A stretch of DNA of 62,107 nucleotides from Cyanobacteria bacterium REEB459 (lineage in GTDB: Bacteria > Cyanobacteriota > Cyanobacteriia > Phormidesmidales > Phormidesmidaceae): assembly GCA_018970085.1 (NCBI GenBank), contig JAGWXD010000016.1, forward strand, positions 1 through 62,107. The letters run 5' to 3'. The position numbers and the translations under genes were made by a program. The notes under the pieces were generated by a model that ran no database searches, was not told the DNA's origin, and was given only the letters and a program-made list of their open reading frames with translations. This document shows positions 1-62,107 of this stretch, one piece after another (the stretch's first letter is position 1; every line of letters starts with the position of its first letter).

Positions 1-518
1 CTCGTCGCGTCATCTGCTTAATACTTCGCAACTCAGGTTGACCCTGGGTTTTGAAGCGTGACCAACGAGGTTTCAATGGCTTTAGCAACTGGAAATTACA
101 TACACACCTGGAAACCAAAAGCAACCTGCGGAATGTAGGTTTTATTTAAGTGAGTCGGATTATATAATTTTAAGTTGTGGCTGAGTTCTACTTGCAGGCC
201 CTAATCTTCAACCCTTATAGGGGTAGGACAGCAAAATTCCTAATATAATATTTGCCTTGCCGGAACTTTTATGCCTTTAGGTGTTGTTAAGACTACCCAA
301 GTTGATTTTTGGGGCAATTATTGCTCTTCTGCGCTGCAGGTTCAGTTAGATAAAGGATGGGTTGACAATTTAATAAAACACCTTTTGTATTAGATGAAAT
401 CCAGGTCCTATAAAGGATGTCGGATACAATTACTCCTTAAATCAGAGGCGCCTTTAATGCAAGAGTGGTATAAATTCTTTGCTGACCCCTTGTTTAGATT
501 GATTTAGTTTATTCTGTT
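1..518. other. gene-free upstream region
   Basis: No open frame of convincing coding character is seen here on either strand. The stretch is visibly more A+T rich than most of the window. The only signal I can support is a promoter-like pair near 362-391, placed to transcribe the secreted-protein gene that starts at 519 or 540. No tRNA or known RNA motif was recognised. Confidence 0.5.
362..391 (+). promoter_or_regulatory. sigma70-type promoter candidate
   Basis: A perfect -35 box TTGACA (362-367) is followed after 18 nt by TGTATT (386-391), which matches 4 of 6 positions of the -10 consensus. It lies about 130 nt upstream of the next gene on the same strand. Prediction from sequence only. 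Confidence 0.45.
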
Positions 519-1298
519 GTGATATCTGATCTCACTTTTATGGCAAATTTTAGAGTGCTTTACTTGCTGCCGATTCATTTGTTTGCCTGGACTCTAGTTG
601 GCTACTCTATCTATCCTGCTTGGGCTGAAAGTTCTCAGGCTGGGACTCAGCTTCATCGGTTGGAAAATATCTTTGAGCCTGGTCAACAGCTAAGTCCAGA
701 GGCGACAGGAGACTTGGTTCGATCAGCCCTGATTCAGAATAGAGGTACTAGTATCAGGTCAGCCAGTGGATATTTGGTATTATCTGATCCGGTTAAGGTT
801 GACACGACTCGGGTGAGGACTACAGCAACCTATGGATTATTGAATGAATCGACTGCAGCTCCATTGGAACACTCTTCAGCGTTGCCTCCAGGGTCATTAA
901 ATGCCCCTACAGCAACTGTGGATGGCAAAACTGAAGTGCCTGTAGTTTTAGAGGGCGAGGTGGAGGCCGTTGCGAATGCAGCCGCTTTTTTGTCAGCAGC
1001 GATGGCCAGACAGATGTCTACGGATCAGGTTCAGGCTGGCGCTTCCATTGCCATGGCAGGAGTTAACTATACTCTGGTTGATCACCTCATGGACGGTATT
1101 ACTGGTATCGTGACTTTCGATCCCCTTGATAGGCAGCAAAACTACGAAATCGATATGAATAGATTGAAAAATGCTATTCAGCTTTATAACCAGATATTAG
1201 TTGAAAGTTCTGACGCAACGGTTTTGATTCTTTCACAAAATCAATCTTTTCTAGAGATTGCAGAGATGTTGAAGCAGATCAGGTCCTACATTCCCTGA
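519..1298 (+). CDS. secreted protein of unknown function
   Basis: I do not recognise the family. The longest frame starts with GTG at 519; an in-frame ATG at 540 (residue 8) is equally plausible. A hydrophobic segment ending in AWA-ES at about residues 34-38 looks like a Sec signal peptide, so the product is probably exported. The mature part is rich in Ala, Ser and Thr. Its second half (about residues 145-259) looks alpha-helical, with an Ala-rich stretch AAAFLSAAMARQM and an amphipathic C-terminus. No catalytic motif is seen. Base composition is more A+T rich than in the following genes, which might mean weak expression or acquisition by transfer. The gene converges on uraD. Confidence 0.6.
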   Translation: MISDLTFMANFRVLYLLPIHLFAWTLVGYSIYPAWAESSQAGTQLHRLENIFEPGQQLSPEATGDLVRSALIQNRGTSIRSASGYLVLSDPVKVDTTRVRTTATYGLLNESTAAPLEHSSALPPGSLNAPTATVDGKTEVPVVLEGEVEAVANAAAFLSAAMARQMSTDQVQAGASIAMAGVNYTLVDHLMDGITGIVTFDPLDRQQNYEIDMNRLKNAIQLYNQILVESSDATVLILSQNQSFLEIAEMLKQIRSYIP

Positions 1299-1346
1299 TC
1301 CCTGTGTTACGTTTCCATGTCAGTTGTTAGATTCTGGCCTTCATGT

Positions 1347-1370
1347 ACCTCTGGGGGTATCCCCTCAGGT
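1347..1370. terminator. hairpin between convergent genes
   Basis: An imperfect hairpin pairs ACCT with AGGT and GGGG with CCCC across a 2x2 internal loop. It lies between the plus-strand secreted-protein gene and the minus-strand uraD gene. There is no clear T-run on either side, so a terminator role is only suggested by position. Confidence 0.3.
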
Positions 1371-1420
1371 GCATACTGCCTTAATCTGCACCTCCTAATC
1401 TTACAATTATCTAGCCTTCC

Positions 1421-1924
1421 TCAGGGCTGGCAAATCCATTGTTGCAGGCGTAGTTGGGCAATGGTTTCTATTTCCCTCAGGGCCTGATGGAATTCTACTT
1501 GGGCAGAATTGGTGAGGCGGTGGTTGATGTTTGCCATTACGGATCTATAGCTATGGCCAGTTACGGCCAGAATAAAGGGAAAACCAAAGATCTCTTGATA
1601 TTGCTGGTTTAGCTGCTGGAGTTGGTGATATGCCTGCGGGCTGAGGTGGGTCAAACCGGCCTGCTTTTGTTCTGCAACTGAAGCTTTGGCCATGGTAGCT
1701 CTAGATCCCAGGTTGGGATGGGCGTGAATCAGAGTAAGTTGCTCCTCCCTGGTCATGGTGTGTAATGTTTTTACCATGTGGTGATGTAGTTCCCCGAGGC
1801 TGTTGAAGGGGCGGTGATTCCAGGTTCGGGCAGCGATTTCTGGAGTCTGCTCAAAGGCGGGCCCCAGAGTGGCAACAAATTCTGGCTGAGTCATCTGGTT
1901 AATGTGATTCAGGGTATGGGGCAT
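1421..1924 (-). CDS. uraD: OHCU decarboxylase
   Basis: This looks like 2-oxo-4-hydroxy-4-carboxy-5-ureidoimidazoline decarboxylase, the last enzyme of the uricase route from urate to S-allantoin. At 167 residues it has the family's usual length. Visible motifs are HAHPNLG (about residues 68-74), holding the catalytic-region His, and FGFPFILAVTG (about 112-122), both hallmarks of the UraD fold; an Arg-rich LREIETIAQLRLQQW end follows. The start overlaps the 3' end of purK by 26 bp, so the two are probably translated together. No uricase or HIU hydrolase gene lies in the window, so the source of its substrate is not visible here. Confidence 0.85.
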   Translation of the reverse strand: MPHTLNHINQMTQPEFVATLGPAFEQTPEIAARTWNHRPFNSLGELHHHMVKTLHTMTREEQLTLIHAHPNLGSRATMAKASVAEQKQAGLTHLSPQAYHQLQQLNQQYQEIFGFPFILAVTGHSYRSVMANINHRLTNSAQVEFHQALREIETIAQLRLQQWICQP

Positions 1925-3098
1925 GGCACTGGCTATACCAGAGGGTTTCGATGGTGTGACTGAGGGCTGCCGGGTCAGCGCTAGAGGGTAGGCAAAGGGT
2001 TATATGACCGAGTTTACGCCCGGGGCGAATAGCCTTGTTGTACCAGTATAGGTGGCCATTGGGGATGGTTTTGAGGGTATGGATCTTCTGGTAGTGGGTC
2101 TGATCAGATTGCTCTAGGCCTAACAAGTTAACCATGATCGCCTGGGAGCAGGTTAGACCAGTGGGGCCTAGGGGCCGATCGCTGACCGCCCGTAGCTGTT
2201 GCTCAAACTGGGATGTCTGGCAGGCATCCAGACTATAGTGGCCAGAGTTGTGGGTGCGGGGGGCAATTTCGTTGATCAACACCCGATCATCCTGGGTGAG
2301 GAAGCATTCAATCCCCAGGATGCCCACCAGGTTCAGGCCGTCGGCCAGGGTATGGGCGAGGTCATCCATGGTGGCCTGCACCGCTTCACTGACCTGGGCC
2401 GGCACCAACACTCGCCGACAGATCTGGTTCACTTGCTGGGTTTCTACGGTGGGGTACACCGCCACCTCCCCCTCACTGGAGCGAGCCACCATCACCGCCA
2501 GTTCTTGCTTAAAGGGCACAAACTCCTCCAACAGCATCGGCTGGTGACCCAGGCTAGCCCAGGCCGGGCCGAGTTGCTCCGGGCTGGCCACCACTCGGGT
2601 ACCATAGCCGTCGTAGCCGAGGCGACGACTCTTGATCACCAGGGGAAACCCGATCGCCTCTGCCTGCAGGGCTAGGCATGCCAGGTCTCCCCCGGGCTCC
2701 AGAATGCTGTAGCGGGGATTGCCCAGACCGATCTGCTGAAAATATTGTCGCTGGCGGGCCTTATCCAGCACCAGATCCAGCACCGCCAGGCTGGGTCGAA
2801 ATCTCACCCCACCCTGGGCCAGGGCTTGCAAGCCCTGGCAGTCGATAAATTCGTTTTCAAAGGTAATTACATCACACTGCTCTGCCAGGTGGGCGGTAGC
2901 CGAGAGATTGCCCACCTCTGCCAGCACCGTGGCGGCGGCGATAGCCACCGCCGGGTCATCTGCCCGTGGGGTTTGCACCACCAGTTCCAGGCCCAGGGTC
3001 TGGGCGGCAGGGGCCAGCATCCAGGCCAGTTGTCCACCACCAACCACGCCAATTCGACGGATAGAGTGAGGTTGGGTATCAACCATAGCCAGGCTCAC
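1899..3098 (-). CDS. purK: 5-(carboxyamino)imidazole ribonucleotide synthase
   Basis: PurK uses ATP and bicarbonate to carboxylate aminoimidazole ribonucleotide to N5-CAIR in purine synthesis; PurE then rearranges it. The 399-residue product has the N-terminal Rossmann-like motif GVVGGGQLAWML (about residues 17-28), the FENEF segment, an ATP-grasp domain with KSRRLGYDGYGTR (about 157-169), and the INEIAPRTHNSGHYS signature (about 271-285). An in-frame Met at residue 5 (3086) could be the true start. uvrA ends 8 bp upstream on the same strand and uraD overlaps the 3' end, suggesting a uvrA-purK-uraD transcript. No purE is in the window. Confidence 0.95.
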   Translation of the reverse strand: MSLAMVDTQPHSIRRIGVVGGGQLAWMLAPAAQTLGLELVVQTPRADDPAVAIAAATVLAEVGNLSATAHLAEQCDVITFENEFIDCQGLQALAQGGVRFRPSLAVLDLVLDKARQRQYFQQIGLGNPRYSILEPGGDLACLALQAEAIGFPLVIKSRRLGYDGYGTRVVASPEQLGPAWASLGHQPMLLEEFVPFKQELAVMVARSSEGEVAVYPTVETQQVNQICRRVLVPAQVSEAVQATMDDLAHTLADGLNLVGILGIECFLTQDDRVLINEIAPRTHNSGHYSLDACQTSQFEQQLRAVSDRPLGPTGLTCSQAIMVNLLGLEQSDQTHYQKIHTLKTIPNGHLYWYNKAIRPGRKLGHITLCLPSSADPAALSHTIETLWYSQCHAPYPESH

Positions 3099-3106
3099 CA
3101 GTCGGG

Positions 3107-6100
3107 TTAAACAGCAGGGGCAGATAGGGCAATGGGGGGATGTTCTCGCAAGACCCTGGCCAGGTACTGGCCGGTGTAGGACTGGGCTACCTGGGCCACC
3201 TGTTCAGGGGTGCCCTGGGCAATCAGGTGACCGCCCCGATCGCCCCCCTCGGGCCCCAGATCAACTACCCAGTCAGCACAGCGAATCACGTCCAGGTTGT
3301 GCTCAATCATCAACACGGAATTTCCCTTATCCACCAGTCGTTGCACCACATCCAATAACTTATGGACATCGTAGAAAGATAGCCCGGTGGTGGGTTCGTC
3401 GATCAGGTACAGGGTTTTACCGGTGGACCGGCGGGCCAGTTCTGAGGCCAGCTTCATCCGTTGGGCCTCCCCTCCCGAGAGGGTGGGGGCGGTTTGGCCC
3501 AGGCGAATGTAGCCCAGGCCCACATCTACCATGGTCTGCAGCCGGGCCGCCGCCTGGGGAATGTTTTCAAAAAAGCTGAGGGACTCCTCCGCAGTCATAT
3601 TTAACACATCGGCAATGGTTTTGCCCTTGTAGGTGACCTGCAGGGTTTCCCGGTTGTAGCGGGCCCCCTTGCACACCTCACATTGCACGTAAACATCGGG
3701 GAGAAAGTTCATTTCAATGACGTTCACCCCCTGGCCGCCACAGGCCTCGCAGCGGCCCCCCTTAACGTTAAAGGAAAACTGGCCGGCCTTATAGCCTCGA
3801 GCTTTAGCTTCAATGGTCTCGGTAAACAGGTTGCGAATCACATCGAACACCCCGGTGTAGGTGGCGGGATTAGATCGGGGGGTACGACCGATGGGAGATT
3901 GATCAATCACAATTACCTTGTCGAGAATATGGAGTCCCTCTAGCGCCTCGAGCTGCTTAGGAAAGGGCACTTTGCCGCCAAAGTGATGTTGGAGGGCGGG
4001 ATAAAGCAGTTCATTCACCAGGGTGGATTTGCCCGATCCAGAGACCCCAGTGATGCACACCAGTTTACCCAGGGGCAACTCCACCGTTAGATCTTTAAGA
4101 TTATTGCGACAGGCGTTTTTCATCACCAGGCTGCGGCCATTGCCAGGCCGCCGTTGGGGGGGGGTGGGAATGGTGCGGCGCCCAGATAGGTAGGCACCGG
4201 TGAGGGAGTCGGGGGCAATGAGTAGATCGTTAAGTAGGCCCTGGGCCACGATCTGCCCGCCGTGGATACCCGCCCCTGGGCCAATATCCACCAGGTGATC
4301 GGCGGCCCGAATGGTATCTTCATCGTGTTCCACCACAATTAGGGTGTTGCCAAGGTCCCGCAGGCGGGTGAGGGTGTGAAGTAAACGGTCGTTATCCCGC
4401 TGATGGAGGCCAATGCTGGGTTCATCTAACACGTAGAGTACCCCGGTTAGGCCAGAACCAATCTGGGTGGCCAGGCGAATTCGCTGGGCCTCGCCGCCAG
4501 AGAGGGTCATGGCGGTGCGGTGCAGGGTCAGGTAGTCTAGCCCCACATCCAGCATAAACTGCAGGCGAGCCCGGATTTCTCGCAGTACCAGGGCACCAAT
4601 TTGCATCTGTCGGGCTGATAATTTAGGGCTATTGTCTCCTGCTCCCACCAGGGTTTGGATCCGTAGCAAGCATTCACGGATAGAAACATCAGTAAGGTCG
4701 TGGATAGCGTAGGGACCGATGCGAACAGCGTTAGACTCGGGTTTCAGTCGGGTGCCCCGGCAAACCTGGCAGGTTTGATCTACCAGGTATTTTTCTAGTT
4801 TTTGCCTATAGACCTCCGAGGTGGTTTCCCGGTATTGGCGGTCTAGCATGGGTAGAACCCCTTCATAGCGGCGGTAGTAGCCCCGTCGATCGCGATAGCG
4901 AGAGTCTGCTTCAATGTAAATCTCCTCGTCGCTGCCCTGAAGCACAATCCGTTGCTGTTCAGGGGTTAGCTGCTGCCAACGGGCCTGTATTTCAAAGCCA
5001 AAGGCCTGGCCAACGCTGTAAAGCAAGGAAAAATAATAGGTATTATCTTTTTCTGACCAGGGGGCGATGGCGGCGTAGACCGGCAGGCGCGGATCGGGGA
5101 CCACCAGATCGGCAGAAAAGGTGCGTAGACTGCCTAAACCATGACAGTGGGGACAGGCCCCGTAGGGGGAATTAAAGGAAAATAGCCGGGGAGAGAGCTC
5201 CTCCATAACAGCGCCGTGTTCTGGACAGGCAAAGTTCTCAGAAAACACCAGGTCCTTGGGTAGACCGTAGCTGCCAACTGTTTCTGCCGCCTCAGGCAGG
5301 CGATCGGAGAGGGAAATAGTTTGGCCGTGGCTTTCTATCGTGGCTTCAGCCCCGGCGGTTTGGGTGGGCTCCGCTAGAATATCAATGATTGCAATGCCCT
5401 CCGATCGCTTCAAACAGGTGGCCAGGGAATCCGTCAAGCGCTCCTGTAAGTCTGGCTTTTTGACCAGGCGATCGACCACCACCTCAATGTGGTGGCTATG
5501 GTTTTTCTCCAGTTCAATATTGTCAGTAAGTTCACGAATTTCTCCATTCACCCGCACCCGCACGAATCCCTCCGCCGCCAGACTGGAGAGCAATTTTTTA
5601 TGGGTGCCCTTTTTGCCCCTAACCACCGGGGCTAACACCTGAAACCGGGTGCGATCAGGAAACGCCATCACCCGATCAATCATCTGGTCAATGGTTTGGG
5701 GGGCAATGCTGCGATCGCAGTGGGGGCAGTAGGGGTCCCCGGCCCGCCCGTAGAGTAGGCGCAGGTAGTCGTAGATTTCGGTCACCGTGCCCACTGTGGA
5801 GCGGGGGTTGTGGGAGGTAGACTTTTGATCAATGGAAATTGCTGGACTGAGGCCCTCAATGGCGTCCACATCGGGCTTATCGACCTGACCTAAAAACTGC
5901 CTGGCGTAGGCGCTGAGAGACTCTACGTAGCGCCGCTGACCCTCGGCGAAAATCGTATCGAAGGCTAGGGAAGATTTGCCAGACCCCGACACCCCTGTAA
6001 AGACAATTAACTGATTGCGGGGAATTTCCAGATCCAGATTTTTGAGATTGTGCTGGCGCGCCCCTCGAATCCGAATGACATTATCTGCCAGGGCACTGTG

Positions 6101-6187
6101 GTGATGGGCCAGCCCGGTTTCTGGTGAGGTTAGCTCGCCTTCAGATGGGGTCAGGACTTGTCTGGCAGAACCATTGGGTTTGCGCAT
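3107..6187 (-). CDS. uvrA: excinuclease ABC subunit A
   Basis: UvrA is the damage-recognition ATPase of nucleotide excision repair and loads UvrB on lesions. The 1026-residue product has two ABC modules with Walker A GVSGSGKSS (about residue 66) and GVSGSGKST, two LSGGEAQR signatures, and zinc modules: CPEHG...CPHCHGLG in the first half and CEACGGQG...CEVCKGARYN in the second. It has an extra tail of about 35 residues before the first conserved segment NVIRIRGARQHNLKN, so a later start is possible, but no better one is evident. It is the first gene of the likely uvrA-purK-uraD run. Confidence 0.98.
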   Translation of the reverse strand: MRKPNGSARQVLTPSEGELTSPETGLAHHHSALADNVIRIRGARQHNLKNLDLEIPRNQLIVFTGVSGSGKSSLAFDTIFAEGQRRYVESLSAYARQFLGQVDKPDVDAIEGLSPAISIDQKSTSHNPRSTVGTVTEIYDYLRLLYGRAGDPYCPHCDRSIAPQTIDQMIDRVMAFPDRTRFQVLAPVVRGKKGTHKKLLSSLAAEGFVRVRVNGEIRELTDNIELEKNHSHHIEVVVDRLVKKPDLQERLTDSLATCLKRSEGIAIIDILAEPTQTAGAEATIESHGQTISLSDRLPEAAETVGSYGLPKDLVFSENFACPEHGAVMEELSPRLFSFNSPYGACPHCHGLGSLRTFSADLVVPDPRLPVYAAIAPWSEKDNTYYFSLLYSVGQAFGFEIQARWQQLTPEQQRIVLQGSDEEIYIEADSRYRDRRGYYRRYEGVLPMLDRQYRETTSEVYRQKLEKYLVDQTCQVCRGTRLKPESNAVRIGPYAIHDLTDVSIRECLLRIQTLVGAGDNSPKLSARQMQIGALVLREIRARLQFMLDVGLDYLTLHRTAMTLSGGEAQRIRLATQIGSGLTGVLYVLDEPSIGLHQRDNDRLLHTLTRLRDLGNTLIVVEHDEDTIRAADHLVDIGPGAGIHGGQIVAQGLLNDLLIAPDSLTGAYLSGRRTIPTPPQRRPGNGRSLVMKNACRNNLKDLTVELPLGKLVCITGVSGSGKSTLVNELLYPALQHHFGGKVPFPKQLEALEGLHILDKVIVIDQSPIGRTPRSNPATYTGVFDVIRNLFTETIEAKARGYKAGQFSFNVKGGRCEACGGQGVNVIEMNFLPDVYVQCEVCKGARYNRETLQVTYKGKTIADVLNMTAEESLSFFENIPQAAARLQTMVDVGLGYIRLGQTAPTLSGGEAQRMKLASELARRSTGKTLYLIDEPTTGLSFYDVHKLLDVVQRLVDKGNSVLMIEHNLDVIRCADWVVDLGPEGGDRGGHLIAQGTPEQVAQVAQSYTGQYLARVLREHPPIALSAPAV

Positions 6188-6265
6188 CAGGGGACGGAAA
6201 CAAAATACTGTTTAATAAATTTAACATTGATAAAGCCTTAGGCATGGTCTAATAATTTTCCCTGG

Positions 6266-6364
6266 ATGGCTATGGAGTACGACCCCCTGATTCCCATCGA
6301 TCGCGCCAGCGTTCAAGGCTTCCCCTGGCTGCTGGGGTGCGACCAGCAAGGCTGGCTACCTTGA
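6266..6364 (+). CDS. possible 32-residue leader peptide before cobB
   Basis: An ATG at 6266 opens a 32-codon frame rich in Pro, Trp and acidic residues, ending in QQGWLP and a TGA at 6362-6364. That TGA overlaps a TTG at 6361-6363 which is in frame with cobB, giving a TTGA overlap typical of translational coupling. There is a second ATG at 6272. I do not recognise the peptide. It could be a real small protein, a regulatory leader, or a chance frame. Confidence 0.35.
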   Translation: MAMEYDPLIPIDRASVQGFPWLLGCDQQGWLP

Positions 6365-7797
6365 CGTTAGAACACGAGACCCCATTGCCCTATCGGGGTG
6401 GGCTGGTGGTGGCTGGGGAGCGCAGTGGAGTAGGCAAAACCACTGTTACTCTGGCTTTACTGGCGGCCCTGGCCCAGCGATCGCGGCGGGTACAGTCCTT
6501 TAAGGTCGGACCTGATTATATCGATCCCATGTTTCACCAGCGGGTGACAGGCCGTCCCTGCTATAACCTCGACCCGCTTCTCACCTCCGTTGCCTATGTG
6601 CAGCACTGCTTTACCAGCCATTGCCAGGATGCGGAGTTTGTTCTGGTGGAAGGGGTGATGGGTTTATTTGATGGGGCCAGTGGGGCTTCGGATGTGGCCA
6701 GCACCGCCCACGTTGCCCGCATCCTCAATTTGCCAGTGCTGTTGGTGGTGGACTGTAGCCGACTGGCCCGGTCGGTGCTGGCCCTTATCCATGGTTTTCG
6801 CAGTTTAGATCCAACCCTCAACCTCGTGGGAGTGGTATTGAATCGGGTGGGCAGCGATCGCCACCTGGATCTCCTGAAAACCGCTCTGGCCTCTATAGAT
6901 TTACCAATTTTAGGAGTGCTGCGTCGTCAGCAGAGCATCACCATTCCCGATCGTCACCTGGGGTTGGTCCCCGCCGGCGAACTTCCAGCCCTGGCCAATT
7001 TGCTCGATCACCTGAGTTATCTGGGTCACCATAGCTTTGACTGGCCTCAGATCGCCCCCCTGGTGGGCCGGGCACCCTTCCCGAGCTCGGCTGAGACCCT
7101 GGCCCGACCCCTGGCTGGAGCCTATCCGGTGCGGTTGGCCTGGGCCCAGGATCAGGCCTTTAATTTTTATTATGCTGATGTTCTGGAGTGGTTAACCCAA
7201 GCGGGGGTAGAACTGATTCCCTGGAGTCCCATGGGGGATGAAAACCTGCCGCTGGCCATTGATGGGCTGTATCTGGGAGGGGGGTTTCCAGAGCTCTTTG
7301 CGGCCACCCTGGCAGCTAACCAGAGGGCCTGTCAGCAGCTGCGTCAGAGAATTCAGTCAGGATTACCGGTGTACGCAGAATGCGGCGGCCTCATGTACCT
7401 GGCCCAAACCCTGGTCGATTTTCAGGGTCAAGCCTGGCCCCTGGTGGGGGCCTTGCCGACCAGGGTGACCATGACATCTACCCTGACCCTCGGGTACCGC
7501 CAGGCTACGGGGCTCTCTTACCAAGGTTTACTACCCCCGGGTCAGCAGCTATGGGGCCACGAATTCCACCACTCTCAGGAGAGTCACCCCCCCGATCGCC
7601 CGGTCTACGCCCTGCGTCGCTACCAGAGTAGCTCCATCCACAGCCAGGAGGGCTGGCAAATTCAAGCCACCCATGCCTCCTACCTGCATGTGCACTGGCG
7701 GGGGTGTCCAGCCCTGGCCCGCAGATTTCTAGACCGTTGTCTTGACTACCGCAGTCATGACCCCAGCTCTGATCACAATTCCACAGCTTCAGGCTAG
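6361..7797 (+). CDS. cobB: cobyrinate a,c-diamide synthase
   Basis: This enzyme amidates the a and c carboxylates of (hydrogeno)cobyrinate with glutamine and ATP in cobalamin-type corrin synthesis. The N-terminal dethiobiotin-synthetase-like domain shows the P-loop GERSGVGKTTVTLALL and the motif VGPDYIDPMFH. The C-terminal class I glutaminase domain shows the nucleophile Cys in YAECGGLMYL and a late LHVHW. Start choice is uncertain. A GTG at 6337 gives 486 residues. The TTG at 6361 gives 478, has AAGG 9 nt upstream, and overlaps the leader-ORF stop, so I prefer it. sasA begins 23 bp downstream on the same strand. No cobalamin riboswitch is recognised upstream. Confidence 0.92.
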   Translation: MTLEHETPLPYRGGLVVAGERSGVGKTTVTLALLAALAQRSRRVQSFKVGPDYIDPMFHQRVTGRPCYNLDPLLTSVAYVQHCFTSHCQDAEFVLVEGVMGLFDGASGASDVASTAHVARILNLPVLLVVDCSRLARSVLALIHGFRSLDPTLNLVGVVLNRVGSDRHLDLLKTALASIDLPILGVLRRQQSITIPDRHLGLVPAGELPALANLLDHLSYLGHHSFDWPQIAPLVGRAPFPSSAETLARPLAGAYPVRLAWAQDQAFNFYYADVLEWLTQAGVELIPWSPMGDENLPLAIDGLYLGGGFPELFAATLAANQRACQQLRQRIQSGLPVYAECGGLMYLAQTLVDFQGQAWPLVGALPTRVTMTSTLTLGYRQATGLSYQGLLPPGQQLWGHEFHHSQESHPPDRPVYALRRYQSSSIHSQEGWQIQATHASYLHVHWRGCPALARRFLDRCLDYRSHDPSSDHNSTASG

Positions 7798-7820
7798 CCA
7801 GAGTATAAACTTAATCTATA

Positions 7821-9047
7821 GTGCAGAGCCTATCTACCGCCCCGAGATTATCGTTGATACCAGGAGCCACTATGGAGGTTGACTCCGAGACTGAAAACGG
7901 TCGAGTACCGATCAAACTGTTACTGTTCATTGACAAACGGCCCAGCCTGACTCAGCAAGTGCAGCAAATTCGTCAGTACTTGAAAACTGTTGAGGAGCAG
8001 TTTCAGTTCCAGCTGGATGTGGTCGATATTGGTGAGCAGCCCTACCTGGCTGAACACTATAAATTAGTTGCCAGTCCCGCTCTGATTAAGATTGCTCCCT
8101 TACCTCAGCAAATGCTGGCCGGGGGAGATATTGTTCGTCAATTAGACTACTGGTGGCCAAAGTGGCAGCAGGAGTACCTGGCCAGCCTGGCCTCCACCCC
8201 TAGCCCCGAAGCGGTTGGGGCCGGCCCTGCTCAGACCGATGGCAGCCAGACCACCCTGGCCCATTCTGCCGAGTTAATCCGGCTTTCTGATGAGATCTTT
8301 CATTTGAACCAGATGCGCGAAAAACTCGAGGCTCAGCTCCGCTTCAAAGACCGCATTATTGCCATGATGGCCCACGATTTAAGAAATCCCCTAACCGCTG
8401 CTTCGATTGCCATTGAGACCCTGGAATTGGGCTATGCTCCAGATCAGAGCCGCCGCCTCAGCCTCAGTCCTGAGCTCACCGGTCAATTGCTGAACCATGC
8501 CAAAACCCAGGTGCGCACCATTAATCGCATGATTACCGATATTCTTAAAACGGCTCGGGGCGCCTCAGTGGAGCTACAACTGAATCCCCAGGAGCTAGAC
8601 CTGACCTACCTGTGTCTGGAGGTGGCCAGTAGCTTTCAAGACCATCTCAAGGCTAAAAATCAGCAATTGGTAACGGAAATTCCTAAGGATCTGCCGACGG
8701 TTTATGCCGATGGGATTCAGCTCAAGCGGGTGATTACCAATCTGCTGGACAACGCCATTAAGTACACCCCCGAGGGCGGTCGGGTGGCCTTAACGGCCCT
8801 CCATCGTACGACCCAAAAGGTGCAGGTGGGGGTGCTAGATACAGGCCCCGGCATTCCCCCAGAGAATCAGGACCGAGTGTTTGAAGAGAGTTTTCGCCTC
8901 CAGCGCGATCACAGTCAGGAGGGTTATGGTTTGGGCCTGGCCCTATGTCAGCGAATTATTCGGGCCCACTACGGCAATATCTGGGTTGACTCCGTACCCC
9001 AAGAAGGCAGTGCCTTTTATTTTACTTTGCCGGTTTATCGCGGCTGA
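7821..9047 (+). CDS. sasA: clock output histidine kinase SasA
   Basis: SasA binds the KaiC hexamer through a KaiB-like thioredoxin-fold domain and phosphorylates RpaA to pass circadian time to gene expression. Residues about 30-115 (KLLLFIDKRPS... to the YWWPKW segment) fit that domain. The HisKA box MMAHDLRNPL carries the phospho-acceptor His185 (counted from the GTG start). The HATPase_c domain shows N-box NLLDNAIKYTPEGG, G1 DTGPGIP and G2 GYGLGLALC. The GTG at 7821 is the longest start; an ATG at 7872 gives a shorter leader. kaiABC and rpaA are not in the window. It follows cobB closely, without obvious functional link. Confidence 0.93.
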   Translation: MQSLSTAPRLSLIPGATMEVDSETENGRVPIKLLLFIDKRPSLTQQVQQIRQYLKTVEEQFQFQLDVVDIGEQPYLAEHYKLVASPALIKIAPLPQQMLAGGDIVRQLDYWWPKWQQEYLASLASTPSPEAVGAGPAQTDGSQTTLAHSAELIRLSDEIFHLNQMREKLEAQLRFKDRIIAMMAHDLRNPLTAASIAIETLELGYAPDQSRRLSLSPELTGQLLNHAKTQVRTINRMITDILKTARGASVELQLNPQELDLTYLCLEVASSFQDHLKAKNQQLVTEIPKDLPTVYADGIQLKRVITNLLDNAIKYTPEGGRVALTALHRTTQKVQVGVLDTGPGIPPENQDRVFEESFRLQRDHSQEGYGLGLALCQRIIRAHYGNIWVDSVPQEGSAFYFTLPVYRG

Positions 9048-9180
9048 GTGCGGGGTGAGGGTGCCAATAAATTCTGGGGGATATGCCTATGTTAGGGCAT
9101 TCAAATTTAAGATATTGAAGGAATAGGCAAGAAACTACCCCTAATCCTTCTGCCAACCCTTTCAGGAAGTCTAATTGGTT

Positions 9181-10332
9181 ATGGATAACAAATTAATGCT
9201 GATGATTCCTGGCCCTACACCAGTGCCAGAACAAGTTCTTCTGGCTATGGCCAAGCATCCCATGGGGCACCGTAGCGGTGAATTTAGTGCCTTGATGGCC
9301 GAGGTGACTGAAAAGTTGAAGTGGCTGCATCAGACCCAAAACGATGTGCTGATTCTAGCCGCCAGTGGGACTGGCGCGATGGAGGCGGGGATTATCAACT
9401 TTCTACGCCGGGGCGATCGCGTGCTTGTGGGTAATAATGGTAAGTTTGGTGAACGGTGGGGCAAACTGGCCCGTACCTACGGGTTAGCGGTGCAGGAAAT
9501 CACCGCTGAGTGGGGTCAACCCCTCCATCCCGAAGACTTTAAAGCGGCCCTGGAGGCGGATATTGACAAACAAATTAAAGCAGTAATTGTTACCCACAGT
9601 GAAACCTCCACGGGGGTACTGAATGACCTGGAAACCATCAACCGTCATGTCAAGGCCCATGGCGACGCCCTGATAATAGTTGACGCGGTGACCAGCCTGG
9701 GAGCTTGCAGTGTGCCGGTGGATGAGTGGGGTTTAGACGTGGTTGCCTCGGGGTCCCAAAAAGGCTATATGATTCCTCCCGGTTTGGCCTTTGTGAGCGT
9801 TAGCGAGAAGGCCTGGTCTGCCTATGCCACCGCTGATCTACCCCGGTTTTATCTAGATTTGGGGCCCTACCGCAAGGATGGTGCTAAGCACACCACTCCT
9901 TTTACTCCGCCGGTTAACTTGTTTTTTGCTCTTCAGGCGGCCCTGACGATGATGCAAGCAGAGGGGTTAGGAGCTATTTTTGAGCGTCACGATCGCCAGC
10001 GCCGGGCCACTCGAGCCGCCATCACTGCTCTGAACCTGCCGCTGTTTGGGGGCGATGCTTGGGCTAGCCCCGCCATCACCGCCGTCATGCCCGACCAGGT
10101 AGATGCAGAACAGGTGAGATCGGTGATGAAAAAGCGCTTTGATATTGCTCTGGCGGGGGGGCAGGACCATCTTAAAGGTAAGATTTTTCGGATTGGGCAT
10201 CTGGGGTTTGTCTGTGATCGCGACATTCTGACCGCTATAGCGGCCCTGGAGGCCACCCTTCAGCACCTGGGCTATGGCCCCTACACCCCCGGGGCAGGGG
10301 TGAGCGCCGCTGGACAAATCCTGCTGGCCTAG
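9181..10332 (+). CDS. alanine/serine-glyoxylate aminotransferase family protein
   Basis: This is a class V PLP aminotransferase of the family annotated as alanine-glyoxylate or serine-pyruvate aminotransferase, and in older cyanobacterial annotations as soluble hydrogenase 42 kDa subunit. It probably moves amino groups to glyoxylate in photorespiration. Seen: N-terminal MLMIPGPTPVPEQVLLAM, the substrate-site motif MGHRSGEFS, SGTGAMEAG, DAVTSLGA, and the PLP-lysine segment SGSQKGYMIPPG. I chose ATG 9181 over the TTG six bases upstream because it gives the usual MDNK-type start. It converges on the DUF3082 gene. Confidence 0.9.
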   Translation: MDNKLMLMIPGPTPVPEQVLLAMAKHPMGHRSGEFSALMAEVTEKLKWLHQTQNDVLILAASGTGAMEAGIINFLRRGDRVLVGNNGKFGERWGKLARTYGLAVQEITAEWGQPLHPEDFKAALEADIDKQIKAVIVTHSETSTGVLNDLETINRHVKAHGDALIIVDAVTSLGACSVPVDEWGLDVVASGSQKGYMIPPGLAFVSVSEKAWSAYATADLPRFYLDLGPYRKDGAKHTTPFTPPVNLFFALQAALTMMQAEGLGAIFERHDRQRRATRAAITALNLPLFGGDAWASPAITAVMPDQVDAEQVRSVMKKRFDIALAGGQDHLKGKIFRIGHLGFVCDRDILTAIAALEATLQHLGYGPYTPGAGVSAAGQILLA

Positions 10333-10346
10333 GGGCCCAGGGGGGC

Positions 10347-10676
10347 TTAACTCGATTCAGGCTCTGCCTTGCCGGTTAGCCGCTGGATCAGCCATTGTAT
10401 GCCCAGCAAAAATAAACCCAGGGCTGCAATGCCAAACACTCCGGTGGCCAGGGCGGTGATGCCCATTACCAGGGTGCGTACTGCTGCCGTTAGATTAACC
10501 ACGGTGGGGTTGGCTGAAAGGATTGGTTTATGGGCAAAGGTGGTGGCGATCGCCGTCGTTAATTGGTAGGCCAGCAGGGCAATAGTAGCCGCTATCAGGG
10601 CTCCGGCAAAGCAATTAAGAATCCGACGCCAGGGAGTTTGGGGCGCAGTTGGGACTGGAGAAGAGGGGTCAACCAT
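10347..10676 (-). CDS. DUF3082-like membrane protein
   Basis: A 109-residue protein with two or three hydrophobic segments (about residues 21-47, 63-80 and 82-97) and short polar ends. It resembles the small cyanobacterial DUF3082 family. The start codon lies 2 bp after the ispE stop, so it is almost certainly co-transcribed and perhaps coupled with ispE. Function is unknown; the ispE linkage is its only visible clue. Family recognition is from memory. Confidence 0.7.
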   Translation of the reverse strand: MVDPSSPVPTAPQTPWRRILNCFAGALIAATIALLAYQLTTAIATTFAHKPILSANPTVVNLTAAVRTLVMGITALATGVFGIAALGLFLLGIQWLIQRLTGKAEPESS

Positions 10677-10678
10677 GG

Positions 10679-11617
10679 TTAATCGTCCACTAACTGGACG
10701 CCGCTAGGAACGCACTGGGCCATCCACAGGCCCAAATCGGGATCGGGCAGGGCTGCCCGGATCCGTTGGATCAGACTTTCTGCCTCTGTTTGAGTCGAGA
10801 CCAGGGTAAAGACCGTCGGCCCTGAGCCAGACATCAGGGTACCTCGACCTCCCAGGCTGGCCATAGTGGCCTTGAGCTCAGCGGTTTTGCCATGGGCTGG
10901 CAGCACCACTTTTTCCAGGTCGTTATAGAGATGGTGGCCAATGGCGCTGCCCTGATGATGGCTAATAGCAGCTAGCATGGGCCCCGCTTTCACCTGCGAT
11001 CGCCGGGTAGCAAACTCGGTTTGGTAGAGGTGACCAAATTCAGCCCGGTAGGTGCGATAGGCCCAGGGGGTAGAAACCATTTCTGTTCCATACTTAGCCA
11101 GAACCATCCAGAGTGGGTGCAGACCCGGTAGGGGGTCGAGTTGCTCGCCGCGACCAGTGGCAAACATGGTGCCACCGGTAATAGCAAAGGGCACGTCCGA
11201 TCCCAACTCTGCCCCCAATTCCTGTAACTCCCCCTGGGTCAGCCCTAGATTCCACAGCAGGTCCAGGCCGACTAATACCGCTGCCGCATTACTGGATCCC
11301 CCGGCTAACCCGGCCCCCACCGGAATGTGTTTTTCCAGGGTGATTTCGACTCCACCCCGGTGGGTCATCACCTCTGGAAACCGCCGGACTAAGAGAGCGG
11401 CGGCCCGGTAGGCCAGATTGGTTTCGTCCGCCGGCACCAGGGGATGGTGGCAGATCAGGCGAATGGTATCCACCCCAATACTGCGCACTGTCACCCGGTC
11501 TGCCAAGCTAATGCTTTGCATGACCATAATGAGCTCGTGGAAACCATCGCCGCGATCGCCCACAATTTCTAAATACAGATTGACTTTGGCCGCTGCCAGG
11601 AGTGAGTACAGAACCAT
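10679..11617 (-). CDS. ispE: 4-diphosphocytidyl-2-C-methyl-D-erythritol kinase
   Basis: IspE phosphorylates CDP-methylerythritol in the MEP pathway, which supplies isoprenoids for carotenoids, phytol and quinones. The GHMP-kinase fold is clear: AAAKVNLYLEIVGDRGDGFHEL at the N-terminus, the ATP loop PVGAGLAGGSSNAAA, and the C-terminal MSGSGPTVF. I prefer the Met at 11617 (312 residues) over the one at 11635, because it precedes the conserved start by only a few residues. The next gene (DUF3082-like) begins 2 bp after its stop. Confidence 0.95.
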   Translation of the reverse strand: MVLYSLLAAAKVNLYLEIVGDRGDGFHELIMVMQSISLADRVTVRSIGVDTIRLICHHPLVPADETNLAYRAAALLVRRFPEVMTHRGGVEITLEKHIPVGAGLAGGSSNAAAVLVGLDLLWNLGLTQGELQELGAELGSDVPFAITGGTMFATGRGEQLDPLPGLHPLWMVLAKYGTEMVSTPWAYRTYRAEFGHLYQTEFATRRSQVKAGPMLAAISHHQGSAIGHHLYNDLEKVVLPAHGKTAELKATMASLGGRGTLMSGSGPTVFTLVSTQTEAESLIQRIRAALPDPDLGLWMAQCVPSGVQLVDD

Positions 11618-11635
11618 GGGAAGGGAGAAAACCAA

Positions 11636-12139
11636 TCTCTGGATTTTAGCCTTCTCTGGGGTGCTTGGGAAAAAACCTCCAGCCCTTCGGCGGTGCTGGT
11701 GTAGTAATTGGGAAATAATTCTTAATTTAAAGGCCTCAGGCTGAGCAGCTGTGTTTCTCTTAAATTAATCAATTCAATTGATTAATGGATCTGGCTGTAG
11801 ACCAGCCGGTCTCAGATTACAGCTTTTTGTGACGGCATTTTGCTCAAGCAGGCACCTTATGATCTATAGTCTCCCCCCGGTCATCCCCGCGCCTCTGGTG
11901 GTCTCCGTCGCCCTGGTCACCGGTGAGGGGCGGCAAGCCAGCCCAACCCCTGACCCAGGGTTTGGGCTCAGTCACCCGGCCAAGCTTGGGGCTGCTGTGT
12001 CAAGTTATCAACCCTATAGAACGGTTAGCTACGCTAATTGTCAACGGGGTAGTCGAGACTGCTTTCCCCGAGATCGCAACGGTTGATCTCATCGCCACCA
12101 ACTGCTAGCCCTGGTTTAGGGTCAGCCCCGGTCTCCGAC
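11636..12139. other. intergenic region with possible gene remnant
   Basis: Upstream of ispE lies about 500 bp with no firm gene. Two plus-strand frames read like protein but in different phases: a hydrophobic stretch from the ATG at 11859 (LPPVIPAPLVVSVALVTG) and, from about 11980, INPIERLATLIVNGVV ending at the TAG at 12106-12108. A single frameshift would join them into about 80 residues. This could be a decayed small gene or chance. No RNA motif is recognised. Confidence 0.35.
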
Positions 12140-13096
12140 CTAGCTGGGGCCGTAGATTTTCATCCCCTGGCGATCGATGAAATCCGTCACTAGGGCTCTC
12201 TGGCCTGGGCTCCGATTGCGCAACAGCGCTGTGAATCCTCCCGCGCCCCAGCCGCTCTGGGGCCACAGACGATAGCAGGGAAACTCCGCCAGGTGCGAGG
12301 TGTGGGCCTGTAAGTCAGTCACCTCTACCGCCTCAAACTGGGGGAAGGTCTTTAATAACCAGCTAGCGATGGCTTCATTTTCCTCTGGCGAGAAGGTGCA
12401 GGTCATGTAGGCTAAGTACCCCCCCGGAGCAATTAGTTGGGCGGCCTGGGCTAAAATGCGCCGCTGGCGTTGGGCATTTTTACCAATGGTGACGGGATGG
12501 AAACAGCCCTCCACCCGCCGGCCTTTGGTGAGTAGAGATTGACCACTACAGGGGGCATCCACAATTACCAGGGGCAACGCCTGGGCCGCCTGGGCTGCCC
12601 ACACCTGGGGGTCCAGGTTAAACACCCGGGCCTCGGTAACTCCACAGCGCTTGAGGTTAGCAATTAGACTTTTCACCCGTTTCCCCACAGTCTCGTTACA
12701 CCATAGGTAGTCCGGTTGTAGCATCTGGCGGGCCAGTAGACTCTTACCTCCAGGGGCGGCGCACAAATCTAAAATCGCCTGGAGGGGTGACTGAATTGCG
12801 GTTAACACGCTGGCGGTAAAGACCGAGGCCAGGTCTAGGCAATAGTAAGCCCCAGATCCATGGAGAGGATGCTGGCCCGGGCGTTGACCAGGGCTGAGGC
12901 GATCGACCCAGGCTGGTTGCCAGGGCAGGGGCGGTTCCCGACTAAAGGGAAACTGCTCAGGTCGGGGCACCATCCACACCAGAGCTGAGGCTGGGCAGGC
13001 CGGTTTGATCAGGGCATCAACAAAGGCGGTCTGGTCCTCGGGAGCCTTAAATAGGCGACGACTGAGCTTAAGCAACAGGTTAGAGGGGGCAGCCAT
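12140..13096 (-). CDS. RsmB/NOP2/Sun-family RNA (cytosine-5) methyltransferase
   Basis: The SAM-dependent m5C methyltransferase fold is seen in LDLCAAPGGKSLLA (SAM motif I), the motif IV Cys in VDAPCSGQSLL, and the motif VI catalytic Cys in AYMTCTFSPEENE. At 318 residues it is shorter than E. coli RsmB because the N-terminal NusB-like domain is absent. The target is probably rRNA or tRNA but cannot be told from sequence. The end of the product, after NRSPGQRALV, is a short extension with no known domain. A pentapeptide protein lies 9 bp upstream on the same strand. Confidence 0.88.
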   Translation of the reverse strand: MAAPSNLLLKLSRRLFKAPEDQTAFVDALIKPACPASALVWMVPRPEQFPFSREPPLPWQPAWVDRLSPGQRPGQHPLHGSGAYYCLDLASVFTASVLTAIQSPLQAILDLCAAPGGKSLLARQMLQPDYLWCNETVGKRVKSLIANLKRCGVTEARVFNLDPQVWAAQAAQALPLVIVDAPCSGQSLLTKGRRVEGCFHPVTIGKNAQRQRRILAQAAQLIAPGGYLAYMTCTFSPEENEAIASWLLKTFPQFEAVEVTDLQAHTSHLAEFPCYRLWPQSGWGAGGFTALLRNRSPGQRALVTDFIDRQGMKIYGPS

Positions 13097-13105
13097 GATC
13101 CGGTC

Positions 13106-13762
13106 TCAGCCCTGCAGATGGCCATCGGGCATGATGGTGTGGTCAAATTTTGCACCGGTCAGATCGGCCTTGTGCAGGTTGGCTCCCTGTAAATTCGCCT
13201 GCCGCAGGTTGGCCCAGTACAGACAGGCATGACTCAGATCGGCCCCGGCCAGATTAGCGCCTTCCAGATTGGCGTGGCTGAAGTCTGTTCGCCTCAGCCC
13301 GCTCTCCCGCAGATCGGCATTCACCAGGGTGGTGCGATAGCAGCGGGCCTGCCGCAGGTCTGCCTGCACCAGCATGGCCGCTGCCAGGGTGGCCTCCTGT
13401 AGATTAGCCTGGACCAAAATCATTTGATAGCCATTGATATGGGTTAGATCGGCCCGGACCAGTTGGGCCCTCGTCAGGTTACATCGATGCAGGTCCGCCT
13501 CAGCCAGATGTATCTGGTTTAGCTCCAACCCCTGGAAATCTAAACCATGGAGATCGCGATCGCCCGATTGGTAGTAGCGGTGGATCAGTTCTTTCAGGGT
13601 GCTTGCTACCATGGTAGGGGCCTCTCCAGTCAACTCTGCGATCGCCAATCTCAACCGGTTGAAGTCATCAGCCTTAAAGGATAGCGAACACCTCAGCAGC
13701 CATTGCAATGGTGCGATCGATATCGGCATCGGTGTGGGCCAGGGAGGTAAAACCTGCCTCAA
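13106..13762 (-). CDS. pentapeptide-repeat protein
   Basis: From about residue 75 the protein is a run of A(D/N)LxX pentapeptides ([50 protein letters not shown]), which fold as a right-handed quadrilateral beta-helix. Function in cyanobacteria is mostly unknown. The ATG at 13762 would overlap the end of hemL by 89 bp. The conserved part seems to begin near [19 protein letters not shown], so a start inside that segment, such as the in-frame TTG at 13654, is likely. Same strand as hemL and the rRNA methyltransferase, with very short gaps. Confidence 0.85.
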
Positions 13763-14975
13763 ACTGAGAGGGAGCCAGGTAGACTCCCCGTTCTAACAGG
13801 GCCCGATGAAACCGACTAAACTTGTCGAGATCAGAGTGTTTGGCCTCTTCGTAGCTAGTCACCGGTCCCGGCTGGAAAAACAACCCAAACATCCCACTGA
13901 TATGACCACCGCAAACAGCGTGGCCAGCTTGATCGGCAACTTCTAATAAACCGGTGATTAAGCGACCAGTCAGCCGCTCTAGCTGCTCGTAGGTACCGGG
14001 TCGTTGCAATAGTTCCAGGGTTTTAATCCCAGCGGTCATCGCCAGCGGATTACCGGACAGGGTACCCGCCTGATAAACCGGTCCAGCTGGGGCAATCAAA
14101 GCCATAATCTCGCGGCGCCCCCCATAGGCCCCCACGGGCAAGCCACCGCCAATCACCTTACCCAGGGTCGTCAGGTCAGGAGTAACTTGAAACCTGGCCT
14201 GGGCCCCACCATAGGCAATACGAAAGCCAGTCATGACCTCATCAAACACCAGTAGAGCGTTGTTTTCCTGGGTCAGTTCTCGCAATCCCTCCAGAAACCC
14301 AGGTAGGGGCGGAATAAAGCCAGAATTACCAACCACAGGTTCGAGAATGACCCCGGCAATCTCCCCAGGATTATCGGCAAACAAGGCTTTCACCGCTTCG
14401 AGATCATTGTAAGGAGCGGTCAGGGTGGCGCTGGTCGCAGCCTTGGGCACCCCCGGAGAATCGGGTAGGCCCAAGGTGGCCACCCCAGAACCAGCCTGCA
14501 CCAAAAACATATCGGCATGGCCGTGGTAGCAGCCGGAAAATTTAATCACCTTATCTCGTTGGGTATAGGCCCGCATCAGCCGCAGCACCGCCATGCAAGC
14601 TTCTGTACCCGAGTTAACAAAGCGCACCATTTCAATACTGGGGACGGCCTCAATCACCATTTCCGCCAGCACGTTCTCAAGATAGCAGGGAGCACCAAAG
14701 CTGGTGCCCTTTTCCAGGGCTGCGGCCAGGGCTGCCAGCACCTCTGGGTGGGCGTGACCACAAATTGCTGGGCCCCAGGTACCCACATAGTCAATGTACT
14801 GGTTGCCGTCCACATCCCAGATATAGGCACCCTTGACCCGATCAAAGACAATGGGTTGCCCCCCTACGGACTTAAACGCCCGCACAGGAGAACTGACACC
14901 TCCTGGCATCAGGGCTTGGGCGGCAGCAAAAATTTCCTGAGATTTAAGGGTGTTTAAGGGCGTTGCACTGACCAA
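13674..14975 (-). CDS. hemL: glutamate-1-semialdehyde 2,1-aminomutase
   Basis: HemL converts glutamate-1-semialdehyde to 5-aminolevulinate, the committed precursor of chlorophyll, haem, bilins and corrins. The 433-residue product is full length. It shows [12 protein letters not shown], the phosphate-binding [16 protein letters not shown], the PLP-pocket Asp in [12 protein letters not shown] and the PLP-lysine in [17 protein letters not shown] (near residue 275). It is followed closely by the pentapeptide gene. hemE, later in the same pathway, lies 20 kb away. Confidence 0.98.
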
Positions 14976-15062
14976 AGTAGACTCCTCTGACGGTCTTAGA
15001 TCAATGGTTTATTATGCTACGGAGCGGGAGAAACCGGTTGCTCGCCGTTGAACAATGTAACC

Positions 15063-15908
15063 TTATCGCCACAGAGACTGGATGCGGCCATTTTTAATTT
15101 GCACCACCGGATGGTTGGACAGTCTCACCAGGTGCTCATCATGGGTTGTGACAATGACGGTAATACCGATGGAATTAAGCTTTTTAAGGATTTTAATCAC
15201 CTGTAAGGAATTATCACTATCCAGGTTACCGGTAGGTTCGTCTGCCAATAATAGGGGCGGGGTATTCACCACGGCTCGGGCAATGCTAACCCGCTGTTGC
15301 TCTCCCCCCGATAGCTCGTCGGGAAAACATTGGGCCTTGGCTTGCAGCCCTACCATCTTTAAGGTAGGCCACAGGCGGCGATGAATTTCTTTACGAGTAA
15401 ATCCTTGGGCCCAGAGTACAAAAGCTACATTCTCGGCAACGGTACGACGGGGAATCAGCTTGTAGTCCTGAAATACAATACCGATACGGCGGCGCATCAT
15501 CGCCAGACGGTTACCCTGCAGCTGGGCAATGGGCTCGTTGTCCACCAGAACATGGCCGGCAGTGGGACGTTCGTGGCCGTAGAGCAGTTTCAGTAGGGTG
15601 GACTTACCTGAACCAGAGGGACCAGTGACAAACAAAAAATCCCCCTGGTTAACGGTTAGGGTTGCATCTCGTAGGGCGGCACTGCCGTTGGGATAAATTT
15701 TTTCAACTTGGGTAAGACTGACGATGGCTGGAGCCGGTTTGGGGCGTTCACCGGGGTCAGTTTTATCTGTAGAGCTGGTTGACCGTTGAGAAGATCCAGC
15801 GGCAGCCGGGACGACCAACTGAAAACGCTCCTGTAATCGACTTCGGACCTCCTCTGGCAAACCCTGATGGGGTCGGTCATCGGTGGAGAGAGATAGCGCT
15901 GATGTCAT
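15063..15908 (-). CDS. ftsE: FtsE-like ABC ATPase with long N-terminal extension
   Basis: The ATPase core, from about residue 66, matches Fts[17 protein letters not shown] (Walker A), [19 protein letters not shown] (Q-loop region), [26 protein letters not shown] (Walker B) and a switch His in VTTHDEH. FtsE with membrane partner FtsX controls peptidoglycan hydrolysis at division. The first 65 residues are polar and probably disordered, absent from short FtsE proteins. The ATG at 15908 is preferred over the Met 15 residues upstream. No ftsX lies next to it. A lipoprotein-exporter-type ATPase is the alternative, but the YKLIPRRTV segment favours FtsE. Confidence 0.85.
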
Positions 15909-16103
15909 AGGATTTCCTAACTGGACTGGATAAACCTTCCCTGGCGGGGCCAACCACCTTAAAGGTCATCAACCCTGGAAACGGGCTTTTGGCTCGCTAT
16001 TGTAGTCGAAAGTCAGAGGATGCAAAAACAGTGATTAGTTTTTTTAATAAACTTTACACGGGGTCATTCAGGCAAGCAGGGTTTTCGGCCTGGTCATGGC
16101 CCC

Positions 16104-17213
16104 TCACGGCCGCCATAGGCCCTGGCGTTGCAGGTACGATCGCAGGTTAGATTTGCGCACCGGTTCCCCCACCGCCTGGGAAAGCACGAGCCAGAGTTCG
16201 GCTGCTACGGTCTTCAGGTGCCCCTGGGATTGTTGATATTGGGCGGCAATTTGCTGGTACTGCTGGCCCTGGAGAACCCCGGTAACAATTCTGGTTTGGG
16301 TATCGGTGAGGCAACGGCCAGTTGCCTCTTGAATCCGCTGGTTTAGCCAGTTGAGGATAGGTTCAAAGGCGGGCCCTGCATAGGGGGCGGCGGCAGGTAA
16401 GGTGACCGGGCTCGGCCCCTGCCCCTGCATAGTCTGGAGCAGGCGTTGGATGCGCTGGCACCGCTGCTGGTGTAAGTAGCTGGTCAGACTCAGCCCCATG
16501 CTGGCCTCAAAGCCCTGTCGCAGGTCGGTTACGCTCAAATTTACCAGGCTCGCCAGATCGGTGATCTGAATATCTGTTTCCAGGCAGGTGTCAATATAGG
16601 CCAGAATTTTATTCAGGCTGGCGGGGGGTAAGGCTCCAGAGGCGTGGACTGGGGGACAGGTAGAGTGGTGGGTGACTAACCGTCGAACCACCATGGCCAA
16701 TAAGGCCTGGTTATAGGAGTCGCTAGAGGCATCCAGGGGGGTGGCCAACAATGAACTCTGCAATGCCAGCATTAGGTGACAGAAGGTGGCATCGGAGATT
16801 TGTTGCTGTGGTATTAGGGTGGGTTGATCAGCCTCGATCGCCGCTCCCTCCCCTTGGTCAAACAGGGATCTATGGAAATGGAAAATGGTAAGGGTGATGG
16901 GTTGTTCCCAACAGGCTTGATGATTGACCCCCGCCGGCACCAGGGTGACACTACCATGGCCTTTAAGGCGGCGGGGATAGGAGCGGTTACCGATTTTCTC
17001 TTCAAAAATAGCGGCACTCTCTGGGTCAAGAACCGTCAACACATGATGATCGGCGAAGCAAATTTCTGGTAAATTACCCGCCGGCAAGCCCTCGTAGCGA
17101 ACCATGGTCAGCTCTTGCCCCAGGCTGATGGGGGTAGGCGGGCTGGGCTTAGCATCGCAAGCCTTAAGGTGGAGGCCAGGGTCAGAAAAAATTGAATCAA
17201 GGTTGTCATCCAT
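16104..17213 (-). CDS. AraC-like regulator ending in a vMAP-type HTH domain
   Basis: A 369-residue probable transcription regulator with a mixed layout. Residues about 35-115 fit an AraC-type cupin sensor domain (VTLVPAGVNHQACW). Residues 200-262 carry the first AraC helix-turn-helix and linker helix (ITDLASLVNLSVTDLRQGFE, then SLTSYLHQQRCQRIQRLLQTM). The normal second AraC helix-turn-helix is missing. Instead residues 295-363 (TDTQTRIVTGVLQGQQYQQI, then KSNLRSYLQRQGLW) resemble the cyanobacterial vMAP N-terminal HTH domain usually found ahead of NB-ARC or WD40 proteins. Ligand and targets are unknown. It is divergent from the winged-helix/TPR gene. Confidence 0.75.
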   Translation of the reverse strand: MDDNLDSIFSDPGLHLKACDAKPSPPTPISLGQELTMVRYEGLPAGNLPEICFADHHVLTVLDPESAAIFEEKIGNRSYPRRLKGHGSVTLVPAGVNHQACWEQPITLTIFHFHRSLFDQGEGAAIEADQPTLIPQQQISDATFCHLMLALQSSLLATPLDASSDSYNQALLAMVVRRLVTHHSTCPPVHASGALPPASLNKILAYIDTCLETDIQITDLASLVNLSVTDLRQGFEASMGLSLTSYLHQQRCQRIQRLLQTMQGQGPSPVTLPAAAPYAGPAFEPILNWLNQRIQEATGRCLTDTQTRIVTGVLQGQQYQQIAAQYQQSQGHLKTVAAELWLVLSQAVGEPVRKSNLRSYLQRQGLWRP

Positions 17214-17828
17214 CGCTAAAACCGATAACTATGATCAAAAAACTAGGTCTCATGCCTCTAGCTGGCCAGGGGGCAAGGTAGTCAACAAGTCTGCTTCACT
17301 CTAGGCGGGGGGACGGGCAGGCCACCACCGATCGGTTGGGTCATCTGCGCCTTTAGGGCCATTGATGCTACAGCTGCCGATCTTATACACTCGCCTGACT
17401 ATGGAGTTTGCCATTCGAGTGAAGTATGGGCAAGGGGCTTCAGCTCCTTATTAGCCGGGATACCGCTTACTCCATCCGGTCAAGAATTGCTATGGCCTTT
17501 TGGCTATTTTTGATGGGCCCACATGGCGGAGTCCTAGGGCTATGGCGGCAGTTCTTTCCAGAGCCCGAACAATCAGATCAGGTAGGGATTGACTGGCTTT
17601 GATCTAAGCCAAATCTGGTGGTGGATGTTTTCTCTAAACGAATCATGGGTTAAATCAATACTAAGATCGAGGCTGACCTGGGGGGTTAAGGCCAGCGGAG
17701 CGGATATCTGAGTTCAACGGTCTTATAGTGACTTTAGAGTACACTGAACTTTTAGAATAATCCTTACCTAATTGTTACCTTCTTATCTGGGCGAGGGGCC
17801 CGGGTTTATCAAGGGGTTGGTCGGCCAG
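17214..17828. other. divergent intergenic region between two regulators
   Basis: About 600 bp without a gene separates the AraC-like regulator (minus) from the winged-helix/TPR regulator (plus), so both promoters must lie here or just inside. A -10-like TAGAAT at 17753-17758 precedes the plus-strand gene but has no good -35 box. A short hairpin (GGCTT/AAGCC around a TGATCT loop) occurs near 17598. No strong repeated operator stands out. Confidence 0.45.
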
Positions 17829-19175
17829 ATGGTGGTTATCTATCTTCCCCCTCGAGGGGACCGGGACTTTGATTTTGGCCCCTTTCGCCTGCAGGCGGAT
17901 GGCCAGCTCCTCAAACAGGGCCAGGCGATTGCCCTCAGCCCCAAGCAACAGGGGCTGCTGCGGGTACTGGTGGAGGCTCAGGGGCAGGTGGTGACTAAGG
18001 ATGAGATTCTGCAACGGGTTTGGCAAAACGAAGAGATTGGCGAGAGTAGTCTGACCCGCTGTATCCACGACCTGCGCCGCTGCCTCAGGGGCGATCGCCC
18101 GGGCCATCGCTATATTGAAACCCTCTACGGCCGCGGCTACCGGCTCAATGCCCCGATAACCGCGATCACCAGCGGCACCAAGGTGCCGGCTAACCCTCGC
18201 CTCTGGCAGGCGGCCCAGACTCAACCTCGGGTTTATGAAGCCTACCTGGAGGCCCGCTATCTGTTTCGGCAACGCAACGCCCAACGTTTGCAACGGGCGA
18301 TCGCCCTCTACCAGCAGGCTCTGGCCTGGGACCCTGGCTATGCTCCGGCCTATGTGGGCTTGGCGGATTGCTATGGCTGCCTGGTGAGTTGGTCAGTCCT
18401 ACCGCTGGAGCGGGGTAAACCGTTGATGGCGGCGGCCCTGGCCCAAGCCGCTGCCTTGGACCCCTCCACCCCAGGCCTGCAGGTGATGCAGGCCGCCATG
18501 CTCAGTGTTATGGACTGGCAGTTTACCCAGGCCGAAGCCCTGTTTCAGACCGCCCTCCAGGATGCCGTCAACGATGGGGAAAGTTTACTATTCTATGCTC
18601 GCCATTTACTGGGCTCTGGTCAGGCCAGGAAGGCAGTTCAGGTGATGAAGAGAGTGGTTGATCTCGATCCCCTATCTCCCCTAACCCATGGTTTCCATAG
18701 CTTCGCCCTGCACTTTGCTGGTCAAGGGGCGGCCAGTGTAGCGGCGGCCCATCGATCCCTGGACCTGGATGTAGATAGTGTTGCCTGCCTGGCATCCCTT
18801 TGCCTGGTGGCAGCGACCCAGGGCGACATCGAGACAGCCCTGGCCGCCGGAGGACGAGCGGTGGAGTTAGCCCCCGGTCTGCCCCTGGCGACCGCTATCT
18901 ATGCCTATGCCCAGGCCCGGGCTGGTCACCGCCAGCAGGTGGCGCCGATCATGGCTCGGGCCCTGGCCCCAGAGCCCCTATCTTGTCGTAGTTTTGTCGC
19001 CCCCGTAGCGGCCGCCCTGGGGGATGGGGCGACCACCGCCGCAATTTTGGCTCAGAGTTGGGGCGATCGTTGCCTCTGGCTACCGGTGATCTGTCAGGAC
19101 CCCCGGTTAGCCCCGGTAGTCGACCATCCCGCTGTCAGCCAGTGGTTAGCAAAAGTCCATCATCTCCAGCTCTAG
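17829..19175 (+). CDS. winged-helix transcription factor with TPR domain (HilA/CadC-like layout)
   Basis: The N-terminal 100 residues form an OmpR/PhoB-type winged helix: FDFGPFRLQADGQLL, ALSPKQQGLLRVLVEAQGQ, LTRCIHDLRRCLRG, and RYIETLYGRGYRL for the wing. The rest (about 125-449) is helical repeats of TPR type, e.g. ALAWDPGYAPAYVGLADCYG and VVDLDPLSPLTHGFHSFAL. This is the HilA-like layout, with no membrane segment as CadC would have and no receiver domain. ATG 17829 is preferred over TTG 17772 since the conserved domain begins soon after. It is divergent from the AraC-like hybrid and converges with the endolysin-like gene (7-bp gap). Targets are unknown. Confidence 0.82.
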   Translation: MVVIYLPPRGDRDFDFGPFRLQADGQLLKQGQAIALSPKQQGLLRVLVEAQGQVVTKDEILQRVWQNEEIGESSLTRCIHDLRRCLRGDRPGHRYIETLYGRGYRLNAPITAITSGTKVPANPRLWQAAQTQPRVYEAYLEARYLFRQRNAQRLQRAIALYQQALAWDPGYAPAYVGLADCYGCLVSWSVLPLERGKPLMAAALAQAAALDPSTPGLQVMQAAMLSVMDWQFTQAEALFQTALQDAVNDGESLLFYARHLLGSGQARKAVQVMKRVVDLDPLSPLTHGFHSFALHFAGQGAASVAAAHRSLDLDVDSVACLASLCLVAATQGDIETALAAGGRAVELAPGLPLATAIYAYAQARAGHRQQVAPIMARALAPEPLSCRSFVAPVAAALGDGATTAAILAQSWGDRCLWLPVICQDPRLAPVVDHPAVSQWLAKVHHLQL

Positions 19176-19182
19176 CCACGGG

Positions 19183-19941
19183 CTATCCCCGTCCGGCGGG
19201 TAGGGATCTAGAGGAAAGATTTTTTAATTCTTCCTGCAAGAGCGTGTCATAAAGGCGGGGTAAATGGGCGGTAATCCGGTTAGATTCAGTACCATAGCCC
19301 AGGCTGGTCCAGGTGCTCGACAGGCGGCGTAGTACCTGTTCTAGTTGTCCTTGACGCAGGGCCATGGAAATATCTAAATTCCAGGCAGAGGCATCCTTGA
19401 GCCACTGATACATGACCCAATCCTGAGACTCGGCATCAAAGCTATAGTCTTGCCACAGTTGATACCAGGCATGGGGATGGGGATGGTACTGGCCTGCCTT
19501 TTCTTTCCAGGTTTGGGCCAAAAACTGATATCGCCCGGCAGCCGTGGTGCATTGGCCGGTGTGGGGACCGGTTTCAATCTCGACACAAATATTGGGGTGT
19601 TGCCGCAAGGATTGAAAGGACTGCCCCCCGTACAGCAGTTGATAGGGCTGGGGGCCGTTAGCTTCAGCGGCAGAAATGGTGCGCATCAAGGCCCGCAGGT
19701 AGGGGTCGCCTCCCTTCATGACCAGGGGCTGGGGATGGCCGATCCAGAGGCTATGCTGTAACTTATGCCAAAGGGGGGCAGGGAGGGAGCGGGGTAACCA
19801 AACCGTCAACAGTAGGCCGAAACCACCCATAACTACTAACAGCAGCCCTTGCCTGGGGCGGTAGCGGCGGCGCCGCCGACTGTCAACTGGACGATCACTA
19901 GGGGAGGAACTAAGGCTCACGGTAGCGAAGAAGGCGGGCAT
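19183..19941 (-). CDS. membrane-anchored lambda-endolysin-like glycan lyase
   Basis: Residues about 85-245 match the phage lambda R endolysin (COG4678) pattern: RTISAAEANGPQPYQLLYGG with a Glu at the catalytic position, HPN, the TTAAGRYQFLAQTW motif, SQDWVMYQWL and STWTSLGYG. Lambda R is a lytic transglycosylase that cuts peptidoglycan glycan strands. Unlike the phage enzyme, this product has an N-terminal polar segment and one transmembrane helix (LLLVVMGGFGLLLTVWL, about residues 34-50), so it is probably tethered with the catalytic domain in the periplasm. No holin or phage gene is near, suggesting a domesticated cell-wall enzyme. Confidence 0.78.
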   Translation of the reverse strand: MPAFFATVSLSSSPSDRPVDSRRRRRYRPRQGLLLVVMGGFGLLLTVWLPRSLPAPLWHKLQHSLWIGHPQPLVMKGGDPYLRALMRTISAAEANGPQPYQLLYGGQSFQSLRQHPNICVEIETGPHTGQCTTAAGRYQFLAQTWKEKAGQYHPHPHAWYQLWQDYSFDAESQDWVMYQWLKDASAWNLDISMALRQGQLEQVLRRLSSTWTSLGYGTESNRITAHLPRLYDTLLQEELKNLSSRSLPAGRG

Positions 19942-20350
19942 TGTTGAGTCAATAGTAACCCATATCTCTGCATCGCTTTTTACGAATTCTTACCCTATCC
20001 CTTGCCCCGGGGAGCCTGCCCCCGCTTCCGGTGGAGAACAGCCCTGCCCTTGAGCCCAGGGCCCAACCCTGGCACAGGGTAAAGCTGTATCGGATTTAAC
20101 AGTTCTTCCTTTCGTTATATTTTGCAACTATCTGCCCGGAGGATACTGATTATTTTCTTAAGAGATGGCAATCTCCCCCGTCGCTGCCTAGAAAATGCCT
20201 CTATTGGGCAGTAGTCGGCTGGGCCCGGGGGATGATTAGCCCTCAGGACTGGTCTGAGATTGGGGATGGTCCATCCTAAATTCTTGCCCTGTTTGTTGCT
20301 CTGTTTGTCGATTTTGTCAGGTTTTACCGTTGTTGTTGACCATTGAGCCC
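19942..20350. other. divergent intergenic region upstream of gltB
   Basis: About 400 bp separates the endolysin-like gene (minus) from gltB (plus). Two mutually exclusive short hairpins are visible: CCAGGG/CCCTGG (about 20055-20072) and ACCCTG/CAGGGT (20066-20080). I looked for an NtcA box (GTA-N8-TAC) and for the glnA-type glutamine riboswitch core and found neither. No small gene is supported. Confidence 0.4.
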
Positions 20351-23300
20351 ATGCCCCTAACCCATCCGCCCCAAGCCCAAGGTCTTTACCATCCCCAGTT
20401 TGAGCATGATGCCTGCGGGGTGGGATTTGTTGTCCATATGAAGGGTGCCCAGTCCCACACCATTGTGGAGCAGGGGTTGACGATCCTGGTGAATCTCTCC
20501 CATCGGGGGGCGGTGGGGGCGGAGGCCAACACCGGGGACGGGGCGGGGATTTTGCTGCAGCTTCCCCATCGCTTTATGGTCAAGGTGGCGACGGCGATCG
20601 GCATTGATCTACCCGCTGTGGGCCATTATGGCGTTGGGGTGTGCTTTGCTTCCCCCGATCCGGAGGCCCGACAAAGGGGTCGGCAGATTTTTGAGCAGAT
20701 TGTGGCCGAGGAGGGTCAGCGGGTCCTGGGCTGGCGGGATGTGCCCACGGACAACAGATCCCTGGGGGCTACGGCTCGAGCCAGTGAGCCCTTTATGGAG
20801 CAGGTGTTTATTCAGCGGGGAGATGGGCTGAAGGATGAGCTGGACTTTGAACGCAAGCTCTACGTGATTCGTAAGCGATCGCACTCTGCGATTCGCCCCG
20901 CCGGTATTGATCCCTACTGGTATACCACCAGCCTTTCCTGCCGCACCCTTGTCTATAAGGGTATGCTCACCCCGGAGCAGGTGGGGCTGTACTTCCCCGA
21001 CTTGGCCGATCCAGATATGGAGAGCGCCCTGGCCCTGGTGCACTCCCGCTTTAGCACCAACACCTTCCCTAGTTGGGAACGGTCCCATCCCTACCGCTAT
21101 ATTGCCCACAACGGCGAAATCAATACCCTGCGGGGCAACATCAACTGGATGTATGCCCGCCAGTCCATGTTTGAGTCTGCCCTGTTTGGCGATGGTCTGC
21201 AACGCACCCAACCGGTCATTAATAAGGATGGTAGTGACTCCAGTATTTTTGACAATACCCTGGAGCTGATGGTGCTGGCGGGGCGATCGCTGCCCCACGC
21301 CATGATGATGATGGTGCCCGAGCCCTGGTCGGCCCACGAGTCCATGAGTCCGGAGAAAAAGGCCTTTTACCAGTACCACGCCTGCTTGATGGAACCCTGG
21401 GATGGCCCCGCCTCCATTGCCTTCACCGATGGCCGCATGATGGGGGCGGTACTGGATCGTAACGGGCTGCGCCCCTCCCGCTACACCATTACTAAGGACG
21501 ACCTGGTGATTATGGCTTCGGAGGCCGGTGTCCTCCCCATCGCCCCCGAGCGAGTAGCCTACAAGGGTCGCCTCGAGCCTGGCCGGATGTTTCTGGTGAA
21601 CATGGAGGAGGGCCGCATTGTGGCCGATGCCGAAATCAAACAGCAGATTGCCAGTGCCCATCCCTACCAGCAGTGGTTAGATCGCCACCTGGTGCAACTG
21701 GCGGATCTGCCCGGCCACCAACCCCCTACGGCTGCCGCCCCCCTGTCCCACCCCCTGTCTATTCTGCAAACCGCCTTTGGGTATAACTTTGAGGAACTGC
21801 GCCTGCTGATCAAACCGATGGCGGAAAGCGGTGTGGAGGCGGTGGGGGCGATGGGTACGGATACCCCCCTGCCGGTGTTGTCGAATCGGCCCCGCTTACT
21901 CTACGACTACTTCCACCAGTTATTTGCCCAGGTCACCAACCCTCCCATTGACTCCATTCGGGAGGCGATTATCACCTCAGCGGAGACCACCATCGGCCGG
22001 GAGGGCAACCTCCTGAATCCCCAGCCCGAGAGTTGCCGTTTGATCAACCTAAAGACCCCCATCATTACCAACGAAGAGTTGGCCAAATTGCAGGGGGCGG
22101 GTGACCAGGGATTTACCTCCGTTACCCTACCAATTCTGTTTGCAGCTAAGGCTGGGGAGGCGGCCCTCGAACAGGCCCTAGACGAGATCTGTAGGGCGGC
22201 GGATGCGGCCATTGCCCAGGGTGCCAGTCTGATTATTCTCAGCGATCGGGGTATTGATCCCGAACAGGCCGCCATTCCCGCTTTGCTGGCGGTGGCGGGG
22301 CTGCATCACCACCTGATTCGCAATGGTAGCCGTACCCGGGTGGGGATTGTGCTGGAGTCGGGAGAACCTCGGGAGGTGCACCACTTTGCCCTGCTGATCG
22401 GCTATGGCTGTGGTGCCATCAACCCCTACCTGGTGTTCGACACCATCGATGGCATGATGGCGGACCAGATTCTGCCCCCCATGGACCGGCACAAGGCCCA
22501 GCAAAACCTGATCAAGGCGGTGACCAAGGGGGTGATTAAAATCGCCTCTAAGATTGGGATTTCTACTATCCAGAGTTACCGAGGTGCCCAAATCTTTGAG
22601 GCCCTGGGGCTAAACCAGGCGGTGGTAGACCGTTACTTCACCTGGACGGCCTCTCGTCTCCAGGGTATTGGCCTGGAGGTGATCGCCCAGGAGGCCCTGA
22701 AGCGGCACCATCACGCCTTTCCCGATCGCCCCCACGATAGCCTCAGTCTGGATGTGGGGGGCGATTACCAGTGGCGACGGGATGGCGAAGCCCACCTGCT
22801 TAGTCCCGAGGTGATCCACACCCTGCAGCAGGCGGTACGCACCGGCGACTATGCCCTCTACAAACGCTATGCCGCTTTGGTCAACCAGCAGGACCAGCAA
22901 CTCTTCCGCCTGCGGGACCTGCTGGAGTTCAAGTCCCGATCCCCCATTCCCCTGGAGGAGGTGGAGCCGGTGGAGGCCATCACCCGTCGCTTTAAGACCG
23001 GAGCGATGAGCTACGGATCCATTTCTAAGGAGGCCCACGAGGCTCTGGCCATCGCCATGAACCGCATCGGTGGTAAGTCCAACACCGGCGAGGGCGGGGA
23101 GGACCCGGAACGCTACACCTGGACCAACGATCGGAGTGACTCGAAAAACAGCGCCATCAAACAGGTGGCCTCGGGTCGGTTTGGGGTGACCAGCCTCTAC
23201 CTGTCCCAGGCCAGGGAGTTGCAGATCAAAATGGCCCAGGGGGCCAAGCCGGGTGAGGGGGGCCAGTTGCCGGGCCGCAAGGTCTATCCCTGGATTGCCA

Positions 23301-24946
23301 AGGTGCGCCACTCCACCCCTGGGGTGGGTCTGATCTCCCCACCACCCCACCACGATATTTACTCCATTGAAGACCTGGCGGAGTTAATCCACGACCTCAA
23401 AAATGCTAATCGCCAGGCCCGTATCAACGTCAAGCTGGTGTCGGAGGTGGGGGTGGGTACCATCGCCGCCGGGGTGGCCAAGGCCCATGCCGATGTCATC
23501 CTGATCGCGGGCTTTGACGGCGGTACGGGGGCTTCTCCCCAGACCTCCATTAAGCATGCCGGTCTGCCCTGGGAACTGGGTCTGGCGGAAACCCACCAAA
23601 CCCTGGTGCTCAACAACCTGCGCAGCCGGGTGGTGGTGGAGGCGGACGGCCAGATGAAAACCGGTCGGGATGTGGTGATTGGCGCTCTGTTGGGGGCGGA
23701 GGAGTTTGGCTTTTCCACCGCTCCCCTGGTTTCCCTGGGCTGCATTATGATGCGGGTCTGCCACCTGAATACCTGTCCGGTAGGGGTAGCCACCCAGGAT
23801 CCGGAGCTGCGTAAGCACTTCATGGGGGACCCGGACCATGTGGTCAACTTCATGCGCTTCATTGCCCAGGATATGCGGGAAATTATGGCGGAACTGGGCT
23901 TCCGTAGCGTCAATGACATGGTGGGGCGTACCGATGTGCTGGAGCCGAAGCGGGCGATCGCCCACTGGAAAGCCCAGGGACTGGACCTCACCCCCATCCT
24001 GCACCAGCCGGAGGTGGGCCCGGAGGTGGGCCGCTACTGCCAGCAGGCCCAGGACCACGGTCTAGAGAAATCTCTGGATATGACGGTGTTGCTGGACCTG
24101 TGCGCACCGGCGATCGCCCGGGGCGAAAAGGTAACCGCTACCCTACCTATCCAGAACACCCATCGGGTGGTGGGCACCATCCTCGGTAACGAAATCACCA
24201 AGCGGCACTGGGAGGGACTCCCGGAGGACACCATCCACCTGCACTTCCAGGGCAGTGCCGGCCAGAGCTTCGGGGCCTTTGTACCCCGGGGCGTCACCCT
24301 GGAGTTGGAGGGGGAAGCCAATGACTACCTGGGTAAGGGTCTCAGTGGCGGCAAGCTGATTGTCTATCCGCCCCGCCAGTCCACCTTTATACCGGCGGAA
24401 AATATCATCACCGGCAATGTCGCCTTCTACGGTGCCACCAGCGGCGAAGCCTTCATTCGCGGCCAGGCTGGGGAACGGTTCTGTGTCCGCAACTCCGGCG
24501 TCACCGCCGTGGTGGAGGGGGTCGGAGACCACGGCTGCGAGTATATGACCGGCGGTAGGACCGTAGTGCTGGGCCGCACCGGCCGTAACTTTGCGGCGGG
24601 TATGAGTGGCGGTATCGCCTATGTGCTGGATGAAGTCGGGGATTTCCCCAGCCGTTGTAACCGGGAAATGGTGGATTTGGAAACCCTCACCGATCCGGAG
24701 GAGGTCCGCGATCTGCGGGATTTAATCCAACGCCACATCGACTACACCAGCAGTGCCCTGGGTCAGCGCATCCTCGATCACTGGGAGGGAATGGTGCCTC
24801 AGTTTATTAAGGTTATGCCCCGTGACTACAAGCGGGTGTTGCAGCATATCCAAACCGCCCTGGCGGAAGGTCTGACTGGCGACGAGGCCCTGACCGCCGC
24901 CTTTGAAGAAAACGCCCGCGACGTCGCCCGCATTGGCGGGGGCTAG
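20351..24946 (+). CDS. gltB: glutamate synthase large subunit
   Basis: GltB makes two glutamates from glutamine and 2-oxoglutarate. The product is full length (about 1531 residues from ATG 20351; TTG 20330 adds seven). The N-terminal nucleophile is Cys22 in [11 protein letters not shown], so a short propeptide is removed. The glutaminase domain, the central linker, the FMN barrel ([33 protein letters not shown]), the 3Fe-4S cysteines in [15 protein letters not shown] and the C-terminal GxGxG beta-helix ([21 protein letters not shown]) are all seen. Adjacency to gltD indicates the NAD(P)H type rather than the ferredoxin enzyme. Confidence 0.97.
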
Positions 24947-24995
24947 AAACCAGCAGGGAGTATTGGGCAACGTAAATCTATCCAGGACAACCACC

Positions 24996-26480
24996 ATGGG
25001 AAAACCAACCGGCTTTATGGAATACCTACGGGAGGTGGCAGAGGAAGTCGCCCCCAGCGATCGCATCCGCAACTGGGATGAATTTCACCTGGCCATGGCG
25101 GAGGACAATCTCCGTACCCAGGCGGCCCGCTGTATGGACTGCGGCACCCCCTTTTGCCACACCGGCCTTACCCTCAGCGGTATGGCCAGTGGCTGTCCTA
25201 TCAATAATTTGATTCCAGAGTGGAACGACTTGGTCTATCGGGGGCTGTGGCAGGAGGCCCTGGAGCGGCTGCACAAAACCAACAACTTCCCGGAGTTCAC
25301 CGGTCGGGTCTGCCCCGCCCCCTGTGAGGGGTCCTGCGTGCTGGGCATCACCAACCCGGCGGTGACCATTAAAAATATTGAATACTCCATCGCCGAAAAG
25401 GGCTGGGAATCGGGCTGGATCACCCCCACCCCCCCGGCCCAGCGCACCGGCAAAACGGTGGCGGTGATCGGATCGGGCCCCGCGGGTCTGGCGGCGGCGG
25501 CCCAGCTCAACAGTGCGGGCCACTGGGTGACGGTGTACGAACGGGCCGATCGCCCCGGCGGCCTGCTCATGTACGGTATTCCCAACATGAAGCTGGATAA
25601 GCGCCAGGTGGTGCAGCGTCGTCTGGAGGTGCTGGAGGCAGAGGGGGTGACCTTTGTCTGTAACACCGACATTGGCAAGGATCTATCCGCCGCCACCCTG
25701 CTGCAGGACTTTGATGCGGTGGTGCTCTGCACCGGGGCCACCAAACCCCGCAACCTGACCATCCCCGGCCGGGACCTACAGGGTATCCACTTTGCCATGG
25801 AGTTCCTCACCGCCAACACCCAGGCGGTGCTGGATGGAGCCCCTGGCCCCCAGTATATTTCGGCGGCGGGCAAGGATGTGGTGATCATTGGCGGCGGTGA
25901 TACCGGTACCGATTGCGTTGGCACCTCCCTGCGCCACGGCTGCCACAGTGTCACCCAGTTAGAGATCATGCCCCAACCCCCTGACCACCGCGCCCCCAAT
26001 AATCCCTGGCCCGAATGGCCCAAGGTTTACAAAATGGACTACGGTCAGGAGGAGGCTGCTGCCCGGTTTGGCACCGATCCCCGCACCTACCTGACCACCG
26101 CCACCCACTTTGAAGGGGACGACCAGGGCCGGGTAAAGGCGGTGCATACGGTGCAGATTCAGTGGGGTAAGGATGACCAGGGCCGCTTTACGCCCCAGCC
26201 GATCGCCGGTACCGAAAAGGCCATGCCAGCCCAATTGGTGCTACTGGCCATGGGCTTTTTAGGCCCTGAGCAACCCCTGCTGGAGTCCCTCGGCCTGGAA
26301 CGGGATGGTCGTAGCAACATTAAGGCGGACCCCGGCCAGTTCACCACCTCCATCCCCGGTGTTTTTGCCGCTGGTGATTGTCGGCGCGGCCAAAGCCTGG
26401 TGGTGTGGGCCATCAATGAGGGCCGGGGGGCGGCACGGGAGTGCGATCGCTACCTGATGGGGGCCACCGAGCTACCCTAA
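24996..26480 (+). CDS. gltD: glutamate synthase small subunit
   Basis: GltD takes electrons from NAD(P)H through FAD and passes them via 4Fe-4S clusters to GltB. The N-terminal cysteine clusters are [12 protein letters not shown] with a following GCPINN, and [15 protein letters not shown] and NAD(P)H sites follow: [17 protein letters not shown] and [16 protein letters not shown]; the late [16 protein letters not shown] is the conserved FAD motif. The ATG at 24996 (494 residues, [13 protein letters not shown]) is the expected start; the longer frame overlaps gltB. The gap to gltB is 49 bp. A strong hairpin follows the stop. Confidence 0.97.
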
Positions 26481-26482
26481 CG

Positions 26483-26524
26483 CCAGATCCCCAGCCTGGT
26501 CCCTGGCCTAGGCTGGGGATCTGG
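26483..26524. terminator. bidirectional hairpin after gltD
   Basis: A perfect 15-bp inverted repeat (26483-26497 with 26510-26524) encloses a 12-nt loop. It begins 2 nt after the gltD stop and its right arm encodes the last residues and stop of the convergent acetyltransferase gene. There is no long T-run, so it may act as a transcript-end stabiliser or Rho-independent stop for both genes. Confidence 0.6.
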
Positions 26525-27104
26525 GCTGAATGATTCGGCCCGGAATGCCCACAACCGTTGCCCCTGCCGGTACATCCTGGAGAACCACCGCATTGGCGCC
26601 GATGCGAGCCCCATCACCAATGGTGACGGGGCGAATAATTTTAGCCCCTGCGCCAATATCAACGTGGTCACCAATATTAACACCACTAACAATGGTGACC
26701 TGCTGCAAGATCAGGCAGTTGCGGCCAATGGTAGCATCGGGATGAATCACAATTCCATTGGGGTGAAGTAGCAGCAAACCGCCCCCGATCTGGCAATTCA
26801 GAGGAATGTCGCTGGCGGTGATCACGGTCCAGAAGCGATAGTGCAAAACCGCTAGTTTGGTCATACAATCCGCCAGAGTTCCGGACTTACCCTGCCATTT
26901 TTGATAACGCCGTATGGACTTAATTAATTGTTTGGCAGGATCCCACCATCGGTCTGTTGTTTCCCGACTCCAATCCGGTTCTTTGGCAACTGAGGTGGGC
27001 ATCGCTATGGACTTCGGAGAAGTTTTACGAATTACCGTAGTTGGCACGATTGTAGTATCCGAATAGTTTCTACGAAAAGCGGATAGGTTTGAAGAGTTAG
27101 CCAT
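26508..27104 (-). CDS. hexapeptide-repeat acyltransferase, serine O-acetyltransferase-like
   Basis: The C-terminal 100 residues are a left-handed beta-helix of hexapeptides resembling CysE: GGGLLLLHPNGIVIHPDATI, NCLILQQVTI, then GDHVDIGAGAKIIRPVTIGD and VPAGATVVGIPGRII. The two His in LHPNGIVIH fit the CysE catalytic region. The helical N-terminal domain is short and variable, with about 45 low-complexity polar residues first, so acetyl transfer to a sugar or another acceptor in polysaccharide synthesis is also possible. The gene converges on gltD and shares the terminator hairpin with it. Confidence 0.75.
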   Translation of the reverse strand: MANSSNLSAFRRNYSDTTIVPTTVIRKTSPKSIAMPTSVAKEPDWSRETTDRWWDPAKQLIKSIRRYQKWQGKSGTLADCMTKLAVLHYRFWTVITASDIPLNCQIGGGLLLLHPNGIVIHPDATIGRNCLILQQVTIVSGVNIGDHVDIGAGAKIIRPVTIGDGARIGANAVVLQDVPAGATVVGIPGRIIQPRSPA

Positions 27105-27436
27105 AGAAATAATCTAATACAAAATTGTTTTCGGACTTTAATCGAATGCACTTTAATTATTGGATCGAAGTTCTCCCTGGTGGCTACTAATCCAGGCTCT
27201 CTTCTTGAAAAATTTATTTATAGTTCAATTTTATACCTGGCTCCCTTGTTCTGCGATTCAGGTCAACCTGGTGGCCCCTACCCGCTGCTGGCGATAGGCT
27301 CCCATACTTCCCTAGGGGGTCTGAAGGGGTTGCAGGGGGCAGTTTGCTCACCTGTGGCGGTTCGGTATCCCCTCCTTCAGAGAAATGCCTTCACACTCCA
27401 CTATAGAAGTATCTCTCAAGCCGGAGTTAAAACACT
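27105..27436. other. intergenic region upstream of dnaK
   Basis: About 330 bp with no supported gene lies between the divergent acetyltransferase (minus) and dnaK (plus). I searched for the CIRCE operator (TTAGCACTC-N9-GAGTGCTAA) of HrcA-controlled heat-shock genes and did not see it. A TATAG-containing stretch near 27401-27406 may be part of a promoter. Confidence 0.4.
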
Positions 27437-29335
27437 ATGGGAAAAGTTGTCGGAATTGACCTGGGTACTACCAACTCGGTGGTAGCCGTTATGGAAGGGG
27501 GTAAGCCCACGGTCATTGCTAACGCCGAGGGCTTTCGCACCACGCCATCGGTGGTGGCCTACGCTAAGAATGGCGATCGCCTGGTGGGTCAAATTGCTAA
27601 GCGCCAGGCGGTGATGAACCCTGAAAATACTTTTTATTCCGTTAAGCGCTTCATTGGCCGCCGTTACGACGAGGTTAGCCACGAGTCTACCGAAGTGGCC
27701 TACAAGGTTCTGAACGTCGGTAACAACGTCAAAATTGACTGTCCCCAGGCGGGCAAACAGTTTGCTCCGGAGGAAATCTCCGCCCAGGTACTGCGTAAGC
27801 TGGCGGATGACGCCAGTAAGTACCTGGGGGAAAAGGTCACCCAGGCCGTGATTACGGTGCCCGCCTACTTTAACGACTCCCAGCGGCAAGCCACCAAGGA
27901 TGCAGGTAAGATTGCGGGTCTAGAGGTGCTGCGCATCATCAACGAACCCACCGCCGCCTCCCTGGCCTACGGTTTAGATCGCAAGAGCAACGAAACCATC
28001 CTGGTGTTTGACTTGGGGGGGGGTACCTTCGATGTCTCCATCCTGGAGGTGGGGGATGGGGTCTTTGAGGTGCTGGCCACCTCCGGTGACACCCACCTGG
28101 GGGGCGACGACTTCGACAAAAAAATCGTTGACTACCTGGCGGCAGAATTCCAAAAGCTAGAAGGTATTGACCTGCGCAAAGACAAGCAGGCCCTGCAGCG
28201 CCTGACAGAGGCGGCGGAAAAGGCCAAAATCGAGCTGTCTAGCGTCACCCAGGCGGAGGTTAACCTGCCTTTCATTACCGCCACCCAGGACGGGCCTAAG
28301 CATCTGGAAATGACCCTGACCCGGGCCAAGTTCGAGGAGCTCTGCGCGGACCTGATCGATCGCAGCCGCATCCCGGTGGAGCAAGCCCTCAAGGATGCCA
28401 AACTGAGCAAGAGTGACATCGACGAAGTGGTGCTGGTGGGGGGGTCTACCCGGATTCCCGCCATTAAAGAACTAGTGAAGCGGGTCCTCGACAAGGAACC
28501 CAACGAAACCGTCAACCCCGATGAGGTGGTGGCGGTGGGAGCTGCCATCCAGGGTGGTGTATTGGCCGGGGAAGTCAAGGACATCCTGCTACTGGATGTC
28601 ACCCCCCTCTCCCTGGGGGTAGAAACCCTGGGTGGGGTGATGACCAAGCTGATTACCCGTAACACTACCATTCCTACCAAGAAGTCCGAGGTCTTCTCCA
28701 CCGCCCAGGATGGCCAGACCAACGTGGAAATCAAGGTGCTCCAGGGTGAGCGGGAAATGGCTAACGATAACAAGAGTCTGGGCACCTTCCAACTCTCTGG
28801 CATTCCCCCGGCACCCCGCGGCGTGCCCCAAATCGAGGTGATCTTTGACATTGACGCTAACGGCATCCTTAATGTCACCGCCAAGGACAAGGGCACCGGC
28901 AAGGAGCAAACCATCACCATTTCTGGGGCCTCTACCCTGGATCAGTCCGAGGTGGACCGCATGGTTAAGGATGCGGAGACCAATGCCGGAGTGGATAAGG
29001 AACGGCGGGAACGGATTGATCTGAAAAACCAGGCTGACTCCCTCTGCTACCAGGCGGAAAAGCAGTTGACCGACATGGGTGACAAGGTGCCCGCCGCCGA
29101 TAAGGACAAGGCTGAAACCCAGATCAAGTCCCTGCGGGAGGCGATTACGGCGGAAAACTTTGACGCCATCAAGTCCCTGACCACCGAGCTACAGCAAACC
29201 CTCTATGGTATCAGTACCAATCTCTACCAGCAGGCAGGGGCAGAGGCGGGTAGTGCTGCCGCTGACGCCGCTGCTCCTGGGGCCGGTGGGGATGATGTGA
29301 TTGATGCCGAGTTTTCTGAGCCTGAGTCTAAATAG
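27437..29335 (+). CDS. dnaK: chaperone protein DnaK (Hsp70)
   Basis: DnaK binds and releases unfolded protein segments in an ATP cycle with DnaJ and GrpE. The 632-residue product starts [20 protein letters not shown] and shows the phosphate motif [14 protein letters not shown], the adenosine motif [12 protein letters not shown], the linker [14 protein letters not shown] and the substrate domain with [20 protein letters not shown]. The C-terminus is Ala/Gly-rich and ends in [13 protein letters not shown], the usual cytosolic form close to cyanobacterial DnaK2. No dnaJ or grpE is adjacent. A clear terminator follows. Confidence 0.98.
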
Positions 29336-29386
29336 GCCAGAGTCCTTAGAGTTAATCCGGTTTTGAGGTAACTCCGACAACGAGGT

Positions 29387-29416
29387 AGGCGGATGGGCGA
29401 TCCATTCGCCTTTTTT
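29387..29416 (+). terminator. Rho-independent terminator of dnaK
   Basis: A 10-bp stem (29387-29396 with 29402-29411, one G-U pair) with a 5-nt loop is followed at once by six T residues (29411-29416). It lies 50 bp after the dnaK stop. Confidence 0.85.
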
Positions 29417-29462
29417 CCACCCGGCACTCCCATGGGGTGTCCCTAAGTCCCTGGCCAGTTCT

Positions 29463-30773
29463 GTGACTGTTACGGTGAATCGTCTACCTGCCGACCAACT
29501 TCTGGCTCTAGATCGCCGCCATGTCTGGCATCCCTACGCGCCTATGCCGGCTCAGGGGCCGGTCTTTCCAGTGAGATCGGCCCAGGGTGTTTATCTCTAC
29601 CTAGAAACCGGCGATCGCTTGGTCGATGGTATGTCTTCCTGGTGGGCCTGTATTCACGGCTACAACCATCCCCGCCTGAACCAAGCGGCCCACGATCAGA
29701 TTGACCGCATGAGCCATGTCATGTTTGGCGGTCTTACCCATCAGCCCGCCGTACAATTGGCCCAGCGATTGGTGCAGTGGACACCAGCGCCACTCCAGCA
29801 CGTCTTTTTTTGTGATTCTGGGTCGGTGGCCGTGGAGGTGGCCATGAAACTGGCGATTCAGTACTGGCATAACCGAGGGCAACCGCAGCGTCAGCACTTT
29901 ATTACCCTGCGCCGGGGCTACCATGGCGATACCTTTGCCGCCATGGCCGTGTGCGACCCGGTCAATGGTATGCACCACCTGTTTCGTCGCAGCCTGGTCA
30001 GCCAGTACTTTGCCGATGCTCCCCAGGTTGGCTTTGATCAGCCCTGGCAGGAACAGGATATCCAGAGCTTTGCCACCCTTCTAGCCCAGCACCAGGGCGA
30101 GATTGCCGCCGCTATTTTTGAACCCATCGTCCAGGGAGCCGGGGGCATGCGTTTTTACCATCCCGAGTACCTGCGCCGGGTACGGGAACTCTGTGATCAG
30201 TACAATACCCTGCTAATTTTGGACGAAATTGCCACGGGCTTTGGCCGGACCGGTAAGTTGTTTGCCTTGGAGTATGGTCCGGTGTGTCCAGATATTCTTT
30301 GCCTGGGTAAGGCTTTGTCAGGGGGGTTTATGTCCCTGGCGGCCACCCTGACCAGCGAAGAAATTAGTCAGACCTTTGCCCAGGGTGAGGCTGGGGTGTT
30401 TATGCACGGTCCAACCTTCATGGCTAATCCCCTGGCCTGTGCGGTGGCGCTGGAGAACCTTAACCTCTTAGAAAGCTACGACTGGGCGGCGCGGGTGCAG
30501 GCGATCGCCCATCAACTGGCCAGGGAACTGGAACCCTGCCGCCAGGCAGCAGCGGTCAAAGATGTTCGGGTCTTGGGGGCGATCGGTGTGGTAGAACTCC
30601 ACCAGCCTGTGGATATGACTACGGTCCAACCGCAATTTGTTGCCCAGGGAGTCTGGCTCCGCCCCTTTGGCCGCTTAATTTATACTATGCCTCCCTACAT
30701 TATTGAACCCCAGGAATTAAGCCAGATTACCCGGGCGATGGTGAGCGTTATTAGCTCTCTGCCTTCCCCCTAG
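29463..30773 (+). CDS. bioA: adenosylmethionine-8-amino-7-oxononanoate aminotransferase
   Basis: BioA makes 7,8-diaminopelargonate in biotin synthesis, with S-adenosylmethionine as amino donor. The class III PLP fold is clear: RRHVWHPYAPM, VDGMSSWWACIHGYNHP (substrate-site WW), CDSGSVAVEVAMKLA, the PLP Asp in LILDEIATGFGRTG, and the lysine in CLGKALSGGFMSLAATLT. The start is GTG at 29463, 47 bp after the dnaK terminator. No other bio gene is in the window. Confidence 0.96.
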   Translation: MTVTVNRLPADQLLALDRRHVWHPYAPMPAQGPVFPVRSAQGVYLYLETGDRLVDGMSSWWACIHGYNHPRLNQAAHDQIDRMSHVMFGGLTHQPAVQLAQRLVQWTPAPLQHVFFCDSGSVAVEVAMKLAIQYWHNRGQPQRQHFITLRRGYHGDTFAAMAVCDPVNGMHHLFRRSLVSQYFADAPQVGFDQPWQEQDIQSFATLLAQHQGEIAAAIFEPIVQGAGGMRFYHPEYLRRVRELCDQYNTLLILDEIATGFGRTGKLFALEYGPVCPDILCLGKALSGGFMSLAATLTSEEISQTFAQGEAGVFMHGPTFMANPLACAVALENLNLLESYDWAARVQAIAHQLARELEPCRQAAAVKDVRVLGAIGVVELHQPVDMTTVQPQFVAQGVWLRPFGRLIYTMPPYIIEPQELSQITRAMVSVISSLPSP

Positions 30774-30904
30774 CGGAAGACGATTTCCCTCGGCAGGCTG
30801 GGCCCGGCACCTGGTTGACCAAAGCTCTAAACTGCTTTTGCCTGCCCTTGTCCCTTTAGTTTAGAATTGAAAAATACCTTTATTGGCAACTTGGCAGCGT
30901 TTGC

Positions 30905-31426
30905 ATGGGGTTTTGGAAAAGTCTTTTTACCGGTTCCGATCCTGTTGTCCCGGGGACCCCAGAACCATCAGCGGTGGTTCTCGAAACCATTGCCGAGCCC
31001 CAGGAAGGCTTGTCTATTGTATTTAGCACCGATCGCGACCTCGATCTCTACGAACTAGAAGAACTGTGTAATGCAGTGGGCTGGGCCAGGCGACCAATTC
31101 GCAAGGTACGTAAAGCGATTCAGCACAGCTACCTGGTAATCACCATGTGGGAACAGCGGGGCAGTCGGCGGCGATTGATCGGATTTTCCCGGGCTACCTC
31201 CGATCATGCCTTTAATGCCACCATCTGGGACGTCGTGGTGCATCCCAGTTTTCAAGGCCGGGGTCTGGGTAAGGAGCTGATGCAACAAATGATTAAAAAA
31301 CTTCGCTACGAAGACATCAGTAACGTGACCCTGTTTGCCGACCCCCAGGTAGTTGAATTTTACAAGGGGTTAGGGTTTATGCCCGACCCGGAGGGAATCA
31401 AGGGGATGTTCTGGTATCCCGATTAA
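30905..31426 (+). CDS. GNAT acetyltransferase, Ycf52-like
   Basis: A 173-residue GNAT-fold enzyme resembling plastid/cyanobacterial Ycf52, the group that includes plant serotonin N-acetyltransferase-like proteins. Seen: [20 protein letters not shown] (strand and motif D/A), [15 protein letters not shown] (acetyl-CoA loop Q/RxxGxG/A) and VEFYKGLGF. The first 40 residues are variable. The acceptor cannot be read from sequence. A second GNAT at 46031 shares the ATSDxxFxATIWDVV core and is probably a paralogue. Confidence 0.85.
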
Positions 31427-31467
31427 ACCATTGCCCTGGGTCAAGGTAGATCGAGGGCATAGCCCCT

Positions 31468-33780
31468 TTAGCCGTCCAGGTTAGAGGGGTCGGGACGATC
31501 ACTGCTGAGGTAAGCCCGGTAGTTCTGGCGAGGGTTCCAGGTTAGGGCCCCATCACGCTCTGGCCAAAATACCTGGATGCCCTGAGCCCGTAAGGTGGCC
31601 TCGAGGTGACTGGAGAGTCGGGTGGTTGAGGCGATCGCCACCCGGGGCTGGATTGCTCTGAGGAATTCAGGGCTCAGGGGGGCTCCATCCCACCACAGTA
31701 CCTCGCTAGCCAGGAGTATCCCTGAGGTCATCAACCGGTGTTGATCCAGGGGTGCTAACCCCGACAGTACTAACCAGTCGTGGCCAAATAGAGACAACTT
31801 CAAGGCGGTCCCGGTGTCGCTGAGTAACTGTATTCGTTGACGTCCCAGGGGCTGGCTATGGTCCAGGGCGAGGGGATAAGTCGGCTGGATCGGCTCAACC
31901 TCGGTCCCCGCCTGATAAAGCCGACGGACTGGAGTCTGGGCGGCAATCAGCTGCCAGTTGTCGGCATCGCTACTGATGCCCACGACTCCGTAGTCTATGC
32001 GGTTGATGCCCGCCTGGCGTAGAAAGGGCAGCAGGGTGTAAAAGGCGGACCGGTGCGTGCCGCTATTCACGACCAGGGTAGATTGGCGGTCCTGCACCAC
32101 CATCACCGCATCACCCTGGGCCGCCAGAATGGTGATTTGGGCTCGACTGCAGGAGCCATACCAGAGGGGGCCCAGGGCTACCAGGGGTACTAGCCAGAGT
32201 AGCAGCCAGCGCTGCCAGCGTTGCCAACCGTTGCCGGCGGTGCAGACGTAAAGGCTATACAGACCATAAAGGCTAAACAATTGCCACAGGGCCAGCCGAC
32301 CAGTGGCCAGGGTGCTACCTGGCAGATGGGTTTCCCACTCCACTAGGGCGATTAACAGATGGGTTGGCAACCACAACAGCCAGGCTACCATGGCAGCTAT
32401 AGCGGGGGATAGCAGGGCAATCAGACCACTAAAAATGCCACCCAAACTAATGACGCTCACCAGCGGCGTCACGACCATATTCAATAGCAGACTGTAGGTG
32501 GTTAGGGTATTAAAGTGAAATAGGCTCAGGGGTATGGTCCAGCCATAGGCCGCTAAGGGCACCGCCACCAGGCTGACCAGGCCGGGGGGTAGCCAGGCCA
32601 GGCGATCGCTGAGGGCGGGGACGGCCACCACTAGACCGAGGGTGGCCATCACACTGAGTTGAAAGCCAATATCTTCAATCCATCTGGGGTTCCAGAGTAA
32701 TAGCACCGTGGTCGCCAGTAGCAGGCAACCCAGGGGTTTAACCTGACGTTCCAGGACGATCCCCACCAGAACCCCCAGCCCCATCACGGTGGCTCGCATA
32801 ATACTGGGCTGGGCACCGGTGATTAGGGCGTAGGTGATTAGGGCGACCGACCCTACCGTCAATTTGACCACCCCTGGTCTGGCCAAGCGCCCGACCAGAC
32901 TGGGATGGTTCAGCAGGCCCAAAACCACCGCTAACACCAGGGAGACATGGAAGCCGGAAGCCGCCAGGATATGGGCTAGGCCGGCCTGAATAAAGCTATC
33001 TTGCAGGTCGTAGGGAAGGTTAACGGCCCGTCGGTCCAGGGCCATGGCGCTGACTAAGGCCCCGGCCCGCTCCCCCAAGCCCTGTAGATGGGCCTGGGCA
33101 ATGCGCTGGCGGACTCGCCATAATCCCCAGCCCGGGGAGCGATCGCCAACTTGGATCTGTACCTGCCGGGCACTAAAGCCAGCGTAGCAGTCTTGACTGG
33201 CCAGATAGTGAGGTAGGTCAAAGCCATGGGGATTTTTAGCTGGAGCTGGGACATAGAGCTTGCCCTGTAGCTTTACCCTGAGGCCAGGATGCAGGGGTTT
33301 AATTGCCTCAGCCGCCAGGGTCACGTAGAGCCGCCCCCGCACCGGTTGGGGCGGGCTCTGAATCGGGCTGTGGGGATCTACAGGGCGGGCCCGATCGCTC
33401 TGTAGCCAGAACTGGCCCTTACCATTGCGGTTGAGCCGCGGCATGGTTTCAATCTGCCCCCAGACTACCTGTTCAGGGCTGCCTAGGGGCTTGAGTTGAT
33501 GACTGATATCCAGGCGATCGGGGGAGGGATAGTGCCAGCCATAGTTGAGGGCGGCCAGGGCAGCGATCGCCCCTAGGGCCAACCAGCCCCCTAGCGGTGG
33601 TCCCAGGGGCCAACGAGAAGGTAAGATCAAGGCGGCCAGCCCCGCTCCGATCAGGGCCAGGGTTAGCCCCAACGCCACCCCCGACCAGAGCCCCAGGCCG
33701 GCGTATCTGACCCCCAGGCTAACCATAGTTAGGCCCAGGCAATAGGCTCCACATCCCAGCCAGGCCAGGTTGGCCCCCAT
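31468..33780 (-). CDS. comEC: ComEC/Rec2-type DNA-uptake channel with degenerate MBL domain
   Basis: ComEC forms the inner-membrane channel for single-stranded DNA in natural transformation. The 770-residue product has an N-terminal membrane and OB-like (DUF4131) region, the competence domain with FIQAGLAHILAASGFHVSL (about residues 265-285) and many membrane helices. The C-terminal metallo-beta-lactamase-like domain (from about 555, QITILAAQGDAVMVV) lacks the usual THxDxDH zinc motif: the aligned place reads GISSDADNW. If correct, this domain cannot bind metals normally. It converges on the GNAT gene. Confidence 0.88.
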   Translation of the reverse strand: MGANLAWLGCGAYCLGLTMVSLGVRYAGLGLWSGVALGLTLALIGAGLAALILPSRWPLGPPLGGWLALGAIAALAALNYGWHYPSPDRLDISHQLKPLGSPEQVVWGQIETMPRLNRNGKGQFWLQSDRARPVDPHSPIQSPPQPVRGRLYVTLAAEAIKPLHPGLRVKLQGKLYVPAPAKNPHGFDLPHYLASQDCYAGFSARQVQIQVGDRSPGWGLWRVRQRIAQAHLQGLGERAGALVSAMALDRRAVNLPYDLQDSFIQAGLAHILAASGFHVSLVLAVVLGLLNHPSLVGRLARPGVVKLTVGSVALITYALITGAQPSIMRATVMGLGVLVGIVLERQVKPLGCLLLATTVLLLWNPRWIEDIGFQLSVMATLGLVVAVPALSDRLAWLPPGLVSLVAVPLAAYGWTIPLSLFHFNTLTTYSLLLNMVVTPLVSVISLGGIFSGLIALLSPAIAAMVAWLLWLPTHLLIALVEWETHLPGSTLATGRLALWQLFSLYGLYSLYVCTAGNGWQRWQRWLLLWLVPLVALGPLWYGSCSRAQITILAAQGDAVMVVQDRQSTLVVNSGTHRSAFYTLLPFLRQAGINRIDYGVVGISSDADNWQLIAAQTPVRRLYQAGTEVEPIQPTYPLALDHSQPLGRQRIQLLSDTGTALKLSLFGHDWLVLSGLAPLDQHRLMTSGILLASEVLWWDGAPLSPEFLRAIQPRVAIASTTRLSSHLEATLRAQGIQVFWPERDGALTWNPRQNYRAYLSSDRPDPSNLDG

Positions 33781-33860
33781 AGGATTGCCCTCCCAAAGGT
33801 AGCTACGGTATTAATTGCGGGTACACGGGACGGGAGCCACTGAATATCGCAATTCCTAAC

Positions 33861-33923
33861 TCAGTGCAGTGCAGCCGAGGCTCTAGGCCAAGGGGCTTAA
33901 GCCCCTTGGCTGTACTGTACTGA
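33861..33923. repeat. nested long inverted repeat (REP/MITE-like)
   Basis: In the 314-bp spacer between comEC and the next minus-strand gene lies a structured block. A perfect 24-nt palindrome spans 33887-33910. Around it, 33861-33880 pairs with 33904-33923 over 20 positions if three G-U pairs are allowed. The two pairings share the CCTTGG segment, so they exclude each other. The form recalls REP elements or IS200/IS605 end hairpins, but no transposase is near and no second copy was seen in the window. The rest of the spacer holds nothing I recognise. Confidence 0.75.
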
Positions 33924-34094
33924 TTGTAAAACCGCTCTCAGTCAAGTCCCCAGGTAGGACTCAGGGCTCCAGATTTAGGAAACCCAATTTACCCTGCCCA
34001 ACTAACACCGCACCTGTAGCTGCAGCCCCTTAAAGTCGGCAGGCCAGCGTTTAGGCCCTAATCTGGCCCCTTTGCCTTGCCCCCAGAGGCCGAT

Positions 34095-34490
34095 CTAGAG
34101 CCACTGATAGGCCACCCAATTCAGTAACAACCCATTCATAAACACCATCACCATCAAGGCAATTTGGTACCACTCAATCGGGCGGAGGGTTAGATCCAAC
34201 GCCGCGTGGAAGAGGTTTAACAGCGAGTACACCAGGGTCAGACCAAAGTGGCAGAGGCGATAGCTAGGGGAGCTATACAGGCTGGTGGCGGCGATCGCCA
34301 CCAGGGGCAGGGCAAAGAATCCCAGCATCATCCACAGGTGAGAAACCGGCGTCTTACCGTTGTAACGGGGAATGGCAATACTCTCACCGTAAAGCAGGGG
34401 CATCATCGCTAGCTGGCTATGAAAGACCATGCCAAACAGAAAAACTACCCACAAAGCAATAATCTGGCCTTGAATGGGACTATTCATCAT
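34095..34490 (-). CDS. four-helix membrane protein of unknown function
   Basis: A 131-residue protein with four predicted membrane helices (about residues 8-30, 50-70, 78-97 and 107-129), connected by short loops, and a charged stretch AIPRYNGKTP between the first two. No family or motif is recognised, though His and Tyr residues near helix ends (FHSQLAMM, LFHAALDL) could be structural. It follows the CpcS-like lyase gene by 78 bp on the same strand, so co-transcription is possible. The true start may be either of the two adjacent Met codons. Confidence 0.6.
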   Translation of the reverse strand: MMNSPIQGQIIALWVVFLFGMVFHSQLAMMPLLYGESIAIPRYNGKTPVSHLWMMLGFFALPLVAIAATSLYSSPSYRLCHFGLTLVYSLLNLFHAALDLTLRPIEWYQIALMVMVFMNGLLLNWVAYQWL

Positions 34491-34568
34491 CTATGCTCCC
34501 AATTCAGCGCGTCTAGTTAGATCCTAGCTCCTTTGGCGGCAGTTGACAGAGCCCTGCCTCTGAGCGGC

Positions 34569-35105
34569 TCAGGAGCTTACTCCCAGTCGAATTTCTGAGC
34601 AAAAGCAGGTCCGATCCACCCGCTCTCCTACCGTGATCACACTGGTCCGCAGGCGCAGGTTAGGATGGGCAAACCATAGTCTTTCTTCTATAGAACCGGT
34701 GGCCGTTGGGGTGGTTAAGGTCAGCACCTGGTCCGCTAGATGGTACTGACTTGTGGTGCAGGGAAGATTGCCGTGGCTTTGTACTATCAGGCCCTGACCG
34801 TCCTGGTCCGGTGCCAGAATGACCATCACGCTGGTACGTTTCACTGGGGCGGCTGTCTCGGATAGGCGACTCTCCTGGTCTATGCGCAGGCCACAGATAA
34901 TTATCTGACTGGTAATCGCCTGACTGGTCTGGCCCAGGGATTGGCAAAGGTCGCTGAGGCTGGGGTCACTGGCGCTTAAAAAGTCTATGACTAAATTAGA
35001 TTGCCCGGCCAGGGAACTCTGATCCGCCAGGGAGTGGGTGGTGCGTTGGGAAAACCACTTGCCGGCCAGGGTTTCAAAAAAGTTCACAATGTCCATGGGG
35101 TTCAT
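34569..35105 (-). CDS. cpcS: phycobiliprotein lyase, CpcS/CpeS family
   Basis: These lyases attach phycocyanobilin or a related bilin to a Cys of phycobiliproteins. Family signs are the N-terminal MDIVNFFETLAGKWFSQRTT, the central VQSHGNLPCTTSQYHLADQV region, LTLTTPTATGSIEERLWFAH, PNLRLRTSVI and the terminal CFCSEIRLG. Length (178 residues) fits the lipocalin-like barrel. Which phycobiliprotein and Cys it serves cannot be told; CpcU, CpcS and CpeS types are not separated here. The window holds no phycobiliprotein structural gene. Confidence 0.85.
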   Translation of the reverse strand: MNPMDIVNFFETLAGKWFSQRTTHSLADQSSLAGQSNLVIDFLSASDPSLSDLCQSLGQTSQAITSQIIICGLRIDQESRLSETAAPVKRTSVMVILAPDQDGQGLIVQSHGNLPCTTSQYHLADQVLTLTTPTATGSIEERLWFAHPNLRLRTSVITVGERVDRTCFCSEIRLGVSS

Positions 35106-35272
35106 TGGGGTGGGCTAAATTAGTCACAGTTTTTAATTTTACGGTGAAGTGCGGCGTTCCTGGTCAGTGATCCTAATCCTGGCTGGCTAGACAGCGATAA
35201 GGAGGGGATCGGAGAGTGATAAGCTAACCATTACGATAAAACTTGTCTTTAAACGTGTTGGATGACGCCTCA

Positions 35273-36334
35273 ATGACCGCAGTAAATCAGGTACCCTATT
35301 TGCTCCGTGCTGCTCGCCATGAAGTGCTTGATCGACCCCCAGTCTGGATGATGCGCCAGGCCGGTCGCTATATGAAGGTATACCGGGACCTGCGAGACCG
35401 TTACCCCTCTTTTCGGGAGCGATCGGAAAATCCTGACCTGGCCATTGAGATCTCCCTGCAGCCCTGGCGGGCCTTCCGGCCTGATGGGGTGATTATGTTT
35501 TCTGATATTCTGACCCCCCTGCCTGGGATGGGGATTCCCTTTGATATTGTGGAAAGTCAGGGACCGATCATTGCCCCAGCGATTCGCACTCAGGCCCAGA
35601 TCGATGCTGTCCATAGCCTTGATCCAGAAACGTCCCTGCCCTACATTCGTACCATTCTACAAACCCTACGCCAGGAAGTCGGCAACGAAGCGGCGGTGCT
35701 AGGCTTTGTTGGATCGCCCTGGACTCTGGCAGCCTACGCGGTAGAGGGTAAAACCTCAAAGAACTATACCCATATTAAGGGGATGGCTTTTTCAGAGCCG
35801 GCCATGCTCCATAGCTTGCTAGCTAAGCTGGCGGATAATATTGCTACTTATGTTCGTTATCAGATTGACTGCGGGGCCCAGGTGGTGCAACTGTTCGATT
35901 CCTGGGCCGGTCAATTAAGCCCCATCGATTACCGTAGCTTTGCCCTGCCCTACCAGCAGCGGGTGGTACAACAGGTGAAACAAACCCACCCTGATACGCC
36001 TCTGATTCTCTATATCAGTGGTAGTGCAGGGATTTTTGACTTGATGGGGACATCGGGGGTCGATATCGTCAGTGTGGATTGGACTATGGATATGGCCGAG
36101 GCTCGCCGTCGGCTAGGGCCCCATCTGGCAGTACAGGGCAATATTGACCCGGCGGTATTGTTTGGATCTAAACAACTGATCCGCGATCGCCTGGTTGACA
36201 CCATCAAAAAGGCTGGTAACCGGGGTCATATTCTGAATCTGGGCCATGGTATTTTACCGGGTACTCCTGAGGAGAATGCCGCCTATTTCTTCGAAACCGC
36301 CAAACAGATTGATACTCTGCTGGCTCGGGTTTAG
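35273..36334 (+). CDS. hemE: uroporphyrinogen decarboxylase
   Basis: HemE removes four carboxyls from uroporphyrinogen III to give coproporphyrinogen III on the chlorophyll and haem branch. The product (353 residues from ATG 35273; a TTG ten codons upstream is possible) shows [16 protein letters not shown], the active-site segment [30 protein letters not shown] and [16 protein letters not shown]. It is divergent from cpcS and converges on the ECF-type ATPase gene. Together with hemL it covers part of the tetrapyrrole pathway, without being clustered. Confidence 0.97.
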
Positions 36335-36357
36335 GCTCGGGGGGTGCCCAGGTCTGA

Positions 36358-37074
36358 CTAACAGGTGGAACTGCCAGCCTGCAGCCGTAGCTTCAGCCGC
36401 TGTGGGTCTCCGCTATCTACAACTCGACCCGCTTCAAGTAAAAAGGCCCGGTCGCAATAGTCCAGTTCCACCAGCCGATGGGTCACCCAGAGGGCGCTCA
36501 AATGGCGCTCCTTAACCAGGTGGCGCACCTGTTGCACCAGGTCAATTTGGCTATCGGGGTCCAGCAGGGCGGTGGGTTCATCTAGTAACAGCACCGGGCA
36601 ATGGCGGGCAATGGCTCCGGCGATCGCCACCCGTTGCTTCTGGCCACCGCTCAAGGCGTAGATGGGTCGCCCTATGTAATCCAGTAAATTAATCGCCGTC
36701 AAGGCATCTCTGACCCGTTCTTGGATAGCCGCCAGGGAGAGCTGCTCCATCACCAGACCAAAGGCCACATCAGCCCCCACCGTTGGCATCACCAGTTGGT
36801 GATCGGGGTTTTGAAAAACAAAGCCAACCGGTTGCTGAATCCACCAATCCCCCTGTTGAGGGGTGAGCAGCCCGGCCAGAATCTTCAGTAAGGTAGACTT
36901 GCCACTACCGTTATTGCCCAGCAGCATGCAAAACTCCCCCCGCTGTAGTGTCAGAGAACATCCCTGGAGCACGGCCTGCCCTGAGGGCCAGCGAAACTCC
37001 AGATCCCGCACAACGATGGCAGCTTGGTCAATAACTGGGGAAAGTTGGCGATCTAAAGGTAGATCAGAATCCAA
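36358..37074 (-). CDS. ECF-type ABC transporter ATPase (CbiO/EcfA-like)
   Basis: An ABC ATPase of 238 residues: Walker [38 protein letters not shown] (a pattern typical of CbiO/EcfA), LSGGQKQRVAIAGAIA, VLLLDEPTALLD, and the switch His in WVTHRLVEL. Energy-coupling-factor transporters use such ATPases with EcfT and a substrate-binding S component to import cobalt, nickel or vitamins. No EcfT or S gene is adjacent, so the substrate is unknown. Confidence 0.85.
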   Translation of the reverse strand: MDSDLPLDRQLSPVIDQAAIVVRDLEFRWPSGQAVLQGCSLTLQRGEFCMLLGNNGSGKSTLLKILAGLLTPQQGDWWIQQPVGFVFQNPDHQLVMPTVGADVAFGLVMEQLSLAAIQERVRDALTAINLLDYIGRPIYALSGGQKQRVAIAGAIARHCPVLLLDEPTALLDPDSQIDLVQQVRHLVKERHLSALWVTHRLVELDYCDRAFLLEAGRVVDSGDPQRLKLRLQAGSSTC

Positions 37075-37111
37075 GGTTACATCCTTCTAGACTGTGGTGG
37101 AGGGCATCGAC

Positions 37112-37387
37112 TTATTGATCGCCACCCAGGGCAAAGAAGCCAGGGGGACGGCCAGAGGCTGTGGCCGTACTGGTTTTTTCAAAAATCTGTACCGCCGCAA
37201 TTTCACTACTGAGGACGTTAATTTTTTTGTGGGGTTGCTGGTCGCAGGTTAGTTCTAGCACTGTACTGGCGGTTGCCTCCAGAGCTGCAACCAGCGAAGC
37301 GTAAAGACGATCGGCCTCGCCTGCTTCTTTCTTTTGAACCGATAGCGGCACGGGGGTTTGCTTGAGGGTTAACTCGATCGTAAACAT
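37112..37387 (-). CDS. UPF0367 family protein
   Basis: A small cyanobacterial protein of about 91 residues with the UPF0367 pattern: MFTIELTLKQTPVPLSVQKK at the start, TVLELTCDQQPHKKINVLSS, VQIFEKTS and a C-terminal GRPPGFFALG. I chose the Met at 37387 because it gives the family's usual first residues. Function is unknown. It lies between the ECF-type ATPase and the chorismate lyase gene on the same strand, with gaps of 37 and 59 bp. Confidence 0.85.
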   Translation of the reverse strand: MFTIELTLKQTPVPLSVQKKEAGEADRLYASLVAALEATASTVLELTCDQQPHKKINVLSSEIAAVQIFEKTSTATASGRPPGFFALGGDQ

Positions 37388-37446
37388 CAGACAGCTCAAT
37401 CAGGTTAGGAACAGTATCTGGGCAATGGCAATTGCCTGGACTCTCT

Positions 37447-38073
37447 CTAGTGTAAATGCATTGGCCCACTTTGCATGGGCCCAAGATAGCGAGCCAGGTA
37501 GGGAGAAAAAACCTCATAAATCAGGGTGAGGGGCCGATTGCGATGCCAGAATAAATAATGCCGCCCCCAAAAGGGACCAGCCTGGCCAAAGGCATGCTCT
37601 AGTACCTGGGAGTCTCCCAGATGGAGTCCTTGAATATCGCGATACAACTCGGTGCGCAGCCGGGCCAGGCTGGCCCAGATGGGCAGAGACTTGTTCTCCA
37701 GATAGTCATCTACATGGCTGGCTTCCCACCAGGAGGTGGCGTAGGCTAACCGCTGGCCAGAGGCGGTGCGCAGCCACACCTGCCGACGTAACCGCGGACC
37801 AGGCACTGCTTGAATAATCTCTGGGGCTCCGTCTGGGTCCATGCCCACCAGGGACATATCAATCACATCCACCTCAGTGGGTTCCCGGGTTAGCAACTGT
37901 AGATGGCGGGTAGGGGACCCATCCCCCAGTAATAGCATTTGCCAGGCTGGAGCCAGTTGCTCATGGGGTAACCCTTTTTGTACAGCCAAGGGGCCGACCT
38001 GCCAGCGAGGCTTGAGGGCATGCCATTGACAGGGAGAAAGGCTGAAATCAGAGGGAGAAATAGCAGCAACCAA
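37447..38073 (-). CDS. chorismate pyruvate-lyase (Ycf21/DUF98 family)
   Basis: The 208-residue product resembles plastid Ycf21 and the cyanobacterial chorismate lyase that makes 4-hydroxybenzoate, the ring precursor of plastoquinone-9. Seen: WQMLLLGDGSPTRHLQLLT, VDVIDMSLVGMD, RRQVWLRTASGQRLAYATSW (core strands with a substrate Arg), and FWGRHYLFWHRNRPLTLIYE near the end, where the catalytic Glu lies in IYEVFSPYL. It is distant from E. coli UbiC. The neighbours give no extra clue. Confidence 0.85.
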   Translation of the reverse strand: MVAAISPSDFSLSPCQWHALKPRWQVGPLAVQKGLPHEQLAPAWQMLLLGDGSPTRHLQLLTREPTEVDVIDMSLVGMDPDGAPEIIQAVPGPRLRRQVWLRTASGQRLAYATSWWEASHVDDYLENKSLPIWASLARLRTELYRDIQGLHLGDSQVLEHAFGQAGPFWGRHYLFWHRNRPLTLIYEVFSPYLARYLGPMQSGPMHLH

Positions 38074-38145
38074 AACTTGTTATAAAAATTTATATTTTTT
38101 CTATGCTACCGCGTTTCTTCGCCGATTGGGTCAGGCCCGCCATGG

Positions 38146-39216
38146 CTAACTTCTCTGGCTGGCGGGCAGCACCAGTAGATCGCTAAGGGGGGTGGGGATG
38201 ACTGGTGGTCGGCTCAGGTAGGTGGTGGCGTCTAGCTGTTTAATGCGTTCGAAGAAGGCTTCGTAAAAGCGCTCCAGGCAGTGACAAAACCAGGCCTGAT
38301 ACTCAGCCCAGCGCTGCTCATCATCGAGGTCTAAGTCGCTCCAGGCGCTGGCAATAATGCAGTTGTGGTCACCAGTGTCATCCCAGATTAGGGGTAGGCC
38401 AATGTCATCGGCGATCGCGTCCCGTTCCTGAGCCAGTAGATAAAAGTGGGGATGGGCGTCTACCCCAGACAGCAGTAATTCGGTATATAGGCTGCTATGG
38501 GTGTGGTCCAGAATGGTGTGTAACCGAAATCCAGCCCGGGCAATGGCGAACCCCAGACTGGCCTCAGGGGTGGGATTGCTGGGCTTAACCAGGCCCCCCT
38601 GGCGGTCCAGGCGATCGCAAAGGCCAGTCCAGAAAGCCAGATTACTCTGCTCCCGCTGACTCAAGGGCGGAGTCGCAGGGCTATCCTGGTCGGGCTCAAG
38701 ACCGGCCTCATCCTCAGGGTTAGCCGCCAGATCCAGGGCTGACTCCTTCTCCAGGTCAATAAAATTGACCGCCATGGCGGCCTTACCGATGCGCCATAAC
38801 TCTACCCTCACTGCCAAAAAGGTAACCCTACCCTGGCTCAGGGTGTTGAGCCAGCTAAGGGTTTGGCCGTAGTGGGGGGAGAAGTCTGCCGCTACCCAGA
38901 CCACCATGGCCAGGGTGTCTGTGGCAGCCCAGGTCACCAGATCTCCCAAATAGTCAGGGCTAGCCGCCCCCAATTGAGCTGTTACCAGCACCCTGGCCTG
39001 GCTCTCAGGAATCTGAAACAGGCGATAATCAGCTGGGGTTGGCAGACTGACAGGGGTCAAACTGATTGCCAGGGCCTCGGCCAGGAGATCTAGATTATCC
39101 GGCTCTTCTAACCACTGCAAGAAATCGCCGCCATGTTGCCAATAGTCAGCGGGATGGATTTTTTCAAGCCGTTCTAGTTTTGGTTTGGCGGTGCGCTGGG
39201 AACCCATGGCCGTCAC
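38146..39216 (-). CDS. DUF4268-type protein with degenerate PD-(D/E)xK-like domain
   Basis: The 356-residue product resembles two-part proteins with an N-terminal nuclease-like domain and a C-terminal DUF4268 domain. Residues about 93-160 (DYLGDLVTWAATDTLAMVVW, ADFSPHYGQTLSWLN, VELWRIG) follow the family. The catalytic stretch, normally like ENQLExTDHDHLG, reads TAQLGAASPDYLG here, losing the acidic residues. Residues about 215-345 match DUF4268 (FWTGLCDRL, IADDIGLPLIWDD, CLERFYEAFFERI). A middle acidic stretch (about 170-200) is low complexity. It may bind but not cut nucleic acid; function is unknown. Confidence 0.65.
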   Translation of the reverse strand: MTAMGSQRTAKPKLERLEKIHPADYWQHGGDFLQWLEEPDNLDLLAEALAISLTPVSLPTPADYRLFQIPESQARVLVTAQLGAASPDYLGDLVTWAATDTLAMVVWVAADFSPHYGQTLSWLNTLSQGRVTFLAVRVELWRIGKAAMAVNFIDLEKESALDLAANPEDEAGLEPDQDSPATPPLSQREQSNLAFWTGLCDRLDRQGGLVKPSNPTPEASLGFAIARAGFRLHTILDHTHSSLYTELLLSGVDAHPHFYLLAQERDAIADDIGLPLIWDDTGDHNCIIASAWSDLDLDDEQRWAEYQAWFCHCLERFYEAFFERIKQLDATTYLSRPPVIPTPLSDLLVLPASQRS

Positions 39217-39274
39217 TCTGCGGGTAATACTTTACTTATTATGGCTTGCTCCGGTAAGGCTGGCAGGATTAGCT

Positions 39275-40411
39275 TTAGAGCGCCCAGGGCATAGGTTGAA
39301 TTGGGGTAAAGCTGGTGGTCAGGGCATAGGCAGCTCCGGTTTCCAGGGCCTGTTGAATAGCAATGGCTAGCTCGTTGTTGTGTAGGGAAAAGTCACGACC
39401 AAGGCGGCTAGAACGGCCTTCTCGAATGGCGTCAGCCATGTCTGCTACGCCCCGGCAAAAGTCCATCTGTTGAGCACCCCGATAGTTGAATTTGGGGGCT
39501 TTTCGCACCAGGGGATAGGTCTGTTTCAAGGGATTCATAAATACCTTGCGTCGAATCTTAACCATGCGACGAATATAAACTGGATCGGCGTAGTACCAGC
39601 AATCCTCAATACCCATGACGCCATCGTCGCCGATAATCCGCAGGGAATGGTCATGGGGGGCAACAATGCTACAGGTCAGGCGGGCCACTACCCCGGAGGC
39701 AAACTGAATGCAGGCCACAGAAAAATCGGGTGTATCGGCTGGCGTTAGGGTCAGGTCTGAGCGCTTATCTGCCGCCGGAATCAAGCAGGAGGAAAAGGCG
39801 GTTACCGTCGTTGCAGGCCCGAAAAACATGGTTAACCAGGTGAGGTAGTAGCCAGCGTGTTCAAGGGTACAGCCCACCTCAAACTCATCCTGAAAGGGCC
39901 AGGCGATGCCCGCACCACTGACCCACTGGTCGTAGGGCATTTTATGGACCAGCCCATCATCCATCTCGGCATAAACCAGGCGCACCTTGCCCACTACCTC
40001 TTCCCTCAGGGCCTTCCATAGGGTTTGAGCGGTTTCACTCAAACAGCTACAGGGAGCCGAGGCTAGCTCTAATCCTTTTTGGCTGGCCAGATAGGCTAAT
40101 TCCTTGGCCTCAGCAATGTCCATGGCCAGGGGCTTTTCTGAGTAGACGTGTTTACCTGCCTCCAGAGCCGCTTTGGTGAGAGGGTAATGGGCCCGGGGAT
40201 TGGTCAGGTTAAGGACGATCTCCACCTGTGGATCGGCTAGCATCTCGGCTAGGTCGGCATAGGCTCGAACTCCCTGGTCTTGGGCTAGATGCTGCGATCG
40301 CTGGGGATTTTGGTCCAGACACCCCACCAGGGTTAGATCGGGATGGAGGGGGAGGGTTTTTACGTAGTAATCAGAGACAAACCCACAACCAGCGATCGCA
40401 ATTCTCACCAA
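39275..40411 (-). CDS. Gfo/Idh/MocA family NAD(P)-dependent oxidoreductase
   Basis: The N-terminal Rossmann domain shows IAIAGCGFVSDYYVKTLPLH and the conserved EKPLAMDIAEAKEL, with the Lys of EKP expected to take part in catalysis. The C-terminal alpha/beta domain begins near FEVGCTLEHAGYYLTWLTMF. Such enzymes reduce or oxidise sugars, inositol or sugar-nucleotides; the substrate here cannot be assigned. Length (378 residues) is normal. The start at 40411 sits beside a HIP1 site. It is not in an operon with its neighbours. Confidence 0.88.
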   Translation of the reverse strand: MVRIAIAGCGFVSDYYVKTLPLHPDLTLVGCLDQNPQRSQHLAQDQGVRAYADLAEMLADPQVEIVLNLTNPRAHYPLTKAALEAGKHVYSEKPLAMDIAEAKELAYLASQKGLELASAPCSCLSETAQTLWKALREEVVGKVRLVYAEMDDGLVHKMPYDQWVSGAGIAWPFQDEFEVGCTLEHAGYYLTWLTMFFGPATTVTAFSSCLIPAADKRSDLTLTPADTPDFSVACIQFASGVVARLTCSIVAPHDHSLRIIGDDGVMGIEDCWYYADPVYIRRMVKIRRKVFMNPLKQTYPLVRKAPKFNYRGAQQMDFCRGVADMADAIREGRSSRLGRDFSLHNNELAIAIQQALETGAAYALTTSFTPIQPMPWAL

Positions 40412-40532
40412 GGTGACTCCTTAAACTAGACCCTTAATTCATCTTATCTCTGTAGGATCCTCAAAAAAAAACAAAACCTTCCGGATTTGGCCCAGATCCG
40501 CCGAAATATGTAGTGGTAGATGCACCCTGATT

Positions 40533-40565
40533 AATTCCCTGGCCTACGGGCTAGGGAATTTTTTT
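40533..40565 (+). terminator. strong plus-strand terminator with no upstream plus-strand gene
   Basis: A 12-bp stem (40533-40544 with 40549-40560, one G-U pair) with a TACG tetraloop is followed by a T-run to 40565, a textbook intrinsic terminator for the plus strand. Both flanking genes run on the minus strand, so it may end a small RNA starting around 40450-40460 (weak TTAAAC-17-TTATCT pair at 40421-40449). On the minus strand a smaller hairpin before a run of nine T (40462-40470) may end the lptF message. Confidence 0.65.
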
Positions 40566-40595
40566 ATCCTTTCAGGGTTTCCCTGGCTGCGGTCT

Positions 40596-41768
40596 CTACC
40601 GAGAGGCTCGCAGCAGCAGATAGAGACCCACCAATAATCCCATCAGGGTAGGTAACCAGGCTGCCAGTAGGGGCGATAGGGCTCCCACTTCGCCCATGGC
40701 ATTGGTAATAAAAGACAGCAGGTAATAGCCGAAAATAATCACAATGCTAATGCCAAAACTCGTAGCCCGGCTGGTGCGCTGGGGCAAGACCCCAATCGAT
40801 GATCCCACCAGACCAAACACCACACAAACAAAGGGTAAGGCGTACTTTTGTTGAATTCGAATTTGCCAGCGGCGGATTAGCTTTTGGTCCCCTCCCTGCC
40901 TCACCAGTTCTAGTTGTTGACTGGCTTCGGCAATGTTCATTTCCGTATCATCCTTGGTGCGACTGGCCAGATCTAGGGGAGTACGCGGCAGTTTTAACTG
41001 CTGGGTTTGAAAGGTCACAATATGGCGAAAAGAGCCGTCAGGCGCAACAACATAGATGGTGCCATTGGCAAAATTCCAGGTGTTCTGACTAAAGTCCCAG
41101 GTAGCTGATTCGGCGCTGACCACCTGGTTCAGTCCGGCTTGGGAAAAATCTAGAATGGTCAGACCATGCATGGCCGTGCCATCAAAGCGGCGGGCATAAA
41201 ATTGGCGTTTTAGTTCCTGGGCGGTGGGGTCGTCCGTGGCGGGTTGAAATTCCTGGTAAAAAATATTGCGCTCTTGAAAGGGCGGGCGGTCGGAGTGCAG
41301 GGCCTGTTCCAGGGTGATGGCGGCCCGGTAGTTAGCGGCTGGGGTAATCAGTTCGTTAAATAGAAAGGTTAGGCCAGTCACCAATAAGCTCAAGACTAAG
41401 GCTGGGGCAATCATGCGTCTGACGCTTACCCCAACACCCTGCAGAGCGACCAACTCACTATCGCTAGAAAACCGACTATAGGTCATCATGGTGGCCAACA
41501 GGGTAGACATGGGAAAGGCCAGAACGATAAAAGCCGGTAATTTCAACAGAAAAATTTGAGCCGCCAGGGTCAGGGCCAATCCTGACTCGGTAATCCGGCG
41601 GATGAGTTCAAACAGCGCTCCAATGGAAATACCAATCGAGGAAAAAGCCCCAACCCCAAACAAAAAAGGTGGGGTCAGTTCGTTGCTGATGTAGCGATCC
41701 ATCACTGACAAGCGCAACCATCGTGCTGACTGGCGTCGTCGCAGGGGGGATGGGGAAGGGGTCACCAT
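40596..41768 (-). CDS. lptF: LptF/LptG-type lipopolysaccharide export permease
   Basis: A YjgP/YjgQ-family permease of 390 residues with about six membrane helices: three near the N-terminus (MDRYISNELTPPFLFGVGAF, then ELIRRITESGLAL and LPAFIVLAFPMSTLLATMM), a periplasmic beta-jellyroll part (about 140-290) and three at the end (YALPFVCVVFGLVGSSIGV onward). With LptB it would extract LPS from the inner membrane. E. coli needs LptF plus LptG; only one permease gene is present here, so a homodimer or a distant partner is likely. It lies 49 bp after lptB. Confidence 0.88.
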   Translation of the reverse strand: MVTPSPSPLRRRQSARWLRLSVMDRYISNELTPPFLFGVGAFSSIGISIGALFELIRRITESGLALTLAAQIFLLKLPAFIVLAFPMSTLLATMMTYSRFSSDSELVALQGVGVSVRRMIAPALVLSLLVTGLTFLFNELITPAANYRAAITLEQALHSDRPPFQERNIFYQEFQPATDDPTAQELKRQFYARRFDGTAMHGLTILDFSQAGLNQVVSAESATWDFSQNTWNFANGTIYVVAPDGSFRHIVTFQTQQLKLPRTPLDLASRTKDDTEMNIAEASQQLELVRQGGDQKLIRRWQIRIQQKYALPFVCVVFGLVGSSIGVLPQRTSRATSFGISIVIIFGYYLLSFITNAMGEVGALSPLLAAWLPTLMGLLVGLYLLLRASR

Positions 41769-41817
41769 AGGGGGATAGTTAACAAAAACAAGGGAATACC
41801 CGCGATCTCGCTTTCGG

Positions 41818-42546
41818 TTAAATAGAGAAATCCTTGCCTAGATAATGCTCTCGCACCAGGGGATTTTGGTACAGGTCTTCGGCCCTACCGGAGGCTAGAA
41901 TCTGACCGTCGCTCATAATATAGGCTCGATCAATAATCCGGAGGGTTTCGCGAACATTGTGATCAGTAATTAAAATTCCCATGTCTCGGTCGCGCAGCTG
42001 AGCCACGATGTCCTGAATTTCGGCCACAGCAATTGGGTCTACCCCGGCAAAGGGTTCATCTAGAAATAAAAACTTGGGTCCCTCTGGGCCTGCTGCCAGA
42101 GACCGGGCCAGCTCGGTCCGTCGCCGTTCCCCTCCGGAGACCTGCATCCCCAGGGTGTGGGCTACCTTTTCTAGGCGAAACTCCCTGAGCAGCTCCCCCA
42201 GGCGGCGATCGTAACTACCGGGGGGAACCCGAGTTTGCTCCATCACCAGCAGTAGGTTATCGGCCACAGACAGATGGCGAAAAATACTGGCTTCTTGAGC
42301 CAGATACCCAATGCCTAACCGGGCCCGTTGATGCATTGGCAGGTCGGTAATATCGATCTGGTCCAGGCAAACCCGTCCCTGGTCAGGTCGTTCCAGCCCG
42401 GTGGCCATGTAAAAGGTGGTGGTTTTACCGGCCCCATTGGGCCCTAGCAGCCCGACAATTTCCCCTTGGGCTACGGAGAGGCTAACCCGATTAACCACCT
42501 GCCGCTTACCGTAGGTTTTCTGCACATTATCCAGAATGATTTTCAA
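41818..42546 (-). CDS. lptB: LPS export ATPase LptB
   Basis: The 242-residue ABC ATPase starts MKIILDNVQKTYGKRQVVN and shows LLGPNGAGKTTTFYMATGLE, a Q-loop GIGYLAQEASIFRHLSV, VSGGERRRTELARSLA, FLFLDEPFAGVDPIAVAEIQ and ILITDHNVRETLRI, an LptB-typical series. The C-terminal YLGKDFSI also fits LptB. It drives the LptF-type permease encoded just downstream on the same strand. Confidence 0.93.
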   Translation of the reverse strand: MKIILDNVQKTYGKRQVVNRVSLSVAQGEIVGLLGPNGAGKTTTFYMATGLERPDQGRVCLDQIDITDLPMHQRARLGIGYLAQEASIFRHLSVADNLLLVMEQTRVPPGSYDRRLGELLREFRLEKVAHTLGMQVSGGERRRTELARSLAAGPEGPKFLFLDEPFAGVDPIAVAEIQDIVAQLRDRDMGILITDHNVRETLRIIDRAYIMSDGQILASGRAEDLYQNPLVREHYLGKDFSI

Positions 42547-42824
42547 GGATACCCGTTGGCGAATTAGTCCTGAGTCTTCAAACCTGAGTCTTTAAAAATT
42601 GTATCAAAGCTCTTCCCCACTAAACCGGTCAGACCAGCCATCGGCCCTCGATCGCAAGGGCGATTACCCGCCGCCGCCAGGGTTTGGTCTCCAGGAACTT
42701 TTCCGATACTATAGTGGCCAGCACCCTAAAGACCGGGTCTGCCGATTCATGGGATGTCGGGTAATCACCTGAGCCTGAAGCCCCCAGGGTTTGCCTGGAT
42801 ATCGTCTCCCTCTGCAAGGCTACC

Positions 42825-43346
42825 ATGCACCATCTCCAGCCCTACCAACCGCCCCGATCTAGACTGGCAGGCCGGCCTGATCTTGAGCCCAGGGAAACCG
42901 TTGCGTTGCTGCTCGGTAATCTGTTCCAACGGGAGGAAGCAACTGCTCGATCGATTTTAGACTGTTTGTACGAGGTCGCTGCTGGGCATTTAATCGATCA
43001 AAAGATACCCGTCAGGGCCCTACGATGGCCCCTCAAGGGAGTGGCCCGCTACAGTAAGCCGGTGTTTCGTCTGTTTGCTCTGCGTTGGTTTAAGAAACAC
43101 TGTCCCGATCTCATCACCGAGTGGTTGTTTAATTACGTCAGGTCTGGCCAGATGGTCGCTGACGCTGATTTAGCTGGTCTAGAAGACTCGGCGGTGATCG
43201 ACGTCACCCCGATCTCCCCCACCCTCTCTCCCCTGGTGCTGCAACAAGCGGCTGAAATTAATGCCTTGCGAGGGCGTATCGGTTGGTTGACGGGGACCCT
43301 GGTGATCACCCTGACCCTGGTCAGCGTCAACTGGCTCACCCATTGA
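42825..43346 (+). CDS. tail-anchored protein of unknown function
   Basis: A 173-residue protein without a recognised family. The first 125 residues are polar and helical with many Arg and Lys (ALRWPLKGVARYSKPVFRLF, ALRWFKKHCPDLITEWLF). The last 22 residues form one hydrophobic helix (GWLTGTLVITLTLVSVNWL), so it is probably anchored in a membrane by its tail with the main part in the cytoplasm. Divergent from lptB; its 3' end overlaps the convergent metallophosphatase gene by 11 bp. Confidence 0.65.
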   Translation: MHHLQPYQPPRSRLAGRPDLEPRETVALLLGNLFQREEATARSILDCLYEVAAGHLIDQKIPVRALRWPLKGVARYSKPVFRLFALRWFKKHCPDLITEWLFNYVRSGQMVADADLAGLEDSAVIDVTPISPTLSPLVLQQAAEINALRGRIGWLTGTLVITLTLVSVNWLTH

Positions 43347-45222
43347 GCTTTTCTTGAGGGCTGGCTCCCAGAAAAAATTGATCAAATTTGACCACCTTAG
43401 ACTCGGGCTGGCGGGTATCAAAGTAGTAGCTGGTCACCACACCCTCAGGTATGTCTAAAACACTAAAGGCCGTTATATCATTGCTGGCCAGGTAGGGTAG
43501 CGGTTGCCCCTGCTTATCTACCTGGGGCGACACCAGCGAGGGGCTGATTGGGGGTAGGCCATTGGGATCACCCCGGGCTATATAATCGCTGGGGAAGCCA
43601 TGGTCCTCTGGGGGGACCGGCCGATCGCGATCGCCCCAGAAAGCCCCGTAGGAGTTGCCGACATTCGAGCTTTCCAGGTAGTGGGTGCCGTTAGCAGAAA
43701 CAAATCGGTTCCACAGATGGGAGTGCCCGTAGAACACCAGATCAACCCCGGCTGCTTCCAGTAGGGGGACCAAATCGCGGGCAATCTGGTCAGCGGCCCG
43801 GGGATAGGTGTAGCGTACCCCTTGCAGTCGCCCCCGGGAATCGCGATCGTAGAGGGGTAAAGGAGTGGTAAAGGGCGGCACAATGTTATCTCCCAGGGTA
43901 TGGGGCGGATGATGCAGCATCACTACGGTGTACTTCGCTTGCTGAAAGGCTGGGCTGACCAGTTCCTGGGCTAGCCACCGATATTGGGGACTGCCTCGTT
44001 CAATGGGCTCGAAAATATGCTGGCCGTAGCCCCAGTTGGCCGGGGAATCCAGATCGGCCTCCCGTTCTTGATAGCGGCCCCGTACCGTAGCGGCGCGACT
44101 GTAGGGACGCCAAATCTGAGTCACGTAAAGACTGATTACCCGCATGTCCCCCAGGGTTACCGCGTAGTAGTGGGAGGTGACTTGAGAAGGATCGCTAGGG
44201 TCCAGGGGGGTGCGCGGTAGGCTAAACATCTGATCGTAGGTGTGGGTATTGAAGGAGTTATCGCTTAGCCATTGCCGGCGTACAGGGTCATCGTCCTTGG
44301 GATTAAAGAGCTGGGCGTGAGCCTTATACTCTTGTAGAGCCACCGATTGGGGCCGGGGAGAGTTGAACTGATCTTGCAAGGAAGCGGTGTGGGAGAAGCG
44401 TCCCATCACTTCGTGGTTGCCGATCGCAGTAAACAGGGGAGCGTGTTGAATAATCGCTCCTCCCCGGTAGAGGGTATGCTGTCCCTGCTGCTCTAAGCGG
44501 TAATGGGCGCGCCCCTGTAGACAGGGAAAAAAGGCATTACCCCGACGGTCATCAAACCACTCCGAGGCCCGATCAGGAATATTGACCAGATCCCCTGCCA
44601 GCAAAACCGCATCAACCCGGCCCAGGGTTTCCTCTACCTTTTGCAGGTTAGCAGCGGTCATGGGCATGGTCTGGTGATCGGAGGTTAATAGCACCTTAAA
44701 GGCTTGGCCAGGCTGAGGGGCCGGGGCCAGGGTGAAGATCGGGCTCTGGATCGCTGAACCATGGTCGGGGGTACTGCTAACTCGATAGGGCACCCGCTGC
44801 CCTGGTTTCAAGTCTGTAACCGTGGCCTGATGCCGCCAGATTGGTCGAGGTACGGTACTCTGCAAATTCTCAAAATCACCGTGGCTGAGCTGGGATTGGG
44901 GGTCCTCGCGGGTGTGGCTGAGCTGGGTGGTATGGGCGATCGCCTGATGGTTAAGTCGATCCTCCCCAGAGCTACCGGCGGGTCTGGCATCTCCCCAGTA
45001 AACTCGGTGATCCTGGCCAAAAAACTCGGTAAACCATACCACCTGGACCGAATTGGCGGTGGGAGCTTGCAAGAAGGGGTCGCTCAACAGCTGATTGGTG
45101 ACAACCATCGGAGGGTTTGAGGGCGGGGAAGACAATAGGGATGACGGCAGGTTAATTGCCCAGCAAACCACAGCGATCAGCATCAGCTTGAACACTACGG
45201 GGATTCGGTTTAGGCCTCCCAT
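43336..45222 (-). CDS. exported calcineurin-like metallophosphoesterase
   Basis: A 628-residue secreted phosphoesterase. A signal or anchor helix (KLMLIAVVCWAINLPSSLL) is followed by a fibronectin-like domain of the purple-acid-phosphatase type (to about residue 165). The metal site motifs are SDHQTM (in place of the more usual DxH), LLAGDLVNIPDR, AIGNHEVMG, VVMLHHPPHTLG and VFYGHSHLWNRF. The weak first motif (Ser-Asp-His) keeps an Asp and His. It could scavenge phosphate from organic phosphate outside the cell; no Pho box was identified. It converges on the tail-anchored gene. Confidence 0.83.
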   Translation of the reverse strand: MGGLNRIPVVFKLMLIAVVCWAINLPSSLLSSPPSNPPMVVTNQLLSDPFLQAPTANSVQVVWFTEFFGQDHRVYWGDARPAGSSGEDRLNHQAIAHTTQLSHTREDPQSQLSHGDFENLQSTVPRPIWRHQATVTDLKPGQRVPYRVSSTPDHGSAIQSPIFTLAPAPQPGQAFKVLLTSDHQTMPMTAANLQKVEETLGRVDAVLLAGDLVNIPDRASEWFDDRRGNAFFPCLQGRAHYRLEQQGQHTLYRGGAIIQHAPLFTAIGNHEVMGRFSHTASLQDQFNSPRPQSVALQEYKAHAQLFNPKDDDPVRRQWLSDNSFNTHTYDQMFSLPRTPLDPSDPSQVTSHYYAVTLGDMRVISLYVTQIWRPYSRAATVRGRYQEREADLDSPANWGYGQHIFEPIERGSPQYRWLAQELVSPAFQQAKYTVVMLHHPPHTLGDNIVPPFTTPLPLYDRDSRGRLQGVRYTYPRAADQIARDLVPLLEAAGVDLVFYGHSHLWNRFVSANGTHYLESSNVGNSYGAFWGDRDRPVPPEDHGFPSDYIARGDPNGLPPISPSLVSPQVDKQGQPLPYLASNDITAFSVLDIPEGVVTSYYFDTRQPESKVVKFDQFFLGASPQEKLNG

Positions 45223-45372
45223 GGCCTGCGGTTGCTCCGTCTCAAGCCTGCAATTAAGTATAGACCTACCGGGCCTTCTCTCGGCTAGGTCCAGGCAGAG
45301 ATGCAGCCCTAAATCGCCCAGAAAAATCGCGGGCTGATTACAATGACAACGTAGTTAACCAACGGACTGTCG

Positions 45373-45852
45373 ATGAAATCGCTGCTGGTGATGCTGGCTA
45401 TTTGTTTAACCTTAGTGGGTTTTCCAGCCCAGGCTTGGGCTCACCAGGTGGAGACTAATTACACCCTGGCAAATCAATTAGAATTTCAATCTACCTTCAG
45501 TACCGGCGAGCCCTTTGCGGGGGCGACGGTCAGGATCTATGCCCCGAACCATCCCGATCAACCCTGGAAAACCCTGACTACTGATAGTCAGGGTCGTTTC
45601 GCCTTCTTGCCTGATGTATCGATTCCTGGTAACTGGCAGGTGAAAATTGAAGACGCTGCCAAAAGTCACGGTGACTACTGGACTGTCCCGGTGGATAGCC
45701 GGGGAACCATTGTAGAAAAGGGAATTGTTTTTGCCCCTAGCCGAGATCGTCCCTATCTGGCAGCGACTCTGGTTAGTCCCACCACCATGGCCCTGGCGGT
45801 GGGGTTGGGCTGGGTTCTCTACCGCCGAGGCCGCCATCACCCTAGCCGCTAA
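45373..45852 (+). CDS. exported protein with carboxypeptidase-regulatory-like domain
   Basis: A 159-residue envelope protein: Sec signal peptide cut near AWA-HQV (residue 23), a beta-rich domain with TGEPFAGATVRIYAPNHPDQ and TTDSQGRFAFLPD resembling carboxypeptidase-regulatory or DUF4198-like folds, then a single C-terminal membrane helix (TMALAVGLGWVLYRRGRHH). Similar proteins often accompany cobalt or nickel uptake genes, but none lies here, so that role is only a guess. The start ATG 45373 follows a 150-bp divergent spacer. Confidence 0.6.
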   Translation: MKSLLVMLAICLTLVGFPAQAWAHQVETNYTLANQLEFQSTFSTGEPFAGATVRIYAPNHPDQPWKTLTTDSQGRFAFLPDVSIPGNWQVKIEDAAKSHGDYWTVPVDSRGTIVEKGIVFAPSRDRPYLAATLVSPTTMALAVGLGWVLYRRGRHHPSR

Positions 45853-45946
45853 CCCGGGCCCGACTAGATCACTCTGTCAGGGAAACCCCATAGGTCCTAC
45901 CGCAGATAGGGTAGACAGGGTATGATCACGTTAACTTGGGTTAATC

Positions 45947-45977
45947 ACCAGCTGCTACCCCCAGCTGGTATTATTTT
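45947..45977 (+). terminator. hairpin upstream of a GNAT gene
   Basis: A perfect 8-bp stem ACCAGCTG/CAGCTGGT (45947-45954 with 45962-45969) with a 7-nt loop is followed by ATTATTTT. It may end the transcript of the exported protein before the GNAT gene begins. Confidence 0.5.
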
Positions 45978-46030
45978 GAGCTGCTCCTCTATCCTTAACT
46001 CGCCTTTTTTCCCTGTACCACAGGTCATCG

Positions 46031-46522
46031 ATGAACTGCAGTACGATTCAATTTAAGTATATTGACCAGGTTTGCCAAAGCGATCTCGCTCAACTGATTA
46101 GTTTGTTTCAGGCAGCAGCCTTTTGGGCGCGCGATCGCTCAGAGCAGGATATGGCTGCGGCCATTGCCCACAGTCACCCCGTGGTAACTGCCTGGGATCG
46201 GCAAAGATTAATGGGTTTCGCCAGAGCCACTTCCGATGGGGTTTTTCGAGCTACGATCTGGGATGTGGTGATTGATCCTGATTACCAGGGGAGTGGGCTG
46301 GGACGTAAAATGGTTGAAACTCTGGTCAGCCATCCCCACATGAGTCGGGTGGAACGCATTTACCTAATGACTACAAACCAACAGGGATTTTATCACCGGA
46401 TTGGCTTTCAGGAAAACCCCTCCACCACCCTGGTACTCTACGGTTCCCGGGTTGAACCTCTGCCCAGCCTGGCCACCAACGGGGAAGCCTTAGCCAAGGT
46501 AGAATATCTGAGTGAAGTGTGA
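46031..46522 (+). CDS. GNAT family acetyltransferase
   Basis: A 163-residue GNAT enzyme. It shows LMGFARATSDGVFRATIWDV, the acetyl-CoA loop DPDYQGSGLGRKMVE, and a late FYHRIGFQENP. The core is shared with the Ycf52-like protein at 30905 but the first 40 and last 25 residues differ, so it is probably an ancient paralogue with another acceptor. The DAHP synthase gene follows 87 bp later on the same strand. Substrate unknown. Confidence 0.83.
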   Translation: MNCSTIQFKYIDQVCQSDLAQLISLFQAAAFWARDRSEQDMAAAIAHSHPVVTAWDRQRLMGFARATSDGVFRATIWDVVIDPDYQGSGLGRKMVETLVSHPHMSRVERIYLMTTNQQGFYHRIGFQENPSTTLVLYGSRVEPLPSLATNGEALAKVEYLSEV

Positions 46523-46609
46523 TGAACCTTTGTGGCATCACTATCTCAGCTCGGCTACGCTAGTATTTTCTAAGGTTTTTCTTTCTTGCCCCTTGATTGG
46601 CTCTGGTCC

Positions 46610-47674
46610 ATGCAGCAAACCCACGATCTCCACGTTGTCGAAACCCGACCTTTGGTCAGTCCTGCCTTACTGCACCATGAGTTTCCCCTTACTCCACAAG
46701 CTGCCAGACTGGTCTCTCAGGCTCGCGATCGCATCCGTCATATTCTCTACAACGAAGACCGGCGCCTGCTGGTAATTGTTGGTCCTTGCTCTGTCCACGA
46801 CATTGAGGCAGCCTACGAGTATGGTCAAAAGTTAGTTGAATTGCGCCATGAGCTATCCGGTCAACTGGAAATTTTAATGCGGGTCTACTTTGAAAAACCC
46901 CGTACCAACGTGGGATGGAAGGGTTTAATCAACGATCCCCATCTAGACGGTAGCTACGATATCAATACTGGTTTGCGTCTGGCTCGCAAGCTCCTCCTAG
47001 ACCTAGCCCATTTGGGGTTACCTGCCGCGACCGAACTTCTTGATCCAGTTACTCCCCAGTATATTGCCGACGTGATTGCCTGGACCGCGATCGGGGCGCG
47101 CACCACCGAAAGTCAAACCCACCGGGAAATGGCATCGGGGCTTTCCATGCCCATAGGCTTTAAAAATAGCACTGATGGCAGCTTGCAAGCTGCTATCAAT
47201 GCCATGGTGGCGGCCAGTCAGCCCCACCATTTTTTGGGCATTAACCACCATGGTTTAGCCAGCATTGTTACCACTACGGGTAATCCGGACTGCCACCTGG
47301 TGTTGCGGGGCGGTAAAGATGGCCCTAACTTTAGCGCCGATCATGTGACTAAGGCAGCCGAAGAAATGACCAAACTAAACCTTAATCCTCGGCTGATGGT
47401 TGATTGTAGCCATGCCAATGCCAACAAAGACCATACCCGTCAGGTGCATGTGTTGCAAGATGTGGCAACCCAGGTACAGCAGGGTTCGCGCCATATTCTA
47501 GGGCTGATGATAGAAAGCCATCTGCAAGCGGGCAATCAACCCATTCCTAAAAACTTGCAGGACTTGACCTACGGCCAGAGCATTACCGATGCCTGTGTGG
47601 ATTTTGAGACTACAGCGATCATGTTGCGCCAGTTAGCTAGCGCTGTCGAGCCCTCTCTGCCGCTGACGGTTTAA
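46610..47674 (+). CDS. aroG: 3-deoxy-7-phosphoheptulonate synthase
   Basis: This class I DAHP synthase joins phosphoenolpyruvate and erythrose-4-phosphate in the first shikimate step. Seen: VGPCSVHDIEAAYEYG, MRVYFEKPRTNVGWKGLIND, the metal and substrate segment AIGARTTESQTHREMASGLS, VGFKN-type GFKNSTDGS, and LMVDCSHANANKDH. It belongs to the E. coli AroG/F/H type, usually inhibited by an aromatic amino acid; which one cannot be read here. ATG 46610 is chosen over an upstream TTG; product 354 residues. Confidence 0.95.
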   Translation: MQQTHDLHVVETRPLVSPALLHHEFPLTPQAARLVSQARDRIRHILYNEDRRLLVIVGPCSVHDIEAAYEYGQKLVELRHELSGQLEILMRVYFEKPRTNVGWKGLINDPHLDGSYDINTGLRLARKLLLDLAHLGLPAATELLDPVTPQYIADVIAWTAIGARTTESQTHREMASGLSMPIGFKNSTDGSLQAAINAMVAASQPHHFLGINHHGLASIVTTTGNPDCHLVLRGGKDGPNFSADHVTKAAEEMTKLNLNPRLMVDCSHANANKDHTRQVHVLQDVATQVQQGSRHILGLMIESHLQAGNQPIPKNLQDLTYGQSITDACVDFETTAIMLRQLASAVEPSLPLTV

Positions 47675-47690
47675 GAGATCGAGTCAGGGG

Positions 47691-48332
47691 TTAACCTTTA
47701 GATCGCTCCTGCCACCAGTGAAAGAGCGGCGGAAGGATAGACACTAAAATGATTAAGCCAACGATGGGTAGCAGATAATGATCGACATCGGGAATCAGAC
47801 TGCCTAGAAAAAAACCAGCCAGGGTCAGTCCCACCGTCCAGACTAGGCCACCGATGATGTTGTAGCTCAAAAAGGTGGGATAGTGCATCTTGCCAATGCC
47901 TGCCGTAATCGGTGCAAAGGTCCGAATAATTGGTAAAAAGCGAGCGAGTACTATGGCTTTGCCGCCGTGGAGGTCATAAAAGTGTTGAGCTCGCTTCAGG
48001 TGGTCTTTGTGGAAAAACCGTGAATCTTGCCGATTAAATAATCGTCTACCATACTGATGACCAGTGGTGTAGCCGATGTTGTCGCCAACAATGGCGCCAA
48101 TAGCCGAGCCCGCTATCAGTACCCAAATATTGAAAAGATTTTGGGATGCTAGAAACCCAGCCGTAAATAACAGGCTATCTCCTGGCAGGAAAAATCCTAC
48201 TAACAACCCTGATTCGGCGAACACCATGGCCCATACACCCAGGTATCCTACGGATTTAATTAAGCCAGGCAGGTCAATATGCATAGAAACCACCGGAAAT
48301 GGGGTGAGGAGTCGTGACAGAAGGGTTAGCAT
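47691..48332 (-). CDS. DedA family membrane protein
   Basis: A 213-residue DedA/SNARE-associated protein with the family pattern: FAESGLLVGFFLPGDSLLF, GAIVGDNIGYTTGHQYGRRL, HGGKAIVLARFLPIIRTFAP with the conserved Arg, and GKMHYPTFLSYNIIGGLVW. About five membrane helices and re-entrant loops are expected. DedA proteins act in lipid-carrier recycling and proton-dependent transport in other bacteria; the substrate here is unknown. Converges on aroG and is divergent from the M15 peptidase gene. Confidence 0.9.
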   Translation of the reverse strand: MLTLLSRLLTPFPVVSMHIDLPGLIKSVGYLGVWAMVFAESGLLVGFFLPGDSLLFTAGFLASQNLFNIWVLIAGSAIGAIVGDNIGYTTGHQYGRRLFNRQDSRFFHKDHLKRAQHFYDLHGGKAIVLARFLPIIRTFAPITAGIGKMHYPTFLSYNIIGGLVWTVGLTLAGFFLGSLIPDVDHYLLPIVGLIILVSILPPLFHWWQERSKG

Positions 48333-48453
48333 TTAGTATCTCTTAAATACTGGTTTCCCGATAGGTCATCAGCGAGTGATCCTCTGCTTGGATGGAAAAA
48401 CATTAAGATGGGCAGGTGGGGACAGTAGCCTGCGTTTTTATCGGTACTTTAGG

Positions 48454-48459
48454 TATAAT
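48454..48459 (+). promoter_or_regulatory. consensus -10 box upstream of the M15 peptidase gene
   Basis: TATAAT at 48454-48459 matches the sigma70 -10 consensus fully and lies 57 nt before the start at 48516; no good -35 box is visible. A small AGCAGT/ACTGCT hairpin and a strong ribosome site (AAGGGAGGAG, ending 5 nt before ATG) follow. Confidence 0.5.
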
Positions 48460-48515
48460 TTGCGGTTGCTGGAGCAGTCACTACTGCTGGTTGGCCGACT
48501 AAGGGAGGAGCCATC

Positions 48516-50063
48516 ATGGGGACATGGATCAAGGAAACCGACGAAGCCCTGTATTTAATGCAGGGCGCTAGCTGGATTGCTCGGATTCAGAAGCAGCCCT
48601 CTCCCAGTAATGCCAAGGAGAAGGCTTTCAGCATCGAAGCCATGCGCCAGTGGTTCACTCGAGCCGACGCCCCTCAAGCGATGACGGTTTCCCTTGGGAC
48701 TGGCCAACCCGACCCCCAGCCCGCCAATCAGCCTACTACCGTACCGGTGGTGCCTGACAATGACGGCGGAGCTAATAGTGGTCAGAACCTGACTGGCAAT
48801 ACTAGCGATACTGACATTAATCGCCATGGGGGGATAAAACTTAAGGTCAAAAGTACTACCTACTTTAAGCTCAAACCTCAAATAGCTAACCAACTCCTAG
48901 AAACTGAGAAGGTTTTAGTAGCGGCCGGCAAGGAATTGGCTGTGCAATATTACATTGATGCCGGCCATGGCCATTGGCAGGTTACCCTGTTAGACCCCCT
49001 GGTCGATACAAACAATCGCACCTGGTTTGTCTACACCCCTGATGTAGCTGCGATTACCAATGTCAATCTAACGGTGATTAACGATACTTTGTTTAAGGCT
49101 GCACCCAAGTTGTCGACCCAATTACCTCAAGATCAAAAGGTGTTGGTCAAAACCGGTACTTGCTATAAGCTGTTAAGCAATACTCCAGCCAGTGGAGACC
49201 ACCTGGAAATAGAGTTGGCCGATGCTACCCTCGGTTCTAAGGATGCTAAGCGGTGGTTTGTCTATAGACCAGATGTCAAGGTTGAGGGGCAGCGCCAGAC
49301 CCTACAGGTGACCGGTGACACTATCTTTAAAGCCAGGCCAGTGCAGTCCAGTCAGCTGGCAGATGATGATAAAATTCTGATTAAAAAGGGTACGGTTTTT
49401 TTACTTCACTCCTACACCAATCCTGAGGCTAATCACGTCAAGGTGGCCCTAGCAGGAGCTTTCTTGGGGCCTAAACATCTCACCACCTGGTATGCTTACT
49501 TGCCCGATATGCAAATTTTGGGCACTGAGCTGGCTAATCAACCGAAGGATAATAATTCTGTCCAGCCTGCTAATCCCAGCGATCGCGGTATGGCTCTGGT
49601 GCTGCCGGGTTTTTCGGGTACCTATTACTCTAACGACCCGATTAAACCCGTTAATCAGTATGGAGATCGCGGCAAGTTCACCTGGGGAGAGGCTCTGCAC
49701 GTTAATCGAGCCACAGGCACTTACCGTAAACCAGCCAGTAGTGCTGTTGTCTATGGCATTCTCAGGGTGGCGGATGTATTAGAAGAACTGCGGCGGCTCT
49801 ATGGTGGCAAAGCGATTCGGATTAATTCCTGGTATCGCGATCCCCAAACCAATCAAGCCGTGGGTGGGGCATCCCAATCTCGCCATATGGTTGGAGATGC
49901 AGTCGATTTTGTAGTCCTGGAGGGCTCGGGGTATCTTAACCCCTTCGACGTTTATGCTCGATTAGATATCTGGTGGGGGCATCGGGGCGGATTGGCCAGT
50001 TCTTCTGTATTTACTCATATTGACGTACGGGGCTATAGGGCCCGGTGGCGTTATCTTTATTAA
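48516..50063 (+). CDS. M15 family D,D-peptidase with three tandem repeats
   Basis: The C-terminal domain (about 360-515) is a Peptidase_M15-type zinc enzyme: NSWYRDPQTNQAVGGASQSR, His457 and Asp464 in HMVGDAVDF, and His501 in FTHIDVR. Such enzymes cut peptidoglycan cross-links or D-Ala-D-Ala ends. Before it lie three tandem repeats of about 73 residues (108-178, 184-255, 262-335), each with a TxFK motif and ending in W(F/Y)xYxPD; they may bind the wall or another surface. Residues 60-105 are a Pro/Asn-rich linker. No signal peptide is seen, so export would need another route. The start has a strong Shine-Dalgarno. Confidence 0.82.
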   Translation: MGTWIKETDEALYLMQGASWIARIQKQPSPSNAKEKAFSIEAMRQWFTRADAPQAMTVSLGTGQPDPQPANQPTTVPVVPDNDGGANSGQNLTGNTSDTDINRHGGIKLKVKSTTYFKLKPQIANQLLETEKVLVAAGKELAVQYYIDAGHGHWQVTLLDPLVDTNNRTWFVYTPDVAAITNVNLTVINDTLFKAAPKLSTQLPQDQKVLVKTGTCYKLLSNTPASGDHLEIELADATLGSKDAKRWFVYRPDVKVEGQRQTLQVTGDTIFKARPVQSSQLADDDKILIKKGTVFLLHSYTNPEANHVKVALAGAFLGPKHLTTWYAYLPDMQILGTELANQPKDNNSVQPANPSDRGMALVLPGFSGTYYSNDPIKPVNQYGDRGKFTWGEALHVNRATGTYRKPASSAVVYGILRVADVLEELRRLYGGKAIRINSWYRDPQTNQAVGGASQSRHMVGDAVDFVVLEGSGYLNPFDVYARLDIWWGHRGGLASSSVFTHIDVRGYRARWRYLY

Positions 50064-50185
50064 ATGGTTTTATCTATAACCTTTCCAAGCTGAGGTGTAG
50101 ATAGTTATCGTAGTGAGTCTATTCATGGGGGAATTTAACGCTAAGATTTTTGTGTTGCTTAGACGTTTTCAAGGATGCCCTGATT

Positions 50186-50467
50186 ATGGCTGATTCTGGT
50201 ACTTCCCCCAATAGCGAGTTGATCGACTCATTGCCGCGGGAGGTTAGGGTAGAAAGTTTGCGCAATGCCCTTGAAACCTTACAAATAGCTGATGAGATTG
50301 CCAAAGAGGGTTATTTAATCACCAGTTCTGAACTGGCTGACTTAATGGATGTGAATGCCAGTGCGGTTACCAGTCGCGGTGAAAATTGGTCCTGGCGCAA
50401 CTGGTTGGTGTCCCGGGTACGACGGGAAGGCAATCAAATCCTCTGGCAAATTGAACGTATAGATTAG
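50186..50467 (+). CDS. small DNA-binding-like protein sharing a domain with the 52438 protein
   Basis: A 93-residue protein starting at ATG 50186 (a longer frame begins at 50150). Residues about 42-90 hold GYLITSSELADLMDVNASAV, then RGENWSWRNWLVSRVRREGN and ILWQIERI. The same pattern (GWLLSTSEVAELLDLSQLEV, GFIFRRSGYRKNGEVAWRV) ends the protein at 52438, so it is a shared module of helix-turn-helix type plus a short beta-hairpin. I do not know its function; DNA binding or partner binding are likely. A good terminator follows 15 bp downstream. Confidence 0.65.
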   Translation: MADSGTSPNSELIDSLPREVRVESLRNALETLQIADEIAKEGYLITSSELADLMDVNASAVTSRGENWSWRNWLVSRVRREGNQILWQIERID

Positions 50468-50481
50468 TGTCTTGGTGATTT

Positions 50482-50505
50482 TCGGCAGCATTGCCGATTT
50501 TTTTT
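50482..50505 (+). terminator. Rho-independent terminator
   Basis: A 6-bp stem TCGGCA/TGCCGA with a GCAT loop (50482-50497) is followed by eight T residues (50498-50505). It ends the small gene at 50186. Confidence 0.85.
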
Positions 50506-50573
50506 GAGATTACCTCAGTCCTCAGGGCTGGTTGGGGATGACTGGAAGCAAATGATACCGGTCATGTTCTCCT

Positions 50574-52001
50574 TTGAAACTGTCTCCCGTCTTTCGCAAC
50601 CCCTGGGCTGCTGGCTTTTTAATCGGCTTAATAGTAACTGTAGCCCTTAGCGACTACGGCCGTAGCTTGGCTCCCTTACCGACCTTGACGCCCTTAGTTC
50701 AGGACTCCTTTGTTCGGGTTTATTTTAACCAGAGCCAGGCTGGGGTCTATCGCGATCCTTACCGTCATCTGACTCGTTATGGCGATAATCTGGAACAGGT
50801 GATTATTGATGCCATTGACTCTGCTCAGCATTCTATTGAGGTGGCGGTACAAGAGCTAAATCTGCCTGGCATTGCTGCCGCCCTGGCCCGACGTCATCGT
50901 CAGGGAGTGACGGTGAGAGTGGTACTGGAGCACCGCTATAGTCAGTCTATTTCGCACCGCGGTGGCGATCTCGGCGCCGACTTAAATGACTACGAGCGGA
51001 ACAAAATTCAGGACCTTTACGAGTTTATTGATGAAAATCAGGATGGCCTGCTTAGCCCTGGGGAGCTGGCTACCCGAGATGCCCTGACTATGCTTGATCA
51101 AGCCCATATTGACCGCCTCGATGATCGAGCTGACGGTAGCCAGGGAACGGGTTTAATGCACCATAAGTTTATGGTAGTAGATGGTGAGCGGGTGATTACG
51201 GGCTCCGCTAATTGGACCATGAGCTGTCTGCACGGCGATTTTCTCCAGCCTGACAGTCGCGGTAACGCAAATAACCTGGTGGTGATTCGTAGTTCATCCC
51301 TGGCCCGGGTTTTTCAAAGGGAATTTAACTATCTATGGGGAGATGGACCTGGGGGTCTTGCCGATAGTCGGTTTGGTTTAAACAAACCCTACCGTCCGCC
51401 AGTCATGGTGTCCTTACCGGGGTCGATGATCACGGTGCAGTTCTCCCCTACTGCTGCCAGCCACCCCTGGAGTCAGACTGTCAACGGCCTGGTGGCCAAA
51501 ACCCTGAGGGGTACCCGGCATAGTCTGAGCCTGGCTCTATTTGTTTTTTCTGACTCCGGCTTGAGCCATCACCTATGGCAGTTGGCTCAAGCCGGAGTCA
51601 GGATTCGAGCCTTGATCGATGCCAGTTTTGCCTACCGTAGCTATAGCGAAGCTTTAGATATGTTGGGGCTGGCCTTACCTGACCATCGCTGCCATTGGGA
51701 AGCCAATAACCAGCCCTGGTCCCATGCCCTATCAACCGTCGGTATACCCACCTTGGCCGAAACCGATAAACTGCACCACAAGTTCGCGGTGCTTGATGGC
51801 GAATGGGTCATTACCGGATCCCAAAATTGGAGCCAGGCCGCCAACTACAGCAACGATGAAAACCTACTGGTCATTCATAGTTCTAGGGTGGCCGCCCACT
51901 ACCAGCGAGAGTTTGATCGTCTCTACAGCCAGGCTAGGCTGGGAATTACTCCCGACCTGCAACGAGCGATCGCCCGGCAGAGAAGTCGATGTCATCTATA
52001 A
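50574..52001 (+). CDS. exported phospholipase-D-like protein with an EF-hand insert
   Basis: A 475-residue protein with an N-terminal signal anchor (WAAGFLIGLIVTVALSDYG) and two PLD domains. HKD motifs: H196, K198 and D203 in MHHKFMVVDGE followed by GSANW; and LHHKFAVLDGE followed by GSQNW. Between the strands of the first domain, residues 153-164 form a complete EF-hand calcium loop (DENQDGLLSPGE), so activity may depend on calcium. The fold covers phospholipases, nucleases and transferases; export suggests action in the periplasm or outside. The start is a TTG at 50574 with no strong ribosome site, and is uncertain. The 12-nt repeats begin right after its stop. Confidence 0.8.
   Translation: MKLSPVFRNPWAAGFLIGLIVTVALSDYGRSLAPLPTLTPLVQDSFVRVYFNQSQAGVYRDPYRHLTRYGDNLEQVIIDAIDSAQHSIEVAVQELNLPGIAAALARRHRQGVTVRVVLEHRYSQSISHRGGDLGADLNDYERNKIQDLYEFIDENQDGLLSPGELATRDALTMLDQAHIDRLDDRADGSQGTGLMHHKFMVVDGERVITGSANWTMSCLHGDFLQPDSRGNANNLVVIRSSSLARVFQREFNYLWGDGPGGLADSRFGLNKPYRPPVMVSLPGSMITVQFSPTAASHPWSQTVNGLVAKTLRGTRHSLSLALFVFSDSGLSHHLWQLAQAGVRIRALIDASFAYRSYSEALDMLGLALPDHRCHWEANNQPWSHALSTVGIPTLAETDKLHHKFAVLDGEWVITGSQNWSQAANYSNDENLLVIHSSRVAAHYQREFDRLYSQARLGITPDLQRAIARQRSRCHL
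51551..51600. repeat. perfect 18-bp inverted repeat inside the PLD gene
   Basis: 51551-51568 pairs without mismatch with 51583-51600 across a 14-nt loop, inside the coding sequence of the second PLD domain. The messenger would form a very stable hairpin here. No other copy of these arms was seen in the window. Confidence 0.85.
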
Positions 52002-52090
52002 AGTCCTCAGGACTTTCCTCAGGACTTTCCTGTTTTTGTATAGTTTGTGTATACTATTTTTATTTCCTGAAGACTTTCCGGAGGATAGTT
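52001..52090 (+). promoter_or_regulatory. phased TCCTSAGGA repeats and promoter of the 52091 gene
   Basis: The unit TCCTCAGGACTT occurs twice in tandem (52004-52015, 52016-52027) with a partial third. A -10 box TATACT lies at 52050-52055; the region 17 nt before it (TTCCTG) overlaps the last repeat. Two further units follow at 12-nt phase, TCCTGAAGACTT (52065-52076) and TCCGGAGGA (52077-52085), ending 5 nt before the ATG and overlapping the ribosome site. The layout suggests autoregulation. Confidence 0.7.
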
Positions 52091-52321
52091 ATGCAGTTCC
52101 AGGCGGAGAATGGCTTTGCGGTGAAGGACTTAAGACCGCGCTGCGGGCCAGCCCATAGCGCGGTTTATAAACGCCTGGGGCAGATGGGAATAGTGCCTCG
52201 GCGCCATGGTAGGCATACCTTTGTCACCCTGGCCCAATTAAGGGTCAGGAATGATCTCGATAGTTTTATCAAACAGGGTGGCACGGCTATGGAATTTTTG
52301 AGACGGCGAGGACTGCCGTGA
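52091..52321 (+). CDS. small HTH protein, SAVYKR type
   Basis: A 76-residue protein from ATG 52091; the longer frame upstream runs through the repeat region and is unlikely. It reads as a compact helix-turn-helix: SAVYKRLGQMGIVPRRHGRH with a basic wing, followed by TLAQLRVRNDLDSFIKQGG and MEFLRRRGL. The same series, 50 residues long, begins the protein at 52438, so the two are tandem paralogues. The fold resembles MerR-like or excisionase-like winged HTH proteins. Probably binds the phased repeats before its own gene, an inference from position. Confidence 0.7.
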   Translation: MQFQAENGFAVKDLRPRCGPAHSAVYKRLGQMGIVPRRHGRHTFVTLAQLRVRNDLDSFIKQGGTAMEFLRRRGLP

Positions 52322-52371
52322 TCTGTCTGCTTGTCCCGGAGATCTGCCTGGTCAGATTTGTAGTCAATGCT

Positions 52372-52437
52372 GTCTCCAGAGGAAGAAATTAGGTCATACT
52401 AAGAAGTAATATCCTGAGGATTATCCAGAGGATAATA
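52372..52437 (+). promoter_or_regulatory. promoter and phased repeats of the 52438 gene
   Basis: A -10-like CATACT (52395-52400) is preceded by a TCCAGAGGA unit (52375-52383) that would sit between the -35 and -10 boxes. Then TCCTGAGGATTA (52412-52423) and TCCAGAGGA (52424-52432) follow at 12-nt phase, again ending 5 nt before the ATG. The layout copies that of the upstream paralogue. Confidence 0.65.
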
Positions 52438-53028
52438 ATGAACCCTGGAGAAATAGACCGCTTTCCGGTCAGTCATTTAGAAGGTCGTTATAGTTTGGTG
52501 CGCAGCGCGGTGTACAAGCGCATGGAACAGCTTGGCATCGGGCCTCAGCGGGTGGGTAAGCGGGCCTACATCACTGGTCAACAGTTAGCCCTGATGGATG
52601 ATTTGCATGCCTTTATCAACCAGCAGGGCGGCAGCGCCGCAGAATTTGTCGAGGCCCGCGGTCTAGCCCGATCTCCCCAATCTGCCCAGGGGGGACGCCC
52701 ATCTGCTAAGGGTAAGTCCGGTGGTGCGGAGTTAGTTCCCTTCCCTGCCGATGTGGGCAGCTTGATTAGCGGCATTGTTAGCGAAGTCATCACTCGCCTG
52801 GGGGGCGTACCCCAGGGCGACCCCCTGGGGTACTTTCAAACCTTGGAAACGGCTGTTCAGAAAGGCTGGTTGTTGAGCACCAGCGAAGTTGCTGAACTTC
52901 TCGATCTGAGCCAGCTCGAGGTGGAAGGCTACGGAGACAGCTTTTTTGAAGCAGGCTTCATTTTTCGCAGATCTGGCTATCGTAAAAATGGGGAGGTGGC
53001 CTGGCGAGTGTCTAAGCGCTTGAAATAG
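52438..53028 (+). CDS. two-domain DNA-binding-like protein (SAVYKR HTH plus C-terminal module)
   Basis: A 196-residue protein. Residues 18-76 are the SAVYKR-type helix-turn-helix shared with the 52091 protein (SAVYKRMEQLGIGPQRVGKR, MDDLHAFINQQGGSAAEFVE). Residues 77-100 form a Gly/Ser-rich linker; 105-124 an amphipathic helix; residues 133-196 carry the module shared with the 50186 protein. It therefore links both small families of this region. No known family is recognised; it may be a transcription or DNA-maintenance factor. The upstream repeats suggest self-control. Confidence 0.68.
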   Translation: MNPGEIDRFPVSHLEGRYSLVRSAVYKRMEQLGIGPQRVGKRAYITGQQLALMDDLHAFINQQGGSAAEFVEARGLARSPQSAQGGRPSAKGKSGGAELVPFPADVGSLISGIVSEVITRLGGVPQGDPLGYFQTLETAVQKGWLLSTSEVAELLDLSQLEVEGYGDSFFEAGFIFRRSGYRKNGEVAWRVSKRLK

Positions 53029-53088
53029 GAAAAGTCTTAAAACCCTGCTAATTTACTCTACAATCGGCCATCTATCCGCTACACTAAT

Positions 53089-53115
53089 AAAAAAGCCAGC
53101 GGGTTCAGCGCTGGC
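53089..53115 (-). terminator. minus-strand terminator downstream of the 52438 gene
   Basis: A perfect 7-bp stem GCCAGCG/CGCTGGC (53095-53101 with 53109-53115) is followed on the minus strand by six T residues (53089-53094). For the plus strand the T-run is poor. It would end an RNA made from the minus-strand promoter near 53334. Confidence 0.6.
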
Positions 53116-53149
53116 CTTAATTACACGTGAATGTACAATCAGTTCCTTT

Positions 53150-53184
53150 GGTGATGTTGGTTTTAGCACTGGCATCACCTTTTT
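53150..53184 (+). terminator. plus-strand terminator
   Basis: GGTGATG (53150-53156) pairs with CATCACC (53173-53179) over a 16-nt loop and is followed by five T residues (53180-53184). It may end the 52438 message or a short plus-strand RNA started from a TACACT box at 53079-53084. Confidence 0.55.
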
Positions 53185-53333
53185 GATCGCCGCAGCCAGG
53201 TCTGGTATCTCTGACTAGCAGTGATGCGGGGGTGATGGACTGTTAACCACGCTGGCCTGGAGTTTGCCAGAGGGAGCCTAACCCACCAGTGGAGGTTCTA
53301 TCTCCCCGAGCCCTTCAGTCTTAACGTATTTGC

Positions 53334-53399
53334 AGTATAACATGTCCTGAGGACATTAGTAAGGACATCGATAAAGATCATCAGGATATTCCTGAGGAT
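53334..53399 (-). promoter_or_regulatory. minus-strand promoter with palindromic operator
   Basis: On the minus strand TTACTA (53357-53362 on the plus map) and TATACT (53334-53339) stand exactly 17 nt apart, and the spacer is filled by the 15-nt palindrome ATGTCCTGAGGACAT (53342-53356). A second, imperfect 23-nt palindrome of the same type covers 53377-53399. The predicted transcript would run from about 53327 towards 53089 through a stretch with no known gene; the remaining part up to speA (53400-53594) holds no gene either. Confidence 0.6.
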
Positions 53400-53594
53400 C
53401 TTTGCGCTGAAGATGCGTGTTAGTGCCTTCGGGCAATCCCTCGGATGTCTTGGGCAATCGCCTCTAGTGAAGGCTAAAGTTTCTCCGCTTTGGGTTGTTT
53501 GTCATGGCGGTTTGTTACAATTTGGTCATTCAACATGCAGCCTGGATAGGCATCCAGCCACCTGCACTCCTAGCTGTGTAAAAGGGCATCTTCT

Positions 53595-55571
53595 ATGACT
53601 ATGGCTCCCCATCAACCGTTTCAGCCACCTACTCCGGTTGATCGGGCTTCCTTAGAAAATATGTTTACCCCTGCTGCTCCATCTAATTGGACCATTGAGG
53701 ACAGTGAAGAGCTCTATCGGATTCATAGTTGGGGAAATCCCTATTTTTCCATCAATGCTGATGGTCACCTGACGGTGTCTCCCAAGGGGGACCGAGGGGG
53801 GTCACTGGATTTGTTTGATCTAGTCGAGTCTATTCAACGGCGTAACCTCAACCTGCCTTTATTGATTCGCTTTTCTGATATCTTGCAGGACCGTATTGAG
53901 CGCATTAATGCTTGCTTTGCCAAGGCCATTGCTCGTTACAAGTACAGTGGGGTCTACCGGGGTGTGTTTCCGGTGAAGTGTAACCAGCAACGCCAACTGC
54001 TAGAGGATGTGGTGCGTTTTGGTAAACCCTATCAGTTCGGGCTGGAGGCTGGATCTAAACCAGAACTGCTGATTGCCCTGGCTACCCTGGATACTCCGGG
54101 GGCTTTGCTCATCTGCAACGGCTATAAGGACCGAGACTATATTGAAACAGCGATGCTGGGCCAGCGTTTGGGTCAGCAGCCCATTATTGTAATTGAGCAA
54201 ATGGCTGAGGTTGAGTTGGCTATCGCCGCCAGCCAGAACCTGAAAATTCGCCCTGTGTTGGGGGTTCGGGCAAAGCTCAGTACTAAGGGAAGTGGACGTT
54301 GGGGGATTTCGGCAGGAGATCGCGCTAAATTTGGCCTGACGGTGCCGGAAATTTTGGCCCTGGTAGATCGGCTGCGCCAGGAAGGGATGCTGGATTGTCT
54401 CCAGCTTTTGCACTTTCATATCGGCTCTCAAATTTCTGCCATTAGCGTTGTTAAAGAAGCCCTGCGGGAAGCCAGTCGCATTTATGTTGAGCTAGCGGAT
54501 CTAGGAGCCAATATGCAATATCTGGATGTGGGAGGGGGGCTGGCGGTAGACTACGACGGTTCCCAAACCAACTTCTATGTATCTAAAAATTACAGCACTC
54601 AAAACTACGCCAATGACGTTGTTGCTGAAGTACAAGAAGCCTGCCGGGCTAAGGGGGTGGCGGTGCCTACCCTGGTTAGCGAAAGTGGTCGGGCGATTTC
54701 CTCCCATCAGTCAGTTCTGGTATTTGATGTGCTGGGTATTAGTGATGCCCCTTCCCAGGACAACGTGGAGGTACCTGGCGATGCCGATCATTTGATTTTA
54801 AGGGAACTCTACGAAATCTATCAAAATCTGAATTCTAAGACTGTGCAAGAGCTCTATAACGACGCTCTACAGTTTAAGGAGGAAACCATCAGCCTTTTTA
54901 ACTTTGGCTATCTCAGTCTCTCAGACCGGGCCAGGGCAGAACGTTTGTTTTGGGCCTGTTGTCGTAAGGCGTTGTCGGTGGTTCGTGATGCTGAGTATAT
55001 TCCTGAGGACATTGAGGAACTGCATCAGAGCATGGCCTCGATTTATTACATTAATCTATCGGTTTTTCAGTCCATGCCCGATGCCTGGGCTATTGATCAG
55101 CTATTCCCCATTTTACCGATTCACCGACTTAATGAAGTTCCTTCCAGTCGGGGCACCCTGGCGGATTTAACCTGTGATAGCGATGGTAAGGTTAATCAAT
55201 TTATTGATTTAAGGGATGTCAAGCATGTCCTGGAGTTGCATCCTTTGCAGCCCGGTAAGCCCTACTATCTGGGGATGTTTTTGGGGGGTGCTTACCAGGA
55301 AATTATGGGAAATCTCCATAATTTGTTTGGCGATACCAATGCTGTGCACATTCATATGACTCCCAAGGGCTACCAGGTTGAGCATGTGGTTAAGGGAGAC
55401 ACCATGACGGAGGTGCTGGGCTATGTGCAGTATGATGCCGAAGATATGATTGAGAACATTCGGCGCCGTTCGGAAATGGCTTTGCATGATAACCATATCA
55501 CCCTGGAAGAGTCTCAACTGCTTTTGCAGCATTATGAACATAGCCTCAGCCAGTATACCTACCTGGTTTAG
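53595..55571 (+). CDS. speA: biosynthetic arginine decarboxylase
   Basis: SpeA decarboxylates arginine to agmatine, the entry to putrescine and spermidine, and in cyanobacteria a main route of arginine breakdown. The 658-residue PLP enzyme of fold type III is full length: the PLP-lysine lies in YRGVFPVKCNQQRQLLEDV, followed by GLEAGSKPELLIAL, LHFHIGSQISA, LDVGGGLAVDYDGS and the glycine-rich phosphate site. Start ATG 53595. A TACAAT box (53516-53521) might be its -10. It is followed by a structured 3' region ending in a T-run. Confidence 0.96.
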   Translation: MTMAPHQPFQPPTPVDRASLENMFTPAAPSNWTIEDSEELYRIHSWGNPYFSINADGHLTVSPKGDRGGSLDLFDLVESIQRRNLNLPLLIRFSDILQDRIERINACFAKAIARYKYSGVYRGVFPVKCNQQRQLLEDVVRFGKPYQFGLEAGSKPELLIALATLDTPGALLICNGYKDRDYIETAMLGQRLGQQPIIVIEQMAEVELAIAASQNLKIRPVLGVRAKLSTKGSGRWGISAGDRAKFGLTVPEILALVDRLRQEGMLDCLQLLHFHIGSQISAISVVKEALREASRIYVELADLGANMQYLDVGGGLAVDYDGSQTNFYVSKNYSTQNYANDVVAEVQEACRAKGVAVPTLVSESGRAISSHQSVLVFDVLGISDAPSQDNVEVPGDADHLILRELYEIYQNLNSKTVQELYNDALQFKEETISLFNFGYLSLSDRARAERLFWACCRKALSVVRDAEYIPEDIEELHQSMASIYYINLSVFQSMPDAWAIDQLFPILPIHRLNEVPSSRGTLADLTCDSDGKVNQFIDLRDVKHVLELHPLQPGKPYYLGMFLGGAYQEIMGNLHNLFGDTNAVHIHMTPKGYQVEHVVKGDTMTEVLGYVQYDAEDMIENIRRRSEMALHDNHITLEESQLLLQHYEHSLSQYTYLV

Positions 55572-55580
55572 CGAGCCCCA

Positions 55581-55682
55581 ACCGCAGCCCCGAAGGCTGA
55601 TTTGGGTAGTGGCTAGAAAGCTTTAAGGTTTTGGTTTCCAGCTATTTGCCACGACTTCCTAGCGACGGGCTGCGGTTTTTTT
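55581..55682 (+). terminator. long-range stem and terminator after speA
   Basis: ACCGCAGCCC (55581-55590) is a perfect 10-nt complement of GGGCTGCGGT (55667-55676), and six T residues follow (55677-55682). About 76 nt lie between the arms, including an AGCC/GGCT mini-hairpin. It looks like an extended terminator or a 3'-derived RNA. Confidence 0.55.
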
Positions 55683-55867
55683 GGTGTGCCAACCGAGGTA
55701 CAGGCACAAACTAGTCCCTGGTTGCCTACGGTTAGGGACAAAATAATATCTATCTTAAAGCTACATCGCGGGTCATACAGACCAATAGCTGCTCTATTGA
55801 TGGGGACATGGATAGCCATGCTCCCCTGATGTTAATCGCGTCTATAGTTGACCATCAGGAGTCCCCC

Positions 55868-56500
55868 ATGTTGTTTACCTGGTCTACTGCCCCTAAACTG
55901 TCTACCCAGAATCGTTCTACCCAACTGACCAATGCCGAGCTAGTGGTGTTGTGCCAGCAGCGATCGCACCCAGAGGGCATGCTATTTGCCGAACTCCTAC
56001 GACGTTATCAGGGCCATGTTGATAAATTGCTCTACCGGCTGGCACCGGACTGGTCAGACCGGCCTGATTTAGCCCAGGAGGTATGGATTCGGGTGTACCG
56101 CAACCTGAGACGATTACAGGAACCCAGTCGGTTTAAGGGCTGGCTAGGGCGGATTACGACCAATTTGTTCTACGACGAACTGCGGCGCCGCCGGTCTGCC
56201 TCCCTAGTCTCTCTGGATGCTCCCCGGATTCTGGAGAATGGCAGCATCGACTGGGATCTGCCATCCCCGGCCCCTGGACCTGTAGATAGCCTGATCACCG
56301 AGGAGTTTTATCAGCACTTTCGCCAAGCGATTAGGGAATTACCAGAGGTTTTTCGCACAGCGATTATTCTCAGGGAAGTAAAGGGCCTATCCTACGAAGA
56401 GATTGCGGTTTCTACGGGAGTTACCCTGGGAACGGTAAAGTCTCGCATTGCCAGGGCTCGACAACGCTTACAAAGTCAGCTTTCTGCCTATTTGGGCTGA
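55868..56500 (+). CDS. ECF-type RNA polymerase sigma factor (SigG-like)
   Basis: A group 4 (ECF) sigma factor of about 210 residues. Region 2 shows LLYRLAPDWSDRPDLAQEVW and the -10 reading RFKGWLGRITTNLFYDELRR; region 4 shows LPEVFRTAIILREVKGLSYE and the helix-turn-helix EIAVSTGVTLGTVKSRIARA. ATG 55868 is chosen; earlier in-frame starts at 55808 and 55829 would add up to 20 residues. It resembles the cyanobacterial SigG branch. The anti-sigma-like gene lies 187 bp downstream on the same strand. Confidence 0.9.
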   Translation: MLFTWSTAPKLSTQNRSTQLTNAELVVLCQQRSHPEGMLFAELLRRYQGHVDKLLYRLAPDWSDRPDLAQEVWIRVYRNLRRLQEPSRFKGWLGRITTNLFYDELRRRRSASLVSLDAPRILENGSIDWDLPSPAPGPVDSLITEEFYQHFRQAIRELPEVFRTAIILREVKGLSYEEIAVSTGVTLGTVKSRIARARQRLQSQLSAYLG

Positions 56501-56580
56501 TCAGGGGGTAGCTGACTCAGGCTGCCAGCAAGGCTATCAATAAGTAAATTTCCCTAGACAACCCCTACCGATCTTCATCC

Positions 56581-56607
56581 ACTGCCGTTATGATCAATAA
56601 CGGCAGT
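56581..56607. promoter_or_regulatory. perfect 10-bp inverted repeat between sigma and anti-sigma genes
   Basis: ACTGCCGTTA and TAACGGCAGT flank the 7-nt centre TGATCAA, giving a near-complete palindrome in the spacer. It is followed by seven A, not T, so it is no ordinary plus-strand terminator. An operator for the anti-sigma gene or an RNA processing hairpin are possible. Confidence 0.55.
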
Positions 56608-56687
56608 AAAAAAATAAATCGGCCTTTCTGGTCTATTTTTCTAAGGTTGCCTGCGGTTAAGCGACTTTTGAGGTCTTGATTGACTCT

Positions 56688-57263
56688 ATGTCTATTTCCT
56701 CCTATTCCTGTAGTAACGTTGATTCTGAACTGGGCAAGTTGCCTCCATCACCCCCATCCTTGAGTGCTTCTGCGGAGCTACTGTCTCAGCCAGACGTTAT
56801 GAAACGGGACTGTTTTGAGTTGTTGAGTGCCTATCTGGATGGTGAGGTAACAGCTAAGGAGCGGGCGATTGTAGAAAACTGGTTGCAAAGCGATGCCTCG
56901 GTACATGCTCTCTACACCCGATTGATCACTCTGCGGCAGGGATTTCGTCAACCCGATGCTGGTCACCATCCTAGGGTGGAGTTCACCCTGTCTGGGGTTG
57001 TGAATCGTTTAAATTATCGGTTACGCACAGTCACCATGGCCACTGCCGGGGTTTTGTTTCTGGCTACTCTGAATATTCTCTCGGCTGGCTTAAATCTTAA
57101 TCCGGCGGCGATGTCTTCCCGCTTATTGGGTAAACCCCAACCCCTTGATGTGACTGTGAGTCAGCCTGTCTTTCCGATTCCTTCGCGATCTACCCCGTTG
57201 TCTTCAGATTGGGGCCTGACTCCAGTTGACCAGAAGACCCCAGTCAAGACCAGTCGTCCTTAG
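56688..57263 (+). CDS. membrane anti-sigma factor-like protein
   Basis: The 191-residue product (from ATG 56688) has an N-terminal part of the anti-sigma type: FELLSAYLDGEVTAKERAIV, then NWLQSDASVHALYTRLITLR. The HxxxCxxC zinc motif of many anti-sigmas is absent. One membrane helix follows (MATAGVLFLATLNILSAGL, about residues 118-136) and then a Pro/Ser-rich tail that would lie outside the membrane. Position just after an ECF sigma gene supports sequestering of that factor. It ends at a shared terminator hairpin. Confidence 0.78.
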   Translation: MSISSYSCSNVDSELGKLPPSPPSLSASAELLSQPDVMKRDCFELLSAYLDGEVTAKERAIVENWLQSDASVHALYTRLITLRQGFRQPDAGHHPRVEFTLSGVVNRLNYRLRTVTMATAGVLFLATLNILSAGLNLNPAAMSSRLLGKPQPLDVTVSQPVFPIPSRSTPLSSDWGLTPVDQKTPVKTSRP

Positions 57264-57290
57264 GAATGGTGTCAACCCTCCCCCTAGACT

Positions 57291-57318
57291 ATAGCCAGAC
57301 CGGCCATAGTCTGGCTAT
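57291..57318. terminator. bidirectional terminator hairpin
   Basis: A perfect 10-bp stem ATAGCCAGAC/GTCTGGCTAT (57291-57300 with 57309-57318) with an 8-nt loop lies between the convergent anti-sigma and glycosyltransferase genes; its right arm covers the glycosyltransferase stop codon. No long T-run on either side. Confidence 0.6.
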
Positions 57319-58460
57319 CCGGTTAAATCTACCGGGTGGTGACTAACCTGGCGATAGAGGTTTTCCAGGGCCGAGATATTGGCGCTCAGAGTATAGCGCT
57401 GCATGACTCGTTGTCGGGCCTTAAGGCCCAGCAGGCTGGTAAGGTCTGGATGATCTCGAAAGATTGGTAGGATTGTCTGTAACTGACTGGATACCCGTTG
57501 GGTGTCCAGCACAATACCTGCGCCTTCGGCTAACACTTCGCCATCAGCCCCTGCGTCTGTGGCAATGCAGGCGGTACCGCAGGCCATGGCTTCTAGCAAG
57601 GATAGGGATAGGCCTTCTACCAGGGATGGCAAAATAAATCCATCCGCTCCCCGCAGCAAATCTATGCGATCGCGGTCATTGCCCAGATAGCCAACCCAGA
57701 GAATATCGGGGTCATCGCCATAAAATAACTTGAGGGAGGCTTCCAGGGGCCCGCTGCCCACAATCGCCAGCTTGCAGCCAGGACCCATATCGGCTTGACG
57801 CCATCCCCGCAGCAAAGATTCTACGTTTTTCTCTGGTGAAAGGCGACCTTGGTAAACAAACAGGCGATCGGCGTTGAGATCGGCTTTGGCTTTAGAGATT
57901 CCTGGAGAGTAGCGTTCGGTGTCGACTCCGTTGGGAATCACCACCAGGGTATGGGCTGGCACTCCCAGTTTGATCAGCAGGTCTCTTTGCAGATCGGAAA
58001 ACACAATCACCCGATTGTAGTTGGCCAGGCAGGGGGCGTAAAGTTGGTAGGTTAGATGCTGGGTGCCTGAGGTGAGACTCCGCACCCGGCGATCGAAGGC
58101 GGGGTGGAAGGTGGCCACCAGGGGTAGATTTAACTCCTGACAAATTTCTGGCAGCCGAAAGTCTAAGGGTGATAGGGTCAGGGAAGCATGCACCAGATCG
58201 GGTTGCAAGCGCTTGAGGGCATTGGCTAGCAACTTACCGGATTTGAGGGAGGGGATGGTTAGGATTTGAGACTTAAATAAAAAGGGTAGGGGCACTTCGC
58301 AGCGATCGGGATGTTGGTCTGTGCCCTCTGTTTCTTCCGGTTGGGCGAAGTGCAGAAAGGTGACTCGATAGCCCCGTTCTAGCAGGGCATTGGTCACTTC
58401 GCGACCATAGGTGACGTTGCCACAGAAGGGAGATTTTTTGCCAAGCCAAGCAATATGCAT
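57315..58460 (-). CDS. family 4 glycosyltransferase
   Basis: A GT-B enzyme of about 381 residues from the Met at 58460, MHIAWLGKKSPFCGNVTYGR, which gives the usual start after beta-1. The donor-site half shows VIPNGVDTERYSPGI, LFVYQGRLSPEKNVESLLRG, IVGSGPLEASL and the ExxxxxxxE-like segment LPSLVEGLSLSLLEAMACGT. Such retaining enzymes transfer hexoses to lipids or polysaccharides; donor and acceptor are unknown. Divergent neighbours give no clue. The MFS gene lies upstream on the same strand. Confidence 0.88.
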   Translation of the reverse strand: MHIAWLGKKSPFCGNVTYGREVTNALLERGYRVTFLHFAQPEETEGTDQHPDRCEVPLPFLFKSQILTIPSLKSGKLLANALKRLQPDLVHASLTLSPLDFRLPEICQELNLPLVATFHPAFDRRVRSLTSGTQHLTYQLYAPCLANYNRVIVFSDLQRDLLIKLGVPAHTLVVIPNGVDTERYSPGISKAKADLNADRLFVYQGRLSPEKNVESLLRGWRQADMGPGCKLAIVGSGPLEASLKLFYGDDPDILWVGYLGNDRDRIDLLRGADGFILPSLVEGLSLSLLEAMACGTACIATDAGADGEVLAEGAGIVLDTQRVSSQLQTILPIFRDHPDLTSLLGLKARQRVMQRYTLSANISALENLYRQVSHHPVDLTG

Positions 58461-58565
58461 GCCGTCAGAGGTTGATAGATGACTGCGAGGGAGATAGGCC
58501 ACTTGAAAACCCCATCTATTCTAGGGGATAGATGGAGAATGGGATGGCAGATATAGCCGCCATCG

Positions 58566-59996
58566 CTATCTCATGGCCGTATCGGCAATATACCAGGTTA
58601 CCACTCCTCCGATCCCGACCAGGACCCCTAACCCCATAAAAACATGGGGTAGACCTAGATGGGTTTCTACCAGACTGGCCAGGGCCAGGGGCAGGGTGAG
58701 GGCAATGTTAATGAAGTTGTTTTGTAGGCCAAATACCTTGCCGCGCATGGCCTGGGGGGTTTTTTGTTGAATCAGGGTTTGCATGGGAATACCAATTAAC
58801 GCTCCACAAACCCCGACCATGGCAATTAAGCCCATAGACAGCCACAATTGCTGGGTTGTCCAGCTTAAGGCGCCAAGACTGACCGCCATGCCCAGGGCAC
58901 CCCAAAGACTGAGATAGCGCTTTAGAAAGCGCTGGCCAAAGTTACCGACTAAAATCGCCCCCAGGGCTAGCCCCACTCCCCCGGCTGCTAGTAAAAAGCC
59001 AAATTGGGAAGCTTTTAGGGCCGGAATTAACTCTGCCAAACGGACCGCCAGCACCGATAGGGCTGCAAAGATACAGGAGAGCAAGATTAATTGCACAATG
59101 GCCACCCTCACCTGAGCATGGCGTTTCAGGTAATGCAGACCCTCGCCGATATCGGTCCAAATTTGAGAGAGGTCACGACTACTGGCCAGGGCCTCTGGAC
59201 TGGATACCACCAGCATCAAACATAGGCCTGCCACTAGATAGCTGAGTCCCACCAAGATGGCTGCACCATTGTGATGGAATCCCAGCATCGCCATCATCCG
59301 ATCGCCCAAGGCCAGTACCGGCTCGCCCACGGCGAAGCCTACAATCACTGAGGCCATCATAGTGGTGGTGTAGAGGGAATTGGCTGACAGCAGATCTCGC
59401 TGTTCTACCACAATCGGAATCATGGCCTGCTCAGCGGGGGCGAAAAACTGAGTCAAGGTGGAAATAATAAAGGTAATGGCAAGCAGCAGCCAAAACCCTA
59501 CGGGTAAACCCATCAGGGGTTGCCAACTGGCGACTAACCAGAGCAGTAGGGGCAAGATTGCTACCAAAAGGCCTCGAAATATATTGGATAGCACCAGTAC
59601 TGAGCGCTTAGGCCAGCGATCGACAAAGACCCCAGCCAGGGCCCCAAACAGCACAGCGGGAATAGTAAAGGCAATCATCACCGCCGCCACCCAGCCACTA
59701 ATGGTTTGTCCGGGGGCCTCAAATTGGGTGGAGATGATGGCAATCATTAATACCAGATAGACCTTATCAGACAACTGGGAGAACAGTTGGCCCAGCCATA
59801 GGGCGACAAAATTACGGTTGCGTAGAACCGAGGCAAACCCTTCGGTTTCCAATTCGTCGGCGGACTGATGGGCAGGCCCCGCCGGATCAGCACTGGTCAG
59901 ATCTTCAGGGGGGTCTGCCTGTAGGTCTCTAACTTGAGGGGTCTCCTGAGGGGCAACCTCCCTGGCCATGGTATTGGAATCAAATTCGCGCAGCAT
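58566..59996 (-). CDS. major facilitator superfamily transporter
   Basis: A 476-residue carrier with about 12 membrane helices after a 60-residue acidic N-terminal stretch. Typical are FVALWLGQLFSQLSDKVYLV, the loop motif GALAGVFVDRWPKRSVLVLS between helices 2 and 3, and IGIPMQTLIQQKTPQAMRGK in the central loop. It resembles the lysophospholipid or enterobactin exporter-like group (MFS_3), but the substrate cannot be assigned. A Met at residue 10 (59969) is an alternative start. Confidence 0.87.
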   Translation of the reverse strand: MLREFDSNTMAREVAPQETPQVRDLQADPPEDLTSADPAGPAHQSADELETEGFASVLRNRNFVALWLGQLFSQLSDKVYLVLMIAIISTQFEAPGQTISGWVAAVMIAFTIPAVLFGALAGVFVDRWPKRSVLVLSNIFRGLLVAILPLLLWLVASWQPLMGLPVGFWLLLAITFIISTLTQFFAPAEQAMIPIVVEQRDLLSANSLYTTTMMASVIVGFAVGEPVLALGDRMMAMLGFHHNGAAILVGLSYLVAGLCLMLVVSSPEALASSRDLSQIWTDIGEGLHYLKRHAQVRVAIVQLILLSCIFAALSVLAVRLAELIPALKASQFGFLLAAGGVGLALGAILVGNFGQRFLKRYLSLWGALGMAVSLGALSWTTQQLWLSMGLIAMVGVCGALIGIPMQTLIQQKTPQAMRGKVFGLQNNFINIALTLPLALASLVETHLGLPHVFMGLGVLVGIGGVVTWYIADTAMR

Positions 59997-60054
59997 GGGA
60001 GTGACGGAGAAACCTCAAAACTATCAAACACAGTAAACTATGCTTCTCCTTAGT

Positions 60055-60960
60055 TTAAGCAGTAGCCAGGCAAACATCAATCAGGGCGGCAGAACGAATT
60101 GGCTGCTCAAAGTAATCTTGGGCGTAATGCCTGAGCAGCCGCTCTATTCTCGACCACAACTCCTGCCCCTGCCGGGGAACTGACTCTCGCCCCCCTGAAC
60201 CCATGGCTATGGGTGCGGTGCTGAGCAGCTCTGGTTTGCTAAGTTGCTGTAACAGAGCCACATCCACCGCTGTTAAGGGAATCAGCCCTAATCGGGAGGA
60301 CGGTGCCGAAGGATAGGTGGAACGCCCCTCGGCCAGAGCTGAGCGGAGGGAGCCTGGATCGGGATATGCTCCCCCATGACTATGGGTTTGATACCCATCT
60401 ATGGACTGTACCAGACCACCGGCTTCTAGACTAAAGCCTGCCTGCCACTGGGGATTGAGCAGATCGGGAACGATTTTCGCCTGACTAAGACAGCAGCGGT
60501 GCACTTCCGGTGCCACCCCCCCCAGGGCCAGCAGATGATACAGCCCGTGGCAAAGGGCTGCCATTAAGGCCTGGGGATGGCTGGCTTCGATGCGACTGAG
60601 ATGTTCGGTAAATAGGTTGAACAAATCCGCCTGGGAGCATTCGCTCAGGGCCATGGACAGGACTATTTCTGCCAGGTACTGACTGACCGTTAAGCGGCCC
60701 AGGTGTTGGCTGAGGCCAGAAAAACTACGTACCGTCTCCGCCTGTACCACCTTATCCAGCCGTTTGCCTTTAACTACCAGCCAGTGATTAATCACAAATA
60801 GATCGCTGCGCCCCCCCAGCCGGGACTGATGTTTGCGGGAGCCGGGGGCAACGGCTCGAATCAGGCCCAGTTCTGGGGTCAGGATGGTGAGCAGGCGATC
60901 GCTTTCCCCCAGGGGCACCGCTTTCAGATTAATACCGGTGACCTGGTAAGTCTGGCTCAT
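60055..60960 (-). CDS. recO: DNA repair protein RecO
   Basis: RecO loads RecA on gaps coated by SSB, working with RecR and RecF. The N-terminal OB domain shows [20 protein letters not shown] and [19 protein letters not shown]; the helical domain follows with [20 protein letters not shown]. The zinc knuckle region is reduced to HRCCLSQA. The 301-residue length is normal for cyanobacteria. Its start overlaps the deoC stop by 4 bp (ATGA), so the two are translationally coupled. Confidence 0.93.
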
Positions 60961-61646
60961 GGGGTAGTCGCCATCTGCTGCTCAATTAAGGCGGGTCCCC
61001 GAGAAGTCCCCAGGCGGGTAGCCCCTGCCTGCACCAGGGCGATCGCCTGGTCAGGGGTGCGAATACCCCCCGAGGCCTTAATCCCCACCCGGCCCTGGGT
61101 GAGACTGTGCAGTTGTTGCACCACGGCTACGGTGGCTCCCCCCTGCCAGCCCGTACTGGTTTTTAGAAAGGCTACGCCCGCATCCATACAGAGATGGGCC
61201 GCCAAGCTAATTTCGTCGGGGGTTAGGAGGGAGGTTTCTAAAATGGCCTTAACTAACTGCCCGGTTTCTTCGCAGATGGTGGCCATTTCTCGATGCAGGG
61301 CATCGTGCTGCCCCGACTTTAACCAGCCCAGATTAATCACCACATCCAACTCCGTCGCTCCCTTATCCACCGCCTCCTGGGCTTCAAACAACTTAGTGGC
61401 CGGGGTCGTTGCCCCGGTGGGAAAACCAATTACCGTACCTACCTTGACCCGCCGCTGGTGGTGCAGAAGCTCTACCGCCAGCGGTACGTGGATGGGGTAG
61501 ACGCATACCGAAGCAAACCCGTAGCGATCGGCCTCACTACACCACTGACGTACCTGATCGGGGGTGGCGGTGGGCGCAAGCAGAGCATGATCAATTAAGG
61601 GGGCTAGATCAATGTTCCGATCCGTAGATAGTTTTTCTCCAGCCAT
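60957..61646 (-). CDS. deoC: deoxyribose-phosphate aldolase
   Basis: DeoC splits 2-deoxyribose-5-phosphate to glyceraldehyde-3-phosphate and acetaldehyde. The TIM barrel shows [51 protein letters not shown], the Schiff-base Lys in [13 protein letters not shown] and the proton-relay Lys in [15 protein letters not shown]. Length 229 residues. It is coupled to recO by an ATGA overlap. No other deo gene is nearby. Confidence 0.96.
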
Positions 61647-61745
61647 GGCCGATTTTCTGGGTGTCTCTGGCCTATCTTAGACCAAATACGGATATATAGC
61701 CGTAGCCATCCATAACGGGGCGAAAAGGCGGTTTGAAAAGGCTAT

Positions 61746-61782
61746 TTAAGCGATTGGCCTGGGTCCCAGGCCAATCGCTTAA
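61746..61782. terminator. 18-bp perfect hairpin after the WD40 gene
   Basis: 61746-61763 pairs with 61765-61782 without mismatch around a single central T, making an almost closed palindrome. It follows the minus-strand WD40 stop immediately. It is probably the terminator of that gene, with a modest T-rich stretch beyond (AATAGCCTTTTC on the minus strand). Confidence 0.7.
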
Positions 61783-62107
61783 TCACTGCCGATTATCACA
61801 GAACTGGAGATCCTGGGTGGCCGTAGGGTGGGTGCGTCGATAGTCTGCAATCCAGTCACAACCCTGCTTGACCAGTTGATCCAGGGATTTCACCGGTAAC
61901 CATTGGCCCTTACCGTCGGAACCCACCGCCAGCAGGTCCCCCTCGGGGCTAAAGCCCGCGTCCCAGAAGCCGATTTCGCCCCGGTACTCCGCCAGGGGGT
62001 TGCCCTGGCTATCCCAGAGGCGGGCCCGTTGATTCCAGGAGAGGGTCACCAGCAGCAGCGGCTCTGCGCTGGAGCGGGGCTGGTTAAACCGCACACTGGT
62101 GATGAGG
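61783..62107 (-). CDS. WD40-repeat protein, C-terminal fragment
   Basis: The frame is open to the window edge, so only the last 107 residues are seen. They hold one WD40 blade, LLLVTLSWNQRARLWDSQGN, a second partial one, FWDAGFSPEGDLLAVGSDGK, and the tail SLDQLVKQGCDWIADYRRTH, which is common at the end of cyanobacterial WD40 proteins with an N-terminal effector or NB-ARC domain. What lies upstream cannot be known. The GTG at 62094 is not the likely start. Confidence 0.85.
   Translation of the reverse strand, partial: LITSVRFNQPRSSAEPLLLVTLSWNQRARLWDSQGNPLAEYRGEIGFWDAGFSPEGDLLAVGSDGKGQWLPVKSLDQLVKQGCDWIADYRRTHPTATQDLQFCDNRQ

Follow-up and report, generated by a model that had tools for sequence, protein, structure and literature searches.

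The locus described here probably constitutes a chromosomal two-product module, in which a regulator (gene B) and a convergently encoded structured RNA share one operator system and B represses both. It lies in a window of 62,107 nt, the whole stretch of DNA analyzed, on contig JAGWXD010000016.1 of Cyanobacteria bacterium REEB459 (GCA_018970085.1; genome 3.24 Mb). Computational support comes from the operators and their confinement to the locus, the conservation and structure of the RNA, its linkage to B, and their joint absence. The locus comparison set comprised 47 RNA/gene B loci in relatives and the window; in addition, a class sample of 388 genomes was scored for gene B and the RNA, and a phylum sample of 386 genomes with RNA model R2. 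The following features were assigned (no strand is given for operators):

52004–52032, operator array with 12-nt phase preceding gene A (full units at 52004 and 52016, half unit TCCTG at 52028)
52050–52055, plus strand, probable −10 (TATACT) of gene A, from the sequence
52065–52085, two operator units (52065 and 52077) overlapping the gene A ribosome site
52091–52321, plus strand, gene A, 76-aa short paralog with the N-terminal winged-helix part only (ATG at 52091)
52375–52383, lone operator unit preceding the B promoter
52395–52400, plus strand, probable −10 (CATACT) of gene B
52412–52432, two operator units (52412 and 52424) overlapping the gene B ribosome site
52438–53028, plus strand, gene B, 196-aa regulator modeled as two folded domains with a low-confidence linker between them (ATG at 52438)
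52456–52662, plus strand, B residues 7–75, modeled as a RacA/MerR/pSK1-Par-like winged helix
52816–53025, plus strand, B residues 127–196, modeled as a small, weakly winged-helix-like domain
53089–53327, minus strand, predicted non-coding RNA convergent with B (about 53327 to 53089, ends placed from promoter and terminator)
53089–53116, minus strand, rho-independent terminator-like hairpin (GGCCAGCG...CGCTGGC, then a T run)
53143–53322, minus strand, conserved structured RNA core (136 bits to model R1)
53334–53342, minus strand, RNA promoter with extended −10 TGTTATACT (TATACT from 53339 to 53334), abutting an operator unit
53345–53365, operator units at the RNA promoter (53345 perfect, 53357 degenerate)
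53378–53398, another pair of operator units (53378 and 53390), lying upstream of the RNA promoter

As the preliminary description had it, phased TCCTSAGGA units precede the tandem paralogs A and B (46% identical over B residues 8–79, E 9.8e-12), and in both genes the last unit includes the ribosome-site AGGA and stops 5 nt before the ATG. The units are short palindromes with 1-nt centers, and the gene A operator occupies the position expected for a −35. Enrichment of single units in the window is mild: 27 sites with at most one mismatch versus 15.9 expected, and one of 100 shuffles reached 27. The rarity resides in the phased pair. With up to three mismatches, the pair TCCTSAGGANNNTCCTSAGGA was found at 12 forward places in the 3.24-Mb genome and a reversed control pattern at six. 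Six of the 12, including all five with at most two mismatches, fall at 52004–55009 of the window; the background outside the locus is six pairs in 3.24 Mb. Thus, the genome-wide scan for pairs suggested earlier shows that the repeats are not common elsewhere. One of the five best pairs, at 54989 within speA, may be a chance occurrence. The position of speA looks incidental, since six genus relatives with the cluster have no speA match within the 19–20 kb fetched, and we rejected speA as a conserved target. A repeat-family search at length 14 returned no family in the operator region, probably because the units are short and tandem.

Conservation analysis showed that a phased pair overlaps the B ribosome site at 44 of the 47 loci (absent at L039, L120, and L122), with a second pair further upstream at 30, and that 12 nt is the commonest spacing of phased direct repeats in the relatives. 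Within the genus the −10 of B is GATACT or CATACT, and a pair is located upstream of the B promoter, at about −75/−63, in 16 of 17 loci, the window being the exception. The window also deviates from the general layout in its degenerate unit at 53357 and in having one unit instead of a pair upstream of B. In ten module genomes all 37 pairs with 0–1 mismatch are found at the module locus, and eight relatives without the module contain zero such pairs. Moreover, the operators follow the predicted recognition helix: the near-ribosome-site TCCTSAGGA pair occurs at 45 of 49 loci with an [RK]S[AG][VIF]Y helix versus none of 27 others, and five RTALYER loci in three genomes carry GTGAAC units in its place. 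The self-regulation proposed in the preliminary description is therefore well supported, by the near-ribosome-site pair, the locus-only pairs in ten relatives, and the helix-tracking operators. The placement of the last pair in the 5′ leader, where it contains the ribosome site at 44 of 47 loci, would also suit units that act in the mRNA as ribosome-site hairpins instead of as DNA operators. This is very unlikely, as pairs also lie upstream of the −10 of B and of the RNA, outside the predicted transcripts, and as palindromes with so short a center argue against it.

B is modeled as a RacA/MerR-type winged helix followed by a low-confidence linker (residues 77–126; no helix, pLDDT below 50) and a second small domain. 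The model of residues 6–75 matches RacA (Z 9.1, rmsd 2.5 over 67), GlnR (Z 8.4), SoxR (Z 8.1), pSK1 Par (Z 8.1, rmsd 1.1 over 53), and MtaN (Z 7.8), whereby the best Foldseek E of 0.056 for the N-terminal model places the MerR-type likeness at the fold level only. MerR/HTH profiles of Pfam and NCBIfam gave no match to B at E≤1, and its sole profile match is DLEU7, below the Pfam cut-off (E 0.008). A PDB sequence search gave a best E of 0.3, and a search of defense/phage families no match at E≤0.01. For the C-terminal domain, fold comparison yielded a best Z of 4.7, a value that points to no clear family and rules none out.

Among known systems, the Streptomyces MerR-like protein BldC is reported to form cooperative head-to-tail multimers on DNA direct repeats (PMC5859096). 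B resembles BldC in its modeled small MerR-type winged helix, and it may likewise act on direct repeats. However, BldC has 68 residues and a wider regulon, whereas B has a linker and a second domain, palindromic units, and one evident target locus. Comparable too is RdfS, a winged-helix excision factor reported to oligomerize and to bind at the promoter of its own gene (PMC11963761). In contrast to such excision factors, the B module is chromosomal without a conserved adjacent integrase, and has a sharp consensus motif where none is apparent for RdfS.

The matches to RacA and pSK1 Par raise the question of whether B is a single-protein partition or DNA-anchoring system, with the unit arrays as its centromere and the RNA as secondary. 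pSK1 Par is reported to function as a single protein, and both it and RacA to have a central coiled coil (PMC11500499); B is modeled with a low-confidence linker and a second small domain, and has a partner RNA. In line with partition, distant B homologs are encoded on 22 cyanobacterial plasmids, and pairs occur outside promoters, with extra pairs inside B at 16 of 47 loci and pairs distributed over 1.8 kb in genome G085. These intragenic and spread pairs point beyond simple promoter repression. Nevertheless, we regard partition as unlikely. The module is surrounded by ordinary chromosomal genes in the window, no ParA is conserved beside B, the six plasmid loci examined of the 22 have no RNA match and differ in their upstream sequences, and the strong conservation of the RNA would be left without explanation. 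A blastn search of plasmids with one representative RNA likewise gave no match. Only B recurs at every one of 35 loci from 20 genera, whereas the next protein cluster reaches six genera, and at these loci neither a ParA-type ATPase as in ParABS nor a Rep gene as in iteron replicons is conserved. Of the earlier proposal of a self-regulating, iteron-like or partition-like module, self-regulation is well supported and the iteron and ParA-type readings are not.

The right-hand operator cluster (53345–53398) is likely the promoter of the conserved minus-strand RNA, a second product of the locus that the preliminary description had overlooked. The promoter it had placed at 53334–53362 is borne out by the minus-strand extended −10, and the arrangement recurs in relatives, where a unit abuts the extended −10 in 43 of 47 RNA promoters. 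A terminator-like hairpin was found in 45 of 47 RNA sequences, including that of the window, and the RNA core has a pair no more than 110 nt away in 46 loci and 122 nt away in the remaining one, L108. Covariation in the aligned RNAs is strong: 98.7% of the cells are paired, and both-sided changes were observed at 18 of 35 pairs versus 6.7 in shuffles and 0–4 in slid controls. Folding of the window RNA as a single sequence is unremarkable (z −1.46). Rfam 15 covariance models gave no match in window positions 51900–53700 at E≤5, and in relatives L022, L027, L019, and L021 gave five matches below gathering scores, none of them over the RNA core. A candidate pseudoknot, CACUGG/CCAGUG, was rejected: 99.3% of its cells pair, but without any both-sided change, and shuffles do equally well. 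Pairing of the RNA to B mRNA was rejected as well, since crude duplex energies were lower for the cognate partner in only 17 of 40 cases (medians −43.4 cognate versus −44.3 non-cognate), and the mean favors the cognate partner only through one artefact row (L125, a mis-cut mRNA). A [MV]P-starting frame, mostly MPVL, is readable in 46 of 47 sequences, so that the RNA could be read as an mRNA for a small peptide, MPVL.PTSP, starting in the 3′ hairpin. We give this little credence, as changes at codons 4–6 are mostly non-synonymous as judged by eye, reading lengths range from 13 to 67 residues with many passing through the terminator, and the hairpin pairs are largely retained.

In the class sample, B is present in all 43 RNA-bearing genomes, and the RNA hit is missing in 24 of 67 B genomes, most of them more distant or from other families. 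Two genomes of the order, G051 and G054, encode a close B yet lack the RNA. R2 detected no RNA in families f16 and f26; three f26 genomes encode B (E 1e-41 to 1e-46) without the RNA, and this family keeps the operator layout with a different sequence. R2 matched five of 386 genomes of the phylum sample, one of them weakly (G278, E 0.008). Eight same-genus genomes lack the whole module, and two of these retain an operator scar.

In our preferred model of joint repression, the N-terminal winged helix of B would read the 9-bp unit, and adjacent B molecules would cooperate in occupying units spaced by 12 bp, roughly on one DNA face. Bound pairs would cover the −35 region and ribosome site of B, leading to autorepression. 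They would also cover the DNA immediately upstream of the RNA's extended −10 and so keep the RNA repressed until titration or inactivation of B. The RNA would be the module output. Since the module genomes searched have pairs with 0–1 mismatch only at the locus, it is the one evident target of B other than B itself. Gene A may act as a competitor at these operators. DNA binding, cooperativity, repression rather than activation, transcription, and the role of the RNA are all steps that we infer.

The possible, though clearly less probable, alternative to repression of the RNA is that B activates it, substituting for a −35 element upstream of the extended −10, where it would recruit RNA polymerase or remodel the spacer as MerR activators do. 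The MerR-like fold of the model fits this, and so does the operator, which spans about −38 to −18 relative to the inferred start and abuts the −10 in most promoters. However, an extended −10 promoter can function without a −35, and the ribosome site of B is under the same operator, where repression is the natural reading.

Another cyanobacterial MerR-type regulator tied to a non-coding RNA is CvkR, reported as a repressor of a V-K CRISPR-associated transposon that affects tracrRNA abundance (PMC9938897). Descent of the present locus from such a transposon, as a relic regulator with its tracrRNA, is scarcely credible: the window genome lacks Cas12k, which was found in four of 11 module genomes, no transposon gene is conserved beside B, and the operator is different. 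CvkR acts on AnnACATnATGTnnT, affects the RNA indirectly, and belongs with cas12k and transposon genes, unlike the B module, which lacks those genes and has operators directly at the RNA promoter. A phage origin was rejected too. A phage collection contained no match to B, none of the 19 IMG/VR stretches that fit a peptide pattern encodes a relative, and none of 74 viral stretches matching an RNA pattern matched model R1 at E≤0.1.

The RNA/regulator B module was found in 45 genomes with 22 genus labels in the samples searched. The RNA, which Rfam 15 does not match, and the regulator family, which has no Pfam or NCBIfam match above cut-off, are both new additions; a literature search turned up nothing on the TCCTSAGGA motif or the RNA among the matches listed. 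The circuit layout of the module is legible from sequence, and two operator alphabets, TCCTSAGGA and GTGAAC, in one layout offer a natural test of specificity change in a winged helix. More tentatively, this may be an accessory module of a new class, gained and lost as a unit like defense or addiction modules and with regulator relatives on plasmids. Its structured RNA would be the sole effector, silenced by a dedicated repressor and released when that repressor is titrated by RNA, by operator-bearing invading DNA, or by a C-terminal-domain ligand.

The preliminary description had placed phased TCCTSAGGA operator units ahead of two paralogous genes, and we recovered them in the sequence at the positions it gave. 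The genome scan that it proposed revealed that the rare object is not the single unit, but the pair of units at 12-nt phase. Single units are mildly enriched in the window (27 versus 15.9 expected, with one of 100 shuffles equally high). Pairs with up to three mismatches occur at 12 forward places in 3,241,887 bases, six of them in the window region (six places for the reversed control pattern), and all five with at most two mismatches lie in the window. One of these five, at 54989 inside speA, may be a chance occurrence. Among ten genomes carrying the module, i.e., the regulator gene B (52438-53028, plus strand), a predicted structured RNA and their operators, 50 of 57 forward pairs with at most two mismatches are located at the module, as are all 37 with zero or one mismatch. 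Eight module-less relatives, including three with a distant B homolog (G039, G031 and G015), hold seven pairs in total, each with exactly two mismatches. This distribution suggests a closed circuit.

The stretch between B and the right-hand operator cluster (53345-53398) is highly conserved in genus relatives and is best read on the minus strand, in the order promoter, core of 140-190 nt and terminator; speA was not found near the cluster in six genus relatives. The window sequence suggests the following features:

53342-53334, minus strand, extended -10 box of the RNA promoter
near 53089, minus strand, end of the RNA terminator

With both ends predicted from sequence, the RNA would be ~239 nt long in the window. 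A terminator-like hairpin and a T run follow the core in 45 of 47 RNA sequences. A covariance model built from 16 sequences detected the RNA in 26 of the 63 genomes of the order and in 43 of 388 in the class sample. In the 47-sequence alignment, which was fitted to the model and is therefore biased towards it, 98.7% of 1641 cells pair versus 94.7 in shuffles, and both partners have changed in 18 of 35 pairs versus 6.7 in shuffles and 0 to 4 in slid versions; these double changes are the stronger evidence for RNA structure. Folded alone, the window RNA is unremarkable (z -1.46). The window stretch has no Rfam match, and in four relatives all Rfam matches were below gathering scores, none of them over the RNA core. 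Duplex tests of the RNA with B mRNA revealed no cognate preference.

The 196-aa protein B has matches at E <= 1e-5 in 39 of the 63 genomes of the order, distant homologs counted; among 388 genomes sampled from the class, 67 have a match at E <= 1e-18. In that class sample, each of the 43 genomes with the RNA also carries B (log10 probability -39.5 under independence, with kinship ignored). The linkage is not reciprocal, as no RNA match was obtained in 24 of the 67 genomes with B; these include G041, whose contig stops at B, G051 and G054 from the order, three genomes of family f26, seven of family f16, and others with a more distant B. The RNA model R2 found no RNA at the fetched loci of RNA-less B genomes. 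Among 46 RNA matches in 45 genomes (omitting weaker second matches in G012 and G175 and the G278 match, E 0.008), 44 are convergent with the nearest B and two divergent, at a gap of 49-391 nt (median 89). A strong RNA match accompanies B at 35 of 39 named loci, the exceptions being L154, where the contig ends, L179, L180 and L181. B is the sole protein common to all 35 loci of 20 genera, the next cluster reaching six. The genome sample behind all these counts is uneven, and its related genomes are not independent. Extra B copies, tandem or broken, occur within one locus at L033, L034 and L055, and L033 also has a second RNA copy.

Eight genomes of the same genus lack the module, four of them with a distant B homolog elsewhere. 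All eight retain the phospholipase-D-like gene that precedes the module in the genus, and the flanks match module genomes on both sides in six (left side only in G035 and G039). Counted from B, the match of the G033 and G034 flanks to G045 runs up to -46 and resumes at +1047; the ~1.09 kb in between, with B, RNA and cluster, is missing from both. Thus, the module is dispensable and absent as one unit. Both genomes still have the upstream operator pair, whose 21 nt are the same as in G045; no pair with up to four mismatches was found in the fetched stretch of the other six. We infer that the pair left in G033 and G034 is a scar of module loss rather than a site that preceded its gain. The phospholipase-D-like protein (50574-52001) precedes the module at 8 of 35 loci, which belong to genus g1 and one other genus; it shows an EF-hand-like stretch by eye and has DrmC models as its best PADLOC matches.

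Genus loci differ very little in how the operators ahead of B are arranged: all 17 have a pair at -26/-14, and 16 of 17 (all except the window) a second at about -75/-63, with a GATACT/CATACT box between the two. Counting one locus per genome, with the broken G059 copy and the distant homolog L045 omitted, a pair covers the B ribosome site at 44 of 47 loci, a second lies upstream at 30, and 16 have one within the gene (0 of 17 genus loci). These inner pairs fall in the part of the gene that encodes the linker and keep its reading frame, each 12-nt step spanning four codons; in L033, TCC TCA GGA TTG TCC TCA GGA encodes SSGLSSG. They lie at about +243 to +290 of B in L033, L034, L036, L106-L108, L113, L114, L117 and others, as SSGxSSG or near.

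In the AlphaFold2 model, B has a winged helix at its N-terminus, then a low-confidence linker (77-126) and, after it, a second small domain; at a whole-chain pTM of 0.35, the model does not give the arrangement of the domains. The N-terminal model is closest to RacA (Z 9.1), GlnR, pSK1 Par (Z 8.1, rmsd 1.1 over 53 residues) and SoxR; Foldseek E-values for this domain are weak (best 0.056). Modelled alone, the second domain reaches pLDDT 91.5 with weak winged-helix-like matches (best Z 4.7). It may be a shared cyanobacterial module, since proteins at 50150-50467 and at 1495-2529 of L003 weakly match this domain and no other part of B. Short paralogs of B that have its N-terminal domain stand ahead of it in the window (52091-52321), L054, L056, L057 and L124, and are possible competitors for the operators.

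Among 76 loci compared, a near-ribosome-site TCCTSAGGA pair is present at 45 of 49 with an [RK]S[AG][VIF]Y helix versus none of 27 others. Five loci with RTALYER instead (L130-L134, from the f26 genomes G180, G297 and G279) carry GTGAAC units that are spaced by 11 nt and similarly arranged, suggesting that operator turnover accompanies recognition-helix change. GTGAAC units also follow B closely in G279 and in one of the G297 copies. This tracking of the helix by operator type is the strongest indication from sequence that the N-terminal domain would read the units.

A single-protein partition system, as described for pSK1 Par (PMC11500499), is possible because of the N-terminal fold, the pairs spread beyond promoters, and distant B homologs on 22 cyanobacterial plasmids. 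At six plasmid loci inspected, neither ParA beside B nor an RNA match was found. In five of these six (L183 to L188, small plasmids) the B homolog lies no more than 4 kb from a tyrosine recombinase or site-specific integrase; by eye, some of the six homologs have their own repeats ahead of the start.

The RNA core has a pair no more than 110 nt upstream of it in 46 of 47 cases, and the last unit adjoins the extended -10 at 43 of 47 RNA promoters. Operators fill the -35 place at the RNA promoter and also flank the region where B starts. The simplest reading is that B, via these predicted operators, would repress both its own gene and the RNA; the main rival is that B activates the RNA. BldC is described as a MerR-type winged helix able to multimerise on direct repeats (PMC5859096), and CvkR as a cyanobacterial MerR-type repressor tied to a non-coding RNA (PMC9938897).
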